This document shows, in pieces, positions 1 through 64,000 of a DNA stretch of 64,000 nt (within the stretch, counting starts at the first letter, position 1; each line of letters opens with the position of its first letter). The DNA is from Actinomycetota bacterium (GTDB lineage Bacteria > Actinomycetota > Actinomycetes > Mycobacteriales > Mycobacteriaceae), in NCBI GenBank assembly GCA_018268465.1, contig JAFDWN010000007.1:1-64000 (forward strand), in the 5' to 3' direction. Made by a program: the position numbers and the translations under genes. Below the pieces are notes generated by a model. It made no database searches. It was given only the letters and a program-made list of their open reading frames with translations, and was not told the DNA's origin.

Positions 1-439
1 AATCGAAACCATGGGCACGGCCTGAGTCATCGAATCCTCCACTTATCCAGTCGATTTCCGGATTCAGCCAGGTAGCGAAGCATCAACCCCAGCGAATGCC
101 CCTGATTGGCAATGCATCTGATCGTCACAGCCACCTCACCCCTCGCCTCGGTTCCGCACAGTGACGACGCTGTCGCCGATTGCCCTCGCGGGACAGCCGC
201 CTCCACGACGAAACCCGCTCCCTGCCAGTGGTTTGGTATGTGCAACCCTGCAGGCGACCCGACGGTCCGCACGCCGCCAGCGCGCGCGTGCGTGCTGGTG
301 GCGTGCGGACCGGAACCCCCCGTTAAATCTGATTTATCAAACTTTTGATCATGGCCAAAGCGTAGATGCTCCGCCACCCAAGCGCCAACGGCTTTGCGTT
401 AACTCGGTGTAACTCCGCGGGCCCGAAGGTGACCCTCGA
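1..439. other. Intergenic stretch without a convincing gene
   Basis: No open frame here has a plausible start, ribosome site and recognisable protein. The overlapping frames on both strands look like chance translations of GC-rich DNA. Around 320-350 the sequence becomes AT-rich and holds a 14-bp palindrome, ATCAAA-CT-TTTGAT (336-349), which could be an operator or part of a terminator for the convergent lacI-type gene. The feature upstream of position 1 is not visible. Confidence 0.5.
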
Positions 440-1468
440 TCACCCCAGCGGTCGGGTGCTGTGCCGCACGACGAGTTGGGTCGGCAGCTGGACATGGCGA
501 GGTGCCCCGCCACGGATCTGCTCGACGAGCAGTTCCCCGGCGACGACGCCCTGCTGACGGACGGGCTGGCGCACGGTCGTCAGATCGGTCAACTCGGCCA
601 TCGGATGGTCGTCGACCGATACCAGCGACATGCCTTCCGGCACAGCGATTCCCGCTCGACGCAGGGTGCGCAGCGCACCCACCGCGATCTCATCGGAAAA
701 GCAGAACACCGCCGTGGGCGGCTCGCCGGCACTGAGCAACAGTTCCATGCCGCGCGCACCGCCGTCGATACCCCACGGGACCGTGGCGATGAGCTCGTCC
801 GGCGGCGTGATGCCCGCCGCCGCCATCGACGCGCGGTAACCCTGCACTCTGGCTTCGTCGGCCGCCCATGACGAGTTCTCGGGGTCGACCGTGCGGATGA
901 GCCCGATTCGCCGATGCCCGGCCCGGATGAGGTGATCCACCGCCTGCAGCGCCGCGCGGCGGTCATCGACGGCGACCGAGGCGAACTGTGCCGACCGGCT
1001 CGATACGACAACAACGGGCATGCCCAGCGCCCGTAGCCGCGACTCCGATCGGGTGTCGAGCGGGAAACTCACCACGATCACACCGTCGACTCGACGCCGG
1101 AGCGGAAGGTGCTCGAAGAACTCGTAACGGTCCCGCCCGTCGGCCAGGCAGTACAGCATCGACTCCAGCCCGGCGCGACGTAACGCCTGCTGGGCGGCGC
1201 CGACGACGGTCGAGTAGTACCAGGTGTCCAACCGCGGCACGAGGAGCCCGACGCGGCCGGTCTTCCCCTCGCCCGACGATGCGGCCTCCGATGACACCAC
1301 GTAGGACATCGCCGCCGCCTCGCGCACCACGCGCGCCCGGGTGGCGGGAGCGACACCGGGATTGCCGCGCAACGCACGCGACACGGTGGAGACGGAGATC
1401 CCCAGCCGCCGGGCCACGTCATCCATGCTGACGTCCTGCTTCGGTATCACGGACCCATCCTGACCCAT
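440..1468 (-). CDS. LacI-family transcriptional regulator
   Basis: A 342-aa LacI/GalR repressor. The N-terminal helix-turn-helix (about residues 16-36, containing DVARRLGISVSTVSRALRG) is followed by a periplasmic-binding-protein-like sugar-sensing domain (GRVGLLVPRL through VSVDDHPMAELTDLTTVRQP), normal length for the family. An upstream ATG at 1486 is possible, but the first codons from it would lie inside a GCAA-N4-TTGC operator at 1473-1484, so the ATG at 1468 is preferred. The effector is unknown; members usually bind a sugar or nucleoside. The near-identical second operator at 1609-1620 suggests control of its own gene and of the divergent promoter. No sugar-transport gene lies next to it. 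Confidence 0.9.
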   Translation of the reverse strand: MGQDGSVIPKQDVSMDDVARRLGISVSTVSRALRGNPGVAPATRARVVREAAAMSYVVSSEAASSGEGKTGRVGLLVPRLDTWYYSTVVGAAQQALRRAGLESMLYCLADGRDRYEFFEHLPLRRRVDGVIVVSFPLDTRSESRLRALGMPVVVVSSRSAQFASVAVDDRRAALQAVDHLIRAGHRRIGLIRTVDPENSSWAADEARVQGYRASMAAAGITPPDELIATVPWGIDGGARGMELLLSAGEPPTAVFCFSDEIAVGALRTLRRAGIAVPEGMSLVSVDDHPMAELTDLTTVRQPVRQQGVVAGELLVEQIRGGAPRHVQLPTQLVVRHSTRPLG

Positions 1469-1472
1469 CGTC

Positions 1473-1484
1473 GCAAATACTTGC
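1473..1484. promoter_or_regulatory. LacI-type operator, copy 1
   Basis: Inverted repeat GCAA-ATAC-TTGC immediately upstream of the chosen start of the lacI-type gene. Read on the minus strand, the context TGCAAGTATTTGCGA matches the second copy (1609-1620) at 14 of 15 bases. This fits autoregulation. Confidence 0.55.
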
Positions 1485-1571
1485 AATACCGATCAGCTTC
1501 CGCCGTACCTCCGGCGCAATGCGCAGGCGCACGCCAAGCGCCCAGGTGAAGAAAATTATCGGCTCCCCGGT

Positions 1572-1620
1572 TTGACAACAATAGTGACTGGCACCACAGT
1601 CATCGCATGCAAGTGTTTGC
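1572..1620 (+). promoter_or_regulatory. Promoter with LacI-type operator, copy 2
   Basis: A perfect -35 hexamer TTGACA (1572-1577) is followed, about 17 bases later, by a weak -10 region and then the inverted repeat GCAA-GTGT-TTGC (1609-1620). The operator therefore sits at the expected transcription start, a classical repressor position. The downstream unit is the small ORF at 1679. Assignment to the adjacent LacI protein is inferred from the shared 15-bp core. Confidence 0.45.
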
Positions 1621-1678
1621 GATCACACACCTCGTGCGCCGGCCGGGTGGCGCAACTGGCCGAGAGGGGTGAACCGCC

Positions 1679-1894
1679 GTGCACCACTGGAAATCCGTCG
1701 ACCTGATGCTGCCGGACAACCTCAGCGCCGCAGACGTCCTTGCACAGGCGCGCGACCAGATCAAGATCATCGCCTCGGAGGCCGGTGAGTTCGTCCAACA
1801 GATCCGGATCGGTGCGTGCATCGCACACGGCGGGGGCTACCGGAAGTGGACGGCGTCCTATCTGACCGGCCCGCCCGGGGTGTATCCCGTCTGA
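1679..1894 (+). CDS. Small hypothetical protein (71 aa)
   Basis: A short frame starting GTG, preceded by a purine-rich ribosome site (GAGAGGGGTGAA at about 1662-1673). It encodes a soluble protein of 71 residues with an N-terminal acidic stretch (DLMLPDNLSAADVLAQARDQ) and a C-terminal part rich in Gly and Tyr (GGGYRKWTASYLTGPPGVY). No signal peptide or membrane segment is visible and I do not recognise a family. It is the only unit downstream of the LacI-type operator promoter at 1572-1620, which argues for expression. It could also be a chance frame in a long leader, because the next recognisable gene starts about 200 bp later. Confidence 0.4.
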   Translation: MHHWKSVDLMLPDNLSAADVLAQARDQIKIIASEAGEFVQQIRIGACIAHGGGYRKWTASYLTGPPGVYPV

Positions 1895-2090
1895 AGACGA
1901 CGGCGGGAGCGTGCGCACCGCGGCCATCTCACGGGAGTGACGACGCGAGACACCCGAGTCTGGTAGCCATGTCCCGGGGGAACAACAACGCGACGCACCG
2001 CTTGGGCAGCCACCCCTGAGAGTTCGACATGCTGCCCACGGAGACCTTGCGTCGCACCCGGATCGCCGCCAGATGGGAGTTCGGATCTCC

Positions 2091-4916
2091 ATGAGTCCTA
2101 CGAACCGAAATATTCGGCGTCCGAGGCGACTTCGCGTTTCGGCGTTGGCAGCGGTAGCGAATCCGTCCTACTCGCGGATCGACACCTGGAATCTGCTCGA
2201 CGACGCCTGCCGCCAGCTGCTGGCGGTACACCGGGGTGGCCTGGACACCCGCCTGGAGACCACCCGGGCGAAGCGGCTGTTGGACCGCCTCGGCGCATAC
2301 GAGCGGTACTGGCTTTACCCCGGGCCGACCAAGGTGGAGGAGTTTCGCGGGTACCTGGGTGAACTGGCGACCGAACTCCTCAGCGACGAGGTGTCCCTGG
2401 CCGTCCGGCTGCTGTCGGAGTACGGCGATCGTGCTGCCCTGTTCGACACCGCGGCATCGCTGACCGAGCAGGAAATCGAGATGCGGGCCAAACGGCACCA
2501 GTTCTACACGGTGCTGCTCGCCGACGATTCACCCCTGGGTCCGGAGAGCCTGGCCGAGCAGTTGCGGGCGCTGCGCAACCCCGACGACGACGTGCAATTC
2601 GAGCTGCTGGTAGTGCCGAGCGTCGAGGATGCGATCACCGCCGTCGCGCTCAACGGCGAGATCCAGAGCGCCATCATCCGTCACGATCTGCCGCTGCGGT
2701 CGCGGGACCGGCTCCCGGTGATCACCCGTCTGCTCGGCGCCACCGATCTGAGCGTGGCCACCGACCGTACCCACGACTGGGTGGAGTGCGGTGAGTGGAT
2801 CCGGGAACTTCGCCCGCACATCGACCGCTACCTGCTCACCGACGAGTCGATCGCCTCGTCGGTGGACAACGAGCCGGATGTCTACCACCGCACCTTCTAC
2901 CGGCTCAACGATGCGACCGACCTGTACAGCACCGTGCTGGCCGGCATGCGCACCCGATTCGCCACCCCGTTCTTCGACGCGCTGCGTTCGTTCGCAGCGG
3001 CGCCGGTGGGTCAGTTCCACGCCTTGCCGGTCGCCCGCGGCGCAAGCATTTTCAACTCGAAGTCGCTGCAGGACATGGGCGAGTTCTACGGCCGCAACAT
3101 CTTCATGGCCGAGACCTCGTCGACATCGGGTGGGCTCGACTCGCTGCTGGACCCGCACGGCAACCTCAAGAAGGCGATGGACAAGGCGGCCAAGACCTGG
3201 GGTTCGGACCAGACGTACTTCGTGACCAACGGGACATCGACGGCGAACAAGATCGTCGTGCAGTCGCTGACCCGGCCGGGCGACATCGTGCTCATCGACC
3301 GCAACTGCCACAAGTCGCATCATTACGGCCTCGTGCTGGCCGGCGCGAATCCGCTGTACCTGGACGCCTACCCACTGGAGTCCTTCGCGGTGTACGGCGC
3401 GGTGCCGTTGCGCACAATCAAGAAGGCCCTGCTGGATCTGGAGGCCGCCGGCCAGCTGCACCGGGTGCGCATGCTGCTGCTCACCAACTGCACCTTCGAC
3501 GGCATCGTCTACAACCCGCAGCGGGTGATGGAGGAGATCCTCGCCATCAAACCCGACATCTGCTTCCTGTGGGACGAGGCCTGGTACGCGTTCGCCACCG
3601 CGGTGCCGTGGTCACGGCGGCGCACCGCGATGATCGCCGCCGAACGACTCGAGACGAAGCTGAGTTCCCCCGCGTACGCCGAGGAGTATCAGGCGTGGCA
3701 GGAATCGATGGCAGGTGCCGACCGCGCCGAGTGGGTCGACCGCCGACTCCTCCCCGACCCGGCCAGGGCCCGGATCCGGGTGTATTCGACACATTCCACC
3801 CACAAGTCGCTGTCGGCGCTGCGGCAGGCATCGATGATCCACATCCGCGACGAGGACTTCAACACCCAGAGCCGCGACGCCTTCGGCGAGGCGTTCTTGA
3901 CCCACACCTCGACCTCGCCCAATCAGCAGTTGCTGGCCTCACTGGACCTGGCGCGCCGTCAGGTGGATATCGAAGGGTTCCAGTTGGTCCGCTACGCCTA
4001 CAACATGTCGCTGGTGTTCCGACACCGGGTTCGTATCGACCCGCTGGTCAGCAAGTGGTTCCGGATCCTCGATGAGGCGGACCTGGTGCCCGAGGAGTAC
4101 CGCGATCCCACGGTGCGCTCCTACCGCCAGGTCAGCCAGGGCGCGCTGGAAGGCTGGAACGAGGCGTGGAAGAGCGACGAATTCGTGCTCGACCCGACGC
4201 GGGTGACGCTGTTCATCGGGAAGACCGGGATGAACGGCTACCACTTCCGCGAAAAAGTGCTGATGGACCAGTTCGGGATCCAGATCAACAAGACGTCGAT
4301 CAACAGTGTCTTGCTGATCTTCACCATCGGGGTGACGTGGTCGAGCGTGCACTATCTGCTCGACGCGCTGCGGCGAGTGGCCACCGATCTGGATCGAAAG
4401 TACAAATCCGCCAGCAAGGCCGACCGCGCGCTGCAGCAGCGCCGCATCGAGGAGATCACCGAGGACCTCCCGCCGCTGCCCGACTTCAGCGAGTTCGACA
4501 TCGCGTTCCGGCCCGACGAGGCCAGCCCGTTCGGCGATATGCGCTCGGCGTTCTACGCCGGATATGAGGAAGCGGACCGCGAGTATGTTCCGCTGGGTGC
4601 GGCGGGGCGGCGGATCGCCGAAGGCAAAACACTGGTCTCGACCACCTTCGTGGTCCCCTATCCGCCGGGGTTCCCGGTGCTGGTGCCCGGCCAGGTGATC
4701 TCCAAGCAGATCCTGTATTTCCTCGCCCAGCTCGACGTGAAGGAAATCCACGGCTACAACCCCGATCTCGGGCTGTCGGTGTTCACCGAGGGCACCGTCG
4801 CGCGATGGGCCGCGGCGCGGCAGGCGATCAACGGGGTCGCTCCGAGCGCGTCGAGCAGTGTTGCGCTCCAAACACTTCCGGAGTCAGAGGTGACGAGCGG
4901 TTCGCCACGCGGATGA
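2091..4916 (+). CDS. adi: Orn/Lys/Arg decarboxylase, PLP-dependent
   Basis: A 941-aa fold-type-I PLP decarboxylase, close in length to M. tuberculosis Rv2531c (about 947 aa), annotated as an ornithine/arginine/lysine decarboxylase. An N-terminal wing domain (to about residue 300) precedes the PLP domain, with GTSTANKIVVQS, a conserved Asp in FLWDEAWYAF, and the cofactor lysine in STHSTHKSLSALRQ (K572). The C-terminal domain ends near GYNPDLG. It would decarboxylate a basic amino acid to a polyamine or agmatine, consuming a proton. The ATG at 2091 has a GGGAG site 11 bases upstream; an ATG at 2073 would add six residues. No antiporter is adjacent, so the substrate is open. Confidence 0.9.
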   Translation: MSPTNRNIRRPRRLRVSALAAVANPSYSRIDTWNLLDDACRQLLAVHRGGLDTRLETTRAKRLLDRLGAYERYWLYPGPTKVEEFRGYLGELATELLSDEVSLAVRLLSEYGDRAALFDTAASLTEQEIEMRAKRHQFYTVLLADDSPLGPESLAEQLRALRNPDDDVQFELLVVPSVEDAITAVALNGEIQSAIIRHDLPLRSRDRLPVITRLLGATDLSVATDRTHDWVECGEWIRELRPHIDRYLLTDESIASSVDNEPDVYHRTFYRLNDATDLYSTVLAGMRTRFATPFFDALRSFAAAPVGQFHALPVARGASIFNSKSLQDMGEFYGRNIFMAETSSTSGGLDSLLDPHGNLKKAMDKAAKTWGSDQTYFVTNGTSTANKIVVQSLTRPGDIVLIDRNCHKSHHYGLVLAGANPLYLDAYPLESFAVYGAVPLRTIKKALLDLEAAGQLHRVRMLLLTNCTFDGIVYNPQRVMEEILAIKPDICFLWDEAWYAFATAVPWSRRRTAMIAAERLETKLSSPAYAEEYQAWQESMAGADRAEWVDRRLLPDPARARIRVYSTHSTHKSLSALRQASMIHIRDEDFNTQSRDAFGEAFLTHTSTSPNQQLLASLDLARRQVDIEGFQLVRYAYNMSLVFRHRVRIDPLVSKWFRILDEADLVPEEYRDPTVRSYRQVSQGALEGWNEAWKSDEFVLDPTRVTLFIGKTGMNGYHFREKVLMDQFGIQINKTSINSVLLIFTIGVTWSSVHYLLDALRRVATDLDRKYKSASKADRALQQRRIEEITEDLPPLPDFSEFDIAFRPDEASPFGDMRSAFYAGYEEADREYVPLGAAGRRIAEGKTLVSTTFVVPYPPGFPVLVPGQVISKQILYFLAQLDVKEIHGYNPDLGLSVFTEGTVARWAAARQAINGVAPSASSSVALQTLPESEVTSGSPRG

Positions 4917-5083
4917 GGCGTCCAGCAGGGTGCGGTAGACCGGGCCGAGAACCCGGCGTCGGGGCGACTGCTCGCCGCAGCGCTCGATTCCGGCGCACCG
5001 CTCGGCGCGGTCCGCCACCGCCCGGCTGAAGCCCTCGCGTCGGGCCACGCGCAGGGTAGCGTGAGAACGGTGGTGACGGTGCG

Positions 5084-5401
5084 ATGAAGCTCGACGACTC
5101 GACCCTGCCCGGCCTCGCGGTGGCCACCCCCACCTATGATCGGGGCGAAATCGGCATCGGGATCGTGCATTTCGGAGTGGGCGGCTTACACCGGGCGCAT
5201 CAGGCGATGTACGTCGACCGCCTGCCGCAGCGGGGGCTGACCGGCGGTTGGGGTATCTGCGGTGCCGGTGTCCTACCCGCCGATCGGCGCACGGCCGATG
5301 CGATGGCCGTGCAGGACGGGCAGCACACACCACTGCTGCAGAACCCCGACGGCACCCGCGCGACGCGGGAGGCCCCGGTGGGTAAGGAGGGGCCGGTATG
5401 A
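5084..5401 (+). pseudogene. Truncated mannitol dehydrogenase (N-terminal stub)
   Basis: The 105-aa frame matches only the start of the long-chain mannitol/fructuronate dehydrogenase family: GIVHFGVGGLHRAHQAMYVD is the typical Rossmann-entry motif, followed by a WGICGAGVLPADR-like segment. Full members are about 450-500 aa; this one stops after the first quarter and the catalytic C-terminal domain is absent. The stop overlaps the ATG of the downstream fructokinase by four bases, so the stub may still couple translation to it; the end of the stub carries the AAGGAGG site for that gene. The simplest reading is an internal deletion in a former mannitol dehydrogenase-fructokinase operon. Confidence 0.75.
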
Positions 5402-6321
5402 CAGGCCGCGCGCTGGTGATCGGCGAAGCCCTGATCGACATCGTGGAACGGGACGGGCATGTGCTCGGCGAACATGTCGGCGGCAGCCCCCTCAACGTGG
5501 CGGTCGGGCTGGCCCGGCTGGGCCGCGGCGTCGACTTCCTCACCCACATCGGCCACGACGCACCTGGGCGGCGCATCGCCGAATACGTCAAACACGATGG
5601 GGTGCAATTGGTTCCGGGCAGTACCGACGCCGCCCGCACAGCCACCGCCCGGGCCGTCCTCGACGCGACCGGGTCGGCCCACTACGTCTTCGACATCGAC
5701 TGGCGGCTCCGCGGCACACCCGAGGTCGCACCGCCGGTGGTGGCGCACACCGGCTCGATCGCCACCGTGCTCGAACCCGGTTGCCTGGCCGTCGCGGCGC
5801 TGATAGACGCCTACCACCTCTCGGCGACGGTCACTTTCGACCCCAACGTACGGCCCGCGCTCATCGACGACGCGGACGCCGCACGCACCCGCATCGAACG
5901 TCTCATCGAGCGGTGCGACGTGGTCAAGGCCAGCGACGAGGATCTGCGCTGGATCGACCCCAACCGTCCACCGGAGTACATCGCCCGCACCTGGCTCGAA
6001 CTCGGCGCGTCGATCGTGGCGGTCACGACGGGTGAGCGCGGCGCGTTCGCGGTCTGCCGCGCGGGTGCCGTCGAGGTACCGGCACGGCGAGTGGACGTGG
6101 TCGACACCGTCGGCGCCGGCGACGCCTTCATGACCGGGCTCATCGACACCCTGTGGTCGTTGGATCTGCTCGGCGGCGACCGGCGCGCCGAACTCGCCCG
6201 CATCGGCGTCGACGCGCTGCGCGGTGTGATCGAAACGGCCGTGTTGTCCGCCGCGCTGACGGTCGCCAAGGCCGGCGCCGACCTCCCCGACCGGGCCGCC
6301 CGCGCGGCCGCCGCGGGGTAG
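5398..6321 (+). CDS. PfkB-family carbohydrate kinase (fructokinase-like)
   Basis: A 307-aa ribokinase/PfkB kinase. Signature 1 is GGSPLNVAVGLARLGRG near residue 25, and signature 2, with the catalytic Asp, is DTVGAGDAFMTGL near residue 240. The family phosphorylates sugars or nucleosides with ATP; a fructose preference is inferred from the mannitol dehydrogenase remnant directly upstream and the mannitol-type PTS nearby, since mannitol dehydrogenase yields fructose. The ATG overlaps the stub stop (ATGA) and has a strong AAGGAGG ribosome site. Convergent with the deoR-type gene, with a gap of only 14 bp. Confidence 0.85.
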   Translation: MTGRALVIGEALIDIVERDGHVLGEHVGGSPLNVAVGLARLGRGVDFLTHIGHDAPGRRIAEYVKHDGVQLVPGSTDAARTATARAVLDATGSAHYVFDIDWRLRGTPEVAPPVVAHTGSIATVLEPGCLAVAALIDAYHLSATVTFDPNVRPALIDDADAARTRIERLIERCDVVKASDEDLRWIDPNRPPEYIARTWLELGASIVAVTTGERGAFAVCRAGAVEVPARRVDVVDTVGAGDAFMTGLIDTLWSLDLLGGDRRAELARIGVDALRGVIETAVLSAALTVAKAGADLPDRAARAAAAG

Positions 6322-6335
6322 CCGGCTCACGTCGC

Positions 6336-7094
6336 TCAGATCCGGATGACGGGCACCCCCAGGGCCTCGTATGTGCGCGCCTCCGCAGCCGCCAGTTCCG
6401 TCCCCGTCACGATGGTCTCGAAATCCGTCACCTCGGCGAACCGGCAGAAACTCGTCACGCCGAATTTCGAATGCGCGGCCAGCAGCACCCGCCGCCTGGC
6501 CGACCTGACGGCCGTCTGCTTCACCGCCGCCACCGCGGGGTCCGGTGTGGTCAGGCCGTTTTCCCGGGTGATGCCGTTCGTGCCGAGATAGGCGACGTCG
6601 ATGACCAGACTGCGCAGCATGTCCACGGCCCAGTGGTCGACCGTGGCCAGCGTCCTGCCCCGCATCCGCCCCCCGAGCAGCAGGACCGTGACGGTGGCGC
6701 TGTGCGCCAGCGCCTCGGCGACCAGCAGGGACGACGTCACCACCGTCAGCTCTCGGTCGGCGATCCGCTCCGCGACCAGCCGTGGGGTGAATCCCTCGTC
6801 CAGGTACACCGTCTCCGCCCCGTGCAGCAGGTCCACCGCGCCGGCGGCGATCCGGTGTTTCTGCGCCAGATCGACTTGGCTGCGGTATTCGACACCCGAT
6901 TCGAACGCCGCCGTCTCCAGCGGGATGGCTCCGCCGTGGACGCGTTTGAGCAGCCTGCGCCCGGACAGGACCTTCAGGTCCCTGCGGATCGTCTCGGTCG
7001 CCACACTGAGTTCCTCGGCCAGCGAGATGACGTCGACTCTCCCCCGGGTGCGCGCGAACTCCACGATTCGGCTCTGCCGCGTCTCTGAATCCAC
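6336..7094 (-). CDS. DeoR-family transcriptional regulator
   Basis: A 252-aa DeoR repressor. The N-terminal winged helix (VDVISLAEELSVATETIRRD and LKVLSGRRLLKRVHGGA) is followed by a sugar-phosphate sensor domain (YLDEGFTPRLVAERI, LGTNGITRENGLTTPDPAVA). Such proteins respond to phosphorylated sugars, so with the PTS gene directly upstream it is the likely regulator of the mannitol island. The GTG at 7094 is preferred: CACAAT lies six bases upstream, a leaderless arrangement. An ATG at 7163 would add 23 residues without a ribosome site. A strong hairpin at 7170-7211 separates it from the PTS gene. Confidence 0.88.
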   Translation of the reverse strand: MDSETRQSRIVEFARTRGRVDVISLAEELSVATETIRRDLKVLSGRRLLKRVHGGAIPLETAAFESGVEYRSQVDLAQKHRIAAGAVDLLHGAETVYLDEGFTPRLVAERIADRELTVVTSSLLVAEALAHSATVTVLLLGGRMRGRTLATVDHWAVDMLRSLVIDVAYLGTNGITRENGLTTPDPAVAAVKQTAVRSARRRVLLAAHSKFGVTSFCRFAEVTDFETIVTGTELAAAEARTYEALGVPVIRI

Positions 7095-7169
7095 CCGGAC
7101 ATTGTGGTGGCACGAGTCCGGGGGAGCCAGCAGGACACCGTCAGACCGATCAGCGGTGACCATGAGCGA

Positions 7170-7211
7170 CGTCAGCCGTCCGCGCTGTGGGGCACGCGCG
7201 GACGGCTGACG
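7170..7211 (-). terminator. Hairpin between the PTS gene and deoR
   Basis: A perfect 16-bp stem (CGTCAGCCGTCCGCGC at 7170-7185 with its complement at 7196-7211) encloses a 10-base loop. There is no T tract, which is common for mycobacterial hairpins at gene ends. It lies directly after the PTS stop codon and before the regulator, so it probably reduces read-through and lets deoR be expressed on its own. Confidence 0.65.
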
Positions 7212-7223
7212 GCGCGATCGGTG

Positions 7224-9242
7224 CTACGCACGGCCCCCGGAGAGGACGGCTTTCACCTCTTCAGGCGTTTGCGCCTGACGAAGCCGCGCGACCTCATCCT
7301 TGTCGAGGAACACATGGGCGATCTGGGTGAGCAGTGTCATGTGGTCGTTGCCTGCGCCGGCGATACCGACGACGAACTCCGCGGGTTTGCCGTTCCAATC
7401 GACCGGTTCCGGGTACCGCACGAACGAGATGCCGGTCCGGCGAATGGCGCCCTTGGCCTCGTTGGTGCCGTGCGGGATGGCCAGGCCGTTACCCATATAC
7501 GTGGACACCGACTTCTCCCGTTCGTGCATGGCGTCGACGTAAGACGGCTCCACCGCACCGGCGGCGACCAACAGCTGGCCCGCTTCGGTGATCGCCGCCT
7601 CGCTGGATGTGGCCGACCCGGCGAGCACGATGGAGTCGAGGGCCAGGACGTCGTCCTGCGGCGCGGCCGCGGCGGCCGGCGGAGGAGGCGTGGGCACCTC
7701 GGTGGCGGGCGACTCGTCGGGCTCGCTGTTGACCCGCTCGAGCAGGCCGACGATCTCGTCGTAGCGCGGGCTGTTCATGAAGTCGTCGACCGAGACGTGC
7801 ACCGCCGACGGGGTCTTCTGACGTGCCCGGTCGGTGAGGTCACGATGGGTGACGACGAGTCCGTAGGTGTCGGTCAGGTTGGATATCGCCTGGTTGACCA
7901 CGGTGACGTCGCCGAATCCGGCCTTCTGCACCTTCCTGCGCAGTACCGAGGCACCCATCGCCGAGGACCCCATGCCCGCATCGCAGGCGAACACGATGCT
8001 GGTGATCGGCCCGCTGGCCACAGCCGTGGCGGTGCCCCCGCCGGCGGCGGCGCCGCCGAGCAATGCGCCGGACACGCTGGACTTCTTGCCCTTCATCGCT
8101 TCCATGTCGGCGGTGGCGGCGGCGAGATCCGGCTCTTCAGCGGCACGGTCGGTCTTGAGCAGTAGCGACGCGACGAGGAAGGAGACCGCGCACGAGCAGA
8201 CCACCGACAGCGTGACACCCAGGAAGCTGCCACTAGCCGTCTGTGCGTAGACCGAGATGATCGACCCGGGAGCGGCGGGAGCGCGCAGCCCGGAGTTGAA
8301 CAGCACGTTGATGAAGATGCCGGTCATGCCGCCGAGGATGGTGGCCGCGATGAGCTTCGGCTTCATCAGGACGTACGGGAAGTAGATCTCGTGGATGCCG
8401 CCGAAGAAGTGGATGATCGCCGCACCCGGAGCGGACGCCTTGGCGATGCCTTTGCCGAAGAACATGTAGGCCAACAGGATTCCGAGGCCGGGGCCCGGAT
8501 TGGCTTCCAGCAGGAACAGGATCGACTTGCCGGTCTCCAGCGCCTGCGTGGTACCCAGGGGCGTGAGCACGCCGTGGTTGATGGCGTTGTTGAGGAACAG
8601 GACCTTGGCCGGTTCGATGAAGATCGACGTCAGCGGGAGCAGATTGTTGTCGACCAGGAAGTCGACGACGTGGCCCGCGCCGCGGCTGAACGCCGTGACG
8701 ATGGGTCCGACGCCGAAGAAGCCGAGGATGGCCAGGAGGAGTCCGGCGATACCTGCCGAGAAGTTGTCGACGAGCATCTCGAAGCCGGGTTTGATCTTGC
8801 CGTGCCAGAGCGCGTCGAGCTTCTTGATCACCCAGCCGCCGAGGGGACCCATGATCATGGCGCCCATGAACATCGGCACCTCTGAGCCGGCGATGACGCC
8901 CATGGTCGCGATGGCCCCGACGACGCTGCCGCGCACGCCGTAGACCATCCGGCCGCCGGTGGCCCCGATGAGGATCGGGAGCAGGTAGGTGATCATCGGG
9001 CCGACGATTCCGCCGCTCTCGAAATCGCCCCAGCCGCCGATCTGGGCCACCCAGCCCGACGGGTCGCGCAGTCCTTGGAAGATCCCCGGCAGCCAGCCGG
9101 CCTTGATGAACAGGGCGGTGATCAGGCCCCAGGCGATGAACGCGCCGATATTCGGCATGACCATGTTCGACAGCGACGTGCCGAACTTCTGCACGCGCAC
9201 CCGCAGACCGGCCCGCGGCGGCGCTTCGGTGATGGTGGACAA
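7224..9242 (-). CDS. mtlA: PTS mannitol-type transporter EIICBA
   Basis: A 672-aa single-chain phosphotransferase permease with domain order C-B-A, as in MtlA. The membrane EIIC domain spans about residues 15-350 and carries the family motif PGAAIIHFFGGIHEIYFPY. EIIB has the phosphocysteine C420 in FACDAGMGSSAMG. EIIA has the phosphohistidine H591 in GLAIPHGTNEAKG. A Pro/Ala-rich linker joins B and A. It would import and phosphorylate mannitol (or a related hexitol) using HPr, which is not encoded here. It starts TTG at 9242 with a good GGGAGGT site. The divergent dehydrogenase and downstream deoR suggest one regulon. Confidence 0.92.
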   Translation of the reverse strand: MSTITEAPPRAGLRVRVQKFGTSLSNMVMPNIGAFIAWGLITALFIKAGWLPGIFQGLRDPSGWVAQIGGWGDFESGGIVGPMITYLLPILIGATGGRMVYGVRGSVVGAIATMGVIAGSEVPMFMGAMIMGPLGGWVIKKLDALWHGKIKPGFEMLVDNFSAGIAGLLLAILGFFGVGPIVTAFSRGAGHVVDFLVDNNLLPLTSIFIEPAKVLFLNNAINHGVLTPLGTTQALETGKSILFLLEANPGPGLGILLAYMFFGKGIAKASAPGAAIIHFFGGIHEIYFPYVLMKPKLIAATILGGMTGIFINVLFNSGLRAPAAPGSIISVYAQTASGSFLGVTLSVVCSCAVSFLVASLLLKTDRAAEEPDLAAATADMEAMKGKKSSVSGALLGGAAAGGGTATAVASGPITSIVFACDAGMGSSAMGASVLRRKVQKAGFGDVTVVNQAISNLTDTYGLVVTHRDLTDRARQKTPSAVHVSVDDFMNSPRYDEIVGLLERVNSEPDESPATEVPTPPPPAAAAAPQDDVLALDSIVLAGSATSSEAAITEAGQLLVAAGAVEPSYVDAMHEREKSVSTYMGNGLAIPHGTNEAKGAIRRTGISFVRYPEPVDWNGKPAEFVVGIAGAGNDHMTLLTQIAHVFLDKDEVARLRQAQTPEEVKAVLSGGRA

Positions 9243-9450
9243 CTGGTGACCTCCCGATCTCTACGGCTCAAAGGTGATGCCTGTCACATCGACACAATGA
9301 GTAAACCGCATAAACGGGCATGATTGCAAGCATTCGGGCAAAAATGGGCGAAGAAAGTCTTGGTTTTGTGCCCACATTGCCGCTACAGTGCAGAAAGGTG
9401 AACTTCGTCACTCGAAGCCGCCCCGCTGCCGAACCGTCGGAAGGACGACC
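9243..9450. promoter_or_regulatory. Divergent promoter region of the PTS gene and dehydrogenase
   Basis: A 208-bp intergenic region, AT-richer than its surroundings. For the plus-strand dehydrogenase a promoter can be read as TTGGTT (9360-9365), 18 bases, TACAGT (9384-9389). Possible operator parts are two direct copies of CGGGCA 20 bp apart (9315-9320 and 9335-9340), a TTGCAA core near 9323-9328, and a loose dyad ATGGGC/GCCCA around the -35. Binding by the local DeoR protein is an inference. Confidence 0.4.
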
Positions 9451-10560
9451 ATGAAAGCCCTGCGCTTCTACGCACCCGAGGATGTCCGCCTGGAGGACGT
9501 CGCCGAGCCCACCTGCGCCCCGGACGAGGTGAAGATCCGGGTCCGCAACTGTTCGACCTGCGGCACCGACGTCAAGATCTTCTACAACGGGCACCAGAAC
9601 CTGACCCCGCCGCGCACCATCGGGCACGAGATCGCCGGCGAGATCGTCGAGGTGGGAGGCGACGTCAACGCCACCCACGGCAGCAACTGGCAGGTGGGTG
9701 ACCGTGTTCAGGTCATCGCCGCGGTGCCGTGCGGGGAATGCTACGAGTGCCGCAAGGGCTGGATGGCGGTCTGCCAGAACCAGACCTCGGTGGGCTATCA
9801 GTACGACGGCGGGTTCGCCGAGTACATGATCGTGCCGAAGCAGGTGCTGAAAGTCGACGGTCTCAACCGCATCCCCGACAACGTCGGCTTCGACGAGGCG
9901 TCGGCGGCCGAACCGTTCGCCTGCGCCATCAACGCCCAGGATCTGCTCGGCATCGAAGAGGGCGACACGGTCGTGGTGTTCGGCGCCGGACCGATCGGCT
10001 GCATGCACATCAGGATCGCCCGGGGTGTGCACCGGTGCGGACCGGTCTACCTGGTCGACGTGAACGACAGCCGGTTGCAGATGTCCGCCGACGCGGTCTC
10101 CCCCGACGAGGTGATCAACGCGGCGAAGGTCGACGTCGTGGAGCGCGTCATGGAACTCACCGGCGGACGCGGCGCGGACGTGGTCATCACCGCCACCGCT
10201 GCCAACATCACCCAGGAACAGGCCATCGCGATGGCGGCCCGCAATGGCCGCATCTCGTTCTTCGGCGGCCTGCCCAAGACCAATCCGACCATCACCTGCG
10301 ATTCGAACGTCGTGCACTACCGCCAGCTGCACATCCACGGCGCCAACGGCTCGGCGCCCGAGCACAACAAGCGCGCGCTGGAGTACATCTCGACCGGTCA
10401 GGTGCCCGTCAAAGACCTGATCACGAGGCACATCTCGCTCGACAACGTGCTCGACGCCTTCCAGATCGTCAAGAACGGCGAGGCCATCAAGGTCACCGTC
10501 GAACCCAATGCGCCCGCCGTAGCCGGAGCCGGCGCCCAGGCCGGTTCCCAGCGCGGCTGA
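9451..10560 (+). CDS. Zinc-dependent medium-chain dehydrogenase (polyol or polyol-phosphate type)
   Basis: A 369-aa MDR alcohol dehydrogenase of the sorbitol/galactitol-phosphate dehydrogenase group. The catalytic zinc site is visible (CSTCGTDVKIF and GHEIAGEIVEVGG), the structural zinc lobe has Cys at CGECYECRKGWMAVC, and the Rossmann motif is VVFGAGPIGC. It should oxidise a secondary alcohol with NAD(P). It is divergent from the mannitol PTS and no classical MtlD is present, so the hexitol phosphate made by the PTS is a plausible substrate, by inference. The ATG has a GGAAGGA site nine bases upstream. Confidence 0.85.
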   Translation: MKALRFYAPEDVRLEDVAEPTCAPDEVKIRVRNCSTCGTDVKIFYNGHQNLTPPRTIGHEIAGEIVEVGGDVNATHGSNWQVGDRVQVIAAVPCGECYECRKGWMAVCQNQTSVGYQYDGGFAEYMIVPKQVLKVDGLNRIPDNVGFDEASAAEPFACAINAQDLLGIEEGDTVVVFGAGPIGCMHIRIARGVHRCGPVYLVDVNDSRLQMSADAVSPDEVINAAKVDVVERVMELTGGRGADVVITATAANITQEQAIAMAARNGRISFFGGLPKTNPTITCDSNVVHYRQLHIHGANGSAPEHNKRALEYISTGQVPVKDLITRHISLDNVLDAFQIVKNGEAIKVTVEPNAPAVAGAGAQAGSQRG

Positions 10561-10672
10561 CGGCACGGGACCGTCGGCGGCGGTGCGGCGCGGTGTCCCC
10601 GGGGTGACCTCCCCCGGGGCGCCGGCCCGACCTTCCCGGTCGCGCCGCCCCCGGGCGGCCGCCTCCGTCGGC

Positions 10673-10678
10673 CATACT
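10673..10678 (+). promoter_or_regulatory. -10 element of ku (leaderless)
   Basis: CATACT lies exactly six bases before the ATG of ku. This places the transcription start at or next to the start codon, and no Shine-Dalgarno is present. No clear -35 is visible in the GC-rich upstream sequence. Confidence 0.5.
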
Positions 10679-10684
10679 GGGCTG

Positions 10685-11605
10685 ATGCGTTCCATCTGGA
10701 AGGGGTCGATCGCCTTCGGTCTGGTGAACGTGCCGGTCAAGGTGTACAGCGCCACCGAGGACCACGACATCAAGTTCCATCAGGTGCACGCCAAGGACAA
10801 CGGGCGGATCCGCTACAAGCGCGTGTGCGAGGTGTGCGGCGAGTTGGTCGAGTTCCGCGACATCGTGCGCGCGTACGAATCCGACGACGGGCAGACGGTG
10901 ATCATCACCGACGAGGACATCGCGACGCTGCCCGAGGAGCGCAGCCGGGAGATCGAGGTGCTGGAGTTCGTCCCGGCCGACCAGATCGACCCGTTGATGT
11001 ACGACCGGAGCTACTTCCTGGAGCCCGACTCGAAGTCGTCGAAGTCCTATGTGCTGCTGGCCCAGACCCTCGCGCAGACCGAGCGGGTAGCCATCGTGCA
11101 CTTCGCACTGCGCAACAAGACCCGACTCGCGGCGCTGCGCGTCAAGGACTTCAGCAAGCGCGACGTCATGGTCGTCCACACGTTGTTGTGGCCCGACGAG
11201 ATCCGCGATCCGGATTTCCCGGTGCTGGACAAGGAAGTTCAGATCAAACCCGCCGAACTGAAGATGGCGGGCCAGGTGGTCGAGTCCATGACCGACGACT
11301 TCGACCCCGACCAGTTCCGTGACGACTACCAAGAGCAGTTGCACGAACTCATTCAGGCCAAACTCGAAGGCGGAGAAGCTTTTACCACCGAGGAGCAGCC
11401 TGCCGAACTCGACGAGACCGAGGACGTCTCCGACCTGCTGGCGAAGCTGGAGGCGAGCGTGAAGGCCCGCCGCGGTGACGGATCCGAATCCGACGACACG
11501 GCGCCGGCCAAGAAGGCGCCGGCGAAGAAAGCTCCCGCCAAGAAGGCACCCGCGAAGGCCGCGGCGGCGAAGAAAGCCCCCGCCAAGAAGGCGCCCGCCA
11601 AGTAG
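10685..11605 (+). CDS. ku: Ku protein, non-homologous end joining
   Basis: A 306-aa bacterial Ku (M. tuberculosis Rv0937c is about 273 aa). It starts with the canonical SIWKGSIAFGLVNVPVKVYS, continues through the beta-barrel core (RIRYKRVCEVCGE), and ends in a basic tail made of repeated PAKKA units (about residues 275-306) that can bind DNA. It forms a homodimer ring on double-strand ends and recruits the ligase LigD, which is not in this window; in M. tuberculosis ligD is adjacent. Upstream in-frame sequence up to 10583 is not needed. The -10 box six bases before the ATG indicates a leaderless mRNA. Confidence 0.95.
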   Translation: MRSIWKGSIAFGLVNVPVKVYSATEDHDIKFHQVHAKDNGRIRYKRVCEVCGELVEFRDIVRAYESDDGQTVIITDEDIATLPEERSREIEVLEFVPADQIDPLMYDRSYFLEPDSKSSKSYVLLAQTLAQTERVAIVHFALRNKTRLAALRVKDFSKRDVMVVHTLLWPDEIRDPDFPVLDKEVQIKPAELKMAGQVVESMTDDFDPDQFRDDYQEQLHELIQAKLEGGEAFTTEEQPAELDETEDVSDLLAKLEASVKARRGDGSESDDTAPAKKAPAKKAPAKKAPAKAAAAKKAPAKKAPAK

Positions 11606-11675
11606 TAGGTGCGCGTTTCGCCACGCGGTGGACAGGCGTACGACGCGGACCGGACTCTTGGCAGACACCACAAAC

Positions 11676-11689
11676 TAGAACGTGTTCCA
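11676..11689 (+). promoter_or_regulatory. KstR-type operator
   Basis: The sequence TAGAACGTGTTCCA fits the published mycobacterial KstR palindrome (TnnAACnnGTTnnA) at all fixed positions. It lies 46 bp upstream of the GTG of the SDR gene, a typical promoter location. KstR represses sterol side-chain and ring degradation genes. No kstR gene is in the window. Confidence 0.6.
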
Positions 11690-11734
11690 GAACGTCTTGC
11701 TACGGTGGCCTGCGAAGCAAGCAGAAAGGTCCAC

Positions 11735-12526
11735 GTGATACTTGACAGATTCCGGCTCGACGACCACATCGCGGTGGTCACCGGCGCCGGCCGCGGTCTG
11801 GGAGCGGCGATCGCGGTGGCGTTCGCGGAGGCGGGTGCCGACGTCGTGATCGCCTCCCGCACACAGTCACAGCTCGACGACGTCGCCGCGCGTATCGAAC
11901 ACGCGGGACGGCGCGCGCACACCGTGGTCGCCGACCTCGCCCACCCCGAGGCGACCGCGGAGCTGGCAGGCGCGGCGGTCGGCGCATTCGGAAAGCTGGA
12001 CATCGTCGTCAACAACGTGGGTGGCACCATGCCCGCACCACTGGTCAACACGTCGACGAAGGACCTGCGCGATGCGTTCACCTTCAACGTCGCCACCGCG
12101 CACGCGCTGACCGCCGCCGCCGTCCCGCTGATGCTGGAACATTCCGGCGGCGGCAGCATCGTCAACATCACCTCGACGATGGGACGGCTCGCGGGCCGGG
12201 GCTTCGTCGCCTACGGCACGGCCAAGGCCGCGCTCGCCCACTACACGCGGCTGGCGGCGCTCGACCTGTGCCCACGCATCCGCGTCAACGCGATCGCACC
12301 CGGCTCCATCCTGACCTCCGCGCTGGACATCGTCGCCGCCAACGAGGCACTGCGCACCCCCATGGAGAAGGCGACGCCCATGCGCCGCCTCGGCGATCCC
12401 GAGGACATCGCCGCCGCGGCGGTCTACCTGTCCTCCCCGGCCGGGGCATATCTGACCGGCAAAACACTCGAGGTCGACGGCGGCCTCACCTTTCCCAACC
12501 TCGATCTGCCCATCCCCGATCTGTGA
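11735..12526 (+). CDS. Short-chain dehydrogenase/reductase (Rv0927c-like)
   Basis: A 263-aa classical SDR, the same length as M. tuberculosis Rv0927c. It shows the nucleotide motif TGAGRGLG, the NNVG motif, catalytic Ser in NITSTMG, and YGTAK with the catalytic Tyr and Lys. It oxidises or reduces a hydroxyl/keto group with NAD(P)(H); the substrate is unknown. The GTG start has AGAAAGG 4-11 bases upstream. The KstR-type box in the promoter and the co-transcribed DapB-like gene 11 bp downstream suggest a role in steroid or lipid catabolism, by inference. Confidence 0.9.
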
Positions 12527-12537
12527 GGAGAGCGACC

Positions 12538-13641
12538 ATGACTGCAGTCCCGGCATCGACCGAGGCGGCGATCCGCGTCGCCCAGATCGGCACCGGCAAT
12601 GTCGGCGCGCACGCACTCAGACACCTGATCACCGACGCGCGCTTCGAGCTGGTCGGCGTCTGGGTGTCCTCGCCGGCGAAGGCCGGCAAGGACGCGGCCG
12701 AGCTGGTCGGACTGGACGATTCGACAGGAGTCGCGACGACCACCGATCTGGACGAGGTGCTGGCCGCCCGGCCCGATTGCGCCGTGTACACCGCGATGGC
12801 CGACAACCGGCTGCCCGAAGCGCTGGACGACTACCGGCGCCTGCTGGCTGCCGGGGTCAACGTGGTGGGCAGCGGCCCGGTGTTCCTGCAGTATCCGTGG
12901 CAGGTGCTGCCCGACGAGATCGTCGCGCCCATCGAAGAGGCGGCGAAATCCGGTGACGCCAGCCTGTTCGTCAACGGGATCGACCCGGGATTCGCCAACG
13001 ATCTACTGCCGCTGGCCCTGGCCGGGACGTGTCAGGGCATCGAACAGATCCGGTGCACCGAGATCGTCGACTATGCGACCTACGACAGCGCGACGGTGAT
13101 GTTCGACGTGATGGGATTCGGCCGGCCCCTCGACCAGATCCCGATTCTGCTGCAGCCCGGCGTGCTCAGCCTGGCGTGGGGTTCGGTGGTGCGGCAGCTC
13201 GCGGCGGGCCTCGGAATCGAACTCGACGAGATCACCGAGGTGTACGTCCGCGAACCCGCGCCGGAAGGTTTCGACATCGCGGCGGGGAGCATCCCCAAAG
13301 GCAGCGCCGCCGCGCTGCGGTTCGAGGTGCGCGGGATTCGCGACGGCCGGGCGGCGGTGGTGCTCGAGCACGTCACCCGGCTGCGCGAGGACCTCTGCCC
13401 CGACTGGCCCCAGCCCGCACAGGCCGGCGGGTCGTACCGAGTCGAGGTGACCGGTGAGCCGTCCTACACCCTCGATCTGCGCCTGAGCAGCAGCAACGGA
13501 GATCACAACCATGCAGGTCTGGTCGCCACGGCGGCGCGGATCGTCAATGCCATTCCGGCCGTAGTGGCTGCCTCACCGGGCATCCGCACCACCCTCGATT
13601 TACCATTCATCACGGGCAAAGGCCTGTACGCTGCGATGTGA
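12538..13641 (+). CDS. DapB-fold NAD(P)-binding protein (Rv0926c-like)
   Basis: A 367-aa protein with a dihydrodipicolinate-reductase-type N-terminal Rossmann domain (VAQIGTGNVGAHALRHLI near residue 14). Its C-terminal domain, about residues 140-330, contains NGIDPGFANDLLPLAL. Annotated relatives are called amine dehydrogenase-like or dihydrodipicolinate reductase N-terminal proteins; true DapB is shorter and lacks this C-terminal half, so a lysine-pathway role is unlikely. It follows the SDR with a GAGGAG ribosome site, in one operon, the same gene pairing as in M. tuberculosis. Confidence 0.82.
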   Translation: MTAVPASTEAAIRVAQIGTGNVGAHALRHLITDARFELVGVWVSSPAKAGKDAAELVGLDDSTGVATTTDLDEVLAARPDCAVYTAMADNRLPEALDDYRRLLAAGVNVVGSGPVFLQYPWQVLPDEIVAPIEEAAKSGDASLFVNGIDPGFANDLLPLALAGTCQGIEQIRCTEIVDYATYDSATVMFDVMGFGRPLDQIPILLQPGVLSLAWGSVVRQLAAGLGIELDEITEVYVREPAPEGFDIAAGSIPKGSAAALRFEVRGIRDGRAAVVLEHVTRLREDLCPDWPQPAQAGGSYRVEVTGEPSYTLDLRLSSSNGDHNHAGLVATAARIVNAIPAVVAASPGIRTTLDLPFITGKGLYAAM

Positions 13642-13665
13642 ATCTGCTGAGAGGATTTCCTTGTT

Positions 13666-13938
13666 ATGAAGCGACGTCTGAGCACGCTGGCGGGACTGCT
13701 GGTCGGCGCGGGTGCTGCCGCGGCGGTTGCGCTGGCACCCGTGGCGTCTGCCGAACCGTACGGCGGCGGCGGTCCGGACAACCCCTTGCTGCCGCAGTGC
13801 GAATCCACCGGCGGATCCGCGGTGATCGGCGGTCAGACCACCGACTGCGCGTCGCCGGGCAACTCCCAGATCGACGCCACCCCCGAGGTTCCCGAGTACG
13901 GCATGTTCCCCTGGGACGACGACTTCTTCGTTCTCTGA
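13666..13938 (+). CDS. Small exported protein, tandem family member 1
   Basis: A 90-aa precursor with a Sec signal (MKRRLST, a hydrophobic AGLLVGAGAAAAVALAP core, then VASA for cleavage). The mature part carries two Cys, a TTDCASPGNSQIDATPE segment and an acidic C-terminus (PWDDDFFVL). The CxxxGxxQIxxxP core recurs in the next two genes, so the three are likely paralogues from duplication. It lies 24 bp after the DapB-like gene. The function is unknown; a disulfide-stabilised secreted peptide is plausible. Confidence 0.75.
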   Translation: MKRRLSTLAGLLVGAGAAAAVALAPVASAEPYGGGGPDNPLLPQCESTGGSAVIGGQTTDCASPGNSQIDATPEVPEYGMFPWDDDFFVL

Positions 13939-13990
13939 GTTCGGCCGGACTCCGCTGAGCGTAGACTTCAGCCAGCGAACGGAGCCCGTC

Positions 13991-14221
13991 ATGCCATCTG
14001 CGGCCACCCTGCTGGTCACTGTTGCCGCGGGTTGCGCCGGCGTCGCATTGGCGCTGGCCCCCGCGGCCGCAGCTACTCCTGAATGCACCACCACCGCACC
14101 CAACACCACGCAGTGCGAAACCAACGGCAGCACACAGATCGTCACGTCGCCGCCGACGTTCAACAACTTCCCATGGTTCGGCTACCCGTTCGGCGGATTC
14201 CTCGTCGGAGTCGGGATCTGA
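13991..14221 (+). CDS. Small exported protein, tandem family member 2
   Basis: A 76-aa precursor. A signal peptide (MPSAATLLVTVAAGCAGVAL to AAAATP) precedes a mature peptide of about 48 residues with two Cys (TPECTTTAPNTTQCETNGST) and the shared QIVTSPP motif, then an aromatic and Gly-rich end (FPWFGYPFGGF). A TAGACT -10-like box (13962-13967) upstream may give it its own promoter, and an imperfect GGAG ribosome site precedes the ATG. Confidence 0.72.
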   Translation: MPSAATLLVTVAAGCAGVALALAPAAAATPECTTTAPNTTQCETNGSTQIVTSPPTFNNFPWFGYPFGGFLVGVGI

Positions 14222-14231
14222 CCGGCGTCCG

Positions 14232-14486
14232 ATGATGCGCACCGCAACCCTCCTGCTGGCCGGGTGGGGTATCGCGGCCGCTGTGGTGTCCTCGCCCGCC
14301 GCCGCCGCGGCGCCCGACTGCACCGAGATCGCTCCGGGAACCACCAAGTGCGCCAATTCCGGCAGTGTGCAGATTCGCACCACTCCCCCGCCGATCGGAC
14401 CGTTCATCCGGTACGGCTGCACACAGGGCTTCACGTCCTACTGTGTGCTCCCCATGCCCGGAGCCGGCGTAGCGGTCGGCCCCTGA
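14232..14486 (+). CDS. Small exported protein, tandem family member 3
   Basis: An 84-aa precursor starting at one of two adjacent ATG codons (14232 or 14235). The signal peptide (TATLLLAGWGIAAAVVSSP, cleavage after AAAA) is followed by CTEIAPGTTKCANSGSVQI and RTTPPP, closely matching member 2, then a unique Cys-containing tail (YGCTQGFTSYC). It lies 10 bp after member 2, so the two are probably co-transcribed. Function unknown. Confidence 0.72.
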   Translation: MMRTATLLLAGWGIAAAVVSSPAAAAAPDCTEIAPGTTKCANSGSVQIRTTPPPIGPFIRYGCTQGFTSYCVLPMPGAGVAVGP

Positions 14487-14500
14487 TCTGGACCAACCCC

Positions 14501-14519
14501 AAGGTTTCGGCTACCCTAA
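14501..14519 (-). promoter_or_regulatory. Possible IdeR/MntR-type metal box upstream of mntH
   Basis: Read on the minus strand, TTAGGGTAGCCGAAACCTT matches the 19-bp IdeR consensus at 13 positions and sits about 40 bp upstream of mntH. Iron or manganese responsive DtxR-family regulators use such dyads. The match is partial, so the regulator (MntR is more logical for mntH) is uncertain. Confidence 0.35.
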
Positions 14520-14559
14520 CTTTTCTATTCGAATGGCCGGATAGAAGCGAGGGGGTCGG

Positions 14560-15789
14560 ATGCTCCAGGACACCGAGGTGCGCCGCCGGCGGTCGACGTG
14601 GGTGCTGCTGGGCCCGGCGTTCGTCGCCGCGATCGCCTACGTCGATCCCGGGAACGTCGCGGCGAACGTCAGCGCCGGAGCGCAGTTCGGCTTCCTGCTG
14701 GTCTGGGTCATCGTCATGGCCAACGTCATGGCCGGCCTGGTGCAATACCTCTCGGCCAAACTGGGTCTCGTCACCGGCCGCACACTGCCCGAGGCGGTGG
14801 CCGACCACACCCGCACCCGAACCCGCATCGCCTATTGGCTGCAAGCCGAAATGGTCGCGATGGCAACCGATCTCGCCGAGGTCGTGGGTGGCGCGATCGC
14901 GTTGTACCTGTTGTTCGACCTACCGCTGCTGATCGGTGGCGTGATCACCGGCGCGGTGTCGCTACTGTTGCTGGCGGTGCAGAACCGCCGGGGCCAGCGG
15001 GTGTTCGAACGGGTTATCAGCGGCCTGCTGCTCGTCATCGCGATCGGATTCCTGACCAGCCTGTTCGTCCAACCGCCGCCGGCCGCCGAGGTCGCCGCCG
15101 GCCTGATACCGCGCTTCGACGGGGCCGAAAGCGTGCTGCTCGCCACGGCCATGCTCGGGGCTACCGTCATGCCGCACGCCGTCTACCTGCATTCGGGGCT
15201 GGCCCGCGACCGGCACGGCCACCCCGAGGCGGGGCCGCGGCGCCGCCTGCTGCTACGCGTCACCCGGTTCGACGTGGGCCTGGCCATGTTGGTCGCCGGG
15301 GCGGTGAATCTGGCGATGCTGCTGGTCGCGGCGACCAACCTGCAGGGCCGCGACAACACCGACTCCATCGAAGGCGCGCACGCGGCGGTACGCGACACCC
15401 TGGGCCCGACGGTCGCGCTGCTGTTCGCGATCGGCCTGCTGGCATCCGGGCTGGCGTCGACGTCGGTGGGCGCCTACGCCGGGGCGATGATCATGCAGGG
15501 TCTGCTGCGCCGGTCCTATCCACTGCTGCTGCGCCGGATGGTCACCCTCATCCCGGCCCTCGTCGTGCTGGCCATCGGCGTCGATCCCAGCCGCGCCCTG
15601 GTCATCTCGCAGGTGGTGCTGTCGTTCGGCATTCCGTTCGCGCTCATCCCACTGATCCGACTGACGAGCAACCGCGCGCTGATGGGCGACGACACCAACC
15701 ACCGCGTCACCACGGCCCTCGGGTGGGCCGTCGCCGGCGTGATCAGCGTCCTCAACGTCGTCCTGATCTATCTGACCGTGGCGGGTTGA
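14560..15789 (+). CDS. mntH: Nramp divalent metal transporter MntH
   Basis: A 409-aa Nramp proton-coupled Mn2+/divalent-metal importer with about 11 membrane helices. The two metal-site motifs are present: DPGN in helix 1 (AYVDPGNVAANV, about residue 28) and the helix 6 MPH motif (ATVMPHAVYLHS, about residue 205). It corresponds in order and length to M. tuberculosis Rv0924c. It lies between the small exported proteins and the Rv0923c-like gene. The possible metal box upstream suggests repression by a metal-loaded regulator. Confidence 0.93.
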   Translation: MLQDTEVRRRRSTWVLLGPAFVAAIAYVDPGNVAANVSAGAQFGFLLVWVIVMANVMAGLVQYLSAKLGLVTGRTLPEAVADHTRTRTRIAYWLQAEMVAMATDLAEVVGGAIALYLLFDLPLLIGGVITGAVSLLLLAVQNRRGQRVFERVISGLLLVIAIGFLTSLFVQPPPAAEVAAGLIPRFDGAESVLLATAMLGATVMPHAVYLHSGLARDRHGHPEAGPRRRLLLRVTRFDVGLAMLVAGAVNLAMLLVAATNLQGRDNTDSIEGAHAAVRDTLGPTVALLFAIGLLASGLASTSVGAYAGAMIMQGLLRRSYPLLLRRMVTLIPALVVLAIGVDPSRALVISQVVLSFGIPFALIPLIRLTSNRALMGDDTNHRVTTALGWAVAGVISVLNVVLIYLTVAG

Positions 15790-15869
15790 CCGGCACCCAC
15801 AACGTTTCCGCAGGTCACGAACTACGTATACGCTGGATCGGTGCCGTATAACCCGACCACCGCGAGCTG

Positions 15870-16997
15870 ATGCTGCTGCCGCACCTGACCGCAGGCACCG
15901 CCGCCCTGACCGATCTCGCCGCAGGGGCGGCGCGGCACGCGTACTTCGCCTACGGCTCCAACCTGTGTGTCCAGCAGATGGCCCGGCGTTGCCCCGGCGC
16001 CGTGTTGCCGCGCCGGGCCAGGCTCAGCGACCACGACTGGTTGATCAACGAACGCGGCGTGGCGACCGTCGAGCCCGCGGACGGCGCCGAGGTGCACGGT
16101 GTCCTGTGGCAGCTCACCGACCACGACCTGGCCACCCTCGACAGCGCCGAGGGCGTCCCCGTGCGCTACCGCCGCGACCGGCTCGTCGTCCACACCGACA
16201 GCGGCCCGTCCGACGCATGGGTGTACATCGACCATCGCGTCGACCCCGGCGCGCCCCGACCCGGATACCTGGAACGCATCATCGACGGCGCCCTGCACCA
16301 CGAACTGCCCCCGCGCTGGGTCGAGTTCCTGCGCCGCTGGGATCCCGTGCACTGGCAGCACCATCCCAATGCCGCCGACACCCCTGCCCCGCAGTCACTT
16401 TCGGAGCTGCTCGGCTATCCCGGGGTGATCGAGCACAGCGCGTTGCGGTCGCGGTTCGGTTTCATGGCCATCCATGGCGGCGGGCTCGAGCAGATGACCG
16501 ACGTGATCGCCGAGAAGGCGGCCGAAGCCGCGGATGCGTCGCTCTACGTCGTGCGTCATCCCGACCGCTACCCGCACCATCTGCCGTCGGCCCGTTACCA
16601 CGAACAGGAATCCGCACGGCTCGCCGAATTCCTCGGGCACGTCGACGTGGCGGTGTCGCTGCACGGCTACGGCCGGATCGGCCGCAGCACCGAGCTGCTG
16701 GCGGGCGGCAGGAACCGCACCCTCGCCGCACATCTGGCCCGCCACGTCGTGGTGCCCGGCTACCAGGTCATCACCGACCTCGACGCGATCCCGGCGGAAC
16801 TGCGGGGTCAGAACCCCACCAATCCGGTCAACCGGGCCAGCGGCGGCGGCGCCCAACTCGAACTGACACCGCGGGTGCGCGGACTCGGCCCGCGCAGTGC
16901 CATGCCCGGCGACGACGGGCTCTCCCCTGCCACCTCGGCGCTCATCCGGGGGCTCGTCGCGACCGCCCGCAGCTGGCCGGCGCGTACCGTCGCCTGA
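15870..16997 (+). CDS. Gamma-glutamyl cyclotransferase-like/poly-gamma-glutamate hydrolase-like fusion
   Basis: A 375-aa two-domain protein. Residues about 25-150 have the GGCT fold entry YFAYGSNLCVQQMARR and the VHGVLWQLTDHDLATLD segment typical of AIG2/GGCT proteins. Residues about 175-355 match the PGA-hydrolase (PF05908) zinc amidohydrolase family: FGFMAIHGGGLEQMTD and AVSLHGYGRIG supply candidate metal-binding His. Both families act on gamma-glutamyl bonds, which makes the fusion coherent. It resembles M. tuberculosis Rv0923c in position and size. There is no signal peptide, so it is cytoplasmic. The substrate is unknown. Confidence 0.7.
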   Translation: MLLPHLTAGTAALTDLAAGAARHAYFAYGSNLCVQQMARRCPGAVLPRRARLSDHDWLINERGVATVEPADGAEVHGVLWQLTDHDLATLDSAEGVPVRYRRDRLVVHTDSGPSDAWVYIDHRVDPGAPRPGYLERIIDGALHHELPPRWVEFLRRWDPVHWQHHPNAADTPAPQSLSELLGYPGVIEHSALRSRFGFMAIHGGGLEQMTDVIAEKAAEAADASLYVVRHPDRYPHHLPSARYHEQESARLAEFLGHVDVAVSLHGYGRIGRSTELLAGGRNRTLAAHLARHVVVPGYQVITDLDAIPAELRGQNPTNPVNRASGGGAQLELTPRVRGLGPRSAMPGDDGLSPATSALIRGLVATARSWPARTVA

Positions 16998-17096
16998 GGT
17001 CCGCGTCGAGCGGAACGCCACGGCGGAATCTTCCCGCGACTACCTCCGCAGCGTTACGTTCGTAGACCTGTCGGTCGTCCGCGACAGACTTCCGGC

Positions 17097-17969
17097 ATGG
17101 ACGGACCGTTCATCGGACATGAAGCGCTGACCGCCGGGCTCGTCACACGGCACGCACTGCGAACACGATTCGTCGCCGTACACCGCGACGTGTACGTATC
17201 GGCGGACACACCACTGACCCCCGCCCTGCGAGCCAGAGCGGCGTGGCTGCGATCCAGGCGGCGCGGCGTACTGGCCGGCCTGTCCGCGTCGGCGCTGCAC
17301 CGCGCGAAATGGATCGACCAGCGGCTGCCCGCGACGATCATCGACACCAACCGACGACGTGTGCCCGGCGTCGTGGTGTGGGCCGCGCATCTGCAGGACG
17401 ACGAGATCTGCCACATCGACGGAATGGCAGTGACCACCCCGGCCAGAACGGCCCTCGACCTGGCCTGCCGGAATCCGCCGTTGCGCGCGATAACCGCCAT
17501 CGACGCCCTGGCCCGCGCGACCCGAATGACGATGTCCGATGTGGACCGGCTCGTCGCACGGCACCAGGGGATGCGGGGACTCCAGGCGGGACGATCGGCA
17601 CTCGACTTCGTCGACGCCGGCGCGGAGTCGCCAAGGGAGACCTGGGTTCGGCTGCTGCTGATCCGCAACGGATTTCCGCGACCCCAGACTCAGATCGAGA
17701 TCCGCGACGAGTACGGATGGACGGTCGGGTACGCCGATATGGGTTGGGAGGACGTCAAGGTCGTCGTGGAATACGAGGGCGCAGACCACCGGACAGCCGA
17801 TCGATTCAACAAGGATGTGCGACGGATCGAATGTCTCGACGAGCTGGGCTGGATCGTCGTACGGGTGACCAAACTGGACACCGAGGGGTCGATCGTGGGT
17901 CGGGTAGCCAGAGCATGGGAACGCCGAATGCTACGCCAGGGCGGGAAATCAGCGAAACGGTCGCCGTAG
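17097..17969 (+). CDS. DUF559/AbiEi-type protein with nuclease-like C-terminus
   Basis: A 290-aa protein of a group common in mycobacteria. The N-terminal half (RHALRTRFVAVHRDVYVS, then a winged-helix-like stretch through PARTALDLA) resembles the AbiEi antitoxin-like part of these proteins. The C-terminal half (DEYGWTVGYADMGWEDVKVV, EYEGADHRT, LGWIVVRVT) has the DUF559/Vsr-like PD-(D/E)xK arrangement. The role is unproven; DNA binding or cleavage is inferred from fold. CAGACT six bases before the ATG suggests leaderless transcription. Confidence 0.7.
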   Translation: MDGPFIGHEALTAGLVTRHALRTRFVAVHRDVYVSADTPLTPALRARAAWLRSRRRGVLAGLSASALHRAKWIDQRLPATIIDTNRRRVPGVVVWAAHLQDDEICHIDGMAVTTPARTALDLACRNPPLRAITAIDALARATRMTMSDVDRLVARHQGMRGLQAGRSALDFVDAGAESPRETWVRLLLIRNGFPRPQTQIEIRDEYGWTVGYADMGWEDVKVVVEYEGADHRTADRFNKDVRRIECLDELGWIVVRVTKLDTEGSIVGRVARAWERRMLRQGGKSAKRSP

Positions 17970-17996
17970 CGTTACCCTCGGCGGCCCAGCGGGCCC

Positions 17997-19379
17997 CTAT
18001 TCCTCCATATCCAGCACTGGCGTGGGCCGCTGGAAGCCGCGGGTCACCCAGGCCAGCCACCCGAATCCCACTGCCAGCCAGATCAGTCCGATCACCAGCG
18101 TCAGGCCGGACAGGCTCGTCCACAGCCACACCGTCAACGCGAAACCGACCAGCGGCAGCACCAGATTGTTGACCATCGCGCCGCCCTGCCGCTCGCGTCC
18201 GTCGACGTAGTAGTGCTTGAAGACCGAGAGGTTCACCGCCGAGAACGCCACCAGCGCACCGAAACTGACCACCGATGCCAGCGTGGCCAGGTCGATGACG
18301 ACGGCCAGCAACGAGATCACCGACACCACGAGGATCGCGTACACCGGTGTCGAGAACCGCGGCGAGACATGGCCGAATACCTTCCGCGGCAGGATGCCGT
18401 CACGCCCCATGGCATAGAGGATCCGCGCCACCGACGCCTGCGATGTGATGGCCGAGCCGAGCGCACCGGCCACATACGCCGCGGTGAAGAATGTGTTCAG
18501 GAACGTCCCGCCTGCGGTCGCCATCACGTCGAGCGCGCCGGAGTCGACGTCGGTGAAGTTGTTGGACGGGAACACCACCTGCGCCAGCCACGCCAGCGCG
18601 ATGAACAACAGCCCGCACAGCAGCGTCGCGATCATGATCGCGCGGGGGACTGTTCGCCTGGGATCTTTGGCCTCCTCGGACAGTGTCGACACCGCGTCGA
18701 AACCGAGGAACGACAGGCACAGGATCGCCGCCCCCGCGAGCACCGGACCGAACCCGGGCGCCGAGCCGTCACCGGTGAACGGGGCCATCACGTCGACGGT
18801 CCCCGATCCGGAGAGCGTCACGGCGGCCAGCACCGCGAAGACGACGATGAACACCGTCTGCAGGGCAATGATCAGGATGTTCGCGCGGGCCACCGACACG
18901 ATGCCGACGACATTGAGCACCGTCACGATTGCGATGGTGACCACGATGATCACCCAGTTGGGCAGCGCCGGCAGCGCGGCGTTGAGGTAGAGCCCGATGA
19001 CCATGTAGTTGAGCATCGGCAGGAACAGGTAGTCCAGCAGCAGCGACCAGCCCGCCAGGAAGCCCACCGGCGCGCCGAACGACTTCTGGGTGTAGGCGTA
19101 CGCCGACCCGGCGACGGGGTATGCGGCGGACATCCGGGCGTAGGACCGCGCGGTGAACAGCATTGCGATCAGCGTCACGACATAGGCGGCCGCCACCCGT
19201 CCGCCGCTGATCTCGGTGACGATCCCGTAGGTGGTGAACACCGTGAGCGGCACCATGTATACGAGACCGAACAGCACCAGCGACGGCACACCCAGGACGC
19301 GGCGCAGATGCCCCTCGTGTGGGTCGTCCTGAAGCCGCGGCACCGCCGGATCGAGCGGAGATGGTGAGGACATCGGCAC
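17997..19379 (-). CDS. APC-family amino acid permease
   Basis: A 460-aa, 12-helix APC transporter (YMVPLTVFTTYGIVTE in helix 1, GSAYAYTQKSFG after helix 2, LSFLGFDAVSTLSEEAKDP in helix 6). It imports an amino acid or amine with a cation. It begins four bases after the amidohydrolase stop on the same strand, so the two form an operon; the permease may bring in the compound the amidohydrolase cleaves. It converges with the DUF559-type gene. The substrate is not predictable from sequence. Confidence 0.88.
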   Translation of the reverse strand: MPMSSPSPLDPAVPRLQDDPHEGHLRRVLGVPSLVLFGLVYMVPLTVFTTYGIVTEISGGRVAAAYVVTLIAMLFTARSYARMSAAYPVAGSAYAYTQKSFGAPVGFLAGWSLLLDYLFLPMLNYMVIGLYLNAALPALPNWVIIVVTIAIVTVLNVVGIVSVARANILIIALQTVFIVVFAVLAAVTLSGSGTVDVMAPFTGDGSAPGFGPVLAGAAILCLSFLGFDAVSTLSEEAKDPRRTVPRAIMIATLLCGLLFIALAWLAQVVFPSNNFTDVDSGALDVMATAGGTFLNTFFTAAYVAGALGSAITSQASVARILYAMGRDGILPRKVFGHVSPRFSTPVYAILVVSVISLLAVVIDLATLASVVSFGALVAFSAVNLSVFKHYYVDGRERQGGAMVNNLVLPLVGFALTVWLWTSLSGLTLVIGLIWLAVGFGWLAWVTRGFQRPTPVLDMEE

Positions 19380-19383
19380 TCCC

Positions 19384-21021
19384 TCAGCTGGCGGACGAAT
19401 ACCCGAGCTTGCCCCTCAGGTACGTTCCGCGTACGCGGATTGAGGGAATCTGCAGCGGCGGCGTGTCGCGCGGATCGCGGTCCAGCAAAACCAGATCCGC
19501 GCTCGCACCCGGCACGATGCGGCCCCACGCGCCCTCGGCGAATGCCTGTGCGGCAACACCGGCGGTGTAGGCATGCAACGCCCGCTCCGAGGCGAGGATC
19601 TCGGCCGGCGTCCAGCCGCCCTCGGGATCCCCCTCGACGGTCTGGCGCGACACCGCCACGGCGATGCCGTCCAGCGGCGCGCCCGAGGACACCGGCCAGT
19701 CCGAGCCGAACGCCAGCGGCGCACCCGACTGGTCCAGGGTGCGCAACCGGTACTGCTTGTCGGAGCGCTCGGGGCCCAGGCGCGGCACCGTCAGCACGGT
19801 CATCAGCGCGTCCTGCTGAGCCCAGAGCGGCTGCATATTCGGGATCACGCCGAGCTGCGCGAAACGCCCGATGTCGGCATCGTCGACGAGTTGGGCGTGG
19901 GCGATCACCGGGCGCCGGTCACGGGGGCCGTTGGTGGCGACGACGTGCTCGATCGCGTCGAGGGCCTGGCGCACGGCGGCGTCACCGATCGCGTGGATGT
20001 GGATCTGCAGGCCGAGCGCGTCGACGCGTTGCGCCGCCTCGGCCAGCGTCTGCCCTTCCCACACCCGCATGCCGTTGTTGTCCGGGTCCTGCCCGGGGTG
20101 CTTGTGCAGCCCCGAGCAGTAGGGCGTCAGCAGCGCGCCCGTCTCGTTCTCGACGACACCGTCGGCGAAGAACTTGACCGTGTTGGCCGTCAGCAGCGGC
20201 GAACCCAACTCCTCGACCCGCCGCATGGACTCGGCGAATCCGTCCAGCTGCGAGTCGATATGCCGCGGGTCCGCGTACAACGCGAGGTTGAACCGCACCC
20301 GCAGCGCATCGCGGCGGGCGGCGGCCAGATAGGTGTCGACGTCGGCGGGCTCCACCCACGCGTCCTGCACCCACGTCACGCCGCGAGCCAGGTAGTAGTC
20401 CGCCGCCGTGCCAAGGGCCGCGATCCGGGTGTCCTCGTCGCGCTCCGGAATCACCGCGTTGACCAGGTCGACCGCACCCCACTCGCGCAACGTGCCCAGC
20501 ACCGACCCGTCGGCGCGGTGCGGGATCTCGCCGAGCACCGGGTCGGGCGTCTCGGGCGTGATGCCCGCACGGTCCAGCGCGACGGTGTTGCACCACACCG
20601 TGTGGTAGTCCCAGGCCCGCAGCACGACCGGCCGGTCGGGCACCGCCGCGTCGAGCCAGCGCGCGTCGAAAAGCCCGTCCGGCGCCAGGCTGCTGTCGTA
20701 GGACGCTCCCAGAATCCACTCCTGGTCGGGGTGCGCCGCGGCGAATGAGCCGACCGCGTCGACGATCTCGTCGACCGACGAGCACGGCCGCACCGGCGGC
20801 CCGACCGCTTCCAGCCCGCCGAGCAGCGGGTGGGCGTGCCCGTCGCCGAAGGACGGCATCAGGAATCTGCCGTCGAGGTCCACCTCGTCAGCGGTCCCCG
20901 CGTGCGCCACCGCCTCAGCGCCGACCGCCTCGACTACGCCGTCGGCGACGAGGAGCGCATCGGTGCAACCCGCGGCGGTGCCGGTCCATATCGTGCCGTT
21001 ACGGAAGACGATTCGCGACAT
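19384..21021 (-). CDS. Metal-dependent amidohydrolase, YtcJ-like
   Basis: A 545-aa amidohydrolase-3 family enzyme. The metal site includes HAH in SFGDGHAHPLLGG (about residue 65), a His in IHIHAIGDAAVR, and Asp in FGSDWPVSSGAPL. Members hydrolyse C-N bonds of amides, formamides or hydantoin-like compounds. The frame is open far upstream, but the ATG at 21021 is chosen because the domain starts there and TAGTGT lies seven bases upstream (leaderless). It is divergent from the SigK-locus FAD gene (81 bp between starts) and leads the amidohydrolase-permease operon. Confidence 0.88.
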   Translation of the reverse strand: MSRIVFRNGTIWTGTAAGCTDALLVADGVVEAVGAEAVAHAGTADEVDLDGRFLMPSFGDGHAHPLLGGLEAVGPPVRPCSSVDEIVDAVGSFAAAHPDQEWILGASYDSSLAPDGLFDARWLDAAVPDRPVVLRAWDYHTVWCNTVALDRAGITPETPDPVLGEIPHRADGSVLGTLREWGAVDLVNAVIPERDEDTRIAALGTAADYYLARGVTWVQDAWVEPADVDTYLAAARRDALRVRFNLALYADPRHIDSQLDGFAESMRRVEELGSPLLTANTVKFFADGVVENETGALLTPYCSGLHKHPGQDPDNNGMRVWEGQTLAEAAQRVDALGLQIHIHAIGDAAVRQALDAIEHVVATNGPRDRRPVIAHAQLVDDADIGRFAQLGVIPNMQPLWAQQDALMTVLTVPRLGPERSDKQYRLRTLDQSGAPLAFGSDWPVSSGAPLDGIAVAVSRQTVEGDPEGGWTPAEILASERALHAYTAGVAAQAFAEGAWGRIVPGASADLVLLDRDPRDTPPLQIPSIRVRGTYLRGKLGYSSAS

Positions 21022-21068
21022 TCCCGGCACACTACGCGCGGGCAATACGAATGCAAGGCGATCGACAC

Positions 21069-21095
21069 CCATCCGCGACGGCACCGACTCCGAAT
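21069..21095 (+). promoter_or_regulatory. SigK-type promoter of the FAD oxidoreductase operon
   Basis: CCATCC (21069-21074), 15 bases, CCGAAT (21090-21095) reproduces the -35 and -10 hexamers reported for M. tuberculosis SigK. The -10 ends seven bases before the GTG of the FAD gene, which would give a leaderless transcript. The operon leads towards sigK/rskA, so this may be an autoregulatory input. Confidence 0.65.
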
Positions 21096-21102
21096 AGCCG
21101 GC

Positions 21103-22416
21103 GTGGAACACAGACATCCCGGTGGACGCTCGATCGCCGTCATCGGCAGCGGCGTGGCCGGACTGACGGCCGCCTACCTGCTGTCGGCGCGCGACCGGGT
21201 CACTCTGTTCGAGGCGGACACCCGGTTCGGCGGACATGCCCACACCCACTACCTGGACCGGGGGGATGGCTGCATCGTCGGCGTCGACTCCGCATTCCTC
21301 GTACACAACGACCGCACCTATCCCACACTGTGCCGGTTGTTCGCCGAGCTCGGTGTTGCCACGCAGACCACCGACATGTCGATGTCGGTACGCGACGACA
21401 CCTGCGGGCTGGAGTATGCGGGCGCATGCGGCCTCGGCGGGCTCTTCCCGTCCTGGTCCACGATGGCCCGGCCGCGGTATCTGCGCATGCTGGCCGAGGT
21501 GCGGCGCTTCCACCGCGCCGCGACGCGCCTGCTTGCCGACGGTACCGACACGGACGCAGACGAAACCCTCGGCGCATTCCTGCAGCGGCACAGCTTCTCC
21601 GGCTATTTCGCCGAGCATTTCATGGTGCCGCTGGTGTCGGCGGTGTGGTCGTGCCCCGCCGGCGACGCGATGCGCTACCCCGCCCGCTACCTGTTCGTAT
21701 TCCTCGACCACCACGGCATGCTGTCGGTGTTCGGATCGCCGACGTGGCGCACGGTCGTCGGAGGTTCGGCCGCCTACGTCGAGCAGATCCTCGCGCGGGT
21801 ACACGAGGTGTCGGCGGGCACACCCGTCCGCAGCGTCGCCCGGGTTCCCGAGGGTGTCGAGCTCACCGCCGAACGGTCGGCGCCACGGCAGTTCGACGCC
21901 GCCGTGATCGCCACCCACCCCGATCAGGCCCTGCTCATGCTCGCGCGGCCCACCTCGGCGGAGCGCGAAGTCCTCGGCGCAATCGGGTACTCCAGCAACC
22001 ATGCACAGCTGCACACCGACGAGTCCGTGCTGCCGCGGCACCGCCGCGCACGGGCGTCGTGGAACTACCTGGTCCGCCCGCATGACGAGGAGGTGCTGGT
22101 GACCTACGACATCACCCGGCTGATGCACCTGGGCGGACCGCGGCGCTTCCTGGTCACGCTGGGCGGGCGGGACCGTGTCGACCCGACCCGCGTCCTGGCC
22201 GAGATGACCTACAGCCATCCGGTGTACACCATGGAATCCGTTGCGGCACAACATCGTCTGCCCACACTCGACGACGACCGACTGGTGTTCGCCGGCGCGT
22301 ACCACGGGTGGGGGTTCCACGAGGACGGCGCCGCGTCAGGGTTGCGGGCGGCCCGGCGCCTCGGCGCGGAGTGGCCCGGCGTCACACCGCCGGACAGGGT
22401 GGTGGCGAGTTGCTGA
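21103..22416 (+). CDS. FAD-dependent amine-oxidase-like protein (Rv0449c-like)
   Basis: A 437-aa flavoprotein of the NAD(P)/FAD amine oxidase/desaturase-like superfamily. It has the dinucleotide motif IAVIGSGVAGLTAAYLLS at the N-terminus, FEADTRFGGHAHTH next, and an FAD-closing VFAGAYHGWGFHEDGAASG near the end. In M. tuberculosis Rv0449c starts the operon that runs to sigK/rskA and is a SigK target. The exact reaction is unknown; linkage to a cyclopropane-synthase-like enzyme suggests lipid modification. The GTG at 21103 fits the leaderless SigK-type promoter. Confidence 0.85.
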   Translation: MEHRHPGGRSIAVIGSGVAGLTAAYLLSARDRVTLFEADTRFGGHAHTHYLDRGDGCIVGVDSAFLVHNDRTYPTLCRLFAELGVATQTTDMSMSVRDDTCGLEYAGACGLGGLFPSWSTMARPRYLRMLAEVRRFHRAATRLLADGTDTDADETLGAFLQRHSFSGYFAEHFMVPLVSAVWSCPAGDAMRYPARYLFVFLDHHGMLSVFGSPTWRTVVGGSAAYVEQILARVHEVSAGTPVRSVARVPEGVELTAERSAPRQFDAAVIATHPDQALLMLARPTSAEREVLGAIGYSSNHAQLHTDESVLPRHRRARASWNYLVRPHDEEVLVTYDITRLMHLGGPRRFLVTLGGRDRVDPTRVLAEMTYSHPVYTMESVAAQHRLPTLDDDRLVFAGAYHGWGFHEDGAASGLRAARRLGAEWPGVTPPDRVVASC

Positions 22417-23141
22417 CCCCCGCGCTGTACCGCACCCGAATCACCCACCTGCGTCGCGTGCCCGTGCACCACTATTTCGAACACCGCGGCTACAGCTGGT
22501 ACATCGACCTCGACGAACCGCCCCGGCTACCACGCTGGTTGCGGCCCTTTGCGCGGTTCGAGTCCGCCGACCACTTCGGCGGGGACCCGGATCTCTCACT
22601 GCGGCAACGGGTCGACGCATTTCTCGCCGAGTACGGCATCGACCTGCATGGCGGCACGATCACCGCCCTGTTGCAGGCCAGGGTGCTGGGATTTGTGTTC
22701 AATCCCTTGAGCCTTTATTGGTGTCACGACGCGGACGGGGTGCTGCGCCACATCGTGGCCGAGGTGCACAACACCTACGGCGAGCGGCACGCCTACCTGC
22801 TGCCACCGGACGGCACCCGTCCCGTCCTGGTCGAGAAGCGGCTCTACGTATCGCCGTTCAACGAGGTGGACGGCCACTACCTGGTGCGGGCGCCCCGACC
22901 CGACACCGAGCTGGATGTGTCGATCTCGTTGCACAGGGGCAATCAACCGGCTTTCGTCGCCACCCTGCGCGGCACCCGCCGTCCGGTCCGCGAACTGGCA
23001 CGCCTGCAACTCACCGCACCGCTGGCACCGCTGATGGGCGCGTTGGGAATTCGCGTCCAGGGCATCACTCTCTGGTTGCGCGGCCTACCCGTCGTACCCC
23101 GTATCACCACCGCCGACAACGAAGGGATTTCCCTGCCGTGA
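22410..23141 (+). CDS. DUF1365 family protein (Rv0448c-like)
   Basis: A 243-aa DUF1365 protein (HHYFEHRGYSWYIDLDEP, then VLGFVFNPLSLYWCHDADG and VEKRLYVSPFNEVDGHY, typical of the family). DUF1365 genes are regularly found between an FAD oxidoreductase and a cyclopropane-fatty-acid synthase, as here, but no activity is established to my knowledge. The start is taken as TTG at 22410, overlapping the preceding stop by seven bases; an adjacent CTG is the alternative. The stop overlaps the next GTG by four bases, so translation is coupled. Confidence 0.82.
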   Translation: MLTPALYRTRITHLRRVPVHHYFEHRGYSWYIDLDEPPRLPRWLRPFARFESADHFGGDPDLSLRQRVDAFLAEYGIDLHGGTITALLQARVLGFVFNPLSLYWCHDADGVLRHIVAEVHNTYGERHAYLLPPDGTRPVLVEKRLYVSPFNEVDGHYLVRAPRPDTELDVSISLHRGNQPAFVATLRGTRRPVRELARLQLTAPLAPLMGALGIRVQGITLWLRGLPVVPRITTADNEGISLP

Positions 23142-24421
23142 GCATCGACTCCACCAACGGAACCGGAACCGATTGCAGTGCAGTCGATCACGGTACTTGG
23201 CCCGATGTCGGCAGGGTGCCCGGCGGCCTTACCGGCGCGCTGTCCGGGATGGTCGCCGGGAACCTGTTGCGCCGCGCCGCCGCCCGGTTGCCGCTCCGCC
23301 TCCGCTACCCGGACGGGTCGGTCGTCGGCGCGGCCGATCCGACGCTGCCCACGATGGTCATTCACCGCCCCGACGCGCTCGCCCGCCGGATCGGCCGCCA
23401 CGGCCTGATCGGCTTCGGCGAGTCATACATGGCCGGAGAGTGGACCTCCACCGATCTAGCTGGTCTGCTGACCGCGTTCGCGGGATCCGCGTCGTCATTG
23501 ATTCCCGTTGCCCTGCAACGTTTCCGACCGCTGGTTCTGACGGCTCGGCCGCGCTCGGAAGACAACAGCCGCGACCGGGCCCGCCGCAACGTGGCACGGC
23601 ACTACGACCTGTCCAACGAACTGTTCGGCGTGTTCCTCGACGAGACGATGACGTACTCCAGCGCCCTGTTCGACACCCTGCCCGCCACGCAGGCGGGGTT
23701 CGCCGACGCACAGCGGCGCAAGGTCGACCGGCTTCTCGACGCCGCCGGGGTCGGCGCGGGCAGCCGCGTGCTGGAGATCGGCACCGGCTGGGGGCAGTTG
23801 TGCCTACAAGCCGCAGCCCGGGGCGCCCACATCCACTCGATCACCCTGTCGGCCGAACAGCAGCGGCTGGCGCGCCGACGGGTCGCCGCCGCCGGACTGG
23901 CCGATCGCGTCACCATCGAACTGCGCGACTACCGCGACGTGGCGGGCCGGTACGACGCGGTGGTCTCGGTCGAGATGGTCGAGGCCGTGGGCTACCGGTT
24001 CTGGCCGAAGTACTTCCGGACGCTGAACCGCCTGGTGACGCCCACCGGGCGGGTCGCGATCCAGGCCATCACCATGCCCCACGACCGGATGCTGGCCAGC
24101 CGCAACACCTACACATGGGTCCAGAAGTACATCTTCCCCGGCGGCCTGCTGCCGTCGACCGATGCGATCCAGGAGATCACCCGCAGGCACACGACGTTGC
24201 AGACGGTCGACATGCACTCGCTTCGCCCCCACTACGCCGAGACGCTGCGGCTGTGGCGGGAGCGGTTCACCGCCCGCCACGACGAGGTGGCGGCCCTGGG
24301 CTTCGATGAGGTGTTTCGCCGGATGTGGGAGTTGTACCTGGCATACTCCGAGGCGGGGTTCCGCTCGGGTTACCTCGACGTGTACCAGTGGACGTTTGCC
24401 CCCGGCGGACGCGCACGATGA
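23138..24421 (+). CDS. ufaA1: Cyclopropane-fatty-acid synthase-like methyltransferase (Rv0447c-like)
   Basis: A 427-aa SAM-dependent lipid methyltransferase. A family-specific N-terminal part (to about residue 140) is followed by the CFA core: NVARHYDLSNELFGVFLDET, the SAM motif VLEIGTGWGQLCL (about residue 210), VSVEMVEAVGYRFWP with the active-site loop, and AIQAITMPHDRML. It adds a methylene or methyl group to unsaturated acyl chains of phospholipids. M. tuberculosis Rv0447c (UfaA1) has been linked to tuberculostearic acid, though another operon is also credited with that. GTGA overlap with the DUF1365 stop. Confidence 0.87.
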   Translation: MSIDSTNGTGTDCSAVDHGTWPDVGRVPGGLTGALSGMVAGNLLRRAAARLPLRLRYPDGSVVGAADPTLPTMVIHRPDALARRIGRHGLIGFGESYMAGEWTSTDLAGLLTAFAGSASSLIPVALQRFRPLVLTARPRSEDNSRDRARRNVARHYDLSNELFGVFLDETMTYSSALFDTLPATQAGFADAQRRKVDRLLDAAGVGAGSRVLEIGTGWGQLCLQAAARGAHIHSITLSAEQQRLARRRVAAAGLADRVTIELRDYRDVAGRYDAVVSVEMVEAVGYRFWPKYFRTLNRLVTPTGRVAIQAITMPHDRMLASRNTYTWVQKYIFPGGLLPSTDAIQEITRRHTTLQTVDMHSLRPHYAETLRLWRERFTARHDEVAALGFDEVFRRMWELYLAYSEAGFRSGYLDVYQWTFAPGGRAR

Positions 24422-24522
24422 CGCGTCCCGCGCGGTTGTCGACCAATGGCGCTGTCACTCAGGGTTTTTCGCATCGGATCCACCGGCATCGCGATTGATG
24501 TGACGGCATCGGCGTGTGCGGT

Positions 24523-24528
24523 TAGGCT
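24523..24528 (+). promoter_or_regulatory. -10 element of sigK (leaderless)
   Basis: TAGGCT ends seven bases before the GTG of sigK. A possible -35, TGACGG (24501-24506), is 16 bases upstream of it. The element looks like a housekeeping promoter, so sigK can be transcribed apart from the upstream SigK-type promoter. Confidence 0.45.
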
Positions 24529-24535
24529 ACCGCTC

Positions 24536-25081
24536 GTGACCACCGACCTCGACGATCTGCTGCGTCGGGTGGCACACCGGGACGCCGAAGCCTTCGCCGC
24601 CTTCTACGACCACACCCGCGCCAGGGTATTCGGCATGGTCAGCCGGGTACTGCGCGATCCCGGCTACAGCGAGGAGACCACGCAGGACGTGTACCTGCAG
24701 GTGTGGCGCACCGCGGGCAGCTACGACCGGGCGGCCGGATCACCGCTGGCGTGGCTGCTGACGCTGGCACACCGGCGCGCGGTGGACCGGGTGCGGTCGG
24801 AACAGGCCGCGGGCCAGCGGGAGTCCCGATACGGCGCGGCGACCGTGGAGCCGCCCGTCGACCACGTCGCCGAATCGGTCATCCTGAGCGACGAGCGGCG
24901 GCGGGTCGCGGACTGCCTCGATTCGCTCACCGATCTGCAGCGCGAGGCGATCCGGCTGGCCTACTACGACGGGCTGACCTACTCGCAGGTGTCCGAACGC
25001 CTGTCGGCGAATCTGGCCACCACCAAGTCCCGCATGCGTGACGGGATCCGCGCGCTGCGCAACTGCCTGGGGCTCGCATGA
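24536..25081 (+). CDS. sigK: ECF sigma factor SigK
   Basis: A 181-aa extracytoplasmic-function sigma factor, close to M. tuberculosis SigK (187 aa). Region 2 includes AFYDHTRARVFGMVSRVLRD and GYSEETTQDVYLQVWR; region 4 has LTYSQVSERLSANLATTKSR, which reads the -35. The GTG start at 24536 follows the leaderless -10 box; longer frames start inside the promoter. It is followed with an ATGA overlap by its anti-sigma factor. The target promoter type is found 3.4 kb upstream (21069-21095). Confidence 0.93.
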   Translation: MTTDLDDLLRRVAHRDAEAFAAFYDHTRARVFGMVSRVLRDPGYSEETTQDVYLQVWRTAGSYDRAAGSPLAWLLTLAHRRAVDRVRSEQAAGQRESRYGAATVEPPVDHVAESVILSDERRRVADCLDSLTDLQREAIRLAYYDGLTYSQVSERLSANLATTKSRMRDGIRALRNCLGLA

Positions 25082-25800
25082 CAGACCCGCTGCCCCTCGA
25101 CCCCATGTCGCTCGCGACACCGTATGCCCTGCACGCGGTTTCGGAATCCGAACGCGCCGAGATCGATCGGTGGCTGGCGCGTGCGTCACCCGAACACGCG
25201 CGGACCTTCCTCGACGAGGTGCGAACCGTCCACGAGACCATGGCGGCATTGTCGGCAGCCACCGCGGCGGAGCCGCCGCACCGGCTGCGGGAGCGGGTGT
25301 TGGCGGCGGTGGCGGACGTCGGGGGCGACAACGTGCGTCAACTGCACCCACCGGCGCCGCGCTGGCGGACACGCGCGCTGGCCGCCGCGGCAGCGGCGGT
25401 GATCGCGCTTGGCGCGCTGGGAGTGGGATTGTCGCTGCGGCCGCAGGTCACTCCGTCGACGGCCGCGCAGGTGTTCGCCGCACCCGACGTGCGCACGGTA
25501 TCCGGTGACATCCCCACCGGGGGGACGGCCACCGTGGTCTTCTCCCGGGAACAGAACGCCGCCGTGCTGGTCATGAACAACGTCGCCCCACCCCAGCCGG
25601 GCACCGTCTACCAGATGTGGCTCGTCGGCGCGGACGGCGCACACTCCGCGGGCACCATGGATGCGCAAGCCGTGGCCCCGTCGACCACCGCCGTCCTTCC
25701 CGACATCGGCGACTCCCGGGCACTCGCGTTCACCGTCGAGCCCGGCACCGGGTCGACACAGCCGACCACACCCGTCTTCGCCGAACTGCCCCTGATCTGA
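25078..25800 (+). CDS. rskA: Anti-sigma-K factor RskA
   Basis: A 240-aa membrane anti-sigma factor. The N-terminal cytoplasmic anti-sigma domain (PYALHAVSESERAEIDRWLA and ARTFLDEVRTVHE) binds SigK; one membrane helix lies at about residues 101-118 (ALAAAAAAVIALGALGVGLS); the C-terminal extracytoplasmic RskA domain contains VLVMNNVAPPQPGTVYQMWL. SigK is released when RskA is cut by regulated intramembrane proteolysis. The ATGA overlap with sigK keeps the two in balance. It converges with the YbdK-like gene (6 bp). Confidence 0.92.
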   Translation: MTDPLPLDPMSLATPYALHAVSESERAEIDRWLARASPEHARTFLDEVRTVHETMAALSAATAAEPPHRLRERVLAAVADVGGDNVRQLHPPAPRWRTRALAAAAAAVIALGALGVGLSLRPQVTPSTAAQVFAAPDVRTVSGDIPTGGTATVVFSREQNAAVLVMNNVAPPQPGTVYQMWLVGADGAHSAGTMDAQAVAPSTTAVLPDIGDSRALAFTVEPGTGSTQPTTPVFAELPLI

Positions 25801-25806
25801 CGGCAC

Positions 25807-26904
25807 CTACGCCTCCAGCGTCGCGTCCGCGAGTTCGGCCACCACGTCGGCGACCGCACCGCGGTCTCGCCACGCCCGTTGCTGCCGCATCGCCCCGTTA
25901 CCCTGCGCGCGGACGCGGGCCAGCTCGGCACGCACCATGTCGTGGTCGCCGAGGGCTTCCAGCGCGGGCCGCAGGTACTCGACGTAGCGCTCCAGCAGAT
26001 CGGCGGCCGGCAGGGTGGCATGGCTGTCGCCGAGGTCGATGGCGTCGCCGTCGAGACCGTCGCGCGCCGATTTCCAGTACGCCGCCTCCAGCGCGTGCGC
26101 CGACACCCGGGGTACCCGCACACCGTGCCGCTCCTCGTCGAGGGCCGTCATGACCGCCGCCCTGACCAGGGTGGCCAGCAGGACCGTCTCGGCCGCCGTG
26201 GCGGGCACATCGGCGACACGCACTTCCACGGTCGGGAAGTTGGCCGACGGGCGGACGTCCCAATAGACCATGCCGTCGTCGAGAGCCGCGCCCGAGTCGC
26301 ACAGCATGCGCACCGTCGCGTCGTACTCCTCGGCGGACTCGAAATGCGGGGGCGGACCGGCGCTTGGCCAGCGCGCCCACAGCATCCGCCGCCAACTGGC
26401 GTAGCCCGTGTCCGCGTTGCGGTAGATCGCCGAGTTGGCGGTCAGCGCGAGCAGCAGCGGCAGCCGCGGGCGCAGCCGGTTGCTGACCCGGATTGCCGCT
26501 GCACGGGTGGGCACGGCGACGTGCACATGGCATCCGCAGATGCCCTGTTCGTGGGCGACCATGCCGAATCGTTCGGCAATCCTGCGGTAGCGCGGGGTGT
26601 CGGTGATCGGGAATTCTGTGGGCACCGTGGGCGGCGACCCCACTGCCAGCAGCCGGGCACCGGCGGATTCGGCCGCCCGCGCGGCGGTCCGGCGCAGGCG
26701 CACCAGCTCGTCGCGCAGCGCTGCGCTGCTGCTCATGACCTCGGTGGTGGTTTCGACCTGGCAGCTGGTGAGTTCGAGCTGCAACGTCACGCCGTCGGCC
26801 GCGGCCTGGTCGGCGACCCGCCGGTTGCACGCGGCCGGCGCGGCGGTATCGGGGTCGACAAGCAGGAACTCCTCCTCGACGCCCATCGTCGGATGTGTAC
26901 TCAT
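25807..26904 (-). CDS. YbdK-type carboxylate-amine ligase (glutamate-cysteine ligase family 2)
   Basis: A 365-aa member of glutamate-cysteine ligase family 2 (MGVEEEFLLVDPDT at the N-terminus, EQGICGCHVHVAVPTRAAAI in the core, YWDVRPSANFPTVEVRVADV later). The family forms amide bonds between a carboxylate and an amine with ATP; E. coli YbdK has weak gamma-glutamylcysteine activity, but mycobacteria use mycothiol, so the physiological substrate is open. It resembles M. tuberculosis Rv0433. It is divergent from the LLM oxidoreductase gene. Confidence 0.85.
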   Translation of the reverse strand: MSTHPTMGVEEEFLLVDPDTAAPAACNRRVADQAAADGVTLQLELTSCQVETTTEVMSSSAALRDELVRLRRTAARAAESAGARLLAVGSPPTVPTEFPITDTPRYRRIAERFGMVAHEQGICGCHVHVAVPTRAAAIRVSNRLRPRLPLLLALTANSAIYRNADTGYASWRRMLWARWPSAGPPPHFESAEEYDATVRMLCDSGAALDDGMVYWDVRPSANFPTVEVRVADVPATAAETVLLATLVRAAVMTALDEERHGVRVPRVSAHALEAAYWKSARDGLDGDAIDLGDSHATLPAADLLERYVEYLRPALEALGDHDMVRAELARVRAQGNGAMRQQRAWRDRGAVADVVAELADATLEA

Positions 26905-27059
26905 GGCCCCAGAAATCGGTGCGGATATCGATCCGGCCCGTCGGAGTCTCTCTCGACGGGCCGGATCACGGGGGGTGGCTCCTTTTGCGCGCGGTGTGCG
27001 ACGGTGCTCTCGGATTGCCCGCGCGGAGCACGGTCAAACATCGACCTTCGCGGCGCGCC

Positions 27060-27065
27060 TACCAT
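27060..27065 (+). promoter_or_regulatory. -10 element of the LLM oxidoreductase gene (leaderless)
   Basis: TACCAT ends seven bases before the ATG at 27073, and no ribosome site is present. This supports that start over the long upstream open frame. Confidence 0.45.
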
Positions 27066-27072
27066 CGCGTCC

Positions 27073-27888
27073 ATGGCCAAGGAGTTGCGGTTCGGTTTCG
27101 GGCTGCGGGCGGCCGACTCGCTGCGGATCGTGAGCGAGCAGGCACGCCGGGCCGAGCATCTGGGCTTCGACATCCTGCACGTTCCCGACCATCTGGGTGC
27201 CGCCGCGCCGTTTCCGGTGCTGACTGCGGTCGCGGCGGCGACGCAGACGCTGCGGGTGGGGACGTTCGTCCTCAACGCCGGCTTCTACAAGCCGGCATTG
27301 CTGGCCCGCGACGTGGCCGCGCTGCGCGACCTGTCCGGCGGCCGATTCGAGGTGGGCCTGGGCGCGGGGTACGTCCGCGAGGAGTTCGAGGCAGCCGAAC
27401 TTCCGTTCCCCGGCGCGGGGCGACGAGTCGACTATCTGAGCCACGTCACCGACCATCTCCGCGACCACGTGCCCGATGTGCCGATCCTCATCGCGGGCAA
27501 CGGAGACCGGCTGTTGACCGTCGCCGCGCGCCGAGCCGACATCATCGGACTCACCGGCGGTGACCGCCCCGACCGGGACGGGCTGGCCGAGCGGATCGAA
27601 CTCGTCCGCACCGCCGCGGGCGAACGGTTCGGCGACCTCGAACTGAACATTGCGATCACCGCCATGCCGCTCGACGGCTCGGGCGCCCCGGACCTGACGA
27701 TCCCCCGCCATTTCCTGCCGACGTTCACCGACGAACAGTTGCTGCGCCACCCCGGCGTACTGTCCGGGTCGGTACGCGAGATCGCCGACCGGATCCGCGG
27801 GTACCGCGACGACTACGGGATCAGCTACATCATCGTGCAGTCGCGGCACGCCGAGGCCTTCGCCGGGGTGATCGCCGAATTGCGCTGA
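27073..27888 (+). CDS. LLM-class F420-dependent oxidoreductase
   Basis: A 271-aa luciferase-like TIM-barrel protein (LRFGFGLRAADSLRIVSEQA, LGFDILHVPDHLGAAAPFP, LSGGRFEVGLGAGYVREEF) of the short mycobacterial TIGR03621-like type. Such enzymes use the deazaflavin F420, abundant in mycobacteria, to reduce or oxidise small molecules. The substrate cannot be read from the sequence. The frame is open from 25879, but upstream residues show no family match. It is convergent with the membrane oxidase-like operon, 4 bp away. Confidence 0.85.
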   Translation: MAKELRFGFGLRAADSLRIVSEQARRAEHLGFDILHVPDHLGAAAPFPVLTAVAAATQTLRVGTFVLNAGFYKPALLARDVAALRDLSGGRFEVGLGAGYVREEFEAAELPFPGAGRRVDYLSHVTDHLRDHVPDVPILIAGNGDRLLTVAARRADIIGLTGGDRPDRDGLAERIELVRTAAGERFGDLELNIAITAMPLDGSGAPDLTIPRHFLPTFTDEQLLRHPGVLSGSVREIADRIRGYRDDYGISYIIVQSRHAEAFAGVIAELR

Positions 27889-27892
27889 GCGC

Positions 27893-28180
27893 TCACCACC
27901 ACAGGTACAGACCGCAGAGCACGGCCCAGATCGCGACGCAGTAGCACTCGAAGGCCAGCCGCAGCCCGGCGGGCGCGTCGCGCAACTCCATGAAGTCCAA
28001 ACCCACCAGACGGGCCTTGAGCGCGGCGATCGCCAGCACGAGGACGGCGACCAGTGAACCGGTGGCGTGTTCGGCGCCCACCGCCCACGAGATGACCGTC
28101 GCCGCAACCAGAATCAGCCAGCTGAGACCGGCACGGTTTCGGACCAGTTGCCGCACAGAGATATTCGTCGACGATGCCAT
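27893..28180 (-). CDS. Cytochrome c oxidase subunit IV/NorF-like membrane protein
   Basis: A 95-aa protein with three predicted membrane helices (LSWLILVAATVISWAVG, LVAVLVLAIAALKARLVG, FECYCVAIWAVLCGLYLW). The KARLVGLDFMELRDAPAGLR segment is typical of prokaryotic oxidase subunit IV and NorF-type accessory proteins. The ATG at 28180 overlaps the stop of the subunit III-like gene (ATGA), making it the last gene of a three-gene operon. It probably stabilises a heme-copper oxidase or NO reductase complex whose catalytic subunit is encoded elsewhere. Confidence 0.8.
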   Translation of the reverse strand: MASSTNISVRQLVRNRAGLSWLILVAATVISWAVGAEHATGSLVAVLVLAIAALKARLVGLDFMELRDAPAGLRLAFECYCVAIWAVLCGLYLWW

Positions 28181-28803
28181 CAGCTCACCAGGTATAGGAG
28201 TGCGAAAAGGAAGATCCACAGCAGGTCCACGAGATGCCAGAAGCATGCGCCGCCCTCGATCAGAGCAGTGCGGGTGTCGCTGCGCTCGGCGCCCCGCTCG
28301 GTTCGGCGCGCCTGGGCACGCAGGAATCCCAGTACGCCCAGCCCGACGACGACGTGGAACAGGTGCAGGCCGGTGAGGATGAAGTAGTACAGGTAGAAGT
28401 CGTTGGCGCCGGCACCGTGCCCGTGGATCAGCAGCGCGGTGTATTCGTAGGCCTTGAGGGCGACGAAGGTCAGGCCGAGGGCCAGTGCGGCGTTGATCGC
28501 CGTGGCCGCGATCGGGTTCGCCCCGGCGCGGAACGCTCCGAGCGCGACCACCACACAGAGCGAACTGGTGAGCAGCACCAAGGTGTTGACCAGGCCGACG
28601 CCGATGTGCAAAGTGGTGCGGGCAGTGTCGAAAACCTCTGGGGCCGCGGCGCGTTCGACCATGAAGGTGACGAAGAAGACCCCGAAGACGACCATGTCGC
28701 CGAGCAGGAAAACCCAGGTGCCCGCCTCGCCGGGGATTCGTCGCGGAGCGTCGGCCGGTGCGGCGGGGCCGTTCCGGGTCCGGGGTTTCGACGTCGCCGT
28801 CAC
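28180..28803 (-). CDS. Cytochrome c oxidase subunit III/NorE-like protein
   Basis: A 207-aa, five-helix member of the oxidase subunit III family. Visible parts are GTWVFLLGDMVVFGVFFVTF, the LTGLHLFHVVVGLGVLGFL helix with the family His, and GACFWHLVDLLWIFLFALLY at the end. It is short compared with aa3 subunit III, closer to NorE/CyoC-like accessory forms. It starts with a GTG overlapping the stop of the upstream membrane gene (GTGA). No subunit I or II gene is in the window, so it is likely an accessory or alternative subunit. Confidence 0.85.
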   Translation of the reverse strand: MTATSKPRTRNGPAAPADAPRRIPGEAGTWVFLLGDMVVFGVFFVTFMVERAAAPEVFDTARTTLHIGVGLVNTLVLLTSSLCVVVALGAFRAGANPIAATAINAALALGLTFVALKAYEYTALLIHGHGAGANDFYLYYFILTGLHLFHVVVGLGVLGFLRAQARRTERGAERSDTRTALIEGGACFWHLVDLLWIFLFALLYLVS

Positions 28804-29516
28804 GCCGCGTCGACCAACTCGCGCTCGGCGGCCTCCTGCGCCCGGATGGAGGTGACCATCACGTACGTCGTGCCGAACAGCCACGCCGTGAGCGCGACAC
28901 CCGGGATGTAGAACGCGAAGACGCCGTTCCACGCCAGCGGTCCGTCGTTGAAGACGACGACCACGGCGCCGGGCAGCGAGAGCATCGCCACCCACAGGTT
29001 GAGGTAGCCGTACCAGCGGGGGAAGGTCGGCGGATCGGTGCGGTCGATGAACGAGGCGATCGCGAGGGTGATGTTCTGCATGACGATGGTGCCGACGATG
29101 CCGATGAACCACAGCCAGAAGAGGTCGTTGAGCATGAGCGTGGTTTCCGCCGGGCGGGTTTCGGGCCGGAACGCGGCCACCGCAAGGAAGAACAACGGGA
29201 AGAGCAGCGCGGGCACAAAGACCGTCGCGGCGAAGAGCTGTGTCATCGACAGCATGCCGAACCGACCTTCGACGCGACGGATCCGCAGGACCAGGGCGGC
29301 CAGGAAGGGCAATGCCAACGCCAGCGCGAGCAGGGACCCCGCCACGCCGAAGCGCACCCAAAGCTTGTGGTCGACGAAGAACCCGGTGATCTCCTCGGCC
29401 GACGACGTCGGCGACAGGGGTGGGAACAGCCGCGCCACGCCGGAGAAGAAGGTGCCGTAGACGACGATCATGACGGTTCCGCACCAGGCGCCGATGCGCT
29501 GCAGTCTCAGCTCCAC
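28800..29516 (-). CDS. Membrane protein of the oxidase-like operon (238 aa)
   Basis: A 238-aa integral membrane protein with about six helices (GAWCGTVMIVVYGTFFSGVA, SLLALALALPFLAALVL, VFVPALLFPLFFLAVAAF, LFWLWFIGIVGTIVMQNITL, and two near the C-terminus). I do not recognise a named family. Linkage by GTGA overlap to the subunit III-like gene suggests a role in the same complex. The GTG at 29516 is preferred over a later ATG at MIVVYG because it leaves 27 bp to the palindrome at 29544-29567. Confidence 0.75.
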   Translation of the reverse strand: MELRLQRIGAWCGTVMIVVYGTFFSGVARLFPPLSPTSSAEEITGFFVDHKLWVRFGVAGSLLALALALPFLAALVLRIRRVEGRFGMLSMTQLFAATVFVPALLFPLFFLAVAAFRPETRPAETTLMLNDLFWLWFIGIVGTIVMQNITLAIASFIDRTDPPTFPRWYGYLNLWVAMLSLPGAVVVVFNDGPLAWNGVFAFYIPGVALTAWLFGTTYVMVTSIRAQEAAERELVDAA

Positions 29517-29543
29517 GGGTCGCAGGGTACCGCCCCCCGGCCA

Positions 29544-29567
29544 TGTTTTGTCAATTTTGACAAAACA
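29544..29567. promoter_or_regulatory. Perfect 24-bp AT-rich palindrome, likely operator
   Basis: Arms TGTTTTGTCAA (29544-29554) and TTGACAAAACA (29557-29567) are exact complements around a central TT. It lies 27 bp upstream of the oxidase-like operon and about 57 bp before tRNA-Arg. Such a long AT-rich palindrome is not expected by chance in this GC-rich DNA. The TTGACA within it may also serve as a -35 on either strand. The binding protein is unknown. Confidence 0.65.
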
Positions 29568-29624
29568 GTGGGGTCGGCTCTCGCGTCCTGGTGTTCCCGC
29601 GGGCCAGGTAAGCTCAGCCCGCCA

Positions 29625-29700
29625 GCCCTCGTAGCTCAGGGGATAGAGCACGGCTCTCCTAAAGCCGGTGTCGCAGGTTCGAATCCTGCCGGGGGCACCA
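29625..29700 (+). tRNA. tRNA-Arg (anticodon CCT)
   Basis: A complete cloverleaf. The acceptor GCCCTCG pairs with CGGGGGC (one G-T pair), the D-arm has AGCTCAGGGGATAGAGC, the anticodon loop is CTCCTAA giving CCT, the T-arm is GCAGGTTCGAATCCTGC, discriminator A, and CCA is encoded. It reads AGG codons. Its 3' end is repeated downstream, marking it as a former integration target. Confidence 0.95.
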
Positions 29701-29777
29701 TGTGGTGTCGCAAGACATCGGAATAGTCCCGGCCCTGCTTTAGGGTCGGGCCTTTTTCGATGTCTTGCCACACCACA
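29701..29777 (+). terminator. Nested hairpin after tRNA-Arg
   Basis: An inner stem, CCCGGCCCTG with AGGGTCGGG and a following CCTTTTT run, has the form of an intrinsic terminator for the tRNA. It is framed by an outer inverted repeat of 20 bp (29701-29720 and 29758-29777, one mismatch, TGTGGTGT and its complement at the ends). The outer repeat is unusual for a tRNA terminator and may be the remnant of a small mobile unit. Confidence 0.6.
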
Positions 29778-29778
29778 T

Positions 29779-29826
29779 TGCCGGGGGCACTTCCGTGGGG
29801 CACTTCTGTGGGACTGCCGGGGGCAC
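29779..29826 (+). repeat. Direct copies of the tRNA-Arg 3' end
   Basis: The 12-mer TGCCGGGGGCAC, present at the 3' end of tRNA-Arg (29687-29698), recurs exactly at 29779-29790 and 29815-29826. A variant lacking one G occurs at 30426-30436. Between the exact copies CACTTCCGTGGG and CACTTCTGTGGG also repeat. Repeated tRNA 3' ends are the usual mark of site-specific integration, here left as tandem attachment-site scars. Confidence 0.65.
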
Positions 29827-29975
29827 TTTTTGTCAGCGCATGTTTCGCAGTCGTGGGCAACGACCGCGCCATAGGAGTCCACTCGGCCGCGTCGAGCAAC
29901 CGCGGGGCGGCGGGGCGGCCACGCCTGGCAGCCGGTGACGAAACGCCATGCAGCCCTTCGTAGCCGGTCAGCGAG

Positions 29976-30302
29976 TCAGGAACACTCCTCCACGCAATAG
30001 GAAGTCGTTCGGCCTCGATTGAGGAAACGTGCCTCGTCTTCGGCGACACCCGAGTCCGGTGTGTACATCACCTCGACCCATTGCTCGTAGGCCTGCCGGT
30101 CACTGAAAACCAGCTCGGTGATTACATCCGGTCCGTTGTCGTTGTCACCCAGGACGTAGTTGCGCTTATAGGTATCGGGGGGCGGTGCCAGGCTGAGAAT
30201 TAACGGCACATGCTTGTTCTCGTAGTACTTGCGCATGTCCGCCTTGGTCGTACCGTCTCGCCTCACCAGCATTCCGAACACTTTGTACACATCCGCAATC
30301 AT
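29976..30302 (-). CDS. EthD-domain protein
   Basis: A 108-aa protein of the EthD/dimeric alpha-beta barrel family (VYKVFGMLVRRDGTTKADMR, KYYENKHVPLI, and VITELVFSDRQAYEQWVEV). EthD proteins support ether or polyketide-type degradation; few have a proven reaction. The gene stands alone between tRNA-Arg scars, its codons are slightly less GC-rich than its neighbours', and it ends in CVEECS. It was probably acquired with the element that used this tRNA. The ATG at 30302 overlaps no other gene. Confidence 0.75.
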   Translation of the reverse strand: MIADVYKVFGMLVRRDGTTKADMRKYYENKHVPLILSLAPPPDTYKRNYVLGDNDNGPDVITELVFSDRQAYEQWVEVMYTPDSGVAEDEARFLNRGRTTSYCVEECS

Positions 30303-30380
30303 CCATGCCCCGCCGCCGGGGCCAAACCCACACCCCCACTCAGTCGTCGATATTCAGGGCATTCCTGACAGGTCAGCGAG

Positions 30381-30425
30381 GGTGTCAGCAACCCCGCAAT
30401 CACAGGTTCGAATCCTGCTGACACC
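30381..30425 (+). pseudogene. tRNA-like mini-structure (degenerate tRNA)
   Basis: An exact 8-bp acceptor-like stem (GGTGTCAG at 30381-30388 with CTGACACC at 30418-30425) encloses a 14-base linker and a T-arm CAGGTTCGAATCCTG with the TTCGAAT loop. The D and anticodon arms are missing. This looks like a tRNA that lost its middle, or a recombined attachment site. It is followed directly by the variant copy of the tRNA-Arg 3' end (30426-30436). Confidence 0.55.
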
Positions 30426-30490
30426 TGCCGGGGCACCTTTTCCCACATCTGCCACTGATGTGACTTCTGCCTCTCCGTCGCGGCCCCTTC

Positions 30491-30547
30491 GCCGAGTGTG
30501 AACTGGCTGCGAGAGAGCGAAAATCTCGCAGCCGGTTCATATTCGGC
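30491..30547. repeat. Long imperfect hairpin
   Basis: Arms of 24 bases (30491-30514 and 30524-30547) pair with three mismatches, all compatible with G-U or A-C wobble, around a 9-base loop GAGCGAAAA. The inner core CTGCGAGA/TCTCGCAG is exact. It lies in a gene-free stretch next to the terminator at 30604. GGCCCCTTCGC, present at 30482-30492, recurs inside that terminator. It may be a structured RNA or an element end. Confidence 0.45.
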
Positions 30548-30603
30548 GCACAGCGGGGGGCCAGTGGACGCGGGGAGCAACGGCCTGAAGACGGAGCGCA
30601 CAT

Positions 30604-30640
30604 ACAGCGAAGGGGCCCTCGGTGAGGGCCCCTTCGCTGT
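30604..30640 (-). terminator. Terminator of the small exported protein gene
   Basis: A perfect 17-bp stem (ACAGCGAAGGGGCCCTC and its complement) with a three-base GGT loop lies eight bases beyond the stop of the minus-strand gene. No T run follows; the strength of the stem supports a terminator, which may work in both directions. Confidence 0.7.
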
Positions 30641-30648
30641 GTGGCGGG

Positions 30649-30858
30649 TCAGCGGCTCTGGTGCACGCTGGTGTCGACCTGCGGGACGTTGACGCTCGGG
30701 CGACCGATGTCGTTCAACCAGGTCTGATGGTCGATGCCGGCCGAAATGGTCGTCGACGACGGGAGCACGGCGGCCTGCGCAACGGCCGGGCCGGCCAGTC
30801 CGAGGATCGCGGCGGTCAGCGCGCTCGCGGCCATCGTTGCCAATCCGAACTTCTTCAT
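30649..30858 (-). CDS. Small exported protein (69 aa)
   Basis: A 69-aa precursor. The signal peptide (MKKFGLATMAASALTAAILG with cleavage around GPAVAQA) is followed by a mature peptide of about 40 residues without Cys, ending SVNVPQVDTSVHQSR. The start ATG has a GAGAAGG-like ribosome site about ten bases upstream. I recognise the style of mycobacterial small secreted peptides but no named family. It is monocistronic, with its own strong terminator. Confidence 0.7.
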   Translation of the reverse strand: MKKFGLATMAASALTAAILGLAGPAVAQAAVLPSSTTISAGIDHQTWLNDIGRPSVNVPQVDTSVHQSR

Positions 30859-30994
30859 GTCGGTGCCTTCTCTCACTGTCAAGAGGGATCTCTCGCGGTA
30901 TTCGCTCGATCCGATCTGAAAGTGAAAACAGGCAGGTGGGCGCACATATTCCGGTGGCAGAATCTGGCGCATGGCTGGCAGGAATCGTCGGCTC

Positions 30995-32047
30995 TCAGAC
31001 GACCACGACCATCTTTCCCCCGGCCTCCCCCGCCTCCATCACACGGTGCGCCTCGCGGATCTCGTCGAATCCGAACACCCGCGACGGCGCCGCATCGAGC
31101 TGCCCGTCGGCGACCTGCTGTGCGATCTCCTGCAGCGGTACGTCCGACAGCGGGAATCCGGGCGTCCCGAACACGAAGCTGCCGAAGAACGTCAGGTTGA
31201 CGCCGCTGGACATCCGCAACAGCGGGTTGAAGTCGGCGATCGGATCCAGCCCGCCGAGCCACCCGGCCAGGCAGGCGGTGCCGCCCCGGCGCAACATGTC
31301 CAGCGAGTCCAGGATCGTGCTGTTGCCCACCAGATCGAGGACGGCGTCGATCTGCTTGGATTCGGCAATGCTGCCGGCCAGCTCGGGCTGCTCGCGCTCG
31401 ACCCGCTCGACTCCCAGGCGCTCGAGCATGCCGAACCGCTCGGCGCTGCGCGCGGTCGCGATCACCCGCGCCCCGGCCGCGACTGCCATCTTGACCGCCG
31501 CCTGTCCGAACGACGAAGTCGCGCCGCGGATCACAATCGTCTGGCCGGGCGCCAGGTCGAGGTTGCGGAACAGGCAGGTCCACGCCGTGGCATAGGTTTC
31601 CGGCAGCGCGGCTAGTTGGGACCAGGGCAGCGTCGAGTCGATGGAGGCGACGTTGGCGGCACGCACCCGGGTGAACTCGGCGTAGCTACCGTTGACGGTG
31701 CGCCCGAGCCCGCCCATCAGCGCCGCGACTTTCGCCCCGACGGAAAACTCGCCGCCGGGGCAGGAGTCCACCACACCCACGCATTCGATACCGCTGACTT
31801 CGGCGGCCTCGGCCCATTCGCCGCGCCGCATGTGCATCTCCGCATGGTTGATGCCGAATCCCTTGACGGCGATGACCACCTCGCCGTCCCTTGGCAACGG
31901 CTTGGGGATGTCGGTGTACACCAGACTGTCCAGATCCCCGAACCCCGCGAGCACGATGGCCCGCATCGTCGGGCCGCCCGGCTGTTCACGCACCACGGCC
32001 GGCGCGGCGGGAACTGCCGGGGCGGCCTGCTTACTCTCAGTGATCAC
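30995..32047 (-). CDS. Quinone-oxidoreductase-like MDR dehydrogenase
   Basis: A 350-aa zinc-free medium-chain reductase/quinone oxidoreductase. The catalytic domain has VKGFGINHAEMHMRRGEW, and the NADPH site is IVIRGATSSFGQAAVKMAV (AxxxGxG type). It probably reduces quinones or enones with NADPH. The GTG at 32047 has a near-perfect GAAAGGGAGAA ribosome site and gives a 27-residue Ala/Pro-rich extension; a second start at MRAIVLAGFG (31966) would match the family length. A TetR gene is divergent, and the operator at 32137-32157 lies in the shared promoter region. Confidence 0.87.
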   Translation of the reverse strand: MITESKQAAPAVPAAPAVVREQPGGPTMRAIVLAGFGDLDSLVYTDIPKPLPRDGEVVIAVKGFGINHAEMHMRRGEWAEAAEVSGIECVGVVDSCPGGEFSVGAKVAALMGGLGRTVNGSYAEFTRVRAANVASIDSTLPWSQLAALPETYATAWTCLFRNLDLAPGQTIVIRGATSSFGQAAVKMAVAAGARVIATARSAERFGMLERLGVERVEREQPELAGSIAESKQIDAVLDLVGNSTILDSLDMLRRGGTACLAGWLGGLDPIADFNPLLRMSSGVNLTFFGSFVFGTPGFPLSDVPLQEIAQQVADGQLDAAPSRVFGFDEIREAHRVMEAGEAGGKMVVVV

Positions 32048-32136
32048 GTGTTCTCCCTTTCTCCTCAAGACTTCTCGGCAGACTTCTCGGCGCGAGAAAT
32101 ACGCCGCGAACGGCCACCGCCGCCGGCGTTCAAAAT

Positions 32137-32157
32137 TTGGGATATGTGACCCAGAAT
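32137..32157. promoter_or_regulatory. Putative TetR operator, copy 1
   Basis: The sequence TGGGATATGTGACCCAGAAT, preceded by T or TT, forms a dyad with arms TGGGAT/GACCCA around ATGT. It lies between the divergent quinone-oxidoreductase-like gene and the first TetR gene. It matches a second site at 33673-33693 at 18 of 21 bases. Binding by one or both local TetR proteins is inferred. Confidence 0.55.
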
Positions 32158-32235
32158 AGGCAGCCGCATGATGACCAGTCAATGGATCGCCGACATGATT
32201 GGGCCGGACATCCCAGAATCACGCCGCAGCAGCGG

Positions 32236-32241
32236 TACCCT
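32236..32241 (+). promoter_or_regulatory. -10 element of the first tetR gene (leaderless)
   Basis: TACCCT ends six bases before the GTG at 32248, supporting that start over the upstream ATG frames at 32137 and 32182. Confidence 0.45.
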
Positions 32242-32247
32242 GGCGCG

Positions 32248-32919
32248 GTGCCCGACGTGCAGGATCTGACCCCCAAGGGGCGCGCGACGCGCGACCGGAT
32301 CGTCACGTCGGCAGCGAACCTCGTCCTCACCGAGGGCTTGCCCGAGTTCAACATGGACAAGGTGCGCAAAGCGGCGTCGGTGAGCGGTTCGCAGCTGGCG
32401 CACTACTTCACCGACAAGCAGGCCTTGCTCCGCGCGATCCTCACCCGCCAGATCGAGACCGTCCTCGAATTCCACCGCCAGCCGGCCCTGCGCGACCTCG
32501 ACACCTTCGAGGACTTCGAGCGCTGGATCACGCTGAACCTGCGGTATCTCCGCCGCGTCGGCTACCAGGGCACGCCCACTTACCATGCCCTGGTCGGGCA
32601 ACTGGCGAAATCCGACGATGCGACGCGCGCGACGCTGGCGGCCGGCTACGGACAATGGGTGGAGTTGCTCCAGAACGCGATCGGGCGCATGAGGGATCGC
32701 GGCCTGCTGGTCGCCGACGCCGATCCGCGCCAACTGGCCCTCGTCATCGTCGCCGCCCATCAGGGCGGCGGCACAATCTCCTTCACGTTCCGCGAGCCCT
32801 GGCCGCATGCGCACGCGGTGCGGTTCGCCGTCAACTATCTGCGGCTGTACGCCGCCGACCCGGCCGAACGGGCCCCGCGCCGCCCCACGCGTTCGCGTCG
32901 GCAAGCCGGACGTGTCTGA
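32248..32919 (+). CDS. TetR-family regulator 1
   Basis: A 223-aa TetR regulator. The N-terminal helix-turn-helix has TRDRIVTSAANLVLTEGLPE and VRKAASVSGSQLAHYFTDK, then an all-helical ligand domain ending with LVIVAAHQGGGTISFTFR. The C-terminus is a basic tail (RRPTRSRRQAGR). It is divergent from the quinone-oxidoreductase-like gene and likely represses it through the dyad at 32137. It is clearly related to TetR 2 downstream (both contain VSGSQ, HYF and AHQGG motifs), so the pair arose by duplication. Confidence 0.9.
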   Translation: MPDVQDLTPKGRATRDRIVTSAANLVLTEGLPEFNMDKVRKAASVSGSQLAHYFTDKQALLRAILTRQIETVLEFHRQPALRDLDTFEDFERWITLNLRYLRRVGYQGTPTYHALVGQLAKSDDATRATLAAGYGQWVELLQNAIGRMRDRGLLVADADPRQLALVIVAAHQGGGTISFTFREPWPHAHAVRFAVNYLRLYAADPAERAPRRPTRSRRQAGRV

Positions 32920-33035
32920 TCACCGGAAACCCGCCCCGCCGGCGGTACAGTCGGTTTCTCGCCTCCCCGGGGGGGTGACTGCGAAGGCGAGACGGCGCAC
33001 CGCGCCGTCCGATCGATGCCGAAGGCGCACCGCGT

Positions 33036-33659
33036 ATGCCCGACGAACCGCAGCAGTTGACCCGAAAAGGACTCGCGACCAAAGCCCGGATCGTCGACCT
33101 CACCGCGAAGCTGATGTTCGACCGGGGAGTCGCGGGCACGAGTATTGGCGACGTCCGCAGGGCCGCGGCGGTCAGCGGCTCCCAGATGTCGCACTACTTC
33201 GGCGACAAACGCGATCTCACGCGCCAGGTCGTCGCCGCACGCCGCCGCGACGTCCTGACGTTTCACACCCAGCCCCCGCTGGGCGCCCTGGACAGCCTCG
33301 AAGCCCTGCAGGCGTGGGCCGACGCGTGCATCGCCGACGTCGAAACCACCTACCGCAAGGGTGGATGCGTGTACGGCTCGCTGGCCGGTGAACTCTTGGA
33401 GGCCGACGCAGAGGTGCTCGACGACCTGGCGGCCGGATACGACGAGTGGATCGGACTGTTCCGCTCCGGGCTGACCGCCATGCGGCGCCGCGGCGAACTG
33501 CGCGCCGACGCCGACCCGCTCCACCTCGCCACCGCGCTGGTCGCCGCACACCAGGGCGGCACGATGATCACCTTTGCCACCGGCGACGCCGCGCCCCTGC
33601 GCGCGGCGGTGAACGCCGCTGTGCACTATGTACGCTCATTCGCCGCCGCCCCGTCCTGA
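33036..33659 (+). CDS. TetR-family regulator 2
   Basis: A 207-aa TetR regulator starting at the ATG of MPDEPQQLTRKGLATKARIV. The DNA-binding part has VRRAAAVSGSQMSHYFGDKR, and the ligand domain includes GGCVYGSLAGELLEADAEVL and a late AAHQGGTMITFA. It is the second of two related TetR genes in tandem, 116 bp after the first, and is followed by the haloacid dehalogenase gene with an operator copy (33673-33693) directly behind its stop. An organic or halogenated ligand is possible but not shown. Confidence 0.9.
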   Translation: MPDEPQQLTRKGLATKARIVDLTAKLMFDRGVAGTSIGDVRRAAAVSGSQMSHYFGDKRDLTRQVVAARRRDVLTFHTQPPLGALDSLEALQAWADACIADVETTYRKGGCVYGSLAGELLEADAEVLDDLAAGYDEWIGLFRSGLTAMRRRGELRADADPLHLATALVAAHQGGTMITFATGDAAPLRAAVNAAVHYVRSFAAAPS

Positions 33660-33672
33660 CCCCTGGACGTGA

Positions 33673-33693
33673 TTGGGTCGTGTGACCCAGAAT
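33673..33693. promoter_or_regulatory. Putative TetR operator, copy 2
   Basis: The dyad TGGGTC-GTGT-GACCCA has perfect 6-bp arms and continues AGAAT. It lies 13 bp after the TetR 2 stop and 72 bp before the dehalogenase ATG. It is the better of the two related sites; the other is at 32137-32157. Confidence 0.58.
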
Positions 33694-33765
33694 GGTGGGA
33701 TCCGCCACCGGCCGCGCGCTGCCCGCACCCGCGACGTCCGGGGCCGCCGGCGAAGGGATACCAGG

Positions 33766-34470
33766 ATGACACTGCCCGACAGCACGCCCGCCGACGCGCC
33801 GGAGGTCCTTGTCTTCGACGTCAACGAGACCCTGCTCGACATCGAGTCGCTGGCACCGTTGTTCGAGGAGATCTTCGGCGACCCCCACGCGTTGCGCAAA
33901 TGGTTCGGCCAGCTGGTCATGTACTCGATGACCACGGCACTGTCGGGCTGCTACGTCGACTTCTTCACCCTCGGGCGGGCGATGCTGCGGATGCTCGCCG
34001 ACATCGACGGCCGCAGCATCGGGGCATCAGATCTCGACCGCATCGCACACGGCATGCGCACGATGCCAGCCCATCCCGATGTCGAGACAGGGCTGACGAT
34101 GCTGCGCGACAACGGTTTCCGGCTCGCTACTCTCACCAACTCGCCGCCGGGCGCCGGCGGCCCCACCCCGCTCGAACACGCGGGCCTGGCCGGGTTCTTC
34201 GAACGGCAGCTCAGCGTCGACACCTGCCATACGTTCAAACCCGATCCCGCGGTCTACCGCTACACCTGCCGGGAACTCGACGTCGACCCCACTCGGTGCA
34301 TGATGGTGGCCTGCCACGTCTGGGACACCGTCGGCGCACAAAGCGTCGGGTATTCCGGCGCGCTGATCACCCGGCCCGGCAACGTACCGATACCCCTGCC
34401 CGGCCTGCCGCAGCCCGGGCTCGTCGTGGCCGACGTGCCCGAACTCGCACGCCGCCTCGACAGGAGCTGA
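33766..34470 (+). CDS. Haloacid dehalogenase, type II
   Basis: A 234-aa HAD hydrolase of the (S)-2-haloacid dehalogenase type. The nucleophile Asp is in VLVFDVNETLLDIESL (about residue 18), motif II Thr/Ser in LATLTNSPPG, the Lys in CHTFKPDPAVYRYTCRELDV, and the terminal motif in MVACHVWDTVGAQSVGY. It would replace the halogen of 2-haloacids by hydroxyl, or act on a related substrate. AAGGGAT lies upstream of the ATG. The operator dyad 72 bp upstream puts it under the neighbouring TetR system. Confidence 0.88.
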   Translation: MTLPDSTPADAPEVLVFDVNETLLDIESLAPLFEEIFGDPHALRKWFGQLVMYSMTTALSGCYVDFFTLGRAMLRMLADIDGRSIGASDLDRIAHGMRTMPAHPDVETGLTMLRDNGFRLATLTNSPPGAGGPTPLEHAGLAGFFERQLSVDTCHTFKPDPAVYRYTCRELDVDPTRCMMVACHVWDTVGAQSVGYSGALITRPGNVPIPLPGLPQPGLVVADVPELARRLDRS

Positions 34471-34772
34471 CCGGCCGCCACACCGGAGGAAGCTCGCCGC
34501 CAGCCCGGCCCGGCAGGGGGCGCCCCGCAATGCGCCGGCGCGGCCGGTGCCCGTGACATCGGCCATTGTCACCGGCGGTGACCTGCCAAACCTGCCCCCG
34601 AGGGGGTTAAGGGCCCCGCGGCGGGCAAACGATTCCAGACGAATGTGCCGGTGTGCCTGCCCAATTCACCGGGACGCCGGGGCGCGGGGCACGGCCGGCG
34701 GGGGCTAGAGTGATCCGCAGACGGGGGATGCCGCAGTCATATGGCAGAAACCGGAAGTGGGGTGTGATCCGA
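34471..34772. other. Gene-free stretch
   Basis: No coding frame with a start and ribosome site was seen in about 300 bp. A CTAGAGT -10-like box near 34705 may serve the next small exported protein gene, which also has a ribosome-like GAAGTGGGG before its ATG. No repeats or hairpins stand out. Confidence 0.4.
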
Positions 34773-35036
34773 ATGAAACTGTTGAAGAAGGCCGCCGTCG
34801 GCGTTGGCATGCTGGCCTTCCCGCTGGGTATCGCCGTCGGGGGTGCCGCGCCTGCATCGGCCGGACCGGACATCTGCGTCGGTGGCCCGTGGGGTTATGC
34901 CTACGCCTGTGTCGACACACCGGGCTGGGTTGACTGGTACGGCGGGCCAGGTGGGCCTCCGCCGCCCCCGTGGGCAGGTCCGCCTGGTCCGCCTGGGCCG
35001 CCTGGGCCGCACGGGCCGCACGGCCCCTGGCGATAA
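34773..35036 (+). CDS. Small exported Pro/Gly-rich protein
   Basis: An 87-aa precursor. The signal peptide (MKLLKKAAVGVGMLAFPLGI, cleavage near ASA) precedes a mature part with two Cys (PDICVGGPWGYAYACVD) and a low-complexity tail of PPGPPGP and GPHGPHGP units. It should be secreted or surface-associated. The tail resembles collagen-like repeats but is too short for a helix domain. The function is unknown; the ATG is chosen because the signal peptide starts there. Confidence 0.72.
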   Translation: MKLLKKAAVGVGMLAFPLGIAVGGAAPASAGPDICVGGPWGYAYACVDTPGWVDWYGGPGGPPPPPWAGPPGPPGPPGPHGPHGPWR

Positions 35037-35037
35037 G

Positions 35038-35430
35038 TCACCGGCGGGTCTCGATCACCCGTCGCGCGACGCCGACCAGCGGTACATTGCTTTCCTGCGA
35101 GAGTCGGCGCAGCAGCGTGAGCGGACAGCGCGACTCGACGCGAAAGTCGTTAGTGCACAAGATCACCTCGTGCAGCGGCATCGACGCACGGGCCCTCCGC
35201 GACGTCACCTGAAGTTCGTCGAGCCGATACGGCATAACCGGAGTTCCGGCCGGGAAACGAAATAGTGTTTGTCCGCCCACCTTGCGGGCAATGCTCATGC
35301 ACAGGCACACGTAGTGGTCGACCACGTACGTTTGCCGAGGTCTCGTCGGTTCAGACCACGAGCCGGCGGGGCCGCCCCACGTCCCGCCGGCCTCGTACGC
35401 CTCACGCCAAGTCGGCAAGACCTTCGCCAT
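35038..35430 (-). CDS. Hypothetical protein (130 aa)
   Basis: A minus-strand frame of 130 residues from MAKVLPTWREAYEAGGTWGG to VARRVIETRR; the frame remains open to 35553, but the extra residues are Arg/Ser-rich and look non-coding. It is soluble, with a Cys-containing VVDHYVCLCMSIARKVGG segment and a well-behaved C-terminal half (LHEVILCTNDFRVESRCPLT). I do not recognise a family. It converges with the small Pro/Gly-rich gene (1 bp gap). It could be a chance frame, though its amino acid make-up looks protein-like. Confidence 0.5.
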   Translation of the reverse strand: MAKVLPTWREAYEAGGTWGGPAGSWSEPTRPRQTYVVDHYVCLCMSIARKVGGQTLFRFPAGTPVMPYRLDELQVTSRRARASMPLHEVILCTNDFRVESRCPLTLLRRLSQESNVPLVGVARRVIETRR

Positions 35431-35675
35431 CCGAAGGTTGCTGCGCCGCATCGGTGAGCGACGGAAAGCTGCCGCTGGTTTCAGCGCCGACCGTGCTCGC
35501 GACACCGCCGCGGCGCTCATCCCCCGCGCCGATGTCCGCACCCGACGCGACATCCCCCCGTTGACGCGTGAAGCACCTCGCCGCCGATCCCGACCGCCCG
35601 CGCACGTCCGCTATCCAACGCTCTGAACTGCACCTTATCTGCACGACCCGGATTTCGGACACCCGCAGAACAGAT

Positions 35676-35702
35676 CTAGCACTCGCATGGTTCGAGTGCT
35701 AA
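35676..35702. promoter_or_regulatory. CIRCE element (HrcA operator)
   Basis: CTAGCACTC, nine bases, GAGTGCTAA: this matches the canonical CIRCE repeat (TTAGCACTC-N9-GAGTGCTAA) with one deviation at the first base. It lies 72 bp upstream of the hsp20 gene, so heat-shock control by HrcA is expected. HrcA is not encoded here. Confidence 0.88.
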
Positions 35703-35728
35703 TATCGGCGTCGCACAGTGATTTTGCT

Positions 35729-35747
35729 GCCCGCCAGGGTGGCGGGC
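35729..35747 (+). promoter_or_regulatory. 5' UTR hairpin of hsp20
   Basis: A 7-bp perfect stem GCCCGCC/GGCGGGC with loop AGGGT lies 12 bases before the AGGAGG ribosome site. It does not cover the site itself. It could stabilise the mRNA or be part of a temperature-sensitive fold. Confidence 0.35.
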
Positions 35748-35774
35748 TCTAAGTGGCTGAGGAGGTGAATTACT

Positions 35775-36224
35775 GTGCTTCGTTTCGATCCGTTCAGTGA
35801 CCTCGACACCGTTACCCGTAGTTTGCTGACTACCCAGACCGGGTCGGCGCGCACACCGCGGTTCATGCCCATGGACCTGTGCAAAATCGACGACCACTAC
35901 CTCGTGACCGCCGACCTGCCCGGTGTCGATCCCGGCTCGGTCGACGTCAACATCGACAACGGAACGCTGACCATCTCGGCGCATCGCAGTGCCCGCTCGG
36001 ACGACTCCGCGCAGTGGCTGGCCAACGAGCGGTTCTACGGCAGCTACCGGCGGCAACTGTCCCTCGGTGAGGGTATCGACGCCGCGGCGATCACGGCGAG
36101 CTACGAGAACGGCGTACTGAGCGTCACTCTCCCGCTGGCCGAACGTGCCAAACCCCGCAAGATCGACGTGACACGCGGAGGCGAACACCGATCGATCGAA
36201 CCCACCACCGTCGACGCCGACTAG
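35775..36224 (+). CDS. Hsp20/alpha-crystallin small heat-shock protein
   Basis: A 149-aa small heat-shock chaperone. The N-terminal arm (MLRFDPFSDLDTVTRSLL) leads into the alpha-crystallin domain (about residues 34-135), with DHYLVTADLPGVDPGSVDVN, an ERFYGSYRRQLSLGEGID segment, and ENGVLSVTLPLAERAKPRKI carrying the A-x-x-x-n-GvL motif. It holds unfolding proteins as an oligomer. It resembles the M. leprae 18-kDa antigen group more than HspX. The GTG has a textbook AGGAGG nine bases upstream, and the CIRCE element controls it. Confidence 0.94.
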   Translation: MLRFDPFSDLDTVTRSLLTTQTGSARTPRFMPMDLCKIDDHYLVTADLPGVDPGSVDVNIDNGTLTISAHRSARSDDSAQWLANERFYGSYRRQLSLGEGIDAAAITASYENGVLSVTLPLAERAKPRKIDVTRGGEHRSIEPTTVDAD

Positions 36225-36235
36225 GGCGCAGCGGC

Positions 36236-36832
36236 TCAGCCGCAGCGGGCCAACCGGAACTCCAGGTTGGCCCGCACGGCGGGCCATTCGACGTCGAGAA
36301 TCGAGTACACCACGGTGTCGCGCCGCGATCCGTCGGGCAGCAACTGATGGCTGCGCAACACCCCGTCGAGTTTTGCGCCCAGCCGTTCGATGGCGGTACG
36401 GCTGGTGAAGTTGAAGAAGTGGGTGCGGAATTCCACTGCCACACAGCCCAGTTCGCCGAATGCGTGGCCCAACATCAACAACTTGCTCTCGGTGTTGACA
36501 CCGGTACGGCGCACCGATCCGGTATACCAGGTGTGACCGATCTCCAGGCGGCGGTTCGCGGCGTCGACGTTGAGGTAACTCGAGGAGCCGACCAGAGCGC
36601 CATCCAGATCACGGACGACGAACGTGATGCCGCCGTCCGCCGCGCGCAGCGTCAGCATCCGCTCCACCCAGTCCCCCGCCGTCCCCGGCGACGGCGCACT
36701 GGTGAACCACAATGCGCCCACGTCGCCGTCGGCGCAGGCCGCCGCGATCTCGGTGCTGTGCTCACGGGTCAACGGTTCCAGCCGCACCCAGCGCCCGCCG
36801 GTGAGGACCACCGGGCGTACGAAACCCGTCAC
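36236..36832 (-). CDS. GNAT acetyltransferase, RimJ/RimL type
   Basis: A 198-aa GNAT N-acetyltransferase (VRLEPLTREHSTEIAAACAD at the N-terminus, LEIGHTWYTGSVRRTGVNTE, and LGCVAVEFRTHFFNFTSRTA with the acetyl-CoA region). Relatives acetylate ribosomal proteins, aminoglycosides or amino acids; the substrate here is unknown. It starts with a GTG that overlaps the stop of the upstream membrane gene (GTGA), forming a two-gene operon. A small palindrome GCGGCT-C-AGCCGC spans its stop codon. Confidence 0.85.
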   Translation of the reverse strand: MTGFVRPVVLTGGRWVRLEPLTREHSTEIAAACADGDVGALWFTSAPSPGTAGDWVERMLTLRAADGGITFVVRDLDGALVGSSSYLNVDAANRRLEIGHTWYTGSVRRTGVNTESKLLMLGHAFGELGCVAVEFRTHFFNFTSRTAIERLGAKLDGVLRSHQLLPDGSRRDTVVYSILDVEWPAVRANLEFRLARCG

Positions 36833-37257
36833 GACGACCGGCCCGCGGTGAACGCCGACACGACCGCCCAGATCGAACACAGCACCGCGCCGACGGCCAC
36901 CGCGAGCCCCACGTAGAGGCCGTATCCCGCCGCAACCGGCGGCGCAACGTTGACGCGGAAGTAGAACACCGTCAGCGCCACCAACAAGATCGAAATGCTC
37001 AAAGCCGCAACCGAAACCGGTCTGATGGCCAACCCGCGGGCGGACATCGCCCCCGCCACGATCAACGTCGCGGCCAGCAGCACGATCAGCTGACCGGCCC
37101 CGAACCGCGGCGGCAGGTGCAGGCTGCCCACCGCACCGCCGATCGCGTTGGCGCGCCCGCCGCCGTCGGCGCCGGTGGTCAGCCACGGCAGCCAGGCACT
37201 GACGAGCAGCACTCCGGCGAGAAACGCCACCAGCCAACCGGGACGCGGGCGCAGCAT
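36829..37257 (-). CDS. Four-helix membrane protein (142 aa)
   Basis: A 142-aa membrane protein with four predicted helices (WLVAFLAGVLLVSAWLPWL, QLIVLLAATLIVAGAMSA, VAALSISILLVALTVFYF, GLYVGLAVAVGAVLCSIWAV). No family name is recognised. TAGGCT on the minus strand (37264-37269) ends six bases before the ATG, a leaderless arrangement. It is translated together with the GNAT gene through a GTGA overlap. Confidence 0.72.
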   Translation of the reverse strand: MLRPRPGWLVAFLAGVLLVSAWLPWLTTGADGGGRANAIGGAVGSLHLPPRFGAGQLIVLLAATLIVAGAMSARGLAIRPVSVAALSISILLVALTVFYFRVNVAPPVAAGYGLYVGLAVAVGAVLCSIWAVVSAFTAGRSS

Positions 37258-37355
37258 GCGACGAGCCTAACGCGACCACACGGCCCCGACCCGCGCCCGC
37301 GCGGCGGCGTCACCTCTAGTCTGGAGCCCGACCTCACCTAAGGCGGTATTCGGCG

Positions 37356-37802
37356 ATGACGGACCTCCCCGACTGGGCACAGACGCTCGACCTGGCCCCC
37401 CACCCCGAGGGCGGCTGGTTCCGGGAAACCTGGCGCAGCGACCTGACGATCACCGAATCGGTGCTGCCGCCCGACTACACCGGCCCGCGCAGCGCGGGCA
37501 CGGCCATCCTGTTCCTGCTCATGCCCGGTCAGCAGTCCGCGTGGCACACCGTGCGCAGCGCCGAGTTGTGGCTGCACCACCGGGGCAGCCCGCTGGTGCT
37601 CGAGGTCGGCGCCGAACAGGACGACGCCACAGCCCATCTGCTCGGCAGCGACATCGCCGCCGGCGCGAGTCCCCAGTTCGTGGTCCCACCGGGACACTGG
37701 CAGCGCGCCCGCCCCCGCGACGCCGAACCCACGCTGGTGAGCTGCATCGTCGTACCCGGGTTCGACTTCGCCGATTTCGCGCTGGCCGCCCCTAGCGACT
37801 GA
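37356..37802 (+). CDS. Cupin, DUF985 type
   Basis: A 148-aa DUF985 cupin (LAPHPEGGWFRETWRSD at the N-terminus, FLLMPGQQSAWHTVRSAELW with the metal-type His, LHHRGSPLVLEV, and VVPPGHWQRARP later). DUF985 proteins form a beta-barrel and may bind a metal or sugar; no established reaction. A TAAGGCGG site precedes the ATG. Its 3' end overlaps the convergent BKACE gene by 11 bp. Confidence 0.85.
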   Translation: MTDLPDWAQTLDLAPHPEGGWFRETWRSDLTITESVLPPDYTGPRSAGTAILFLLMPGQQSAWHTVRSAELWLHHRGSPLVLEVGAEQDDATAHLLGSDIAAGASPQFVVPPGHWQRARPRDAEPTLVSCIVVPGFDFADFALAAPSD

Positions 37803-38520
37803 GCAGTTCCACCGCCGCGGACACCAGATCGGCGTTACCCGCCGGGGTGGAACCGTCGGGCAGCCGCACCGTGTCCTCCAGGCCGATCCGGGTCTGCACG
37901 CCGCGCACCCCGGCGTGTTCCAGTAGCGGCCAACAGCTTTCGTCGAGGCCGTGCAGCAGCACCGGCGCGGGCGACCCGGCGGCCATCACCTGGCTGAGCA
38001 GATCGTCGGCGGTAGACACGTCTTCGTGGCCCTGCAGTTCGATCATCACCCGCATGCAGTGCTGGGAGATATCGGAATTCGCCCACGATGCCGCCGCCTC
38101 GGCATGGAAGATCCCGACCTCCACCCCCAACCCCTTGCTCAGCAGCAGCCGGGCGAGGTCCTCGGAGCCGGGTTCATGCCAGTTGACCGAGGCGAAGTCG
38201 GGCAGCACCGTCCACCCGTCCACGGCACGCAGGCGTTTCTCGGCGTCGGGCAGCGCCCAATACCCCGTCGTCACACCCAGCGGCAGCCCCGGCACCGCGT
38301 GCCGCACCGCGCTCACCGCCGCCGCCACAACCTCGGGCTGCAGCGAATCCACCCCGTCGGCGGTCTTGGGGTGCATATGCACCGCCTTGGCACCCGCCCG
38401 GTGTGCCGCCGCCGCTTCCGCGGCGAGTTCGTCAGGGGTGACGGGCAGGTTGGGGTGCTGGTCGGGCGTCCGGGCGCCGTTGATGCACGCCTTCACGTAG
38501 ATCTTCGGGGAATTCGGCAT
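37792..38520 (-). CDS. BKACE-family (DUF849) beta-keto acid cleavage enzyme
   Basis: A 242-aa TIM-barrel protein of the 3-keto-5-aminohexanoate cleavage family: KIYVKACINGARTPDQH at the N-terminus, AKAVHMHPKTADGVDSLQ with the zinc His pair, and LHGLDESCWPLLEHAGVRG. Members condense a beta-keto acid with acetyl-CoA and split it. It is shorter than typical members (about 270-310 aa). The native substrate is unknown. The VOC protein gene upstream is on the same strand, 72 bp away. Confidence 0.82.
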   Translation of the reverse strand: MPNSPKIYVKACINGARTPDQHPNLPVTPDELAAEAAAAHRAGAKAVHMHPKTADGVDSLQPEVVAAAVSAVRHAVPGLPLGVTTGYWALPDAEKRLRAVDGWTVLPDFASVNWHEPGSEDLARLLLSKGLGVEVGIFHAEAAASWANSDISQHCMRVMIELQGHEDVSTADDLLSQVMAAGSPAPVLLHGLDESCWPLLEHAGVRGVQTRIGLEDTVRLPDGSTPAGNADLVSAAVELLSR

Positions 38521-38592
38521 GCCATCATCTTCGCCGGTACGCCCGCCGCCGCGCGCAGCGACCTCCGCGGCCCGGGCCGGCAGGTGCTGCTA

Positions 38593-39357
38593 TCAGGTCC
38601 TCAGCGACGACAGGTTGAAGCCCGCCCCGGCCGGGTCGGCGACCGCGGCGAGCCGCCCGTAGGGCGTGTCCTCGGCAGGACGCACGACGGTGCCGCCGTT
38701 CTCCGTGACCAGCGCGATCGTCTTGTCGACGTCGTCGCAGCCGAAGAACACCGTCCACGCCGACGCGGCCCCCTGCGCCAGCACCGCGCGTCCGTCCATC
38801 ACGCCGAGTTGCTCTTCGCCGTCGAACACCGCTGTGGTGTACCGGAATTCGTCAGTGTCCGCCTCGGTCCTGAGCTGCCAGCCGAACACGCCGCGGTAGA
38901 ACTCCAGCGCAGCGTCGTAGTCACGGGTGGTCAGCTGGTGCCACACCGGGGCGCCGGCCTCGCCGACGATCTCGAAACCGCGATGCCCGATCGGCTGCCA
39001 CAACCCCAGCAGCGCCCCCGACGGGTCGGCCAGCATCGCCATCCAGCCGACATCGGTGATCTCGGTCGCCCCCATGTAGGTGGTCGCACCCGCCGCGGTG
39101 GCCGCCTCGACGGTGGCCGCCACGTCGTCGGTGCGCAGGTACTCGGTCCAGCCGCCGGGGCCCTCCTGACACGCCATCATCCCGGCGACGGGTCTGCCGT
39201 CGCGGAAAGCGGTGACATAGCCCCCGTACTCGGGCCCGGCCGCCTCGAACGTCCAGCCGAAGACGGCGCCGTAGAACGCGCGGGCGCGTGCGACGTCGGA
39301 CGTCGACAAGTCGATCCATGTCGGCGCGCCGACCGGCGCGTCATGACGAATGGGCAC
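38593..39357 (-). CDS. Tandem VOC-domain protein (Rv0911-like)
   Basis: A 254-aa protein made of two glyoxalase/VOC repeats (first PTWIDLSTSDVARARAFYGA, second WHQLTTRDYDAALEFYRGVF), similar in length to M. tuberculosis Rv0911. It may bind a metal or a small ligand; its biochemical role is not known. It starts GTG with an AGGAGA site. It lies near the Rv0909/Rv0910-like pair as in M. tuberculosis, but two unrelated genes are inserted between them. Confidence 0.85.
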   Translation of the reverse strand: MPIRHDAPVGAPTWIDLSTSDVARARAFYGAVFGWTFEAAGPEYGGYVTAFRDGRPVAGMMACQEGPGGWTEYLRTDDVAATVEAATAAGATTYMGATEITDVGWMAMLADPSGALLGLWQPIGHRGFEIVGEAGAPVWHQLTTRDYDAALEFYRGVFGWQLRTEADTDEFRYTTAVFDGEEQLGVMDGRAVLAQGAASAWTVFFGCDDVDKTIALVTENGGTVVRPAEDTPYGRLAAVADPAGAGFNLSSLRT

Positions 39358-39441
39358 GATGATCTCCTCGGGGTCGTGGGACGGTCACCGGTATGGACTG
39401 TCGCGGCGCCGGCTATTCATCGCGGGATCGGCCGGGTCCGT

Positions 39442-39447
39442 TAGCGT
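39442..39447 (+). promoter_or_regulatory. -10 element of the NAD(P)-binding protein gene (leaderless)
   Basis: TAGCGT ends six bases before the ATG at 39454. No ribosome site is visible. Confidence 0.4.
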
Positions 39448-39453
39448 GAACGC

Positions 39454-40110
39454 ATGCGCATCGTCATCGCAGGCGGGCACGGCAAGATCGCACTGATCAC
39501 CGAACGGATCCTCTCCGGGCGCGGCGATTCCGTCGCCGGGCTGGTCCGCAACCCGGCCCACCGCGCCGACCTCGAAGCCGCCGGTGCGCAGCCGATCGTC
39601 GTCGATCTGGAAGACGCCTCCGCCGAAGTCGTCGCGGCTCATCTCGCCGGGGCGGACGCAGTCATCTTCGCCGCGGGCGCCGGACCGGGCAGCGGCGCGG
39701 CGCGCAAGGCCACCGTCGACCGCGACGCCGCGGTGCTCCTGGCCGATGCGGCCGAGGCCGCCGGGGTGCGCCGATACCTCATGGTGTCGTCGATGGGCGC
39801 CGACGCGGAAGCCCCAGACGAAGTCGGGGACCCGGTGTTCGTGGCGTACCTGCGCGCCAAGGGCGCCGCCGACGACGACATCCGCGCCCGGGGCGGCCTC
39901 GACGCCACGATCGTGCGACCCGGCGTACTGACCGACGAGCCGGGCACCGGGCTGGTGACCATCGCCGGCTCTACGGGGCGGGGCAGCATCCCGCGCGCGG
40001 ATGTCGCGGCTGTCCTCGTCGCCGTCCTCGACGCCCCGGCCACCGCGGGCCGCACCGTCGAACTGATCTCCGGCGAGACACCGATCGCCGACGCGGTCGC
40101 AGCCGTCTGA
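39454..40110 (+). CDS. Atypical SDR, NAD(P)-binding (YwnB/YhfK-like)
   Basis: A 218-aa atypical short-chain reductase of the NAD(P)H-binding group (IVIAGGHGKIALITERILSG with the dinucleotide motif, VIFAAGAGPGSGAARKATVD, and YLMVSSMGADAEAPDEVGD). Such proteins bind NAD(P) and may act as reductases or redox sensors; the YxxxK pair appears as YLRAK. The substrate is unknown. It is monocistronic and probably leaderless (-10 six bases before the ATG). Confidence 0.82.
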   Translation: MRIVIAGGHGKIALITERILSGRGDSVAGLVRNPAHRADLEAAGAQPIVVDLEDASAEVVAAHLAGADAVIFAAGAGPGSGAARKATVDRDAAVLLADAAEAAGVRRYLMVSSMGADAEAPDEVGDPVFVAYLRAKGAADDDIRARGGLDATIVRPGVLTDEPGTGLVTIAGSTGRGSIPRADVAAVLVAVLDAPATAGRTVELISGETPIADAVAAV

Positions 40111-40332
40111 GCGCCGCCCGGCACAGCAACCGCCGTCGCCCGACGGCGCCGGAGCCGGCGCCGCACGGTCGTGCACGCACAAATACCGCTCGAACAGCCG
40201 GTTGAATCGCTCGCGCGACGGCGACGACAAGCGGATAATCACGATGTAGCAACGATTCCATGTCGATCGTTCACATCATCGGCGTGTCGGGACCGCAATC
40301 CCCGCGCTCCGTGCATCGGGGAGGTGACACAC

Positions 40333-40578
40333 ATGATCAAGTTCTTCGGCGCGCTGACGCTGGCGACTGGTCTCGCCGTCGCTGGGGTTGCACTCGCCAC
40401 CCCCGCGGGTGCGCAGCCGTGCGTCGGCTCCAACACCACGTTCGCCGGCCACGGCGGTGGGCGCTGCGACTACCCACCCGATCCCGATGGCAGCTTCGTC
40501 CGGTGCGACACCGTGTTCGTCTTCGGGATGGGTGGGACGAACTGCTACCGGGTGCCACCCGGCACGCCGACCATTTGA
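40333..40578 (+). CDS. Small exported protein (81 aa)
   Basis: An 81-aa precursor. The signal peptide (MIKFFGALTLATGLAVAGVA, cleavage after AGA) precedes a mature part with four Cys (PCVGSNTTFAGHGGGRCDY, VRCDTVF and NCYRVPPG), suggesting two disulfides. A GGGGAGGTGAC-like ribosome site is directly upstream. An inverted repeat AACGAT-N9-ATCGTT (40251-40271) lies about 60 bp upstream. Function unknown; convergent with the Rv0910-like gene. Confidence 0.75.
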   Translation: MIKFFGALTLATGLAVAGVALATPAGAQPCVGSNTTFAGHGGGRCDYPPDPDGSFVRCDTVFVFGMGGTNCYRVPPGTPTI

Positions 40579-40588
40579 GCCGTCTCGG

Positions 40589-41032
40589 CTAGGGCGCGAA
40601 AACCGACTTGAAGTTGTTCAGCGACTCCTGGATGTCGCTGCGCAGAGCGCCGGCCACGAGCATGCCGATGGGGCCGAACAGCGCAGGCCCACCGAGATGC
40701 ACATCGAAGGTCACCGTCGAACCCTCGGCGCCGCTCGGGGCAGGTGCGACCTTGCCCATGAGCTTGACCTTGACCCCGCCCTTGCCGTCGCCGTTCAGCG
40801 TCATCGCCTCCGGCGGCCGGTAATGCACGATCGTCCAGTGGATCCGATTCGGCATACCCTTGACCTCGACGATCGAGTCCAGGGCGGTGCCCTTTTCGAT
40901 CGTCTCGGGCAGCGTGGAGCGCCACACCCGGTGGATCGTCAGCCACTCCTTGAAGCGGGACAGATCAGAGGCACACTCCCACGCCTTCTCCGGCGGTAGT
41001 GGAACGTCGACGGAGACAGACAGTTTGGCCAT
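40589..41032 (-). CDS. SRPBCC protein, Rv0910-like toxin
   Basis: A 147-aa START/SRPBCC-fold protein (SVSVDVPLPPEKAWECASDL, FKEWLTIHRVWRSTLPET, HWTIVHYRPPEAMTLN), matching M. tuberculosis Rv0910 (144 aa), reported as the toxin of an Rv0909/Rv0910 pair. The fold binds hydrophobic ligands; how it would be toxic is unclear. It starts three bases after the stop of the small antitoxin-like gene, so they are co-expressed. Confidence 0.82.
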   Translation of the reverse strand: MAKLSVSVDVPLPPEKAWECASDLSRFKEWLTIHRVWRSTLPETIEKGTALDSIVEVKGMPNRIHWTIVHYRPPEAMTLNGDGKGGVKVKLMGKVAPAPSGAEGSTVTFDVHLGGPALFGPIGMLVAGALRSDIQESLNNFKSVFAP

Positions 41033-41035
41033 ACG

Positions 41036-41215
41036 TCAGGTCTGTGGATTGGTCTTGTCGACGGCCTTCTTGGCGGCCTCCTGCACCTTGTCGACGGTGT
41101 CGGCATACTTGCCCTGCGTCTTCTCGTCGACGATGTCGCCGACCTTGTCGATCGCGGTGTCCACCTTGTCGGCGTTCTGCGCCAGCAGGTCCTTGGCCTT
41201 GTCGAGAAATCCCAT
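41036..41215 (-). CDS. Antitoxin-like protein, Rv0909-like (59 aa)
   Basis: A 59-aa Lys/Asp-rich helical protein (MGFLDKAKDLLAQNADKVDT, then AIDKVGDIVDEKTQGKYADT), the same length as M. tuberculosis Rv0909, with the DUF-type MT0933 antitoxin pattern. It looks like a single amphipathic helix bundle that would bind its partner. TAGGGT on the minus strand (41222-41227) ends six bases before the ATG, so the pair has its own leaderless promoter separate from ctpE. Confidence 0.82.
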   Translation of the reverse strand: MGFLDKAKDLLAQNADKVDTAIDKVGDIVDEKTQGKYADTVDKVQEAAKKAVDKTNPQT

Positions 41216-41263
41216 GAGGTCACCCTATCTACGCGAGGTGCCGGTCATTCTTCCGCCTGGCAG

Positions 41264-43636
41264 CTAGCGCCACAACCGCCTGCGTTCGCCCAGGATCGCC
41301 CCCTGCGCCCACCACAGCACCTCGATCACGGCCGCCCCCACCAGGCCGATACCCAGCGCCTTCGACGTCACCGCCATATTGGACGGGTCCAGCATGAACA
41401 GCCGCTGCGCCACCGGGATGCTGAAGATCACCACATAGGCCAGCCCCGACACCGCGACCAGCGCCACCCGCCACCATTCGTAGGGCCGGGCCACTACGGC
41501 CAGCACCCAGATCGCGGTGACCAGCAACGTGATCAGCGCCGCCGTGGAGGCCTGCGTCTGCTCCACCTCAGAGGCCGCACGGCCCTGATAGGCCAGCAGG
41601 TAGGAGGTGAACGTCGCGATGCCGACGACCAGCCCCGACGGCAGCGCCTGCGTCATCACCCGGCGCACGAAGCCGGGATGCGCCCGCTCGTTGTTCGGCG
41701 CCAGCGACAGCACGAACGCCGGGATGCCGATGGTGAACCACGCCGCGATCGTCACGTGGATCGGCTGGAACGGGAACAGCAGCGGATCCGAGCCGAACAG
41801 CTTGGAAGCCAACCCGATGAGCCCCACCAGCAGCGCCAACAGGACCGAATACACGGTCTTGGTCAGGAACAGGTTGGACACCCGCTCGATGTTGCCGATC
41901 ACCCGGCGACCCTCACCGACGACATAGGGCAGCGTCGCGAACTTGTTGTCCAGCAACACGATCTGCGCAACGGCCCGCGACGCCGAACTGCCCGACCCCA
42001 TCGCCACCCCGATGTCGGCGTCCTTGAGCGCCAGCACGTCGTTGACACCGTCACCGGTCATCGCGACCGTATGGCCCCGCGACTGCAGCGCATGCACCAT
42101 GGCGCGCTTCTGATCCGGGCGCACCCGGCCGAATGTGGTGTACTCCTCCAGGGTGTCGGCCAGCTCGTGCGGCTCGGACGGTAACTTGCGGGCGTCCATC
42201 GTCTCGCCGCTCAGCCCCAGCGAACCGGCGACGGCCCCGACCGACACCGCATTGTCCCCGGATATCACCTTGATGGAAACTTTCTGGGACGCAAAGTAAT
42301 CCAGGGTGTCCCTGGCGTCGGGCCGAATGCGTTGCTCGAGCACCACCAGGGCGGCGGGGGTGACCGCACCCGGCGCCGCGGGGTCGTCGACCGACCGGTC
42401 GCTCGACCCGAGCAGGAGGACGCGCAGACCCTGCGAGCCGATCTGCTCGGCCTGTTCGGCGACCGGGGACGCGGGGTCGAGCAGAACGTCGGGCGCCCCG
42501 ATCACCCAGTTCCCGTGATCACCGTAGGACGCCCCGCTCCACTTGGTCGCCGACTTGAACGGCGCCGTGGCCGTCGCGGTCCACCCCGGGGGCGTGGCGT
42601 AGGCCTCGCCGATCGCCTGCATGCTGGCGTTGGGCCGGGCGTCGTCGGCCGCCAACTGCGCCAGCACGTCCTCCACGCCCGCGGCGAAGTGCTCCAGATC
42701 CGAGACGCGCATCCCGTTCTCGGTGAGCGTGCCGGTCTTGTCGGCGCACACCACGTCGACGCGGGCCAGACCCTCGATCGCGGGCAGTTCGTTGACCAGA
42801 CATTGGCGCCGGCCCAGCCGGACCACCCCCACCGCGAATGCGATCGAGGTCATCAACACCAAACCTTCGGGCACCATCGGCACCAGCGCACCAACCATGC
42901 GCAGCACCGATTCCCGCCAGCCGGCGTCGGTGGTGAACAGTTGGGTGTAGATGGTGATCAGGCCGGCGGGCCACAGCAGATAGGTGATGAACTGCAGGAT
43001 CTTGTTGATGCCGCTGCGCAGTTCGGATTTCACCAGCGTGAACTTGCTGGCCTCCTCGGCCAGCTTCGCCGCGTACGCCTCGCGGCCCACCTTGGTGGCC
43101 CGGTAGGCGCCGCTGCCCGCAACCACGAAACTGCCCGACATCACCTGATGGCCCGGATCTTTCGCGATCGGGTCGGCCTCGCCGGTGAGTAGGGATTCGT
43201 CGACCTCGAGATTGGCCTCCTCGAGCACCTCTCCGTCGACGACGATCTGGTCGCCGGGCCCGAGTTCGATGATGTCGTCGAGTACGACCTCGTTGGGGGG
43301 CAGCGCGCGGGTCCCCGACTGTCTGCGCACCATCGGTTTGGCCTGACCGACGATCGCCAGTTTGTCCAGCGTGGCCTTGGCGCGCAGCTCCTGGATGATG
43401 CCGATGGCGCTGTTGGCCACGATCAGCAACCCGAACGCCCCGTTGATCACCGAACCCGTCGAGATCACGATGATCAGCAGCACGCCGAGGATGGCGTTGA
43501 TGCGGGTGAAGACGTTGCCCCGCACGATGTCCGAGACACTGCGCGCCGCCCGGCTTGGCACGTCGTTGGTCTTGCCCTCGGCAATCCGCTGGGCGACCTC
43601 GGTGTCGGTCAGACCGGCCACGACATCGGCGGTCAC
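41264..43636 (-). CDS. ctpE: P-type cation ATPase CtpE
   Basis: A 790-aa P-type ATPase without N-terminal metal-binding repeats. The actuator loop has [14 protein letters not shown], the phosphorylation motif is [14 protein letters not shown] (D299), and the hinge is [20 protein letters not shown]; ten helices are expected. M. tuberculosis Rv0908 is this protein, and work in M. smegmatis assigns it to calcium uptake. Its GTG overlaps the stop of the upstream lipoprotein gene (GTGA), the last of a four-gene operon that starts at echA6. Confidence 0.93.
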
Positions 43637-45225
43637 GGCGCGCTCCTGGTGAACGTTCCCCTGCCGTCGCTGTCGTAATACTCCAACGTCAACCTGTCGC
43701 CGTCGAAGGTTGCCTTCGAAATCGTGCCCGGCGGGGAGTTTTCGGCGACGAAGGCGAACGTGAAGGTGTTGCCGTCCCAGTGCTTCAGTGGCACCGTCAG
43801 TTTCGGGCCGATGGCAAGCTGCAGGGCGCCGTCGCGCTCGGTGACGCGGGCAGGACCCCAGTAGTCGTTGGCATAAACACCCACATAGGCCGACAGCGGC
43901 GCGGGCGGGGCGGGATCGGCCGGTGGCGGCACACCGACCAGCGACCCCACCGGCTCCCCCATCGCCATCAGCGGGGTGCGGTAGAGCGTGTACCAGTCCT
44001 CGCGGACCTCACCGAACTGCACGAGGTCGGCGAACTGGGCGGTCAGCGCCTCGGGTACGCCACTGGGCGAGCCGTTGGTCAGCGCGATGATCGCCACATC
44101 CGCCGACGGCAGGATGAGCAGGTTCGTCCCGGCGCCGAGTTCGAACGCCCCGGAATGGCTGAGCTGCATACGGGCCCCCGACGTCGCGCCGACATTGAAT
44201 CCGTACCCGTAGAAGCCCGAACGCATCGCGGGTTCGCTCCCCCGGGCCGACACCACCTGCGGGGTGAGCGCGGGCAGCAACGCCTTGGCGTCGACGATCT
44301 GGTTACCGTCATGGGACCCGTCGGCCAGCACCATCGCCAGCCAGCGGGTCATATCGTTGACCGAGGAGCTGACCCCGCCGGCGGGTGCCTGCGCGTCGGG
44401 GTCACGCACATACTTCGGCTCGTATTTACCGTCGACGTAGATGTGGCCGAGCGCGCGGTCCGCCCGCGCCTCGAAGTCGGCGAACCGGTAGCTGGTCGAG
44501 GTCATGCCGAGCGGCCGGAACAACACGTCGTCGGCCAGCACATCCCACGGTTCGCCGGCACTGGCGGCGACCGCCTCCGCGGCCGAGGTGTATCCGAAAT
44601 TGGTGTAGGCGTAGGAAACCCGGAACGGGTCGAGCGGTAGCTGGCGCAGGCGGTCGAGTACCTGCCTACGGTCATAGCCCATATCCTCGAGCAGGTCGCC
44701 GGCGTGATCGGGCAGACCGGACCGATGCGACATCATGTCCCCCACCGTCACCATCTGCGTCACCGCCGGATCCGCCAGCGCGAACCACGGCAGCTTCGAC
44801 ACGATCGGCGTATCCCAGCCGACCGCGCCCACACCGACCTGATGGGCCACCACCGTCGAGGACACCGGCTTGGACAGCGAGGCCAGCTGGAACACCGTGT
44901 CAGGGTCGACCCGATTGCCCTCCGCATCGCCCGCGGTCACATCCTTGACGCCAAAACCCTTGGCATACACCGTCTTACCCTCGTGTACCACCGCGACGGC
45001 CATACCGGGGACCCCGGACTCCTTCATCAGGTCCTCGGCGATGCCGTCCAGCCGTGCGACCGCGTCGTCCACGGCGTTCTCCGGCAGCGGCATCGCGGGC
45101 ACCAGCGGGGGCGGAACATCGGACAACGTCGGGGCGGCGGACGGTTCGGCCGGCTCGGCGCTGTCGGCGGCGCAGCCCGCGACCATCGCCGCAGCGACGA
45201 CGAGGGTGGCCAGCACTCGGGGCAT
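43633..45225 (-). CDS. Serine beta-lactamase-like lipoprotein (Rv0907-like)
   Basis: A 530-aa lipoprotein. The lipobox is AMVAGC after a short hydrophobic segment ([13 protein letters not shown]). The class C beta-lactamase/esterase domain follows, with the nucleophile in [11 protein letters not shown] (SxxK), YTNFGYTS (YxN) and an [10 protein letters not shown] loop; a C-terminal lipocalin-like domain (about residues 430-530) ends the protein. It may cut D-Ala-containing or ester substrates at the envelope. M. tuberculosis Rv0907 has the same size. The start is ATG at 45225, or GTG two codons earlier. Confidence 0.87.
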
Positions 45226-45250
45226 CGTCACAGCCAGCAACGGTAGCCGG

Positions 45251-46372
45251 TTAGAGCTGCCACCACCGATCGATCTCCACGGCCGTGTCGCGATCGACAC
45301 GCTCGCCGGGGCGGGGTACCGCGACCCGCACACCGGCGGGTTCGGCCGCGGTGAGCAGCCGCTCCACCGGCTCCGACCACGGATGGGGCGCCAGCCGGAA
45401 CGTCGCCCAGTGGATCGGGACCAGCAAGCCCGACGCCGCGTCGGCGACGTCGAGGTGGGCCCGCACCGCCTCCTCCGGATTCATATGGATGTCCGGCCAG
45501 GCGGGGTGGTAGGCGCCGATCGGCACCAACGTCACGTCGAACGGGCCGTGATCCGCCCCGATCTCGGCGAACGTCTTGGTGTAGCCGGTGTCGCCGCCGA
45601 AGAAGGCGCGATGCCGAGGACCGGCGATCACCCACGACGCCCACAACGTGGTGTTGCGGGCCAGCAGGCGACCCGAAAAATGCCGGGCGGGGGTACAGAT
45701 CAGGGTGAGCTCGCCGATCCGGTGGCTCTCGTGCCAGTCGAGTTCGACGACCCGTTCGGCCGGTACGCCCCACTTGCGCAGATGCGCACCGATACCCAAC
45801 GGCACGACGAACGGCGCCCGCTGGCTGCGGGCCAGCGCGACGACGGTGTCGATGTCCAGATGGTCGTAGTGGTCGTGGCTGATCACGACGGCGTCGACGG
45901 CGGGCAGCGCCTCCAGCGTGAGCGGCGGTGCGTGCATCCGCTGCGGGCCCACCGCCCGGGACGGCGAACACCGCCGGCTCCACACCGGGTCGGTGAGCAC
46001 CCGGTAGCCGTCGACCTCCACCAGCGCCGTCGCATGCCCGTACCAGCTGACCGCCAAATCGGCGGCGACGTCGGGCGGCGCCGTCGTCGCCAACGGGATC
46101 GGCCCCCGCGGGCGCCCTTCACCGCGGGAACCGGTGAGCTCGCGGATGAGCGTCCTGCGCTGGTCACGGTCGAGGGTGACGACCGCGGCGGGGTCGACGT
46201 TGACGAACACACCGTCCCGGAAATGCGGTGACCGGCCGGCCACCGCCCGAATGTCGGCGGGGGTGGCCCCGAACGCCGCCGGGGTGCCCTGCAACGCGCG
46301 CAACACCCAGCCGCCGCCGAGCAGCGAGGCCGTCCCGAACCCGAACCGCAGCGCCGTGCGCAACACCGTCAC
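45251..46372 (-). CDS. Metallo-beta-lactamase-fold hydrolase (Rv0906-like)
   Basis: A 373-aa MBL-fold hydrolase with an N-terminal hydrophobic segment ([18 protein letters not shown]). The metal ligands are visible in [16 protein letters not shown] (HxHxDH), [21 protein letters not shown] and VPIHWATF. The pattern resembles N-acylphosphatidylethanolamine phospholipase D-like (NAPE-PLD/UlaG-like) enzymes, so a lipid phosphodiester substrate is possible. It starts with a GTG overlapping the echA6 stop; the open frame extends into echA6, but that part is a shadow. Confidence 0.87.
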
Positions 46373-47100
46373 GCCCCCGTGAACCGAGGGGGCCGCTTCT
46401 CCACCCTGGCCACCTGCGCCTCGATGACGTCGCTGCTGCCCCACGCCTTGTCGAACAACTCCTTGTGCACCGCGTCCTGAGTCTCGTAGGCACCGTCGTC
46501 GTTGAGCACCCGTTTGGCGTGCCGCAACGCCAGCGGCGCCAGGGCGGCGATCTCGGCGGCCCACGCCTGCGCGTCGGCCAGCCCCCCGATCCGGTTGGCC
46601 ATGCCCGTCTGCAGCGCGATCTCGGCGGTGAGTCGCTCCGCCGCCAGCAGCATGCCCCTGGCCCGGCCGAAGCCGACCAGTGACGTCAACCGCCGGATAC
46701 TCCAGTTGTCCAGCGCCAGGCCGTACTTGGCGACCGGGAACTGGAAGTACGCCTCCGGTGCGACCACCCGCAGATCGCAGATCATCGCCAGCTGGACCCC
46801 GGCGCCGATGGCGGGGCCGTTGATCGCGGCGATCACCGGCATGGGCACCGCGTCGATGGCCTTGTTGAGCGCGATCGCCCGCTCGGGGAAATCGGCGGCG
46901 AACACGTCGCCCGACAGGTCGGCCCCGGCGCAGAACACCGTGCCCTGACCGGTCAGCACGATCGCGCGGACATCCTCCGACGCGGCGAGTTCGACCGCCT
47001 CGCGCAGCCCTTCGACGAGTTCGGTGTTGAGCGCATTGCGCCGCTGCGGACGCTGCAGTTCTAGGGTCGTGACGTCGCCGTCCCTGGTGACACCAATCAT
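46369..47100 (-). CDS. echA6: Enoyl-CoA hydratase-like EchA6
   Basis: A 243-aa crotonase-fold protein, the size of M. tuberculosis Rv0905. It has the oxyanion-hole segments [15 protein letters not shown] and [20 protein letters not shown]. In EchA6 the catalytic glutamates of true hydratases are missing, and the protein is reported to carry acyl-CoA to the FAS-II mycolic acid system; the [19 protein letters not shown] region fits this. It is the first gene of the operon echA6-Rv0906-Rv0907-ctpE and is divergent from accD3. Confidence 0.88.
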
Positions 47101-47229
47101 GACGCCAACTTAGTGAAACCGCGCCGAAACGTCCCGCGCGGGACCGGCCGCCTGCGATTTCTGCCGGTGCCGCAGCGGCGCGCGGCCGGCCCGGCGGACC
47201 GATCGCCGCGGGACGGCACGCGCAGCGGT

Positions 47230-47235
47230 TAGCCT
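47230..47235 (+). promoter_or_regulatory. -10 element of accD3 (leaderless)
   Basis: TAGCCT ends six bases before the GTG at 47242, supporting this start. Confidence 0.5.
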
Positions 47236-47241
47236 CATCGG

Positions 47242-48714
47242 GTGAGCCGCATCGGCGCCCCGGCCCTGCGCGATGCCGTCCTGGACGACGGATCCTTCCA
47301 AAGCTGGGACTCCCCACCCCTCGACGTCGCCGCCGACGCGGCATACCGCCGCGAACTGGCCGAGGCCAAGGCCGCCACAGGATTCGACGAATCGGTGCTG
47401 ACCGGTGAAGGCACCGTGCACGGCCGCCGGGTGGCGCTGGTGGCCTGCGAGTTCGGGTTCCTGGCCGGGTCGATCGGCGTCGCCGCGGCCGAACGCATCA
47501 CCGCCGCGGTGGAGCGGGCCACCGCCGAACGGCTGCCGCTGCTGGCCTCGCCGAGTTCCGGCGGCACCCGCATGCAGGAGGGCACCGTCGCATTCCTGCA
47601 GATGGTCAAGATCGCCGCTGCAGTCGAACTGCACAAACGTGCCCATCTGCCCTATCTCGTGTACCTGCGGCACCCCACCACCGGAGGGGTGTTCGCGTCG
47701 TGGGGCTCGCTCGGGCACGTCACCGTCGCCGAACCCGGCGCGCTCGTCGGATTCCTCGGTCCCCGGGTCTACGAGCACCTCTACGGCGAACCCTTCCCGT
47801 CGGGTGTCCAGACCGCCGAGAACCTGTGCGCACACGGCGTCATCGATGCGGTGGTCCCGCTCGACGCCCTGCGGGCCACGCTGGACCGGACGCTGACCGT
47901 CATCGCCGATCCGCCGGGACAGCCGCCCGCCGCACCGCCCGACGAAGAACTGCCCGACGTTCCGGCCTGGCAGTCCGTGGAGGCATCCCGGCGACCCGAC
48001 CGCCCCGGCGTCGACCACCTGCTGCAGTACGGCGCCACCGAGCGGGTGCTGTTGTCGGGGACCGGCCGCGGCGAATCGGGCACCACCCTGCTGGCGCTGG
48101 CCCGATTCGGCGGGCAACCCGCGGTCGTGTTGGGACAGCAGCGCATCGTCGGCGGCGTGATCGGACCGGCGGCATTGCGGGAGGCGCGGCGGGGTATGGC
48201 GCTGGCGGCGGGCCTGCGGCTGCCGCTGGTGCTGGTCATCGACACCGCAGGGCCTGCGCTGTCCAGAGCGGCCGAGGAGGACGGCCTGGCCGGCGAGATC
48301 GCGCGCTGCCTCGCCGAACTCGTCACGCTGGACACGCCGACGGTGTCGGTGCTGCTCGGCCAGGGCAGCGGCGGTCCCGCGCTGGCCATGGTGCCCGCCG
48401 ACCGGGTGCTGGCCGCGCTGCACGGCTGGCTGGCCCCACTGCCGCCCGAGGGAGCCAGCGCGATCGTCTACCGCGACGTCGACCACGCCCCCGCGCTGGC
48501 CACCGCGCAAGGCATCCGTTCGGCCGATCTGCTGCGCGACGGCATCGTCGACGCGGTCGTGCCCGAACACCCCGACGCCGCCGACGAACCGCGGCAGTTC
48601 ACCGCGCGGCTGTCGGCGACCATCGCCACCGAACTGCACCGGCTGCACACTGTGCCCGGCGAGCGGCGCCTCGGCGTGCGGCTGGCGCGCTACCGGCGCA
48701 TCGGCCTGAGCTGA
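47242..48714 (+). CDS. accD3: Acyl-CoA carboxylase carboxyltransferase AccD3
   Basis: A 490-aa biotin-dependent carboxyltransferase, similar to M. tuberculosis Rv0904c (495 aa). Both halves are present: a beta-like part (ALVACEFGFLAGSIGVAAAE, LASPSSGGTRMQEGTVAFLQ) and an alpha-like part (LVLVIDTAGPALSRAAEEDG, LLGQGSGGPALAMVPADRVL). The zinc ribbon of E. coli AccD is absent. It transfers carboxyl from biotin to an acyl-CoA together with an AccA subunit encoded elsewhere. It is leaderless and divergent from echA6. Confidence 0.92.
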   Translation: MSRIGAPALRDAVLDDGSFQSWDSPPLDVAADAAYRRELAEAKAATGFDESVLTGEGTVHGRRVALVACEFGFLAGSIGVAAAERITAAVERATAERLPLLASPSSGGTRMQEGTVAFLQMVKIAAAVELHKRAHLPYLVYLRHPTTGGVFASWGSLGHVTVAEPGALVGFLGPRVYEHLYGEPFPSGVQTAENLCAHGVIDAVVPLDALRATLDRTLTVIADPPGQPPAAPPDEELPDVPAWQSVEASRRPDRPGVDHLLQYGATERVLLSGTGRGESGTTLLALARFGGQPAVVLGQQRIVGGVIGPAALREARRGMALAAGLRLPLVLVIDTAGPALSRAAEEDGLAGEIARCLAELVTLDTPTVSVLLGQGSGGPALAMVPADRVLAALHGWLAPLPPEGASAIVYRDVDHAPALATAQGIRSADLLRDGIVDAVVPEHPDAADEPRQFTARLSATIATELHRLHTVPGERRLGVRLARYRRIGLS

Positions 48715-48728
48715 CGGTTCTGCCGGTT

Positions 48729-48793
48729 CCGCCGAACCAGAAGTCTGGGTCGCTGAGCGGGCCGCTCAGCGACCCAGACTTCTGGTTCGGCGG
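48729..48793. terminator. 65-bp perfect palindrome, bidirectional terminator
   Basis: Two exact 32-bp arms (48729-48760 and 48762-48793) flank one central base. The arms contain CCAGAAGTCTGGGTCGCTGA. It starts 15 bp after accD3 and ends 9 bp before the stop of the convergent YhgE/Pip gene, so it can end transcripts from both sides. No T tract follows. Confidence 0.8.
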
Positions 48794-48801
48794 GGGTGGC
48801 G

Positions 48802-50808
48802 TCACACCTCGATGGGCGGATGCAGGCGCTCCATCGTGTACTGCCGGTTGCGTCTGGCCGCCCACGCGCTGGCGGCCAGCGACGCCGCCAGCACCCCGAC
48901 GAGCACCGCGACGGCGACCCACAGCCGCGAGTCGATCCCGCCCACCGTCAGCTGACGCAGGCCGTTGACCGCATACGTCATCGGGTCGAACGGGTGGATG
49001 ATCTGGAACGGCGTCGCGGTGGTCTCCACGGGATAGATGCCGCCCGCGGACACCAGCTGGAACATCAAAAACGCCAACGTGACGACGCGGCCCACGGCCA
49101 CCCCGAACAGCGCGTTGAACGCCTGGATCAGCGCCAGGAACGCCGCGGCGACGAGCACCAGGAACGCCACCGTCGCCAGCGCGTACCGGGCCTTCAGCCC
49201 CACCCCGAAGTGCACCACCACATACATCACCACCACCTGGGCCACCGCGATGAGCAGCGCCGGCCAGTACGACGCCAGCACCACCCGCAGCGCCCCGAGC
49301 CCGTTGATGATCGGACGGGACTGCAGCGGCGTCAGCAGCATCCAGATGATCAGCGTGCCGATGAACAACGCCAGCGGCAGGAAGAACGGCGCGAAACCGG
49401 TGCCGAACGTGGCCGCCGGGTTGTGGGTGACGAGGTCGAGCGCGACGGGCGCCGACAAAGTGTGCGCCACCGCGGTGCGCTGCTGCGGTGTCCACGACGG
49501 CACCTGGGTCGACCCGTCGCGCAGCTTACCGGCCAGCTCCTGCCCGCCGGCCTGCAACTCCGTGGTGCCCTCGGCGAGTTTGTCGGCGCCGGTGGCCAAT
49601 TGCCTGCTGCCATCGGTCAACTGGACCAGCCCGCCCGACAGCCGCTGAGCACCCGTGTCGAGTTCGTCGACCCCGCTACGCAGTTTGGCCACCTGGTCGC
49701 GCAGGTCGCCGTTGAGAGCCTGCGTGAGGAAGGTGCGCAACTGGCTGCCGGGATCGCCGAGCTCGTTCTCCAGCGCCGAGGCACTGGTGCGCAACCGCGC
49801 GAGACCGTCGTCGGTGGCCGGGTCGATGCCCTGGGCCCGCATCAGCCGCTGCGCGCCGGCCAGGAACTCGCCGACGTCGCGCACGGTCGGGTCCGGATTG
49901 GCCCGCAACGTCCCCACCGCCTGGTCGATGATGGCCGCCGCCTGGCCGTAGTCGACGTTCAACGCGGCGATCCGGTCGGTGGTCGAGCGCACCGCGCCGC
50001 TGAGATGCTGGGCCGCCACCCCGACGTCATCGGGGTTCAGACCGAGGCCGCCGACGCGGTCGAGCATCGTCAACAGCGGGCCCGTCGCCTTGTCGATGCC
50101 GGTGGCCAGCTCGCGGGTGCCCGCCGCCAGCTGCGCCGAGCCGTCGCGGGCGGTGGCCATGCTGGTGGCCAACGTGTGCGCGCCGGTGGCCAACTGGTGG
50201 GCACCGTCATCGGCGGTGGTCAAACCCGACGCCAGTCGGTCGGCGCCGTCGGCGGCCTGCACCAGGCCGGCCCCGGCGTCGGTCAGGCCGGTGAGCACCG
50301 TGCCCACCGATTGCTCGCCGATGCGGGCGTTGACCTGGTTGACCACCTCGCGTGCCGCGTTCTGCCCGATGATCGAGGCGAGATAGTTGTTGGCGTTGTT
50401 GAAGGTGAACCGGATCTGGGCCTGCCGCGGCTCGGCACCGGCGGACGAGGCGATGTCGGCGCTGAACTCGCCGGGCAGCGTCACCGAGAAGTAGTACTTG
50501 CCGCTCGCGACGCCGTCGGCGGCGTCCTGCGCGGAGACCTCGTGCAGCTGCAGCTGACCCGAGTCGATCAGCGCGCGGGCCACTTCGTCCCCGGCGCGCA
50601 GCGGCTTACCCTGCGCGACCGCGCCCGTGTCCTCGTTGACCAGGGCCACCGGCACCTTGTTGACCTCGGCGAACGGATTCCAGAACGCCCACAGGTACAT
50701 CGCTCCGTACAGCAGCGGCATCACGATGATGGTCAGCAAGGCGATACGCGGCAGCACCCCGCGTGAATACCGCTTGAGGTCGGTTCCCAACGACATTCCG
50801 GCCAGCAC
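48802..50808 (-). CDS. YhgE/Pip-family membrane protein
   Basis: A 668-aa protein with one N-terminal helix (RIALLTIIVMPLLYGAMYLW), a long extracytoplasmic region (about residues 40-430) with heptad-like LAxG units (DGADRLASGLTTADDGAHQL), and five or six C-terminal helices of the ABC-2 permease type. YhgE/Pip proteins include phage-infection proteins and type VII secretion-associated components. It starts at GTG 50808 or ATG 50796 (MSLGTDLKRYSR). The ABC-ATPase-like gene two bases upstream makes this an exporter-like pair. Confidence 0.87.
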   Translation of the reverse strand: MLAGMSLGTDLKRYSRGVLPRIALLTIIVMPLLYGAMYLWAFWNPFAEVNKVPVALVNEDTGAVAQGKPLRAGDEVARALIDSGQLQLHEVSAQDAADGVASGKYYFSVTLPGEFSADIASSAGAEPRQAQIRFTFNNANNYLASIIGQNAAREVVNQVNARIGEQSVGTVLTGLTDAGAGLVQAADGADRLASGLTTADDGAHQLATGAHTLATSMATARDGSAQLAAGTRELATGIDKATGPLLTMLDRVGGLGLNPDDVGVAAQHLSGAVRSTTDRIAALNVDYGQAAAIIDQAVGTLRANPDPTVRDVGEFLAGAQRLMRAQGIDPATDDGLARLRTSASALENELGDPGSQLRTFLTQALNGDLRDQVAKLRSGVDELDTGAQRLSGGLVQLTDGSRQLATGADKLAEGTTELQAGGQELAGKLRDGSTQVPSWTPQQRTAVAHTLSAPVALDLVTHNPAATFGTGFAPFFLPLALFIGTLIIWMLLTPLQSRPIINGLGALRVVLASYWPALLIAVAQVVVMYVVVHFGVGLKARYALATVAFLVLVAAAFLALIQAFNALFGVAVGRVVTLAFLMFQLVSAGGIYPVETTATPFQIIHPFDPMTYAVNGLRQLTVGGIDSRLWVAVAVLVGVLAASLAASAWAARRNRQYTMERLHPPIEV

Positions 50809-50810
50809 GG

Positions 50811-51548
50811 CTAATCGGTCCCTTCCTGTCGTCCCGCGAGTTCGGCGCGGGCGGTGTTCTCCACGGCCAGTTGCGCATGCACCGCATGCCCGGTGACGCC
50901 GTTGACGGTCGCGGTGACGACCGTCTGCTGCTTGCCGAGTTCGATCAGCCGCTCGACGAGCAGTCCGCGGCTGAGGTCGCTGGCGACGGCGTCGAGGTTG
51001 CCCACCACGAGCAGCGGCGGGCGTGCGGTGTTGGCCAGCGCGATGCGCAAAAGCAGCCGGTCCAGTTCGGTCAGCTCCTCGAAGTACTCGTCGAGCGGGG
51101 GCAGCGGCAGGTCACCGAACACCGGTCCGCAGACGGCGGCGAGTTCCTCGTCCCCCGCCCGCGGGACCAACCGGTACCACGGCGCGTCCCAGCGCAGCTG
51201 CTCGGTGATGAGATCGCGCACCCGCACCGACTCGGACACCGTGTCGAGCTCGTCGATCCCGGCCAGCGCCGAGATCGCGAAGACGTCCCTGGCCCGCGTC
51301 CGCCCGAACACCGTCAACTCGCCGGCGACAGGACGCATCCGGCCGGCCAGCGTCATCAGCAGCGCGGTGCGGCCCGAACCGGCCGGGCATACGAGCACCG
51401 TCACACCGCCCTCGTCGATATCGAGGTCGATCGGCCCGTACACCGGCCCCCACGGTCCGCGCATCCGGATGCCCTGCGCGGAGATGGCCGGAAGCGGCGC
51501 GGGCGCCGAATCGTTTGCGGGATCGTCTACGTGGTTGACCTCCGACAT
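50811..51548 (-). CDS. Degenerate ABC-type ATP-binding protein
   Basis: A 245-aa ABC nucleotide-binding fold with broken motifs. Walker A is CPAGSGRTALLM, with Arg in place of the catalytic-site Lys; the LSGGQ signature is reduced to EELTELDRLLL; Walker B is LLVVGNLDAVASDLS without the catalytic Glu after Asp; and the H-loop is not evident. It may bind but not hydrolyse ATP normally. It is upstream of, and nearly overlapping, the YhgE/Pip gene. A TGAGAT box six bases before the ATG suggests a leaderless start. Confidence 0.8.
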   Translation of the reverse strand: MSEVNHVDDPANDSAPAPLPAISAQGIRMRGPWGPVYGPIDLDIDEGGVTVLVCPAGSGRTALLMTLAGRMRPVAGELTVFGRTRARDVFAISALAGIDELDTVSESVRVRDLITEQLRWDAPWYRLVPRAGDEELAAVCGPVFGDLPLPPLDEYFEELTELDRLLLRIALANTARPPLLVVGNLDAVASDLSRGLLVERLIELGKQQTVVTATVNGVTGHAVHAQLAVENTARAELAGRQEGTD

Positions 51549-51629
51549 CGGTCAATCTCAACACACGACGACCGTCGTCACGGTCTCGGCGGCGGACACC
51601 CACCCCCGGCGCGATGGCATGCTGGGCTT

Positions 51630-52355
51630 GTGGAGGCGCTCCTTCATTTCGCCGGAAACTTCTGGTGGCTGATCTTCCCGTTCGCCGGTGCGATCGGCGG
51701 GACGGTCAAGGCCGTCGCGGCGGCCAACGACCGCCGCGCCCAGCGGCGGCTGGAGCGATACCGGATCAAACAGGAGACCAAGGTCGCGCTCGCCCAGGCC
51801 GCGGCGGCCGCACGCGCGGCCAACGCCGCCGAAACGGCACGGGAGCGCGACAGCGCGGCCGGCCACACCCGCGAGATGACCAAGGTGCGCCAGCAGCACG
51901 ACCGCACCGTGGCCCGGTGGCTGGACTACGAGATCGACGTCGCCAAACTGCTGGACTTCCCGATGATGACGGATATGCGCGATCCGCTGACCGCCGAATT
52001 CCACAGGGCCAGAAGCCGCGCGGACCTCCTGCGGCCCGACAGCATCGACGACATCCTCGACGACCGCGACGCCCAGATCGACTACCGCGACGCGGTCCAC
52101 CACTTCGTCGCGGCGTTCGACGTGGCCGAGGCCGAAGCCGTCCGCAGGCGCCGCAGCGACTTCTCGGCCGAGGGCCGGAACCGGCTGGCCCGCGCCCAGC
52201 ACCTGCTACGGCTGGCATCCGACGGCGCGGCGACACCGCAGGAACGCCGCACCGCCTACGCCAGGGCGCGCAAAGAACTCGACGGCCTGATCGTGCTGCC
52301 CGCGGCGACGCGCGCGAGCATCGAACGCGCAGTGGCGGGCGAGATCGAGGCCTGA
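51630..52355 (+). CDS. Hypothetical membrane-anchored coiled-coil protein
   Basis: A 241-aa protein with one N-terminal helix (FWWLIFPFAGAIGGTVKAV) and a long charged, Ala-rich helical part (residues about 30-90, ALAQAAAAARAANAAETARE), then a soluble domain (ARWLDYEIDVAKLLDFPMMT). It should be anchored in the membrane with the rest in the cytoplasm. I do not recognise a family. The start is taken as GTG at 51630. It is divergent from the degenerate ABC gene. Confidence 0.72.
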   Translation: MEALLHFAGNFWWLIFPFAGAIGGTVKAVAAANDRRAQRRLERYRIKQETKVALAQAAAAARAANAAETARERDSAAGHTREMTKVRQQHDRTVARWLDYEIDVAKLLDFPMMTDMRDPLTAEFHRARSRADLLRPDSIDDILDDRDAQIDYRDAVHHFVAAFDVAEAEAVRRRRSDFSAEGRNRLARAQHLLRLASDGAATPQERRTAYARARKELDGLIVLPAATRASIERAVAGEIEA

Positions 52356-52364
52356 GCGCACCGC

Positions 52365-52808
52365 TCAGACCAGCGCCAGCGCCGTCAGCGTCGTTGCGCA
52401 GGTGACCAGGTCCAGCGGAAGCCGCAGCACACTGCGGCGGGTCCACCGCACCGCGGCGGCGGTGTCCACGCCCGCCGGGCCGGCCTTCTCGAAGGCGACG
52501 GCCTTCGGGATGAAGTCGGCCAGCGACCAGAGGCGCATCGCCGCATGGCCGGCCAACGCGATCAGCAGGGCGGTGCGCACCGCGGGGTCACCCCATGCCG
52601 CGACGAGCGCCACGACGAGCAACACCTCGACGACCGTGTGCGCAGGTATCCAGAAGCGGCGCCGGGAGATGCCGCCATGGGCGGGTTGGATGATGCCGGG
52701 ACGTCGGGGCCACGACGGGTCCACGACCAGCACTTCGTAGAGCCCGCCGCCGAGCGACACACACGTTGCCAGGGCCGTCGCGGCGATCAGGATCGGCGTC
52801 CACATCAC
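52365..52808 (-). CDS. Four-helix membrane protein (147 aa)
   Basis: A 147-aa membrane protein with four predicted helices (ILIAATALATCVSLGGGLYE, HTVVEVLLVVALVAAW, TALLIALAGHAAMRLWSL, LPLDLVTCATTLTALAL). The pattern, with a WIPAH segment before helix 2, is like DUF1772-type proteins, but I cannot assign it firmly. It is convergent with the coiled-coil gene, 9 bp away, and appears monocistronic. Confidence 0.68.
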   Translation of the reverse strand: MMWTPILIAATALATCVSLGGGLYEVLVVDPSWPRRPGIIQPAHGGISRRRFWIPAHTVVEVLLVVALVAAWGDPAVRTALLIALAGHAAMRLWSLADFIPKAVAFEKAGPAGVDTAAAVRWTRRSVLRLPLDLVTCATTLTALALV

Positions 52809-52936
52809 CGCCGATTATCGCCGTCGGCGGGGCAGTCGGCCCGCCGAAGGTCCGGGGCCGCCGACATCAGGCTCCGGTACACATCGCGGCCGTATTCCGT
52901 GTCACAACCCGGATCTCGGCGGGCCACCCGCGCGGC

Positions 52937-53350
52937 TCAGCGGGCCGGGAACCCGCTGATCGTCACCAGCCGGCCCCGGGTGCGGTAGTACAACACCGCG
53001 ACCGCCACGCTGACCTCGACCAGCGCGATCACGGTCGCCACCCCCATCAGCGCCGGCGGGGCCGAGGCCCCGGCCGCCGCACCGTCGTGGCGGTGGACCG
53101 GTCCGGGAAGGTGTATCGCCACCATCGCCAGATTCATCAGCGCCACGACGCACCACGCCCGCAACGTCCCACGCCGCCACAAGTCGTGGGCACAGAACAG
53201 GCACGCCACGATCATCGCGGCGAGCATCGCCGTCGCGATGAGATTCGGCGCATGCCCCAGCATCACCGCGTGCAGGCCTGCCGACCCCGCCGCCAGCACG
53301 GCACACACCCGCCGCCCGAAGACGGCGGACGTGTGCGCGGCCGACGACAT
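52937..53350 (-). CDS. Four-helix membrane protein of the amine oxidase operon
   Basis: A 137-aa membrane protein with four helices (VCAVLAAGSAGLHAVMLGHA, LIATAMLAAMIVACLFCAHD, AWCVVALMNLAMVAIHLPG, LMGVATVIALVEVSVAVAVL). His residues cluster in IHLPGPVHRHDG and GLHAVMLGHAPN, and Cys in ACLFCAHDLW. It starts three bases after the stop of the copper amine oxidase gene, so it is the third gene of that operon. A copper-handling role is possible but only inferred. Confidence 0.7.
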   Translation of the reverse strand: MSSAAHTSAVFGRRVCAVLAAGSAGLHAVMLGHAPNLIATAMLAAMIVACLFCAHDLWRRGTLRAWCVVALMNLAMVAIHLPGPVHRHDGAAAGASAPPALMGVATVIALVEVSVAVAVLYYRTRGRLVTISGFPAR

Positions 53351-53353
53351 CCC

Positions 53354-55300
53354 TCAACTCTCGCAGCAGTGCGACGTCGGCGCAGCCGGAACGTTCAAAG
53401 CGGGGTTGCGATCGAAGAAACCGACCGGTTTGAGCGTGAATCCGGCATAGTCCACCGGCATCACCGGCCAGTCCTCGGGACGCGGGAAGTGGGTCAGCCC
53501 GAACGTGTGCCACACCACGATATCCTCGCCGTCGATATCGCGGTCGCCGCGAATGTACTCGGGCAGCCCCGCGCCACCCGGATGCTGGTTGACCAACTGC
53601 CCGGCCGGATAGCGCTGCGCGGGATCGTATTTCGTCACCCACAGGTGCTTGGTGGCGAAGGCGGCGCGGGCCGCGATCGAGCTGGACGGGTCGGCGAGCA
53701 GCACCGGCTGCCCCTCGGGATGCAGCGCGTAGCCGACGTCCTGCCCGAGCCGGTTCTGCTTGGTGGGATTGGTGATGTGCCAGACGCGAGCCTTGAGGTT
53801 GTCGGCGGTGCGGGCAGCCTGCGACTCACGGGTCAGCTTCGTCTTCTGCGCCCGGAAAGCGTTGCCCCAGGGATTGTCCGGGCCCATCGGCACCGCGACC
53901 GCGTCGACCTCCGCCACCGCGTTGACGTCGCCGTCGACGGCCATGTCCAGCCGCGCGGAAAACAGGTGCTGATGGAACGGCGCACCGAGCCCGGGCGCGA
54001 TCTCGGTGGCGAACCCGTCGGGTCCGCGGTAGGCGGACGGGAACACGATGCCGGTGGCCTTGGCCTCCAGTTCGATGGTGCCGTCGAGGTAGAGGTACCA
54101 GTAGAAGCCGTAGTCGTAGTTGCCGATGGTCAGGAAGAAGGAGATGACCAGCCGCCTCGAGCGCCGCGTCTCGGCCATGCCGTTGAACATGTCGGTGTGC
54201 TTCCACAGCACCCCGAAGTCCTCCTCGTGCAGACAGATGGCGTTCTTCATCACCTTGGGGTGACCCTGTTCGTCGGCGACCGTGACGTCGAAGTAGGTGA
54301 TGTCGCCCAGGCAGTCGCAGCCCAACTCCAGCGAGTTCGTGTAGCGCCCGAACAGGTATTCACCCTGATCGAAGTAGTTCTGCCAGTAGCGCACCGGCGA
54401 CGGATCGGCGTAGGGCACCACCATCTCGGCGATCGAGGCACGGTAGACGACCGGGCGCACGGTGTCCCCGTCGCGCAGCGAGATCTGATGCAGGGTCAGA
54501 CCCTCCCGGACGTCGAAGGAGAACCGGAAAGTCCAATCCGCCCAGTCGATCTGATTGCCCTGGACGGTGAAACTCGGACCGTCCGGCTGGATGATCTCGA
54601 TGGGTTTGAGGTCGGTGCGGGTCGGCCGCGCATGGGGTTCGGCGTCCCACTGGCCGCGCTCGGCCGGCAGCGGGAGCTCCATCTCGTCGATGACCTTCAC
54701 GACACGCTGTTGCGGCAGGTCGACGTAGGCGACCACACCGTCGATCGGGTGCGCCCACGGCAGATCCGCCGCGTCGTACTGATAGAACGCCAGCACCCGC
54801 ACGATCCGGCGGCCTACCTCGTCGTCGTGGCCGAATACGCCGGCCGACAACGGGACCGCACGCACCTTGGCGGGATCGAGCTGACGTTTGCCGATCGCGT
54901 CCAGCCATTCGGGGCAGTCGAGCAGGTAACCCTCGATGTCCTCGAACTCCTGGTCGAGGATGGGGAGCTGGCCGTCGACGGCGGCGTCGACCGATGCGCG
55001 GCTGACGATGCGATCACCGGTCAGCGACACCACCAGGTCGGTGCCGACCCCGGTCGCCCGATCCAGCAGCAGCACCCGGGCGCGCCGTTCGATCGGGTCA
55101 CCGACGGCGAACTCCAGCACGGTCCGTTTGTGCGGCTCGTCGAGGGCGACGTAGACGAAGCGCACGCTCTCGCCGAGAAGACCGTTTTCGTCGACGATGC
55201 GGCGTGCCGCGCGGATCTCCCCGGCGGTCAACGGGTTCAGCGGGTGATCGGGCGCGGCCGAACCGGTGTGGTCGGCGGTCTCGACGGTCGCGGTGCTCAT
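53354..55300 (-). CDS. Copper-containing primary amine oxidase
   Basis: A 648-aa copper/TPQ amine oxidase, similar to the Arthrobacter enzyme. After the N-terminal D2/D3 domains the catalytic domain has the TPQ precursor tyrosine Y395 in FLTIGNYDYGFYWY, copper ligands H443 and H445 in PFHQHLFSARLDM, and a third His in HTFGLTHFPRPEDWPVMP. It oxidises primary amines to aldehyde, ammonia and hydrogen peroxide. It has no signal peptide and ends SHCCES. It is preceded by a permease gene with an ATGA overlap. Regulation is probably through the phased operator array at 56812-57154. Confidence 0.95.
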   Translation of the reverse strand: MSTATVETADHTGSAAPDHPLNPLTAGEIRAARRIVDENGLLGESVRFVYVALDEPHKRTVLEFAVGDPIERRARVLLLDRATGVGTDLVVSLTGDRIVSRASVDAAVDGQLPILDQEFEDIEGYLLDCPEWLDAIGKRQLDPAKVRAVPLSAGVFGHDDEVGRRIVRVLAFYQYDAADLPWAHPIDGVVAYVDLPQQRVVKVIDEMELPLPAERGQWDAEPHARPTRTDLKPIEIIQPDGPSFTVQGNQIDWADWTFRFSFDVREGLTLHQISLRDGDTVRPVVYRASIAEMVVPYADPSPVRYWQNYFDQGEYLFGRYTNSLELGCDCLGDITYFDVTVADEQGHPKVMKNAICLHEEDFGVLWKHTDMFNGMAETRRSRRLVISFFLTIGNYDYGFYWYLYLDGTIELEAKATGIVFPSAYRGPDGFATEIAPGLGAPFHQHLFSARLDMAVDGDVNAVAEVDAVAVPMGPDNPWGNAFRAQKTKLTRESQAARTADNLKARVWHITNPTKQNRLGQDVGYALHPEGQPVLLADPSSSIAARAAFATKHLWVTKYDPAQRYPAGQLVNQHPGGAGLPEYIRGDRDIDGEDIVVWHTFGLTHFPRPEDWPVMPVDYAGFTLKPVGFFDRNPALNVPAAPTSHCCES

Positions 55301-56748
55301 CGTGCGGTCTCCATTTCGTTGTCGGTCGGGTTGTCATGTCGGGCGGCGTGCGGTCGGCGCACCGCGACCGCGGCGCCGCCGAGGAATGCACCGGCGAGCA
55401 GAACGCCGATGATCGCGGCAAGGGTGGTGGAGCCGCCGACCAACAGCGGCAGGTTCACGGCCGTCATGACCAGCAGGACGGCCAGTCCGGCGAAGCCCAG
55501 CCCCGGAGCGATCAGTGTGTGCCACACCCTGGTGTCGAAGCGCCAGCGCCGGAAATACACGATGACCGCCGCCGACGTCAGCGTCATCAACGCGACGATG
55601 CCCACCGAGGACACCCCGGCGAACCACGCGAACACCTGCGTGACGGGGTCGAGGCCGGCCGCCGCCGACACCGCCACCAACACCAGCGCCGATACGGTCT
55701 GCACGACCGACGCGAGATACGGCGATGCGTGCCGCGCATGCGAGCGACCGCACCAGCTCGGCAGGGCCCGGGTGTTGCCGAGCGCGAAGATGTACCGCGC
55801 CAGAACATTGTGGAATGACAGCAGCGCGGCGAAAAGGCTTGTGATCAACAAGATCTGGACCAGCTGACCGGCGACCGACCCGACGTAGCGGGTGGCGGTC
55901 TCGGTGATCATGCCCTCGGGGTTCTCGGTGGCCAGCGCGACGGCGCCCGCATCACCCCAGGCCGTGACCATCGCCCAGCTGCTCAGCGCGTAGAAACCGC
56001 CGATGAGCAACAGCGCCAGGTACGTCGCACGGGGGATGGTGCGGGCCGGATCGCGCGCCTCGTCGCGGAACACGGCCGTCGCCTCGAACCCGATGTAACC
56101 GGCGATCGCGAAGATCAGGGCGATGCCGGGGGCGCCGGAGAAGAAGTTCCCCGGGTGCAGAGCGGCGGTGGACAGCCCTTCGGGCCCGCCGCGGCCGAGT
56201 ACCGCGGCGTTGATGACCATGACGATGCCGACCTCACAGATCAGCAGGACACCGAGGACTTTCCCGGACAGTTCGATGTGGCGATACCCCAGCGTCGCGA
56301 CCACGGCCATCATCGCCACCGCGTAGACGAACCAGGGCACCGCGGGCCCGCCGTAAGAGGTGACGAGGTCGTTGACGGCCGCGCCGATGTAGCCGTACAC
56401 CGCGCCCTGCACCGCCGTGTACGACAGCAGCGCCAGGAACGCCGCCCCCAGCCCCGTGTGCCGGCCCAGACCGTGCGCCACGTAGGTGTAGAACGCGCCC
56501 GCCCCGCGGATGTGTCGGGACATCGCGGTGAATCCGACCGCGAACAGCAGCAGCACCGCGGTGCACACCACATACGACGCCGGGAAGGCCGCACCATTGC
56601 CCGCGGCGATACCCAGCGGCACGGTGCCCGCGACGACCGTCAGCGGGGCGGCGGCCGCCACCACCATGAACACGATGGCGGCGGGGCCGAGACGCCCCGC
56701 CAATGCGTGCGATTTCCCGGGCGACGACAGAAGAGCATCGGTTGTCAT
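55297..56748 (-). CDS. APC-family permease (amine uptake)
   Basis: A 483-aa, 12-helix APC transporter: AIVFMVVAAAAPLTVVAGTV in helix 1, RGAGAFYTYVAHGLGRHTG, and AIAGYIGFEATAVFRDEARD in helix 6. It overlaps the amine oxidase start (ATGA) and is the first gene of the operon, so it likely imports the primary amine substrate. The ATG at 56748 follows the operator pair at 56812-56846 by 63 bp. Confidence 0.9.
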   Translation of the reverse strand: MTTDALLSSPGKSHALAGRLGPAAIVFMVVAAAAPLTVVAGTVPLGIAAGNGAAFPASYVVCTAVLLLFAVGFTAMSRHIRGAGAFYTYVAHGLGRHTGLGAAFLALLSYTAVQGAVYGYIGAAVNDLVTSYGGPAVPWFVYAVAMMAVVATLGYRHIELSGKVLGVLLICEVGIVMVINAAVLGRGGPEGLSTAALHPGNFFSGAPGIALIFAIAGYIGFEATAVFRDEARDPARTIPRATYLALLLIGGFYALSSWAMVTAWGDAGAVALATENPEGMITETATRYVGSVAGQLVQILLITSLFAALLSFHNVLARYIFALGNTRALPSWCGRSHARHASPYLASVVQTVSALVLVAVSAAAGLDPVTQVFAWFAGVSSVGIVALMTLTSAAVIVYFRRWRFDTRVWHTLIAPGLGFAGLAVLLVMTAVNLPLLVGGSTTLAAIIGVLLAGAFLGGAAVAVRRPHAARHDNPTDNEMETAR

Positions 56749-57253
56749 GGCATTCACTTTCGTGCAAATGAGCGGACAATTGGTTGCGATGCGGTAAGGC
56801 ATTGGCAAGTTCGAATGAGAATGGCCGCGACACACATTCTCATTCGACCGCGAGAGTTCACCCGTCGGTCGATGCGACATACACACGTCGACGCGTTTCC
56901 ATCGCCGTCGCCCTGCGCAGTGTCAGGCCTCCCGCAACGGAAAGCCAAGGTGTGATGTGGATCCGCCACTGGAAACTACGCCCAAATGTGGTGCACGTCA
57001 CCACTTATTTCGAATGGGTATCGCGGCCCATGCCATTCTCATTCGACGTCACACACGCATTCTCAATTCAGCGTCGCCGCTGCCGCAGCTCCGCGCGGCG
57101 CGGCGTCCGCGAGCCGCCGGTTTCGCGCGATTCCGGTTGACGGATTCTCATTCGGGATTCGGCAGAATTTACGCGGGAGCGCTGTCGCCACCGGGCCGGG
57201 TGGGCTACCTTCCCTCTGGGTTCCCGGCACGGGTAGACAGGCGGTAAGTCACG
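56749..57253. promoter_or_regulatory. Divergent control region with phased operator array
   Basis: About 500 bp without a gene between two divergent permease operons. The motif ATTCTCATTCG or its complement occurs at 56812-56822 (complement), 56836-56846, 57011-57021 (complement, two mismatches), 57035-57045, 57059-57069 (variant) and 57144-57154. Neighbouring copies begin exactly 24 bp apart in three cases. A separate palindrome GTGGTG-CACGT-CACCAC lies at 56988-57004. TACCTT (57206-57211) may be the -10 for the plus-strand permease. The local IclR is the natural candidate binder. Confidence 0.7.
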
Positions 57254-58708
57254 GTGCGCAGCATTCGGGCGATGCGGAGCAGATCGCCGGTGTCGGGTCT
57301 GCGCCGCGGCGAGCTGTCCTTCGCCCAGGTGCTCGGCCAGTCGGTGTCGGCGGTGGCCCCGTCCGCGGTGATGGTGACCCTGCCCGCGATCGTCATCCCG
57401 GCGGCCGGATCGCTGACCCTTGCCGTCTTCGTCGTCACCGCCCTGCTGATGACCGCGGTCGGCTACTGCGTGAGTCAGTTCTCCACGCGGATGGTCGCGG
57501 TCAGCGGGCTCTACAGCTACACCGTCAAGGGTCTCGGGCCGATTCCCGGCATCGGGGCGGGATGGTCGCTGCTCATCGGCTACGCCGGGGCCGCGATGGC
57601 CAGCACGCTCGGCGCCGCCAGCTACCTCGCCGCCCTGCTGGGGCGACTCGGCGTGCCCGGCGGGCGGCCCACCGTCGCGGTGCTGGCCGTCGCCGTCGGT
57701 GCGCTCGCCCTGACGCTGATGATCCGAGGAGTGCGGCTGTCGGCCCGGATCTCGCTGACGGTCGAGGTTTTCGCGATCCTCGCCGCGGGCGCCGTGTTGG
57801 TCATCGCGTTCACCCACGCGCTGGGCGACGGCTCCGGCAACCGCCCCGCACCCCCCGCGGCGCCACCCGAGCTGGGTTTCGCTCTGTTGCTTGCCATCAC
57901 GTCCTTCGTCGGATTCGAGAGCGCCTCCACCGTCGCCCGCGAGGCGCGCAGGCCGTTCGTCACCGTGACCCGCGCGATCCGGTGGTCACCGGTGGCGTTG
58001 GGGGTGTTGTACCTGTTCGCCGCCGCGATGCAGTCCACCCAGACCCTCGTCGCCGGAACGGGTTCCATCCCCATCGTGCTCAGCATGCCGTCGACGGGAG
58101 GCTCCGCATCGACCGCGCTGACGATCCTGATGGAACTCGGCATCGCCGCGTCCTGGTTCGCCTGCGTGATCGGTTCCACCACCGCACTGTCGCGGACGTT
58201 GTTCGCGATGGGCCGCGAGGGTGTGGTGTCGCGCCGGATGGGCCGCACCCACCCCGTGTTCCGCACCCCGCACATCGCGCTGCTCGTCGCGATGCCGCTC
58301 ATCGCCGCCGTCCCGATCGGCTACCTGTTCGTCGCGGGTTCCAGCCGCGAGGTGCTGATCGGCCTGCTCGCCGTGTCGGCGCACGGCTATGTCGGCGCCT
58401 ATCTCCTGGTGTCGCTGGCCACACCGGCGTTCCTGCACCGTATCGGTGAGCTCACCCGCACGCCGGTGCTCGTCGGCGTCGCCTCGGCCGCCCTGATGAT
58501 CGCGATCATCGGCTGGGCGGCGTTCACGGTCGAATCCCCGGTGTGGATCGCGACGGCGGTGTACGCGACGCTGGTGGCCACCGGTTACGCCCTGTTCGTG
58601 CTGCGCAGACGCTCGGTGCCCGACCTGACCGCCCGGGTCGGGGTGTTCGACGAGACGGTGGCCGGCGACGTGCTGACCGACTACAACCCCTGGCAGGTCC
58701 GCCCATGA
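57254..58708 (+). CDS. APC-family permease
   Basis: A 484-aa APC transporter (FAQVLGQSVSAVAPSAVMVT in helix 1, VSGLYSYTVKGLGPIPG, LLAITSFVGFESASTVAREA in helix 6). It differs from the permease at 55297 and probably takes a different amine or amino acid. The GTG at 57254 is the furthest reasonable start; a GTG or ATG a few codons later is possible. It overlaps the IclR gene by ATGA and is controlled from the same operator-rich region. Confidence 0.88.
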   Translation: MRSIRAMRSRSPVSGLRRGELSFAQVLGQSVSAVAPSAVMVTLPAIVIPAAGSLTLAVFVVTALLMTAVGYCVSQFSTRMVAVSGLYSYTVKGLGPIPGIGAGWSLLIGYAGAAMASTLGAASYLAALLGRLGVPGGRPTVAVLAVAVGALALTLMIRGVRLSARISLTVEVFAILAAGAVLVIAFTHALGDGSGNRPAPPAAPPELGFALLLAITSFVGFESASTVAREARRPFVTVTRAIRWSPVALGVLYLFAAAMQSTQTLVAGTGSIPIVLSMPSTGGSASTALTILMELGIAASWFACVIGSTTALSRTLFAMGREGVVSRRMGRTHPVFRTPHIALLVAMPLIAAVPIGYLFVAGSSREVLIGLLAVSAHGYVGAYLLVSLATPAFLHRIGELTRTPVLVGVASAALMIAIIGWAAFTVESPVWIATAVYATLVATGYALFVLRRRSVPDLTARVGVFDETVAGDVLTDYNPWQVRP

Positions 58709-59457
58709 GCCCGGGCGAGGGCTCCCTGTCGGGCCGTCAGCCCAAGGCCGTGCAGAGCGCGCTGCGGGTGCTCGAGGAGGTGGCGAGGGCCGGCGTCGGC
58801 GTAACCGCCAAGGAGATCGCCCAGAACCTCGACCTGCCGTCGGCCACCACCTATCGGCTGTTGAATCTGCTCGTGGCCGACGGCTACATCGTGCGGTTGC
58901 CGGATCTCACCGGGTTCTCGCTGGGGCACCGGATGAGCACGCTGATCGACGCGACGGTGGCGCCGAGGGTGTGCACCGCGGCCCGCGACGTGCTCGCGGA
59001 GATGCGGTTGTCGGTGCGGTTCGGGGTCCACCTGTTCTACTTCACCAACACGGCCGTACGCATCGCCGACGCGGACGCCGAATTCCCGCCGCCCGCCGAC
59101 GAATCGGTGCTCAACCGCCATCTGCACGCATGCGCCGTCGGCAAACTGCTGCTGGCCGAGAAGGGTGACGCGGGCGAGCTGGTGCCCGCCTCGCTGGCCC
59201 CACTGACCGACCGCACGGTGGGCTCGCGCAGCGAACTGTTCGAACAGCTGCACACGGTCCGCGGGCAGGGCTACGCCGCCCAGACCGGTGAACTGCGCAG
59301 CGAGACCGCGTGTGTGGCCGTGCCCGTGCGCGCGCCGTCGGGGGAACTCGTGGCCGCCCTGGCGATGTCAGGACGCAGCGATCAGGACACCTTGCTGCAC
59401 AGGCAGATTCAGCCGCTGGCCGAATGCGCCGCGCGGCTCAGCCCGCTGCTGGCCTGA
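58705..59457 (+). CDS. IclR-family transcriptional regulator
   Basis: A 250-aa IclR regulator. The winged helix (KAVQSALRVLEEVARAGVGV, then AKEIAQNLDLPSATTYRLLN) is followed by the effector domain (HACAVGKLLLAEKGDAGELV, TGELRSETACVAVPVRAPSG, the usual Cys in the ligand pocket). It is translationally coupled to the permease gene (ATGA). Its position and the operator array at 56812-57154 point to control of both amine operons, activated or derepressed by an amine-derived ligand. That assignment is inferred. Confidence 0.9.
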   Translation: MSPGEGSLSGRQPKAVQSALRVLEEVARAGVGVTAKEIAQNLDLPSATTYRLLNLLVADGYIVRLPDLTGFSLGHRMSTLIDATVAPRVCTAARDVLAEMRLSVRFGVHLFYFTNTAVRIADADAEFPPPADESVLNRHLHACAVGKLLLAEKGDAGELVPASLAPLTDRTVGSRSELFEQLHTVRGQGYAAQTGELRSETACVAVPVRAPSGELVAALAMSGRSDQDTLLHRQIQPLAECAARLSPLLA

Positions 59458-59474
59458 GCACGGCCGGCCCGGCG

Positions 59475-61097
59475 TCACAATGCGTCGACGCTCAGCAGCC
59501 GCGCGCTCTCGGCGCGCATGTCGACCTTGCGCACCTTGCCGGTGACGGTCATCGGGAACTCGTCGACCACCCGCACATACCGCGGGATCTTGTAGTGGGC
59601 GAGCTTGCCGGATGCGAACACGCGCACCGCGTCGGCGTCCAGCGGGTCACGGCCGGGCTTCATCCGTATCCAGGCACAGATCTCCTCGCCGAACCTGGCA
59701 TCCGGCACACCGACCACCTGGGCGTCGTCGACGTCGGGGTGGGTGTAGAGGAACTCCTCCACCTCGCGCGGGTAGATGTTCTCCCCGCCGCGGATCACCA
59801 TGTCCTTGATCCGCCCGACGACGCTGCAGTAGCCGTCCTCACGCATGACCGCCAGATCACCGGTGTGCATCCACCCGTCGGCGTCCACGGCATCGCGGGT
59901 GCGCTCCTCGTCACGCCAGTAGCCGAGCATCACCGAGTAACCGCGCGTACAGAATTCGCCCGTGGCGCCCCGCGGGACCACATCGCCGGTGTCCGGGTCG
60001 ACGATCTTGATCTCGACGTTGGGATGGGCCCGGCCGATGGTGGAAGTGCGCCGCTCCAGATCGTCGTCGATCAGCGTCTGGCAGGACACCGGTGACGTCT
60101 CGGTCATCCCGTAGGCGATCGCGACCTCCGACATGTTCATCTCGTTGACGCACCGTTTCATGACCTCGATCGGGCACACCGAACCCGCCATGATGCCGGT
60201 GCGCAGACTCGACAGATCGGTCGTGGCGAAGGCGGGATGGCCGAGCATCGCGATGAACATCGTCGGCACCCCGTAAACCCCGGTACAGCGCTCCTTTTCG
60301 ATCGCCTCGAGGGTCAGCTTCGGATCGAATCCGGGTGCGGGGATGACCATGGTCGCGCCGTGGGTGGTGCAGCCCAGGTTGCCCATCACCATGCCGAAAC
60401 AGTGGTAGAACGGCACCGGGATGCACAGCCGGTCACCGGGCCCCAGCTTGATCAGCTCGGTGACGAAGAACCCGTTGTTGAGGATGTTGCGGTGCGACAG
60501 CGTCGCCCCCTTGGGGAAACCCGTTGTGCCCGAGGTGTACTGGATGTTGATCGGATCGCGGTTGTCCAGCGCCGCCAACCGTTGCGCCAGTTGTTCGGCG
60601 GGCACCCCGTCGGCGTCGGCATACAGCTGCGCCCAATCCCCGCCGCCAAGGAACACAACCTGCTCCAGGCCGACGATGTCGGGGCGGACCTGCGCGACCA
60701 TGCTCACGTAGTCCGAACTCTTGAACGACCGCGCGGAGATCAGCATCCGGACGCCGGACTGCTCGAGCACATAGGCCAGCTCGTGGGTGCGGTAGGCGGG
60801 GTTGATATTGACCAGGATCGCCCCGATCTTGGCCGTCGCGTACTGCACCACGGTCCATTCGGCGCAATTCGGCGCCCACATGCCGACCCGGTCGCCGCGC
60901 GCGATGCCACGGGCCATCAAACCCCGCGCCACGACGTCGATCTCGTCGTTGAGCTCCCCGTACGTCCAGCGCCTGCCGGTCGCGACATCCACGAGCGCCT
61001 CGGTGTCGGGCGCACCGCGCGCGATGCGCTCGAAATTCGCGCCGACGGTCTCCTCCAGGATCGCGATGTCGGTGCGTCCCGCGTCGTACGACTCCAT
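59475..61097 (-). CDS. Acyl-CoA synthetase, FadD35-like
   Basis: A 540-aa ANL-superfamily acyl-CoA/AMP ligase. The phosphate-binding loop is YTSGTTGFPKGATLSH (about residue 193), the core motif IAYGMTETSPVSCQ follows, then GWMHTGDLAVMREDGY, the hinge RIKDMVIRGGENIYP, and the catalytic Lys in FPMTVTGKVRKVDM. It activates a fatty acid or carboxylic acid to acyl-CoA. It resembles mycobacterial FadD35. It starts three bases after the stop of the other synthetase, in the same operon. Confidence 0.9.
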   Translation of the reverse strand: MESYDAGRTDIAILEETVGANFERIARGAPDTEALVDVATGRRWTYGELNDEIDVVARGLMARGIARGDRVGMWAPNCAEWTVVQYATAKIGAILVNINPAYRTHELAYVLEQSGVRMLISARSFKSSDYVSMVAQVRPDIVGLEQVVFLGGGDWAQLYADADGVPAEQLAQRLAALDNRDPINIQYTSGTTGFPKGATLSHRNILNNGFFVTELIKLGPGDRLCIPVPFYHCFGMVMGNLGCTTHGATMVIPAPGFDPKLTLEAIEKERCTGVYGVPTMFIAMLGHPAFATTDLSSLRTGIMAGSVCPIEVMKRCVNEMNMSEVAIAYGMTETSPVSCQTLIDDDLERRTSTIGRAHPNVEIKIVDPDTGDVVPRGATGEFCTRGYSVMLGYWRDEERTRDAVDADGWMHTGDLAVMREDGYCSVVGRIKDMVIRGGENIYPREVEEFLYTHPDVDDAQVVGVPDARFGEEICAWIRMKPGRDPLDADAVRVFASGKLAHYKIPRYVRVVDEFPMTVTGKVRKVDMRAESARLLSVDAL

Positions 61098-61100
61098 GGG

Positions 61101-62801
61101 TCAGTCCACCAGCTCCTCGTAGCGGTACTCCGACGCGATGCGCTCCCCCGCCTCGTGGGCCGCATCCTCCCGGCGGCGGAGTTCGACCCGGCGGATCTTG
61201 CCCGAGATGGTTTTGGGCAGTTCGAAGAACTCGATGCGGCGCACCCTCAGATACGGCGGCAGGTGCTCGCGCGCGTACTGCAGGATCTGCCGCGCGGTGT
61301 CCGCGTCGGCCGCCCACCCCTCGGCCAGCGCCACGTAGGCCTTCGGCACCGTCAGACGGGTGTCGTCGGGCTGCGGGACCACCGCCGCCTCCACCACCGC
61401 GGGATGCTCGATGAGCACGCTCTCCAGTTCGAACGGCGAGACCTTGTAGTCGGAGGATTTGAAGACGTCGTCGGTGCGCCCGATGTAGGTGATGTACCCG
61501 TCCTCGTCGCGGCGCGCCACATCCCCGGTGTGGTAGTAGCCGCCCCACATGACCATTTCGTTGCGCCGCGGGTCGTCGAGGTAGCCGCTCATCAGGTTCA
61601 CCGGTTCGCGGCTCAGCTCCAGGCAGATCTCCCCTTCGTCGGCGGCCTCGCCGGTGAGCGGGTCGATCAGCACGACCGGCACACCGGGCATCGGCCGCCC
61701 CATCGAACCCGGCTTCACCGCCTGGCCCGGCGTATTGCCGACCTGCAGCGTCGTCTCCGTCTGCCCGAACCCGTCGCGGATGGTCAACCCCCACGCCCGC
61801 TCCACCCGGGCGATGACGTCGGGGTTGAGCGGCTCACCCGCGCCGAGGATTTCGCGCAGCCCGTCGGGCCGGGCGCCGAGATCGGACTGGATCAGCATCC
61901 GCCACACCGTCGGCGGCGCACAGAACGTGTTGACCCTGGCACGGCGCAGTTGGGCGAGCAGTGTGGCCGCGTCGAAACGCGCGTAGTTGTAGACGAAGAT
62001 CGTGGCCTCGGCGATCCACGGGGCGAAAAAGCAGCTCCACGCGTGTTTGGCCCAGCCCGGTGAGCTGATCGCCAGATGCACGTCGCCGGGCTGCACACCG
62101 ATCCACGCCATCGTCGACAGGTGCCCGACCGGATAACTGACCTGCGAATGCTGTACCAACTTGGGTTTGCTCGTAGTACCCGAGGTGAAGTAGATCAGCA
62201 GCGGATCACCGACGTCGGTGCACGCGGTGAACGGCCCGGCGGAGGTGACCGTGGCGGCCTCGCCGTAGTGGTGCCAGCCCGGCACCGGCTCGCCGACGGC
62301 AATACGCGTGTACCGGCCGGCCACCCCGTCGAACTTCGGAGTGTCGGCGGCGTTGGCGATGACGAACGACGCCCCGCCGCGCGCGATCCGGTCGGCCAGA
62401 TCGTCGGCCCCGAGCGCACCGGTGGTCGGCATGATCACCGCACCCAGCTTGGCGATCGCCAGCATCGACTCCCACAGCTCGACCTGATTGCCGAGCATGA
62501 GGATCACCCGGTCGCCCTTGCCCACGCCCAGCCCCGCGAGCCACGTCGCGACCCGATCGGAGCGCTCGGCCATCTCGGCGAAGGTGACCTTCTGTTCGCC
62601 GCCGTCCTCTTCGACGATCCACAGCGCGAGCCGCTGCGCCGACGACGGGGTGCGGGCGGTGACGTCGAACCAGTCGGTCGCCCAGTTGAAGGTGCCCGTC
62701 AGCCGCGGCCACGCGAACGTGTCCACCGCCTTCTCGTAGTCGCTGATGACGGCACAGAGCTGATCGCGAGCGCCGCGATAGATATCGGTGTTGGTCGCCA
62801 T
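61101..62801 (-). CDS. Acyl-CoA synthetase, medium-chain type
   Basis: A 566-aa ANL-superfamily ligase of the acetyl/medium-chain acyl-CoA synthetase type (FTSGTTSKPKLVQHSQVSYP, RDGFGQTETTLQVGNTPGQA, YYHTGDVARRDEDGYITY, and LPKTISGKIRRVELRR with the catalytic Lys). The N-terminal FNWATDWFD segment is typical of ACSM-like enzymes. It is the first gene of a two-synthetase operon, divergent from the LuxR-type gene, which may regulate it. The open frame continues upstream, but the family starts at ATG 62801. Confidence 0.9.
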   Translation of the reverse strand: MATNTDIYRGARDQLCAVISDYEKAVDTFAWPRLTGTFNWATDWFDVTARTPSSAQRLALWIVEEDGGEQKVTFAEMAERSDRVATWLAGLGVGKGDRVILMLGNQVELWESMLAIAKLGAVIMPTTGALGADDLADRIARGGASFVIANAADTPKFDGVAGRYTRIAVGEPVPGWHHYGEAATVTSAGPFTACTDVGDPLLIYFTSGTTSKPKLVQHSQVSYPVGHLSTMAWIGVQPGDVHLAISSPGWAKHAWSCFFAPWIAEATIFVYNYARFDAATLLAQLRRARVNTFCAPPTVWRMLIQSDLGARPDGLREILGAGEPLNPDVIARVERAWGLTIRDGFGQTETTLQVGNTPGQAVKPGSMGRPMPGVPVVLIDPLTGEAADEGEICLELSREPVNLMSGYLDDPRRNEMVMWGGYYHTGDVARRDEDGYITYIGRTDDVFKSSDYKVSPFELESVLIEHPAVVEAAVVPQPDDTRLTVPKAYVALAEGWAADADTARQILQYAREHLPPYLRVRRIEFFELPKTISGKIRRVELRRREDAAHEAGERIASEYRYEELVD

Positions 62802-62851
62802 GCCCGATAGGATCCAGGTCACAATCAGTCCGACGCTACCCCCGAAAGTGG

Positions 62852-63742
62852 GTGCCCACGGTGCCCCTCGACGAGCAACCCGCGACGCCGGCCCGGTCGC
62901 CGTTGCTGCGGCCGCGCGACGCCGACGCGGTGCGCGCAGAGCTGCGGCGCGTCGCGGCGGAGACGAGCCTGCCGCTGACGTTCGGCGGCGAGGTGCACGA
63001 CGACACACTGCTCCTCACGGAGTTCTTCGGCGCGCGGACCAGCGCGATGCGGGGGCTTGCGGTGCTGCCCAGCGCCGGACTCGGCGGTGCGACGATGGTG
63101 GCGCGGCGGCCGCTGTCCGTCGCCGACTATCGCAGATCCTCGACGATCACCCACGACTACGACGGTCCGGTGCTCGTCGAGGGCATCACCTCGATCCTCG
63201 CGGTCCCCGTCGTCGTGGACGGGCGGGCCCGCGCGGTGCTGTACGGGGCCTACCGCGCGGCCGCGCCGATCGGCGATCGGACCGCCGACGCCATGGTGGC
63301 CTCCGCCCGCCGGCTGGGTATGGAGCTGCGGGTACGGGACGAGGTGGACCGCCGCATGCGGTTGCGGGAGGCGCAGCTGGCCAACTTCGGCGACCCCGTT
63401 GCCGGTGCCGAACAGGTCCGCGAGGTGCATGCCGAATTGCGGCGGCTGGCCGCCGACACGACCGTCGGGCCGGCGATCCGCGCCCGTCTGCGCGGCCTCG
63501 CGGCCCGGCTCGGCAGCGCGGCGTCCGGCGAGGCGCCGACGCTGAGCACACCGCTGACCGAGCGGGAACTCGACGTGCTGTCACAGGTTGCGCTGGGTTG
63601 CACCAATGCCGAAGCGGCGAAGCGTCTTTCGCTGCGGCCGGAGACGGTCAAGAGCTATCTGCGCAGCGCGGCGGCCAAACTGGGCACCCGCACCCGCCAC
63701 GAATCGGTATCCAGGGCGCGGCGGTCACGGCTTCTTCCGTAG
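62852..63742 (+). CDS. GAF-like/LuxR-type HTH regulator
   Basis: A 296-aa regulator. Residues about 25-160 look like a GAF-type sensor (GLAVLPSAGLGGATMVARRP, VEGITSILAVPVVVDGRARA), a linker helix follows, and the C-terminal LuxR helix-turn-helix (LTERELDVLSQVALGCTNAE, AKRLSLRPETVKSYLRSAAA) ends it. The same GTG-headed group of regulators often lies next to acyl-CoA synthetase or catabolic operons. It starts GTG at 62852 or 62861. Control of the divergent synthetases is inferred. Confidence 0.85.
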   Translation: MPTVPLDEQPATPARSPLLRPRDADAVRAELRRVAAETSLPLTFGGEVHDDTLLLTEFFGARTSAMRGLAVLPSAGLGGATMVARRPLSVADYRRSSTITHDYDGPVLVEGITSILAVPVVVDGRARAVLYGAYRAAAPIGDRTADAMVASARRLGMELRVRDEVDRRMRLREAQLANFGDPVAGAEQVREVHAELRRLAADTTVGPAIRARLRGLAARLGSAASGEAPTLSTPLTERELDVLSQVALGCTNAEAAKRLSLRPETVKSYLRSAAAKLGTRTRHESVSRARRSRLLP

Positions 63743-63837
63743 CCGGCGCCGTCCGGTGGTGGATGCCGGCCCGCGGCAGCCGACCGATCGCGCGCCGGGC
63801 GACGGGCCGGCGCGAGATCGGGCCAGCCGGGCGGGCA

Positions 63838-64000
63838 TCAGGCCAGCGACTCGACCCAGACCCGGTGCAATTCGGCGTAGTGCCCGTCGCCGCGGCCGAT
63901 GAGGTCCTCGGGAGAACCGTCTTCGACGACGCGGCCATGCTCGAGCACGAGAACCCGGTCGGCGACCTGCACCGTGGACAGGCGGTGCGCGATCACCAGC
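63838..64000 (-). CDS. ABC transporter, C-terminal end (cut by window)
   Basis: The last 53 residues of an ABC-type ATPase, probably a fused membrane-ATPase exporter. The H-loop is in [20 protein letters not shown], followed by [20 protein letters not shown] and a short tail ending [10 protein letters not shown]. The stop is TGA at 63838-63840; the rest lies beyond position 64000. The substrate cannot be judged. Confidence 0.85.

Follow-up and report, generated by a model that had tools for sequence, protein, structure and literature searches.

TtgV and BlcR are IclR-family tetramers that act on tandem sites, and the tyramine oxidase genes of E. coli are controlled by FeaR, a regulator of the AraC type. 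According to the accessible text of PMC8222616, IclR operators fall into two motif classes, and three-box and tandem sites are also described: the three-box sites comprise those of PcaU, PobR and HmgR and of 32 predicted groups, and the tandem sites lie 18–22 nt apart in 94 groups, with three- and four-turn spacings occurring too. The GylR operator is an 18-bp palindrome, as given in the accessible part of PMC9732521. In the literature searched, no paper linked ATTCTCATT to IclR, none joined IclR, copper amine oxidase and mycobacteria, none treated the BlcR operator or tetramer in an IclR context, and nothing stood closer to the present locus than PMC8222616, as far as its accessible text goes. 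The original prediction for this DNA had contrasted its boxes with known IclR operators as shorter single palindromes; this contrast was wrong, because three-box and tandem sites are described in the accessible text of PMC8222616.

The window, namely the whole stretch of 64,000 nucleotides analysed here, carries two divergent gene pairs. On the minus strand, the gene of APC permease 1 (55297–56748, with the start codon inferred from relatives) is followed by that of a copper amine oxidase (53354–55300), whose closest solved relatives are named phenylethylamine oxidase. On the plus strand, the gene of APC permease 2 (57254–58708) is followed by that of an IclR-family regulator of 250 amino acids (58705–59457), whose start is taken to be an ATG within permease 2. 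In each pair, the two genes overlap by 4 bp. HTH_IclR and IclR_C both exceeded their cut-offs in the regulator, which places it in the IclR family, and its nearest ortholog among species-named records is that of Mycolicibacterium komossense (79% identity). The DNA probably comes from a mycobacterium.

The motif scan of the window found exact copies of ATTCTCATTCG at 56836, 57035 and 57144 on the plus strand and at 56812 on the minus strand, together with variants at 57011 (minus strand, 2 mismatches) and 57059 (plus strand, ATTCTCAATTC, 3 substitutions or one inserted base). The six copies originally predicted (three exact on the plus strand, one exact complement and two variants) were thereby confirmed, as were the 13-base spacer in both inverted pairs, 56812/56836 and 57011/57035, and the direct 24-bp step from 57035 to 57059. 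Only 5 exact copies exist in the 6.9-Mb genome, 4 of them within these 343 bp; the fifth (L068:8281–8291) falls within an ORF whose surroundings, judged by eye, resemble a transposon. At up to 2 mismatches, the window-wide count was 10 and did not exceed that of shuffled sequences (mean 6.75; 10 reached in 13 of 100 shuffles), so the signal of the array resides in its exact copies and their clustering. The inverted-pair pattern CGAATGNGNAT-(11–15 bases)-ATNCNCATTCG was present in 4 of 251 family genomes, and its reversed-pattern control in 0.

The predicted 11-bp motif is thus real, and the comparison of 115 different boxes with their flanks extended it to a conserved box of 12 bp with the consensus ATTCTCATTYGA. 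Expressed as 12-mers, box A1 (ATTCTCATTCGA, 56811–56822, minus strand) faces the permease 1/amine oxidase genes, and box A2 (also ATTCTCATTCGA, 56836–56847, plus strand) is inverted relative to it, the cores reading TGAGAA-N15-TTCTCA; both were found by the scan and by alignment in relatives. Box B1 (ATACCCATTCGA, 57010–57021, minus strand) is degenerate and inverted relative to B2 (ATTCTCATTCGA, 57035–57046, plus strand), after which B3 (ATTCTCAATTCA, 57059–57070, plus strand) follows as a direct copy; B1 is based on the scan and alignment, and B2 and B3 additionally on the spacing analysis described below. Box B4 (ATTCTCATTCGG, 57144–57155, plus strand) is the proximal box of the permease 2-IclR promoter. 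A stretch 23 bp beyond it (57167–57178, plus strand), with the letters rTTyAc, may be a degenerate fifth box.

Although the boxes had been predicted to form one array, 32 of the 37 distinct loci have an aldehyde dehydrogenase gene separating the two permease genes, and wherever its strand was listed, it is that of permease 1. Because this gene is absent from the window, the array is in fact a pair of adjacent control regions: region A precedes permease 1, and region B lies, in most relatives, between the aldehyde dehydrogenase gene and permease 2. No remnant of the gene was detected in the gap of the window (56848–57009), and no dehydrogenase of comparable identity occurs elsewhere in the genome (8 matches at E<=1e-100, the best at 48%); L071 has kept a C-terminal remnant of 42 residues. 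On a tree of the 37 loci obtained by a quick method, presence and absence changed at least 5 times. For the aldehyde dehydrogenase of L070, the top NCBIfam matches were phenylacetaldehyde dehydrogenase StyD models, at scores under their cut-offs.

Boxes were present at the orthologous loci in 20 of 20 species-named records (18 mycobacteria and 2 Rhodococcus) and in L064–L066 from other genera, and the matching region also held boxes in 14 of 14 further family genomes with an IclR of at least 52% identity. The latter include L197, which has a different amine oxidase (47%) and whose boxes form an inverted pair at a distance of 24 bp, with no triple. Alignments of the orthologous loci across mycobacteria, Rhodococcus and other genera of the family showed that the boxes are kept and the spacers are unrelated. 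In L067, which belongs to another family (IclR 49%, amine oxidase 64%), no box reached the threshold (best score 8.4), and only ATTCTCAT was found, 76 bp before permease 2. These comparisons indicate, at the level of sequence, that the operator array of the amine/IclR locus is real and conserved. The M. houstonense record (L087) contains runs of N, and parts of its permease 2 and IclR are out of place, which probably reflects assembly trouble.

For the analysis of spacing, near-identical loci and L087 were removed, leaving 37 of 43 loci, and triples were accepted when B3 lay 65–100 bp before B4 and B2 lay 15–45 bp before B3, each at a score of at least 15. In 36 of the 37 loci, B2, B3 and B4 occur in direct order before the permease 2-IclR genes, the exception being L189 with a different box order. 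Among these 36, the distance from B2 to B3 is either 23–24 bp (27 loci) or 34–36 bp (9 loci), and that from B3 to B4 either 73–76 bp (8 loci) or 85–88 bp (28 loci), with nothing between the classes in both cases. On the tree, long and short forms switched at least 2 times for B2-B3 and at least 4 times for B3-B4, which provides a natural series of spacing variants for a direct test of the helical-phase constraint on IclR-type oligomers. B1 was scored in 26 of 37 loci, 25–26 bp from B2 between 12-mer starts, and fell under the score in the other 11. Region A is not universal: 24 of 36 loci yielded its core pair, the gap being 14 bases in 3 of them, 15 in 6 and 16 in 15.

Conservation of spacing in related loci, on which the original prediction had staked itself, was therefore found, with discrete spacings recurring before orthologous genes. 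These are what a phase constraint gives and suggest cooperative, phased binding, although such steps may also have come from the gain or loss of a 12-bp unit. The steps measure 11–12 bp, nearer 12 than 10.5, and the vector length peaks near a helical period of 11 for B2-B3 and near 12 for B2-B4, so that a pure 10.5-bp phase is not proven. The predicted placement of the sites on similar helix faces about every two turns likewise holds only approximately: the inverted cores TGAGAA/TTCTCA of the window are 21 bp apart from centre to centre, but the direct 24-bp step amounts to 2.3 turns. As for the predicted distinct, cooperative control element, the operator array and its conserved spacing stand and the discrete spacings suggest cooperativity, but the contrast with known IclR operators fails, as given above.

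With up to 3 mismatches allowed, the published full palindromes of IclR groups 1 and 2, GKTYCRYW3-4RYGRAMC and TGRAACAN1-2TGTTYCA, matched in only 0–3 of 37 loci, counted over five spelled-out variants that exclude the four-W subgroup, and they were rejected as operators at these promoters. When the published half-site WTTYCRY was compared with the TTCTCAT of the box, 112 of 120 boxes agreed with it at 6 of 7 positions, a score that a random GC-rich 7-mer reaches in 0.7% of cases; a single asymmetric box of 12 bp is long for one half-site. A dedicated regulator for amine oxidase and aldehyde dehydrogenase genes recalls FeaR, but the regulator gene inside the shared block is here of the IclR type. 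TtgV and BlcR are among the PDB matches.

The sites of PcaU, PobR and HmgR, an inverted pair with an external direct half-site repeat beside catabolic and iclR-type genes, resemble the order B1-B2-B3, which is present in the 26 of 37 loci with a scored B1; in those systems, as far as the accessible text of PMC8222616 describes them, the half-sites stand few bases apart in a short palindrome, whereas 13 bases (15 between cores) separate them here and a further box follows 73–88 bp on. Tandem sites bound by tetramers also place pairs about two turns apart, 18–22 nt between centres in the accessible text of PMC8222616, and the 21 bp between the inverted cores of the window would be consistent with a tetramer; by contrast, each known tandem site there is a palindrome, whereas the present boxes are single and asymmetric, of mixed orientation, with direct repeats at 23–24 or 34–36 bp. 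PbaR of Sphingobium sets a precedent for widely separated IclR half-sites, since the ends of its motif in Table 1 of PMC8222616 read as a widely spaced inverted pair, AATAG-16 bases-CTATT, but this is one pair with other letters, and no multi-box array is given for it in the accessible text. Judged from the motifs in that text, neither published class appears to have boxes 13 bases apart, in mixed orientation and over more than 100 bp.

Distribution among genomes was used to ask which regulator the boxes follow. The inverted-pair pattern occurred in 22 of 297 genus genomes and its reversed control in 0 of 297. An IclR ortholog (E<=1e-40) was present in 26 of the 297, including all 22 with the pattern, and the other 4 carry B boxes. 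Exactly these 26 genomes also hold the amine oxidase ortholog (at least 76% identity). The locus therefore moves as a block, and presence alone cannot separate the regulator from the regulated gene; IclR is the single regulator gene within this block. Of the 297 genomes, 72 carry the LuxR gene (E<=1e-60), and 49 of these have neither IclR nor the pattern. The boxes therefore track the IclR gene and not the neighbouring LuxR gene.

At the permease 2 promoter, the predicted -10 element of the window is TACCTT (TAnnnT; 57206–57211, plus strand), based on a [GT]CTAnnnT pattern in relatives. Counted from the start of B4, the strict pattern begins at 59–62 bp in 25 of 37 loci and at 52–53 bp in 4, with no strict match in 8; the distance is shorter by 7–8 bp, which is not a turn, in one clade of 4 loci. 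When these 4 loci were set aside and the other 33 aligned, no conserved -35 element was found, and T was conserved at +24 and +25 of B4 (32/33 and 31/33 loci). The degenerate box-like rTTyAc recurs 23–24 bp after B4, and several loci also have a similar TTACC behind A1.

Taking these data together, we consider it probable, at roughly two chances in three, that the conserved 12-bp boxes are bound by the cluster's own IclR as a cooperative oligomer, which we predict to be an activator of the amine-breakdown cluster. The IclR protein would occupy the boxes, and B2/B3 and B4 may be joined by a DNA loop or bend, the spacings between them stepping by about one helical turn. The proximal box would lie about 65–70 bp upstream of the predicted start, where a conserved -10-like element without a conserved -35 resembles activator-dependent promoters. 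The inducer would be a phenylethylamine-type amine or aldehyde, and carbon control may be contributed by a CRP-like site next to B1. The boxes of most relatives would act on three units, namely permease 1-amine oxidase, aldehyde dehydrogenase and permease 2-IclR. This assignment provides a predicted regulator, operator and regulon for the copper-amine-oxidase pathways of mycobacteria and rhodococci.

The sign of the regulation and the identity of the binding protein both admit other readings. If the boxes are IclR operators through which IclR represses, a repression loop would be released on amine binding; distant boxes at discrete spacings also fit such a loop, and the accessible text of PMC8222616 includes repressors in the family. 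We regard this as unlikely, since the proximal boxes stand clear of the predicted -10 and permease 2 has no conserved -35, both of which favour activation. A reading to which we give still less weight assigns a different site to IclR, the conserved palindrome TGTGG-TGCACG-TCACC (56987–57002, CRP-like or TsdR-like), and leaves the boxes to a regulator encoded elsewhere. The palindrome matches TGTGA-N6-TCACA at 8 or more of 10 positions in 36 of 37 loci and at 7 in the other, always 48–49 bp before B2 (48 bp from start to start in the window), against 51 of 3700 random 60-bp stretches. The TsdR motif GTGTGRYTSSMRTCAYAC, given in Table 1 within the accessible text of PMC8222616, can be read in the same TGTGR-N6-TCAYA frame. 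However, only 3 of 36 loci (the window, L071 and L195), all of them without a dehydrogenase gene, have the palindrome in the 260 bp upstream of permease 1, and sites resembling the boxes reappear next to some of the distant permease-IclR pairs. Moreover, TGTGA-N6-TCACA is also the CRP consensus, and CRP-type helix-turn-helix domains are encoded in the genome (PF13545, 19 matches, 4 over the cut-off; PF00325 had no match there). TGTGN7TCAC occurs 159 times in this genome, versus 104 times for the reversed pattern.

The GAF-LuxR regulator encoded at 62852–63742 could be thought to bind the boxes, being near the locus in 18 of 18 species-named mycobacterial records (two by partial matches), but its distribution makes this highly improbable: besides the 49 LuxR-bearing genus genomes without IclR and boxes, no match to it was found in 3 of the 26 genomes with IclR, nor within about 5–10 kb beyond iclR in the box-bearing L064–L066, L084 and L085. 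Chance or a mobile repeat has a negligible probability. The unremarkable window count at 2 mismatches would suit chance, which is nevertheless rejected by the conservation of the boxes across genera and by the empty reversed-pattern control in the genus, and a repeat element is rejected since the spacers differ.

More distant relatives give evidence both for and against the preferred reading, in which IclR binds the boxes. The set with an IclR below 57% identity comprised 21 loci (16 of 50 more distant matches, 3 from the genus, L067 and L197), from which groups P1 and P2, in both of which IclR lies beside a permease gene, were set up post hoc from scores and alignments. A box score of at least 11.5 was reached in 8 of the 21 loci, namely 6 of 8 in P1, 0 of 6 in P2 and 2 of 7 others (L197 and L212). 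In P1, most of the boxes read ATTCCCACTYGG, and the 6 of 8 compare with means of 0.11 of 8 in shuffles and 0.68 of 8 in random stretches; a search of the P1 stretches for copper amine oxidase relatives gave none. In P2, TGAGAA-N15-TTCYC occurs in 4 of 6 loci and at none of 15 other gaps tried. A neighbour scan of two distant loci found EutB in L201 (P2), and MauE with a multicopper oxidase gene in L211 (P1); EutB (ethanolamine ammonia-lyase) and MauE are parts of other amine routes. The helix-turn-helix region looks closely similar across the distant IclR groups.

These distant permease-IclR pairs possibly form a family of amine-pathway IclR regulators. In a wider and tentative proposal, which we hold to be less likely than not, the members of an actinobacterial IclR clade would read a shared TTCYCA box, each of them encoded next to an APC permease and to a route for primary amines (a phenylethylamine-type amine oxidase, ethanolamine ammonia-lyase or a MauE locus). 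The operator format would be new, with single asymmetric boxes of mixed orientation distributed across more than 100 bp, one oligomer joining them across DNA turns and spacings that jump by whole turns.

Two further observations concern the surroundings of the boxes. In relatives, the conserved palindrome appears, by coordinates, near the start of the aldehyde dehydrogenase gene. Downstream of iclR, neighbours of comparable identity were not seen in L064–L066, L084 and L085 over the roughly 5–10 kb scanned, and in all 18 species-named mycobacterial records the locus is adjoined, as it is in the window at 59475–63742, by two acyl-CoA-synthetase-like genes and the GAF-LuxR gene.
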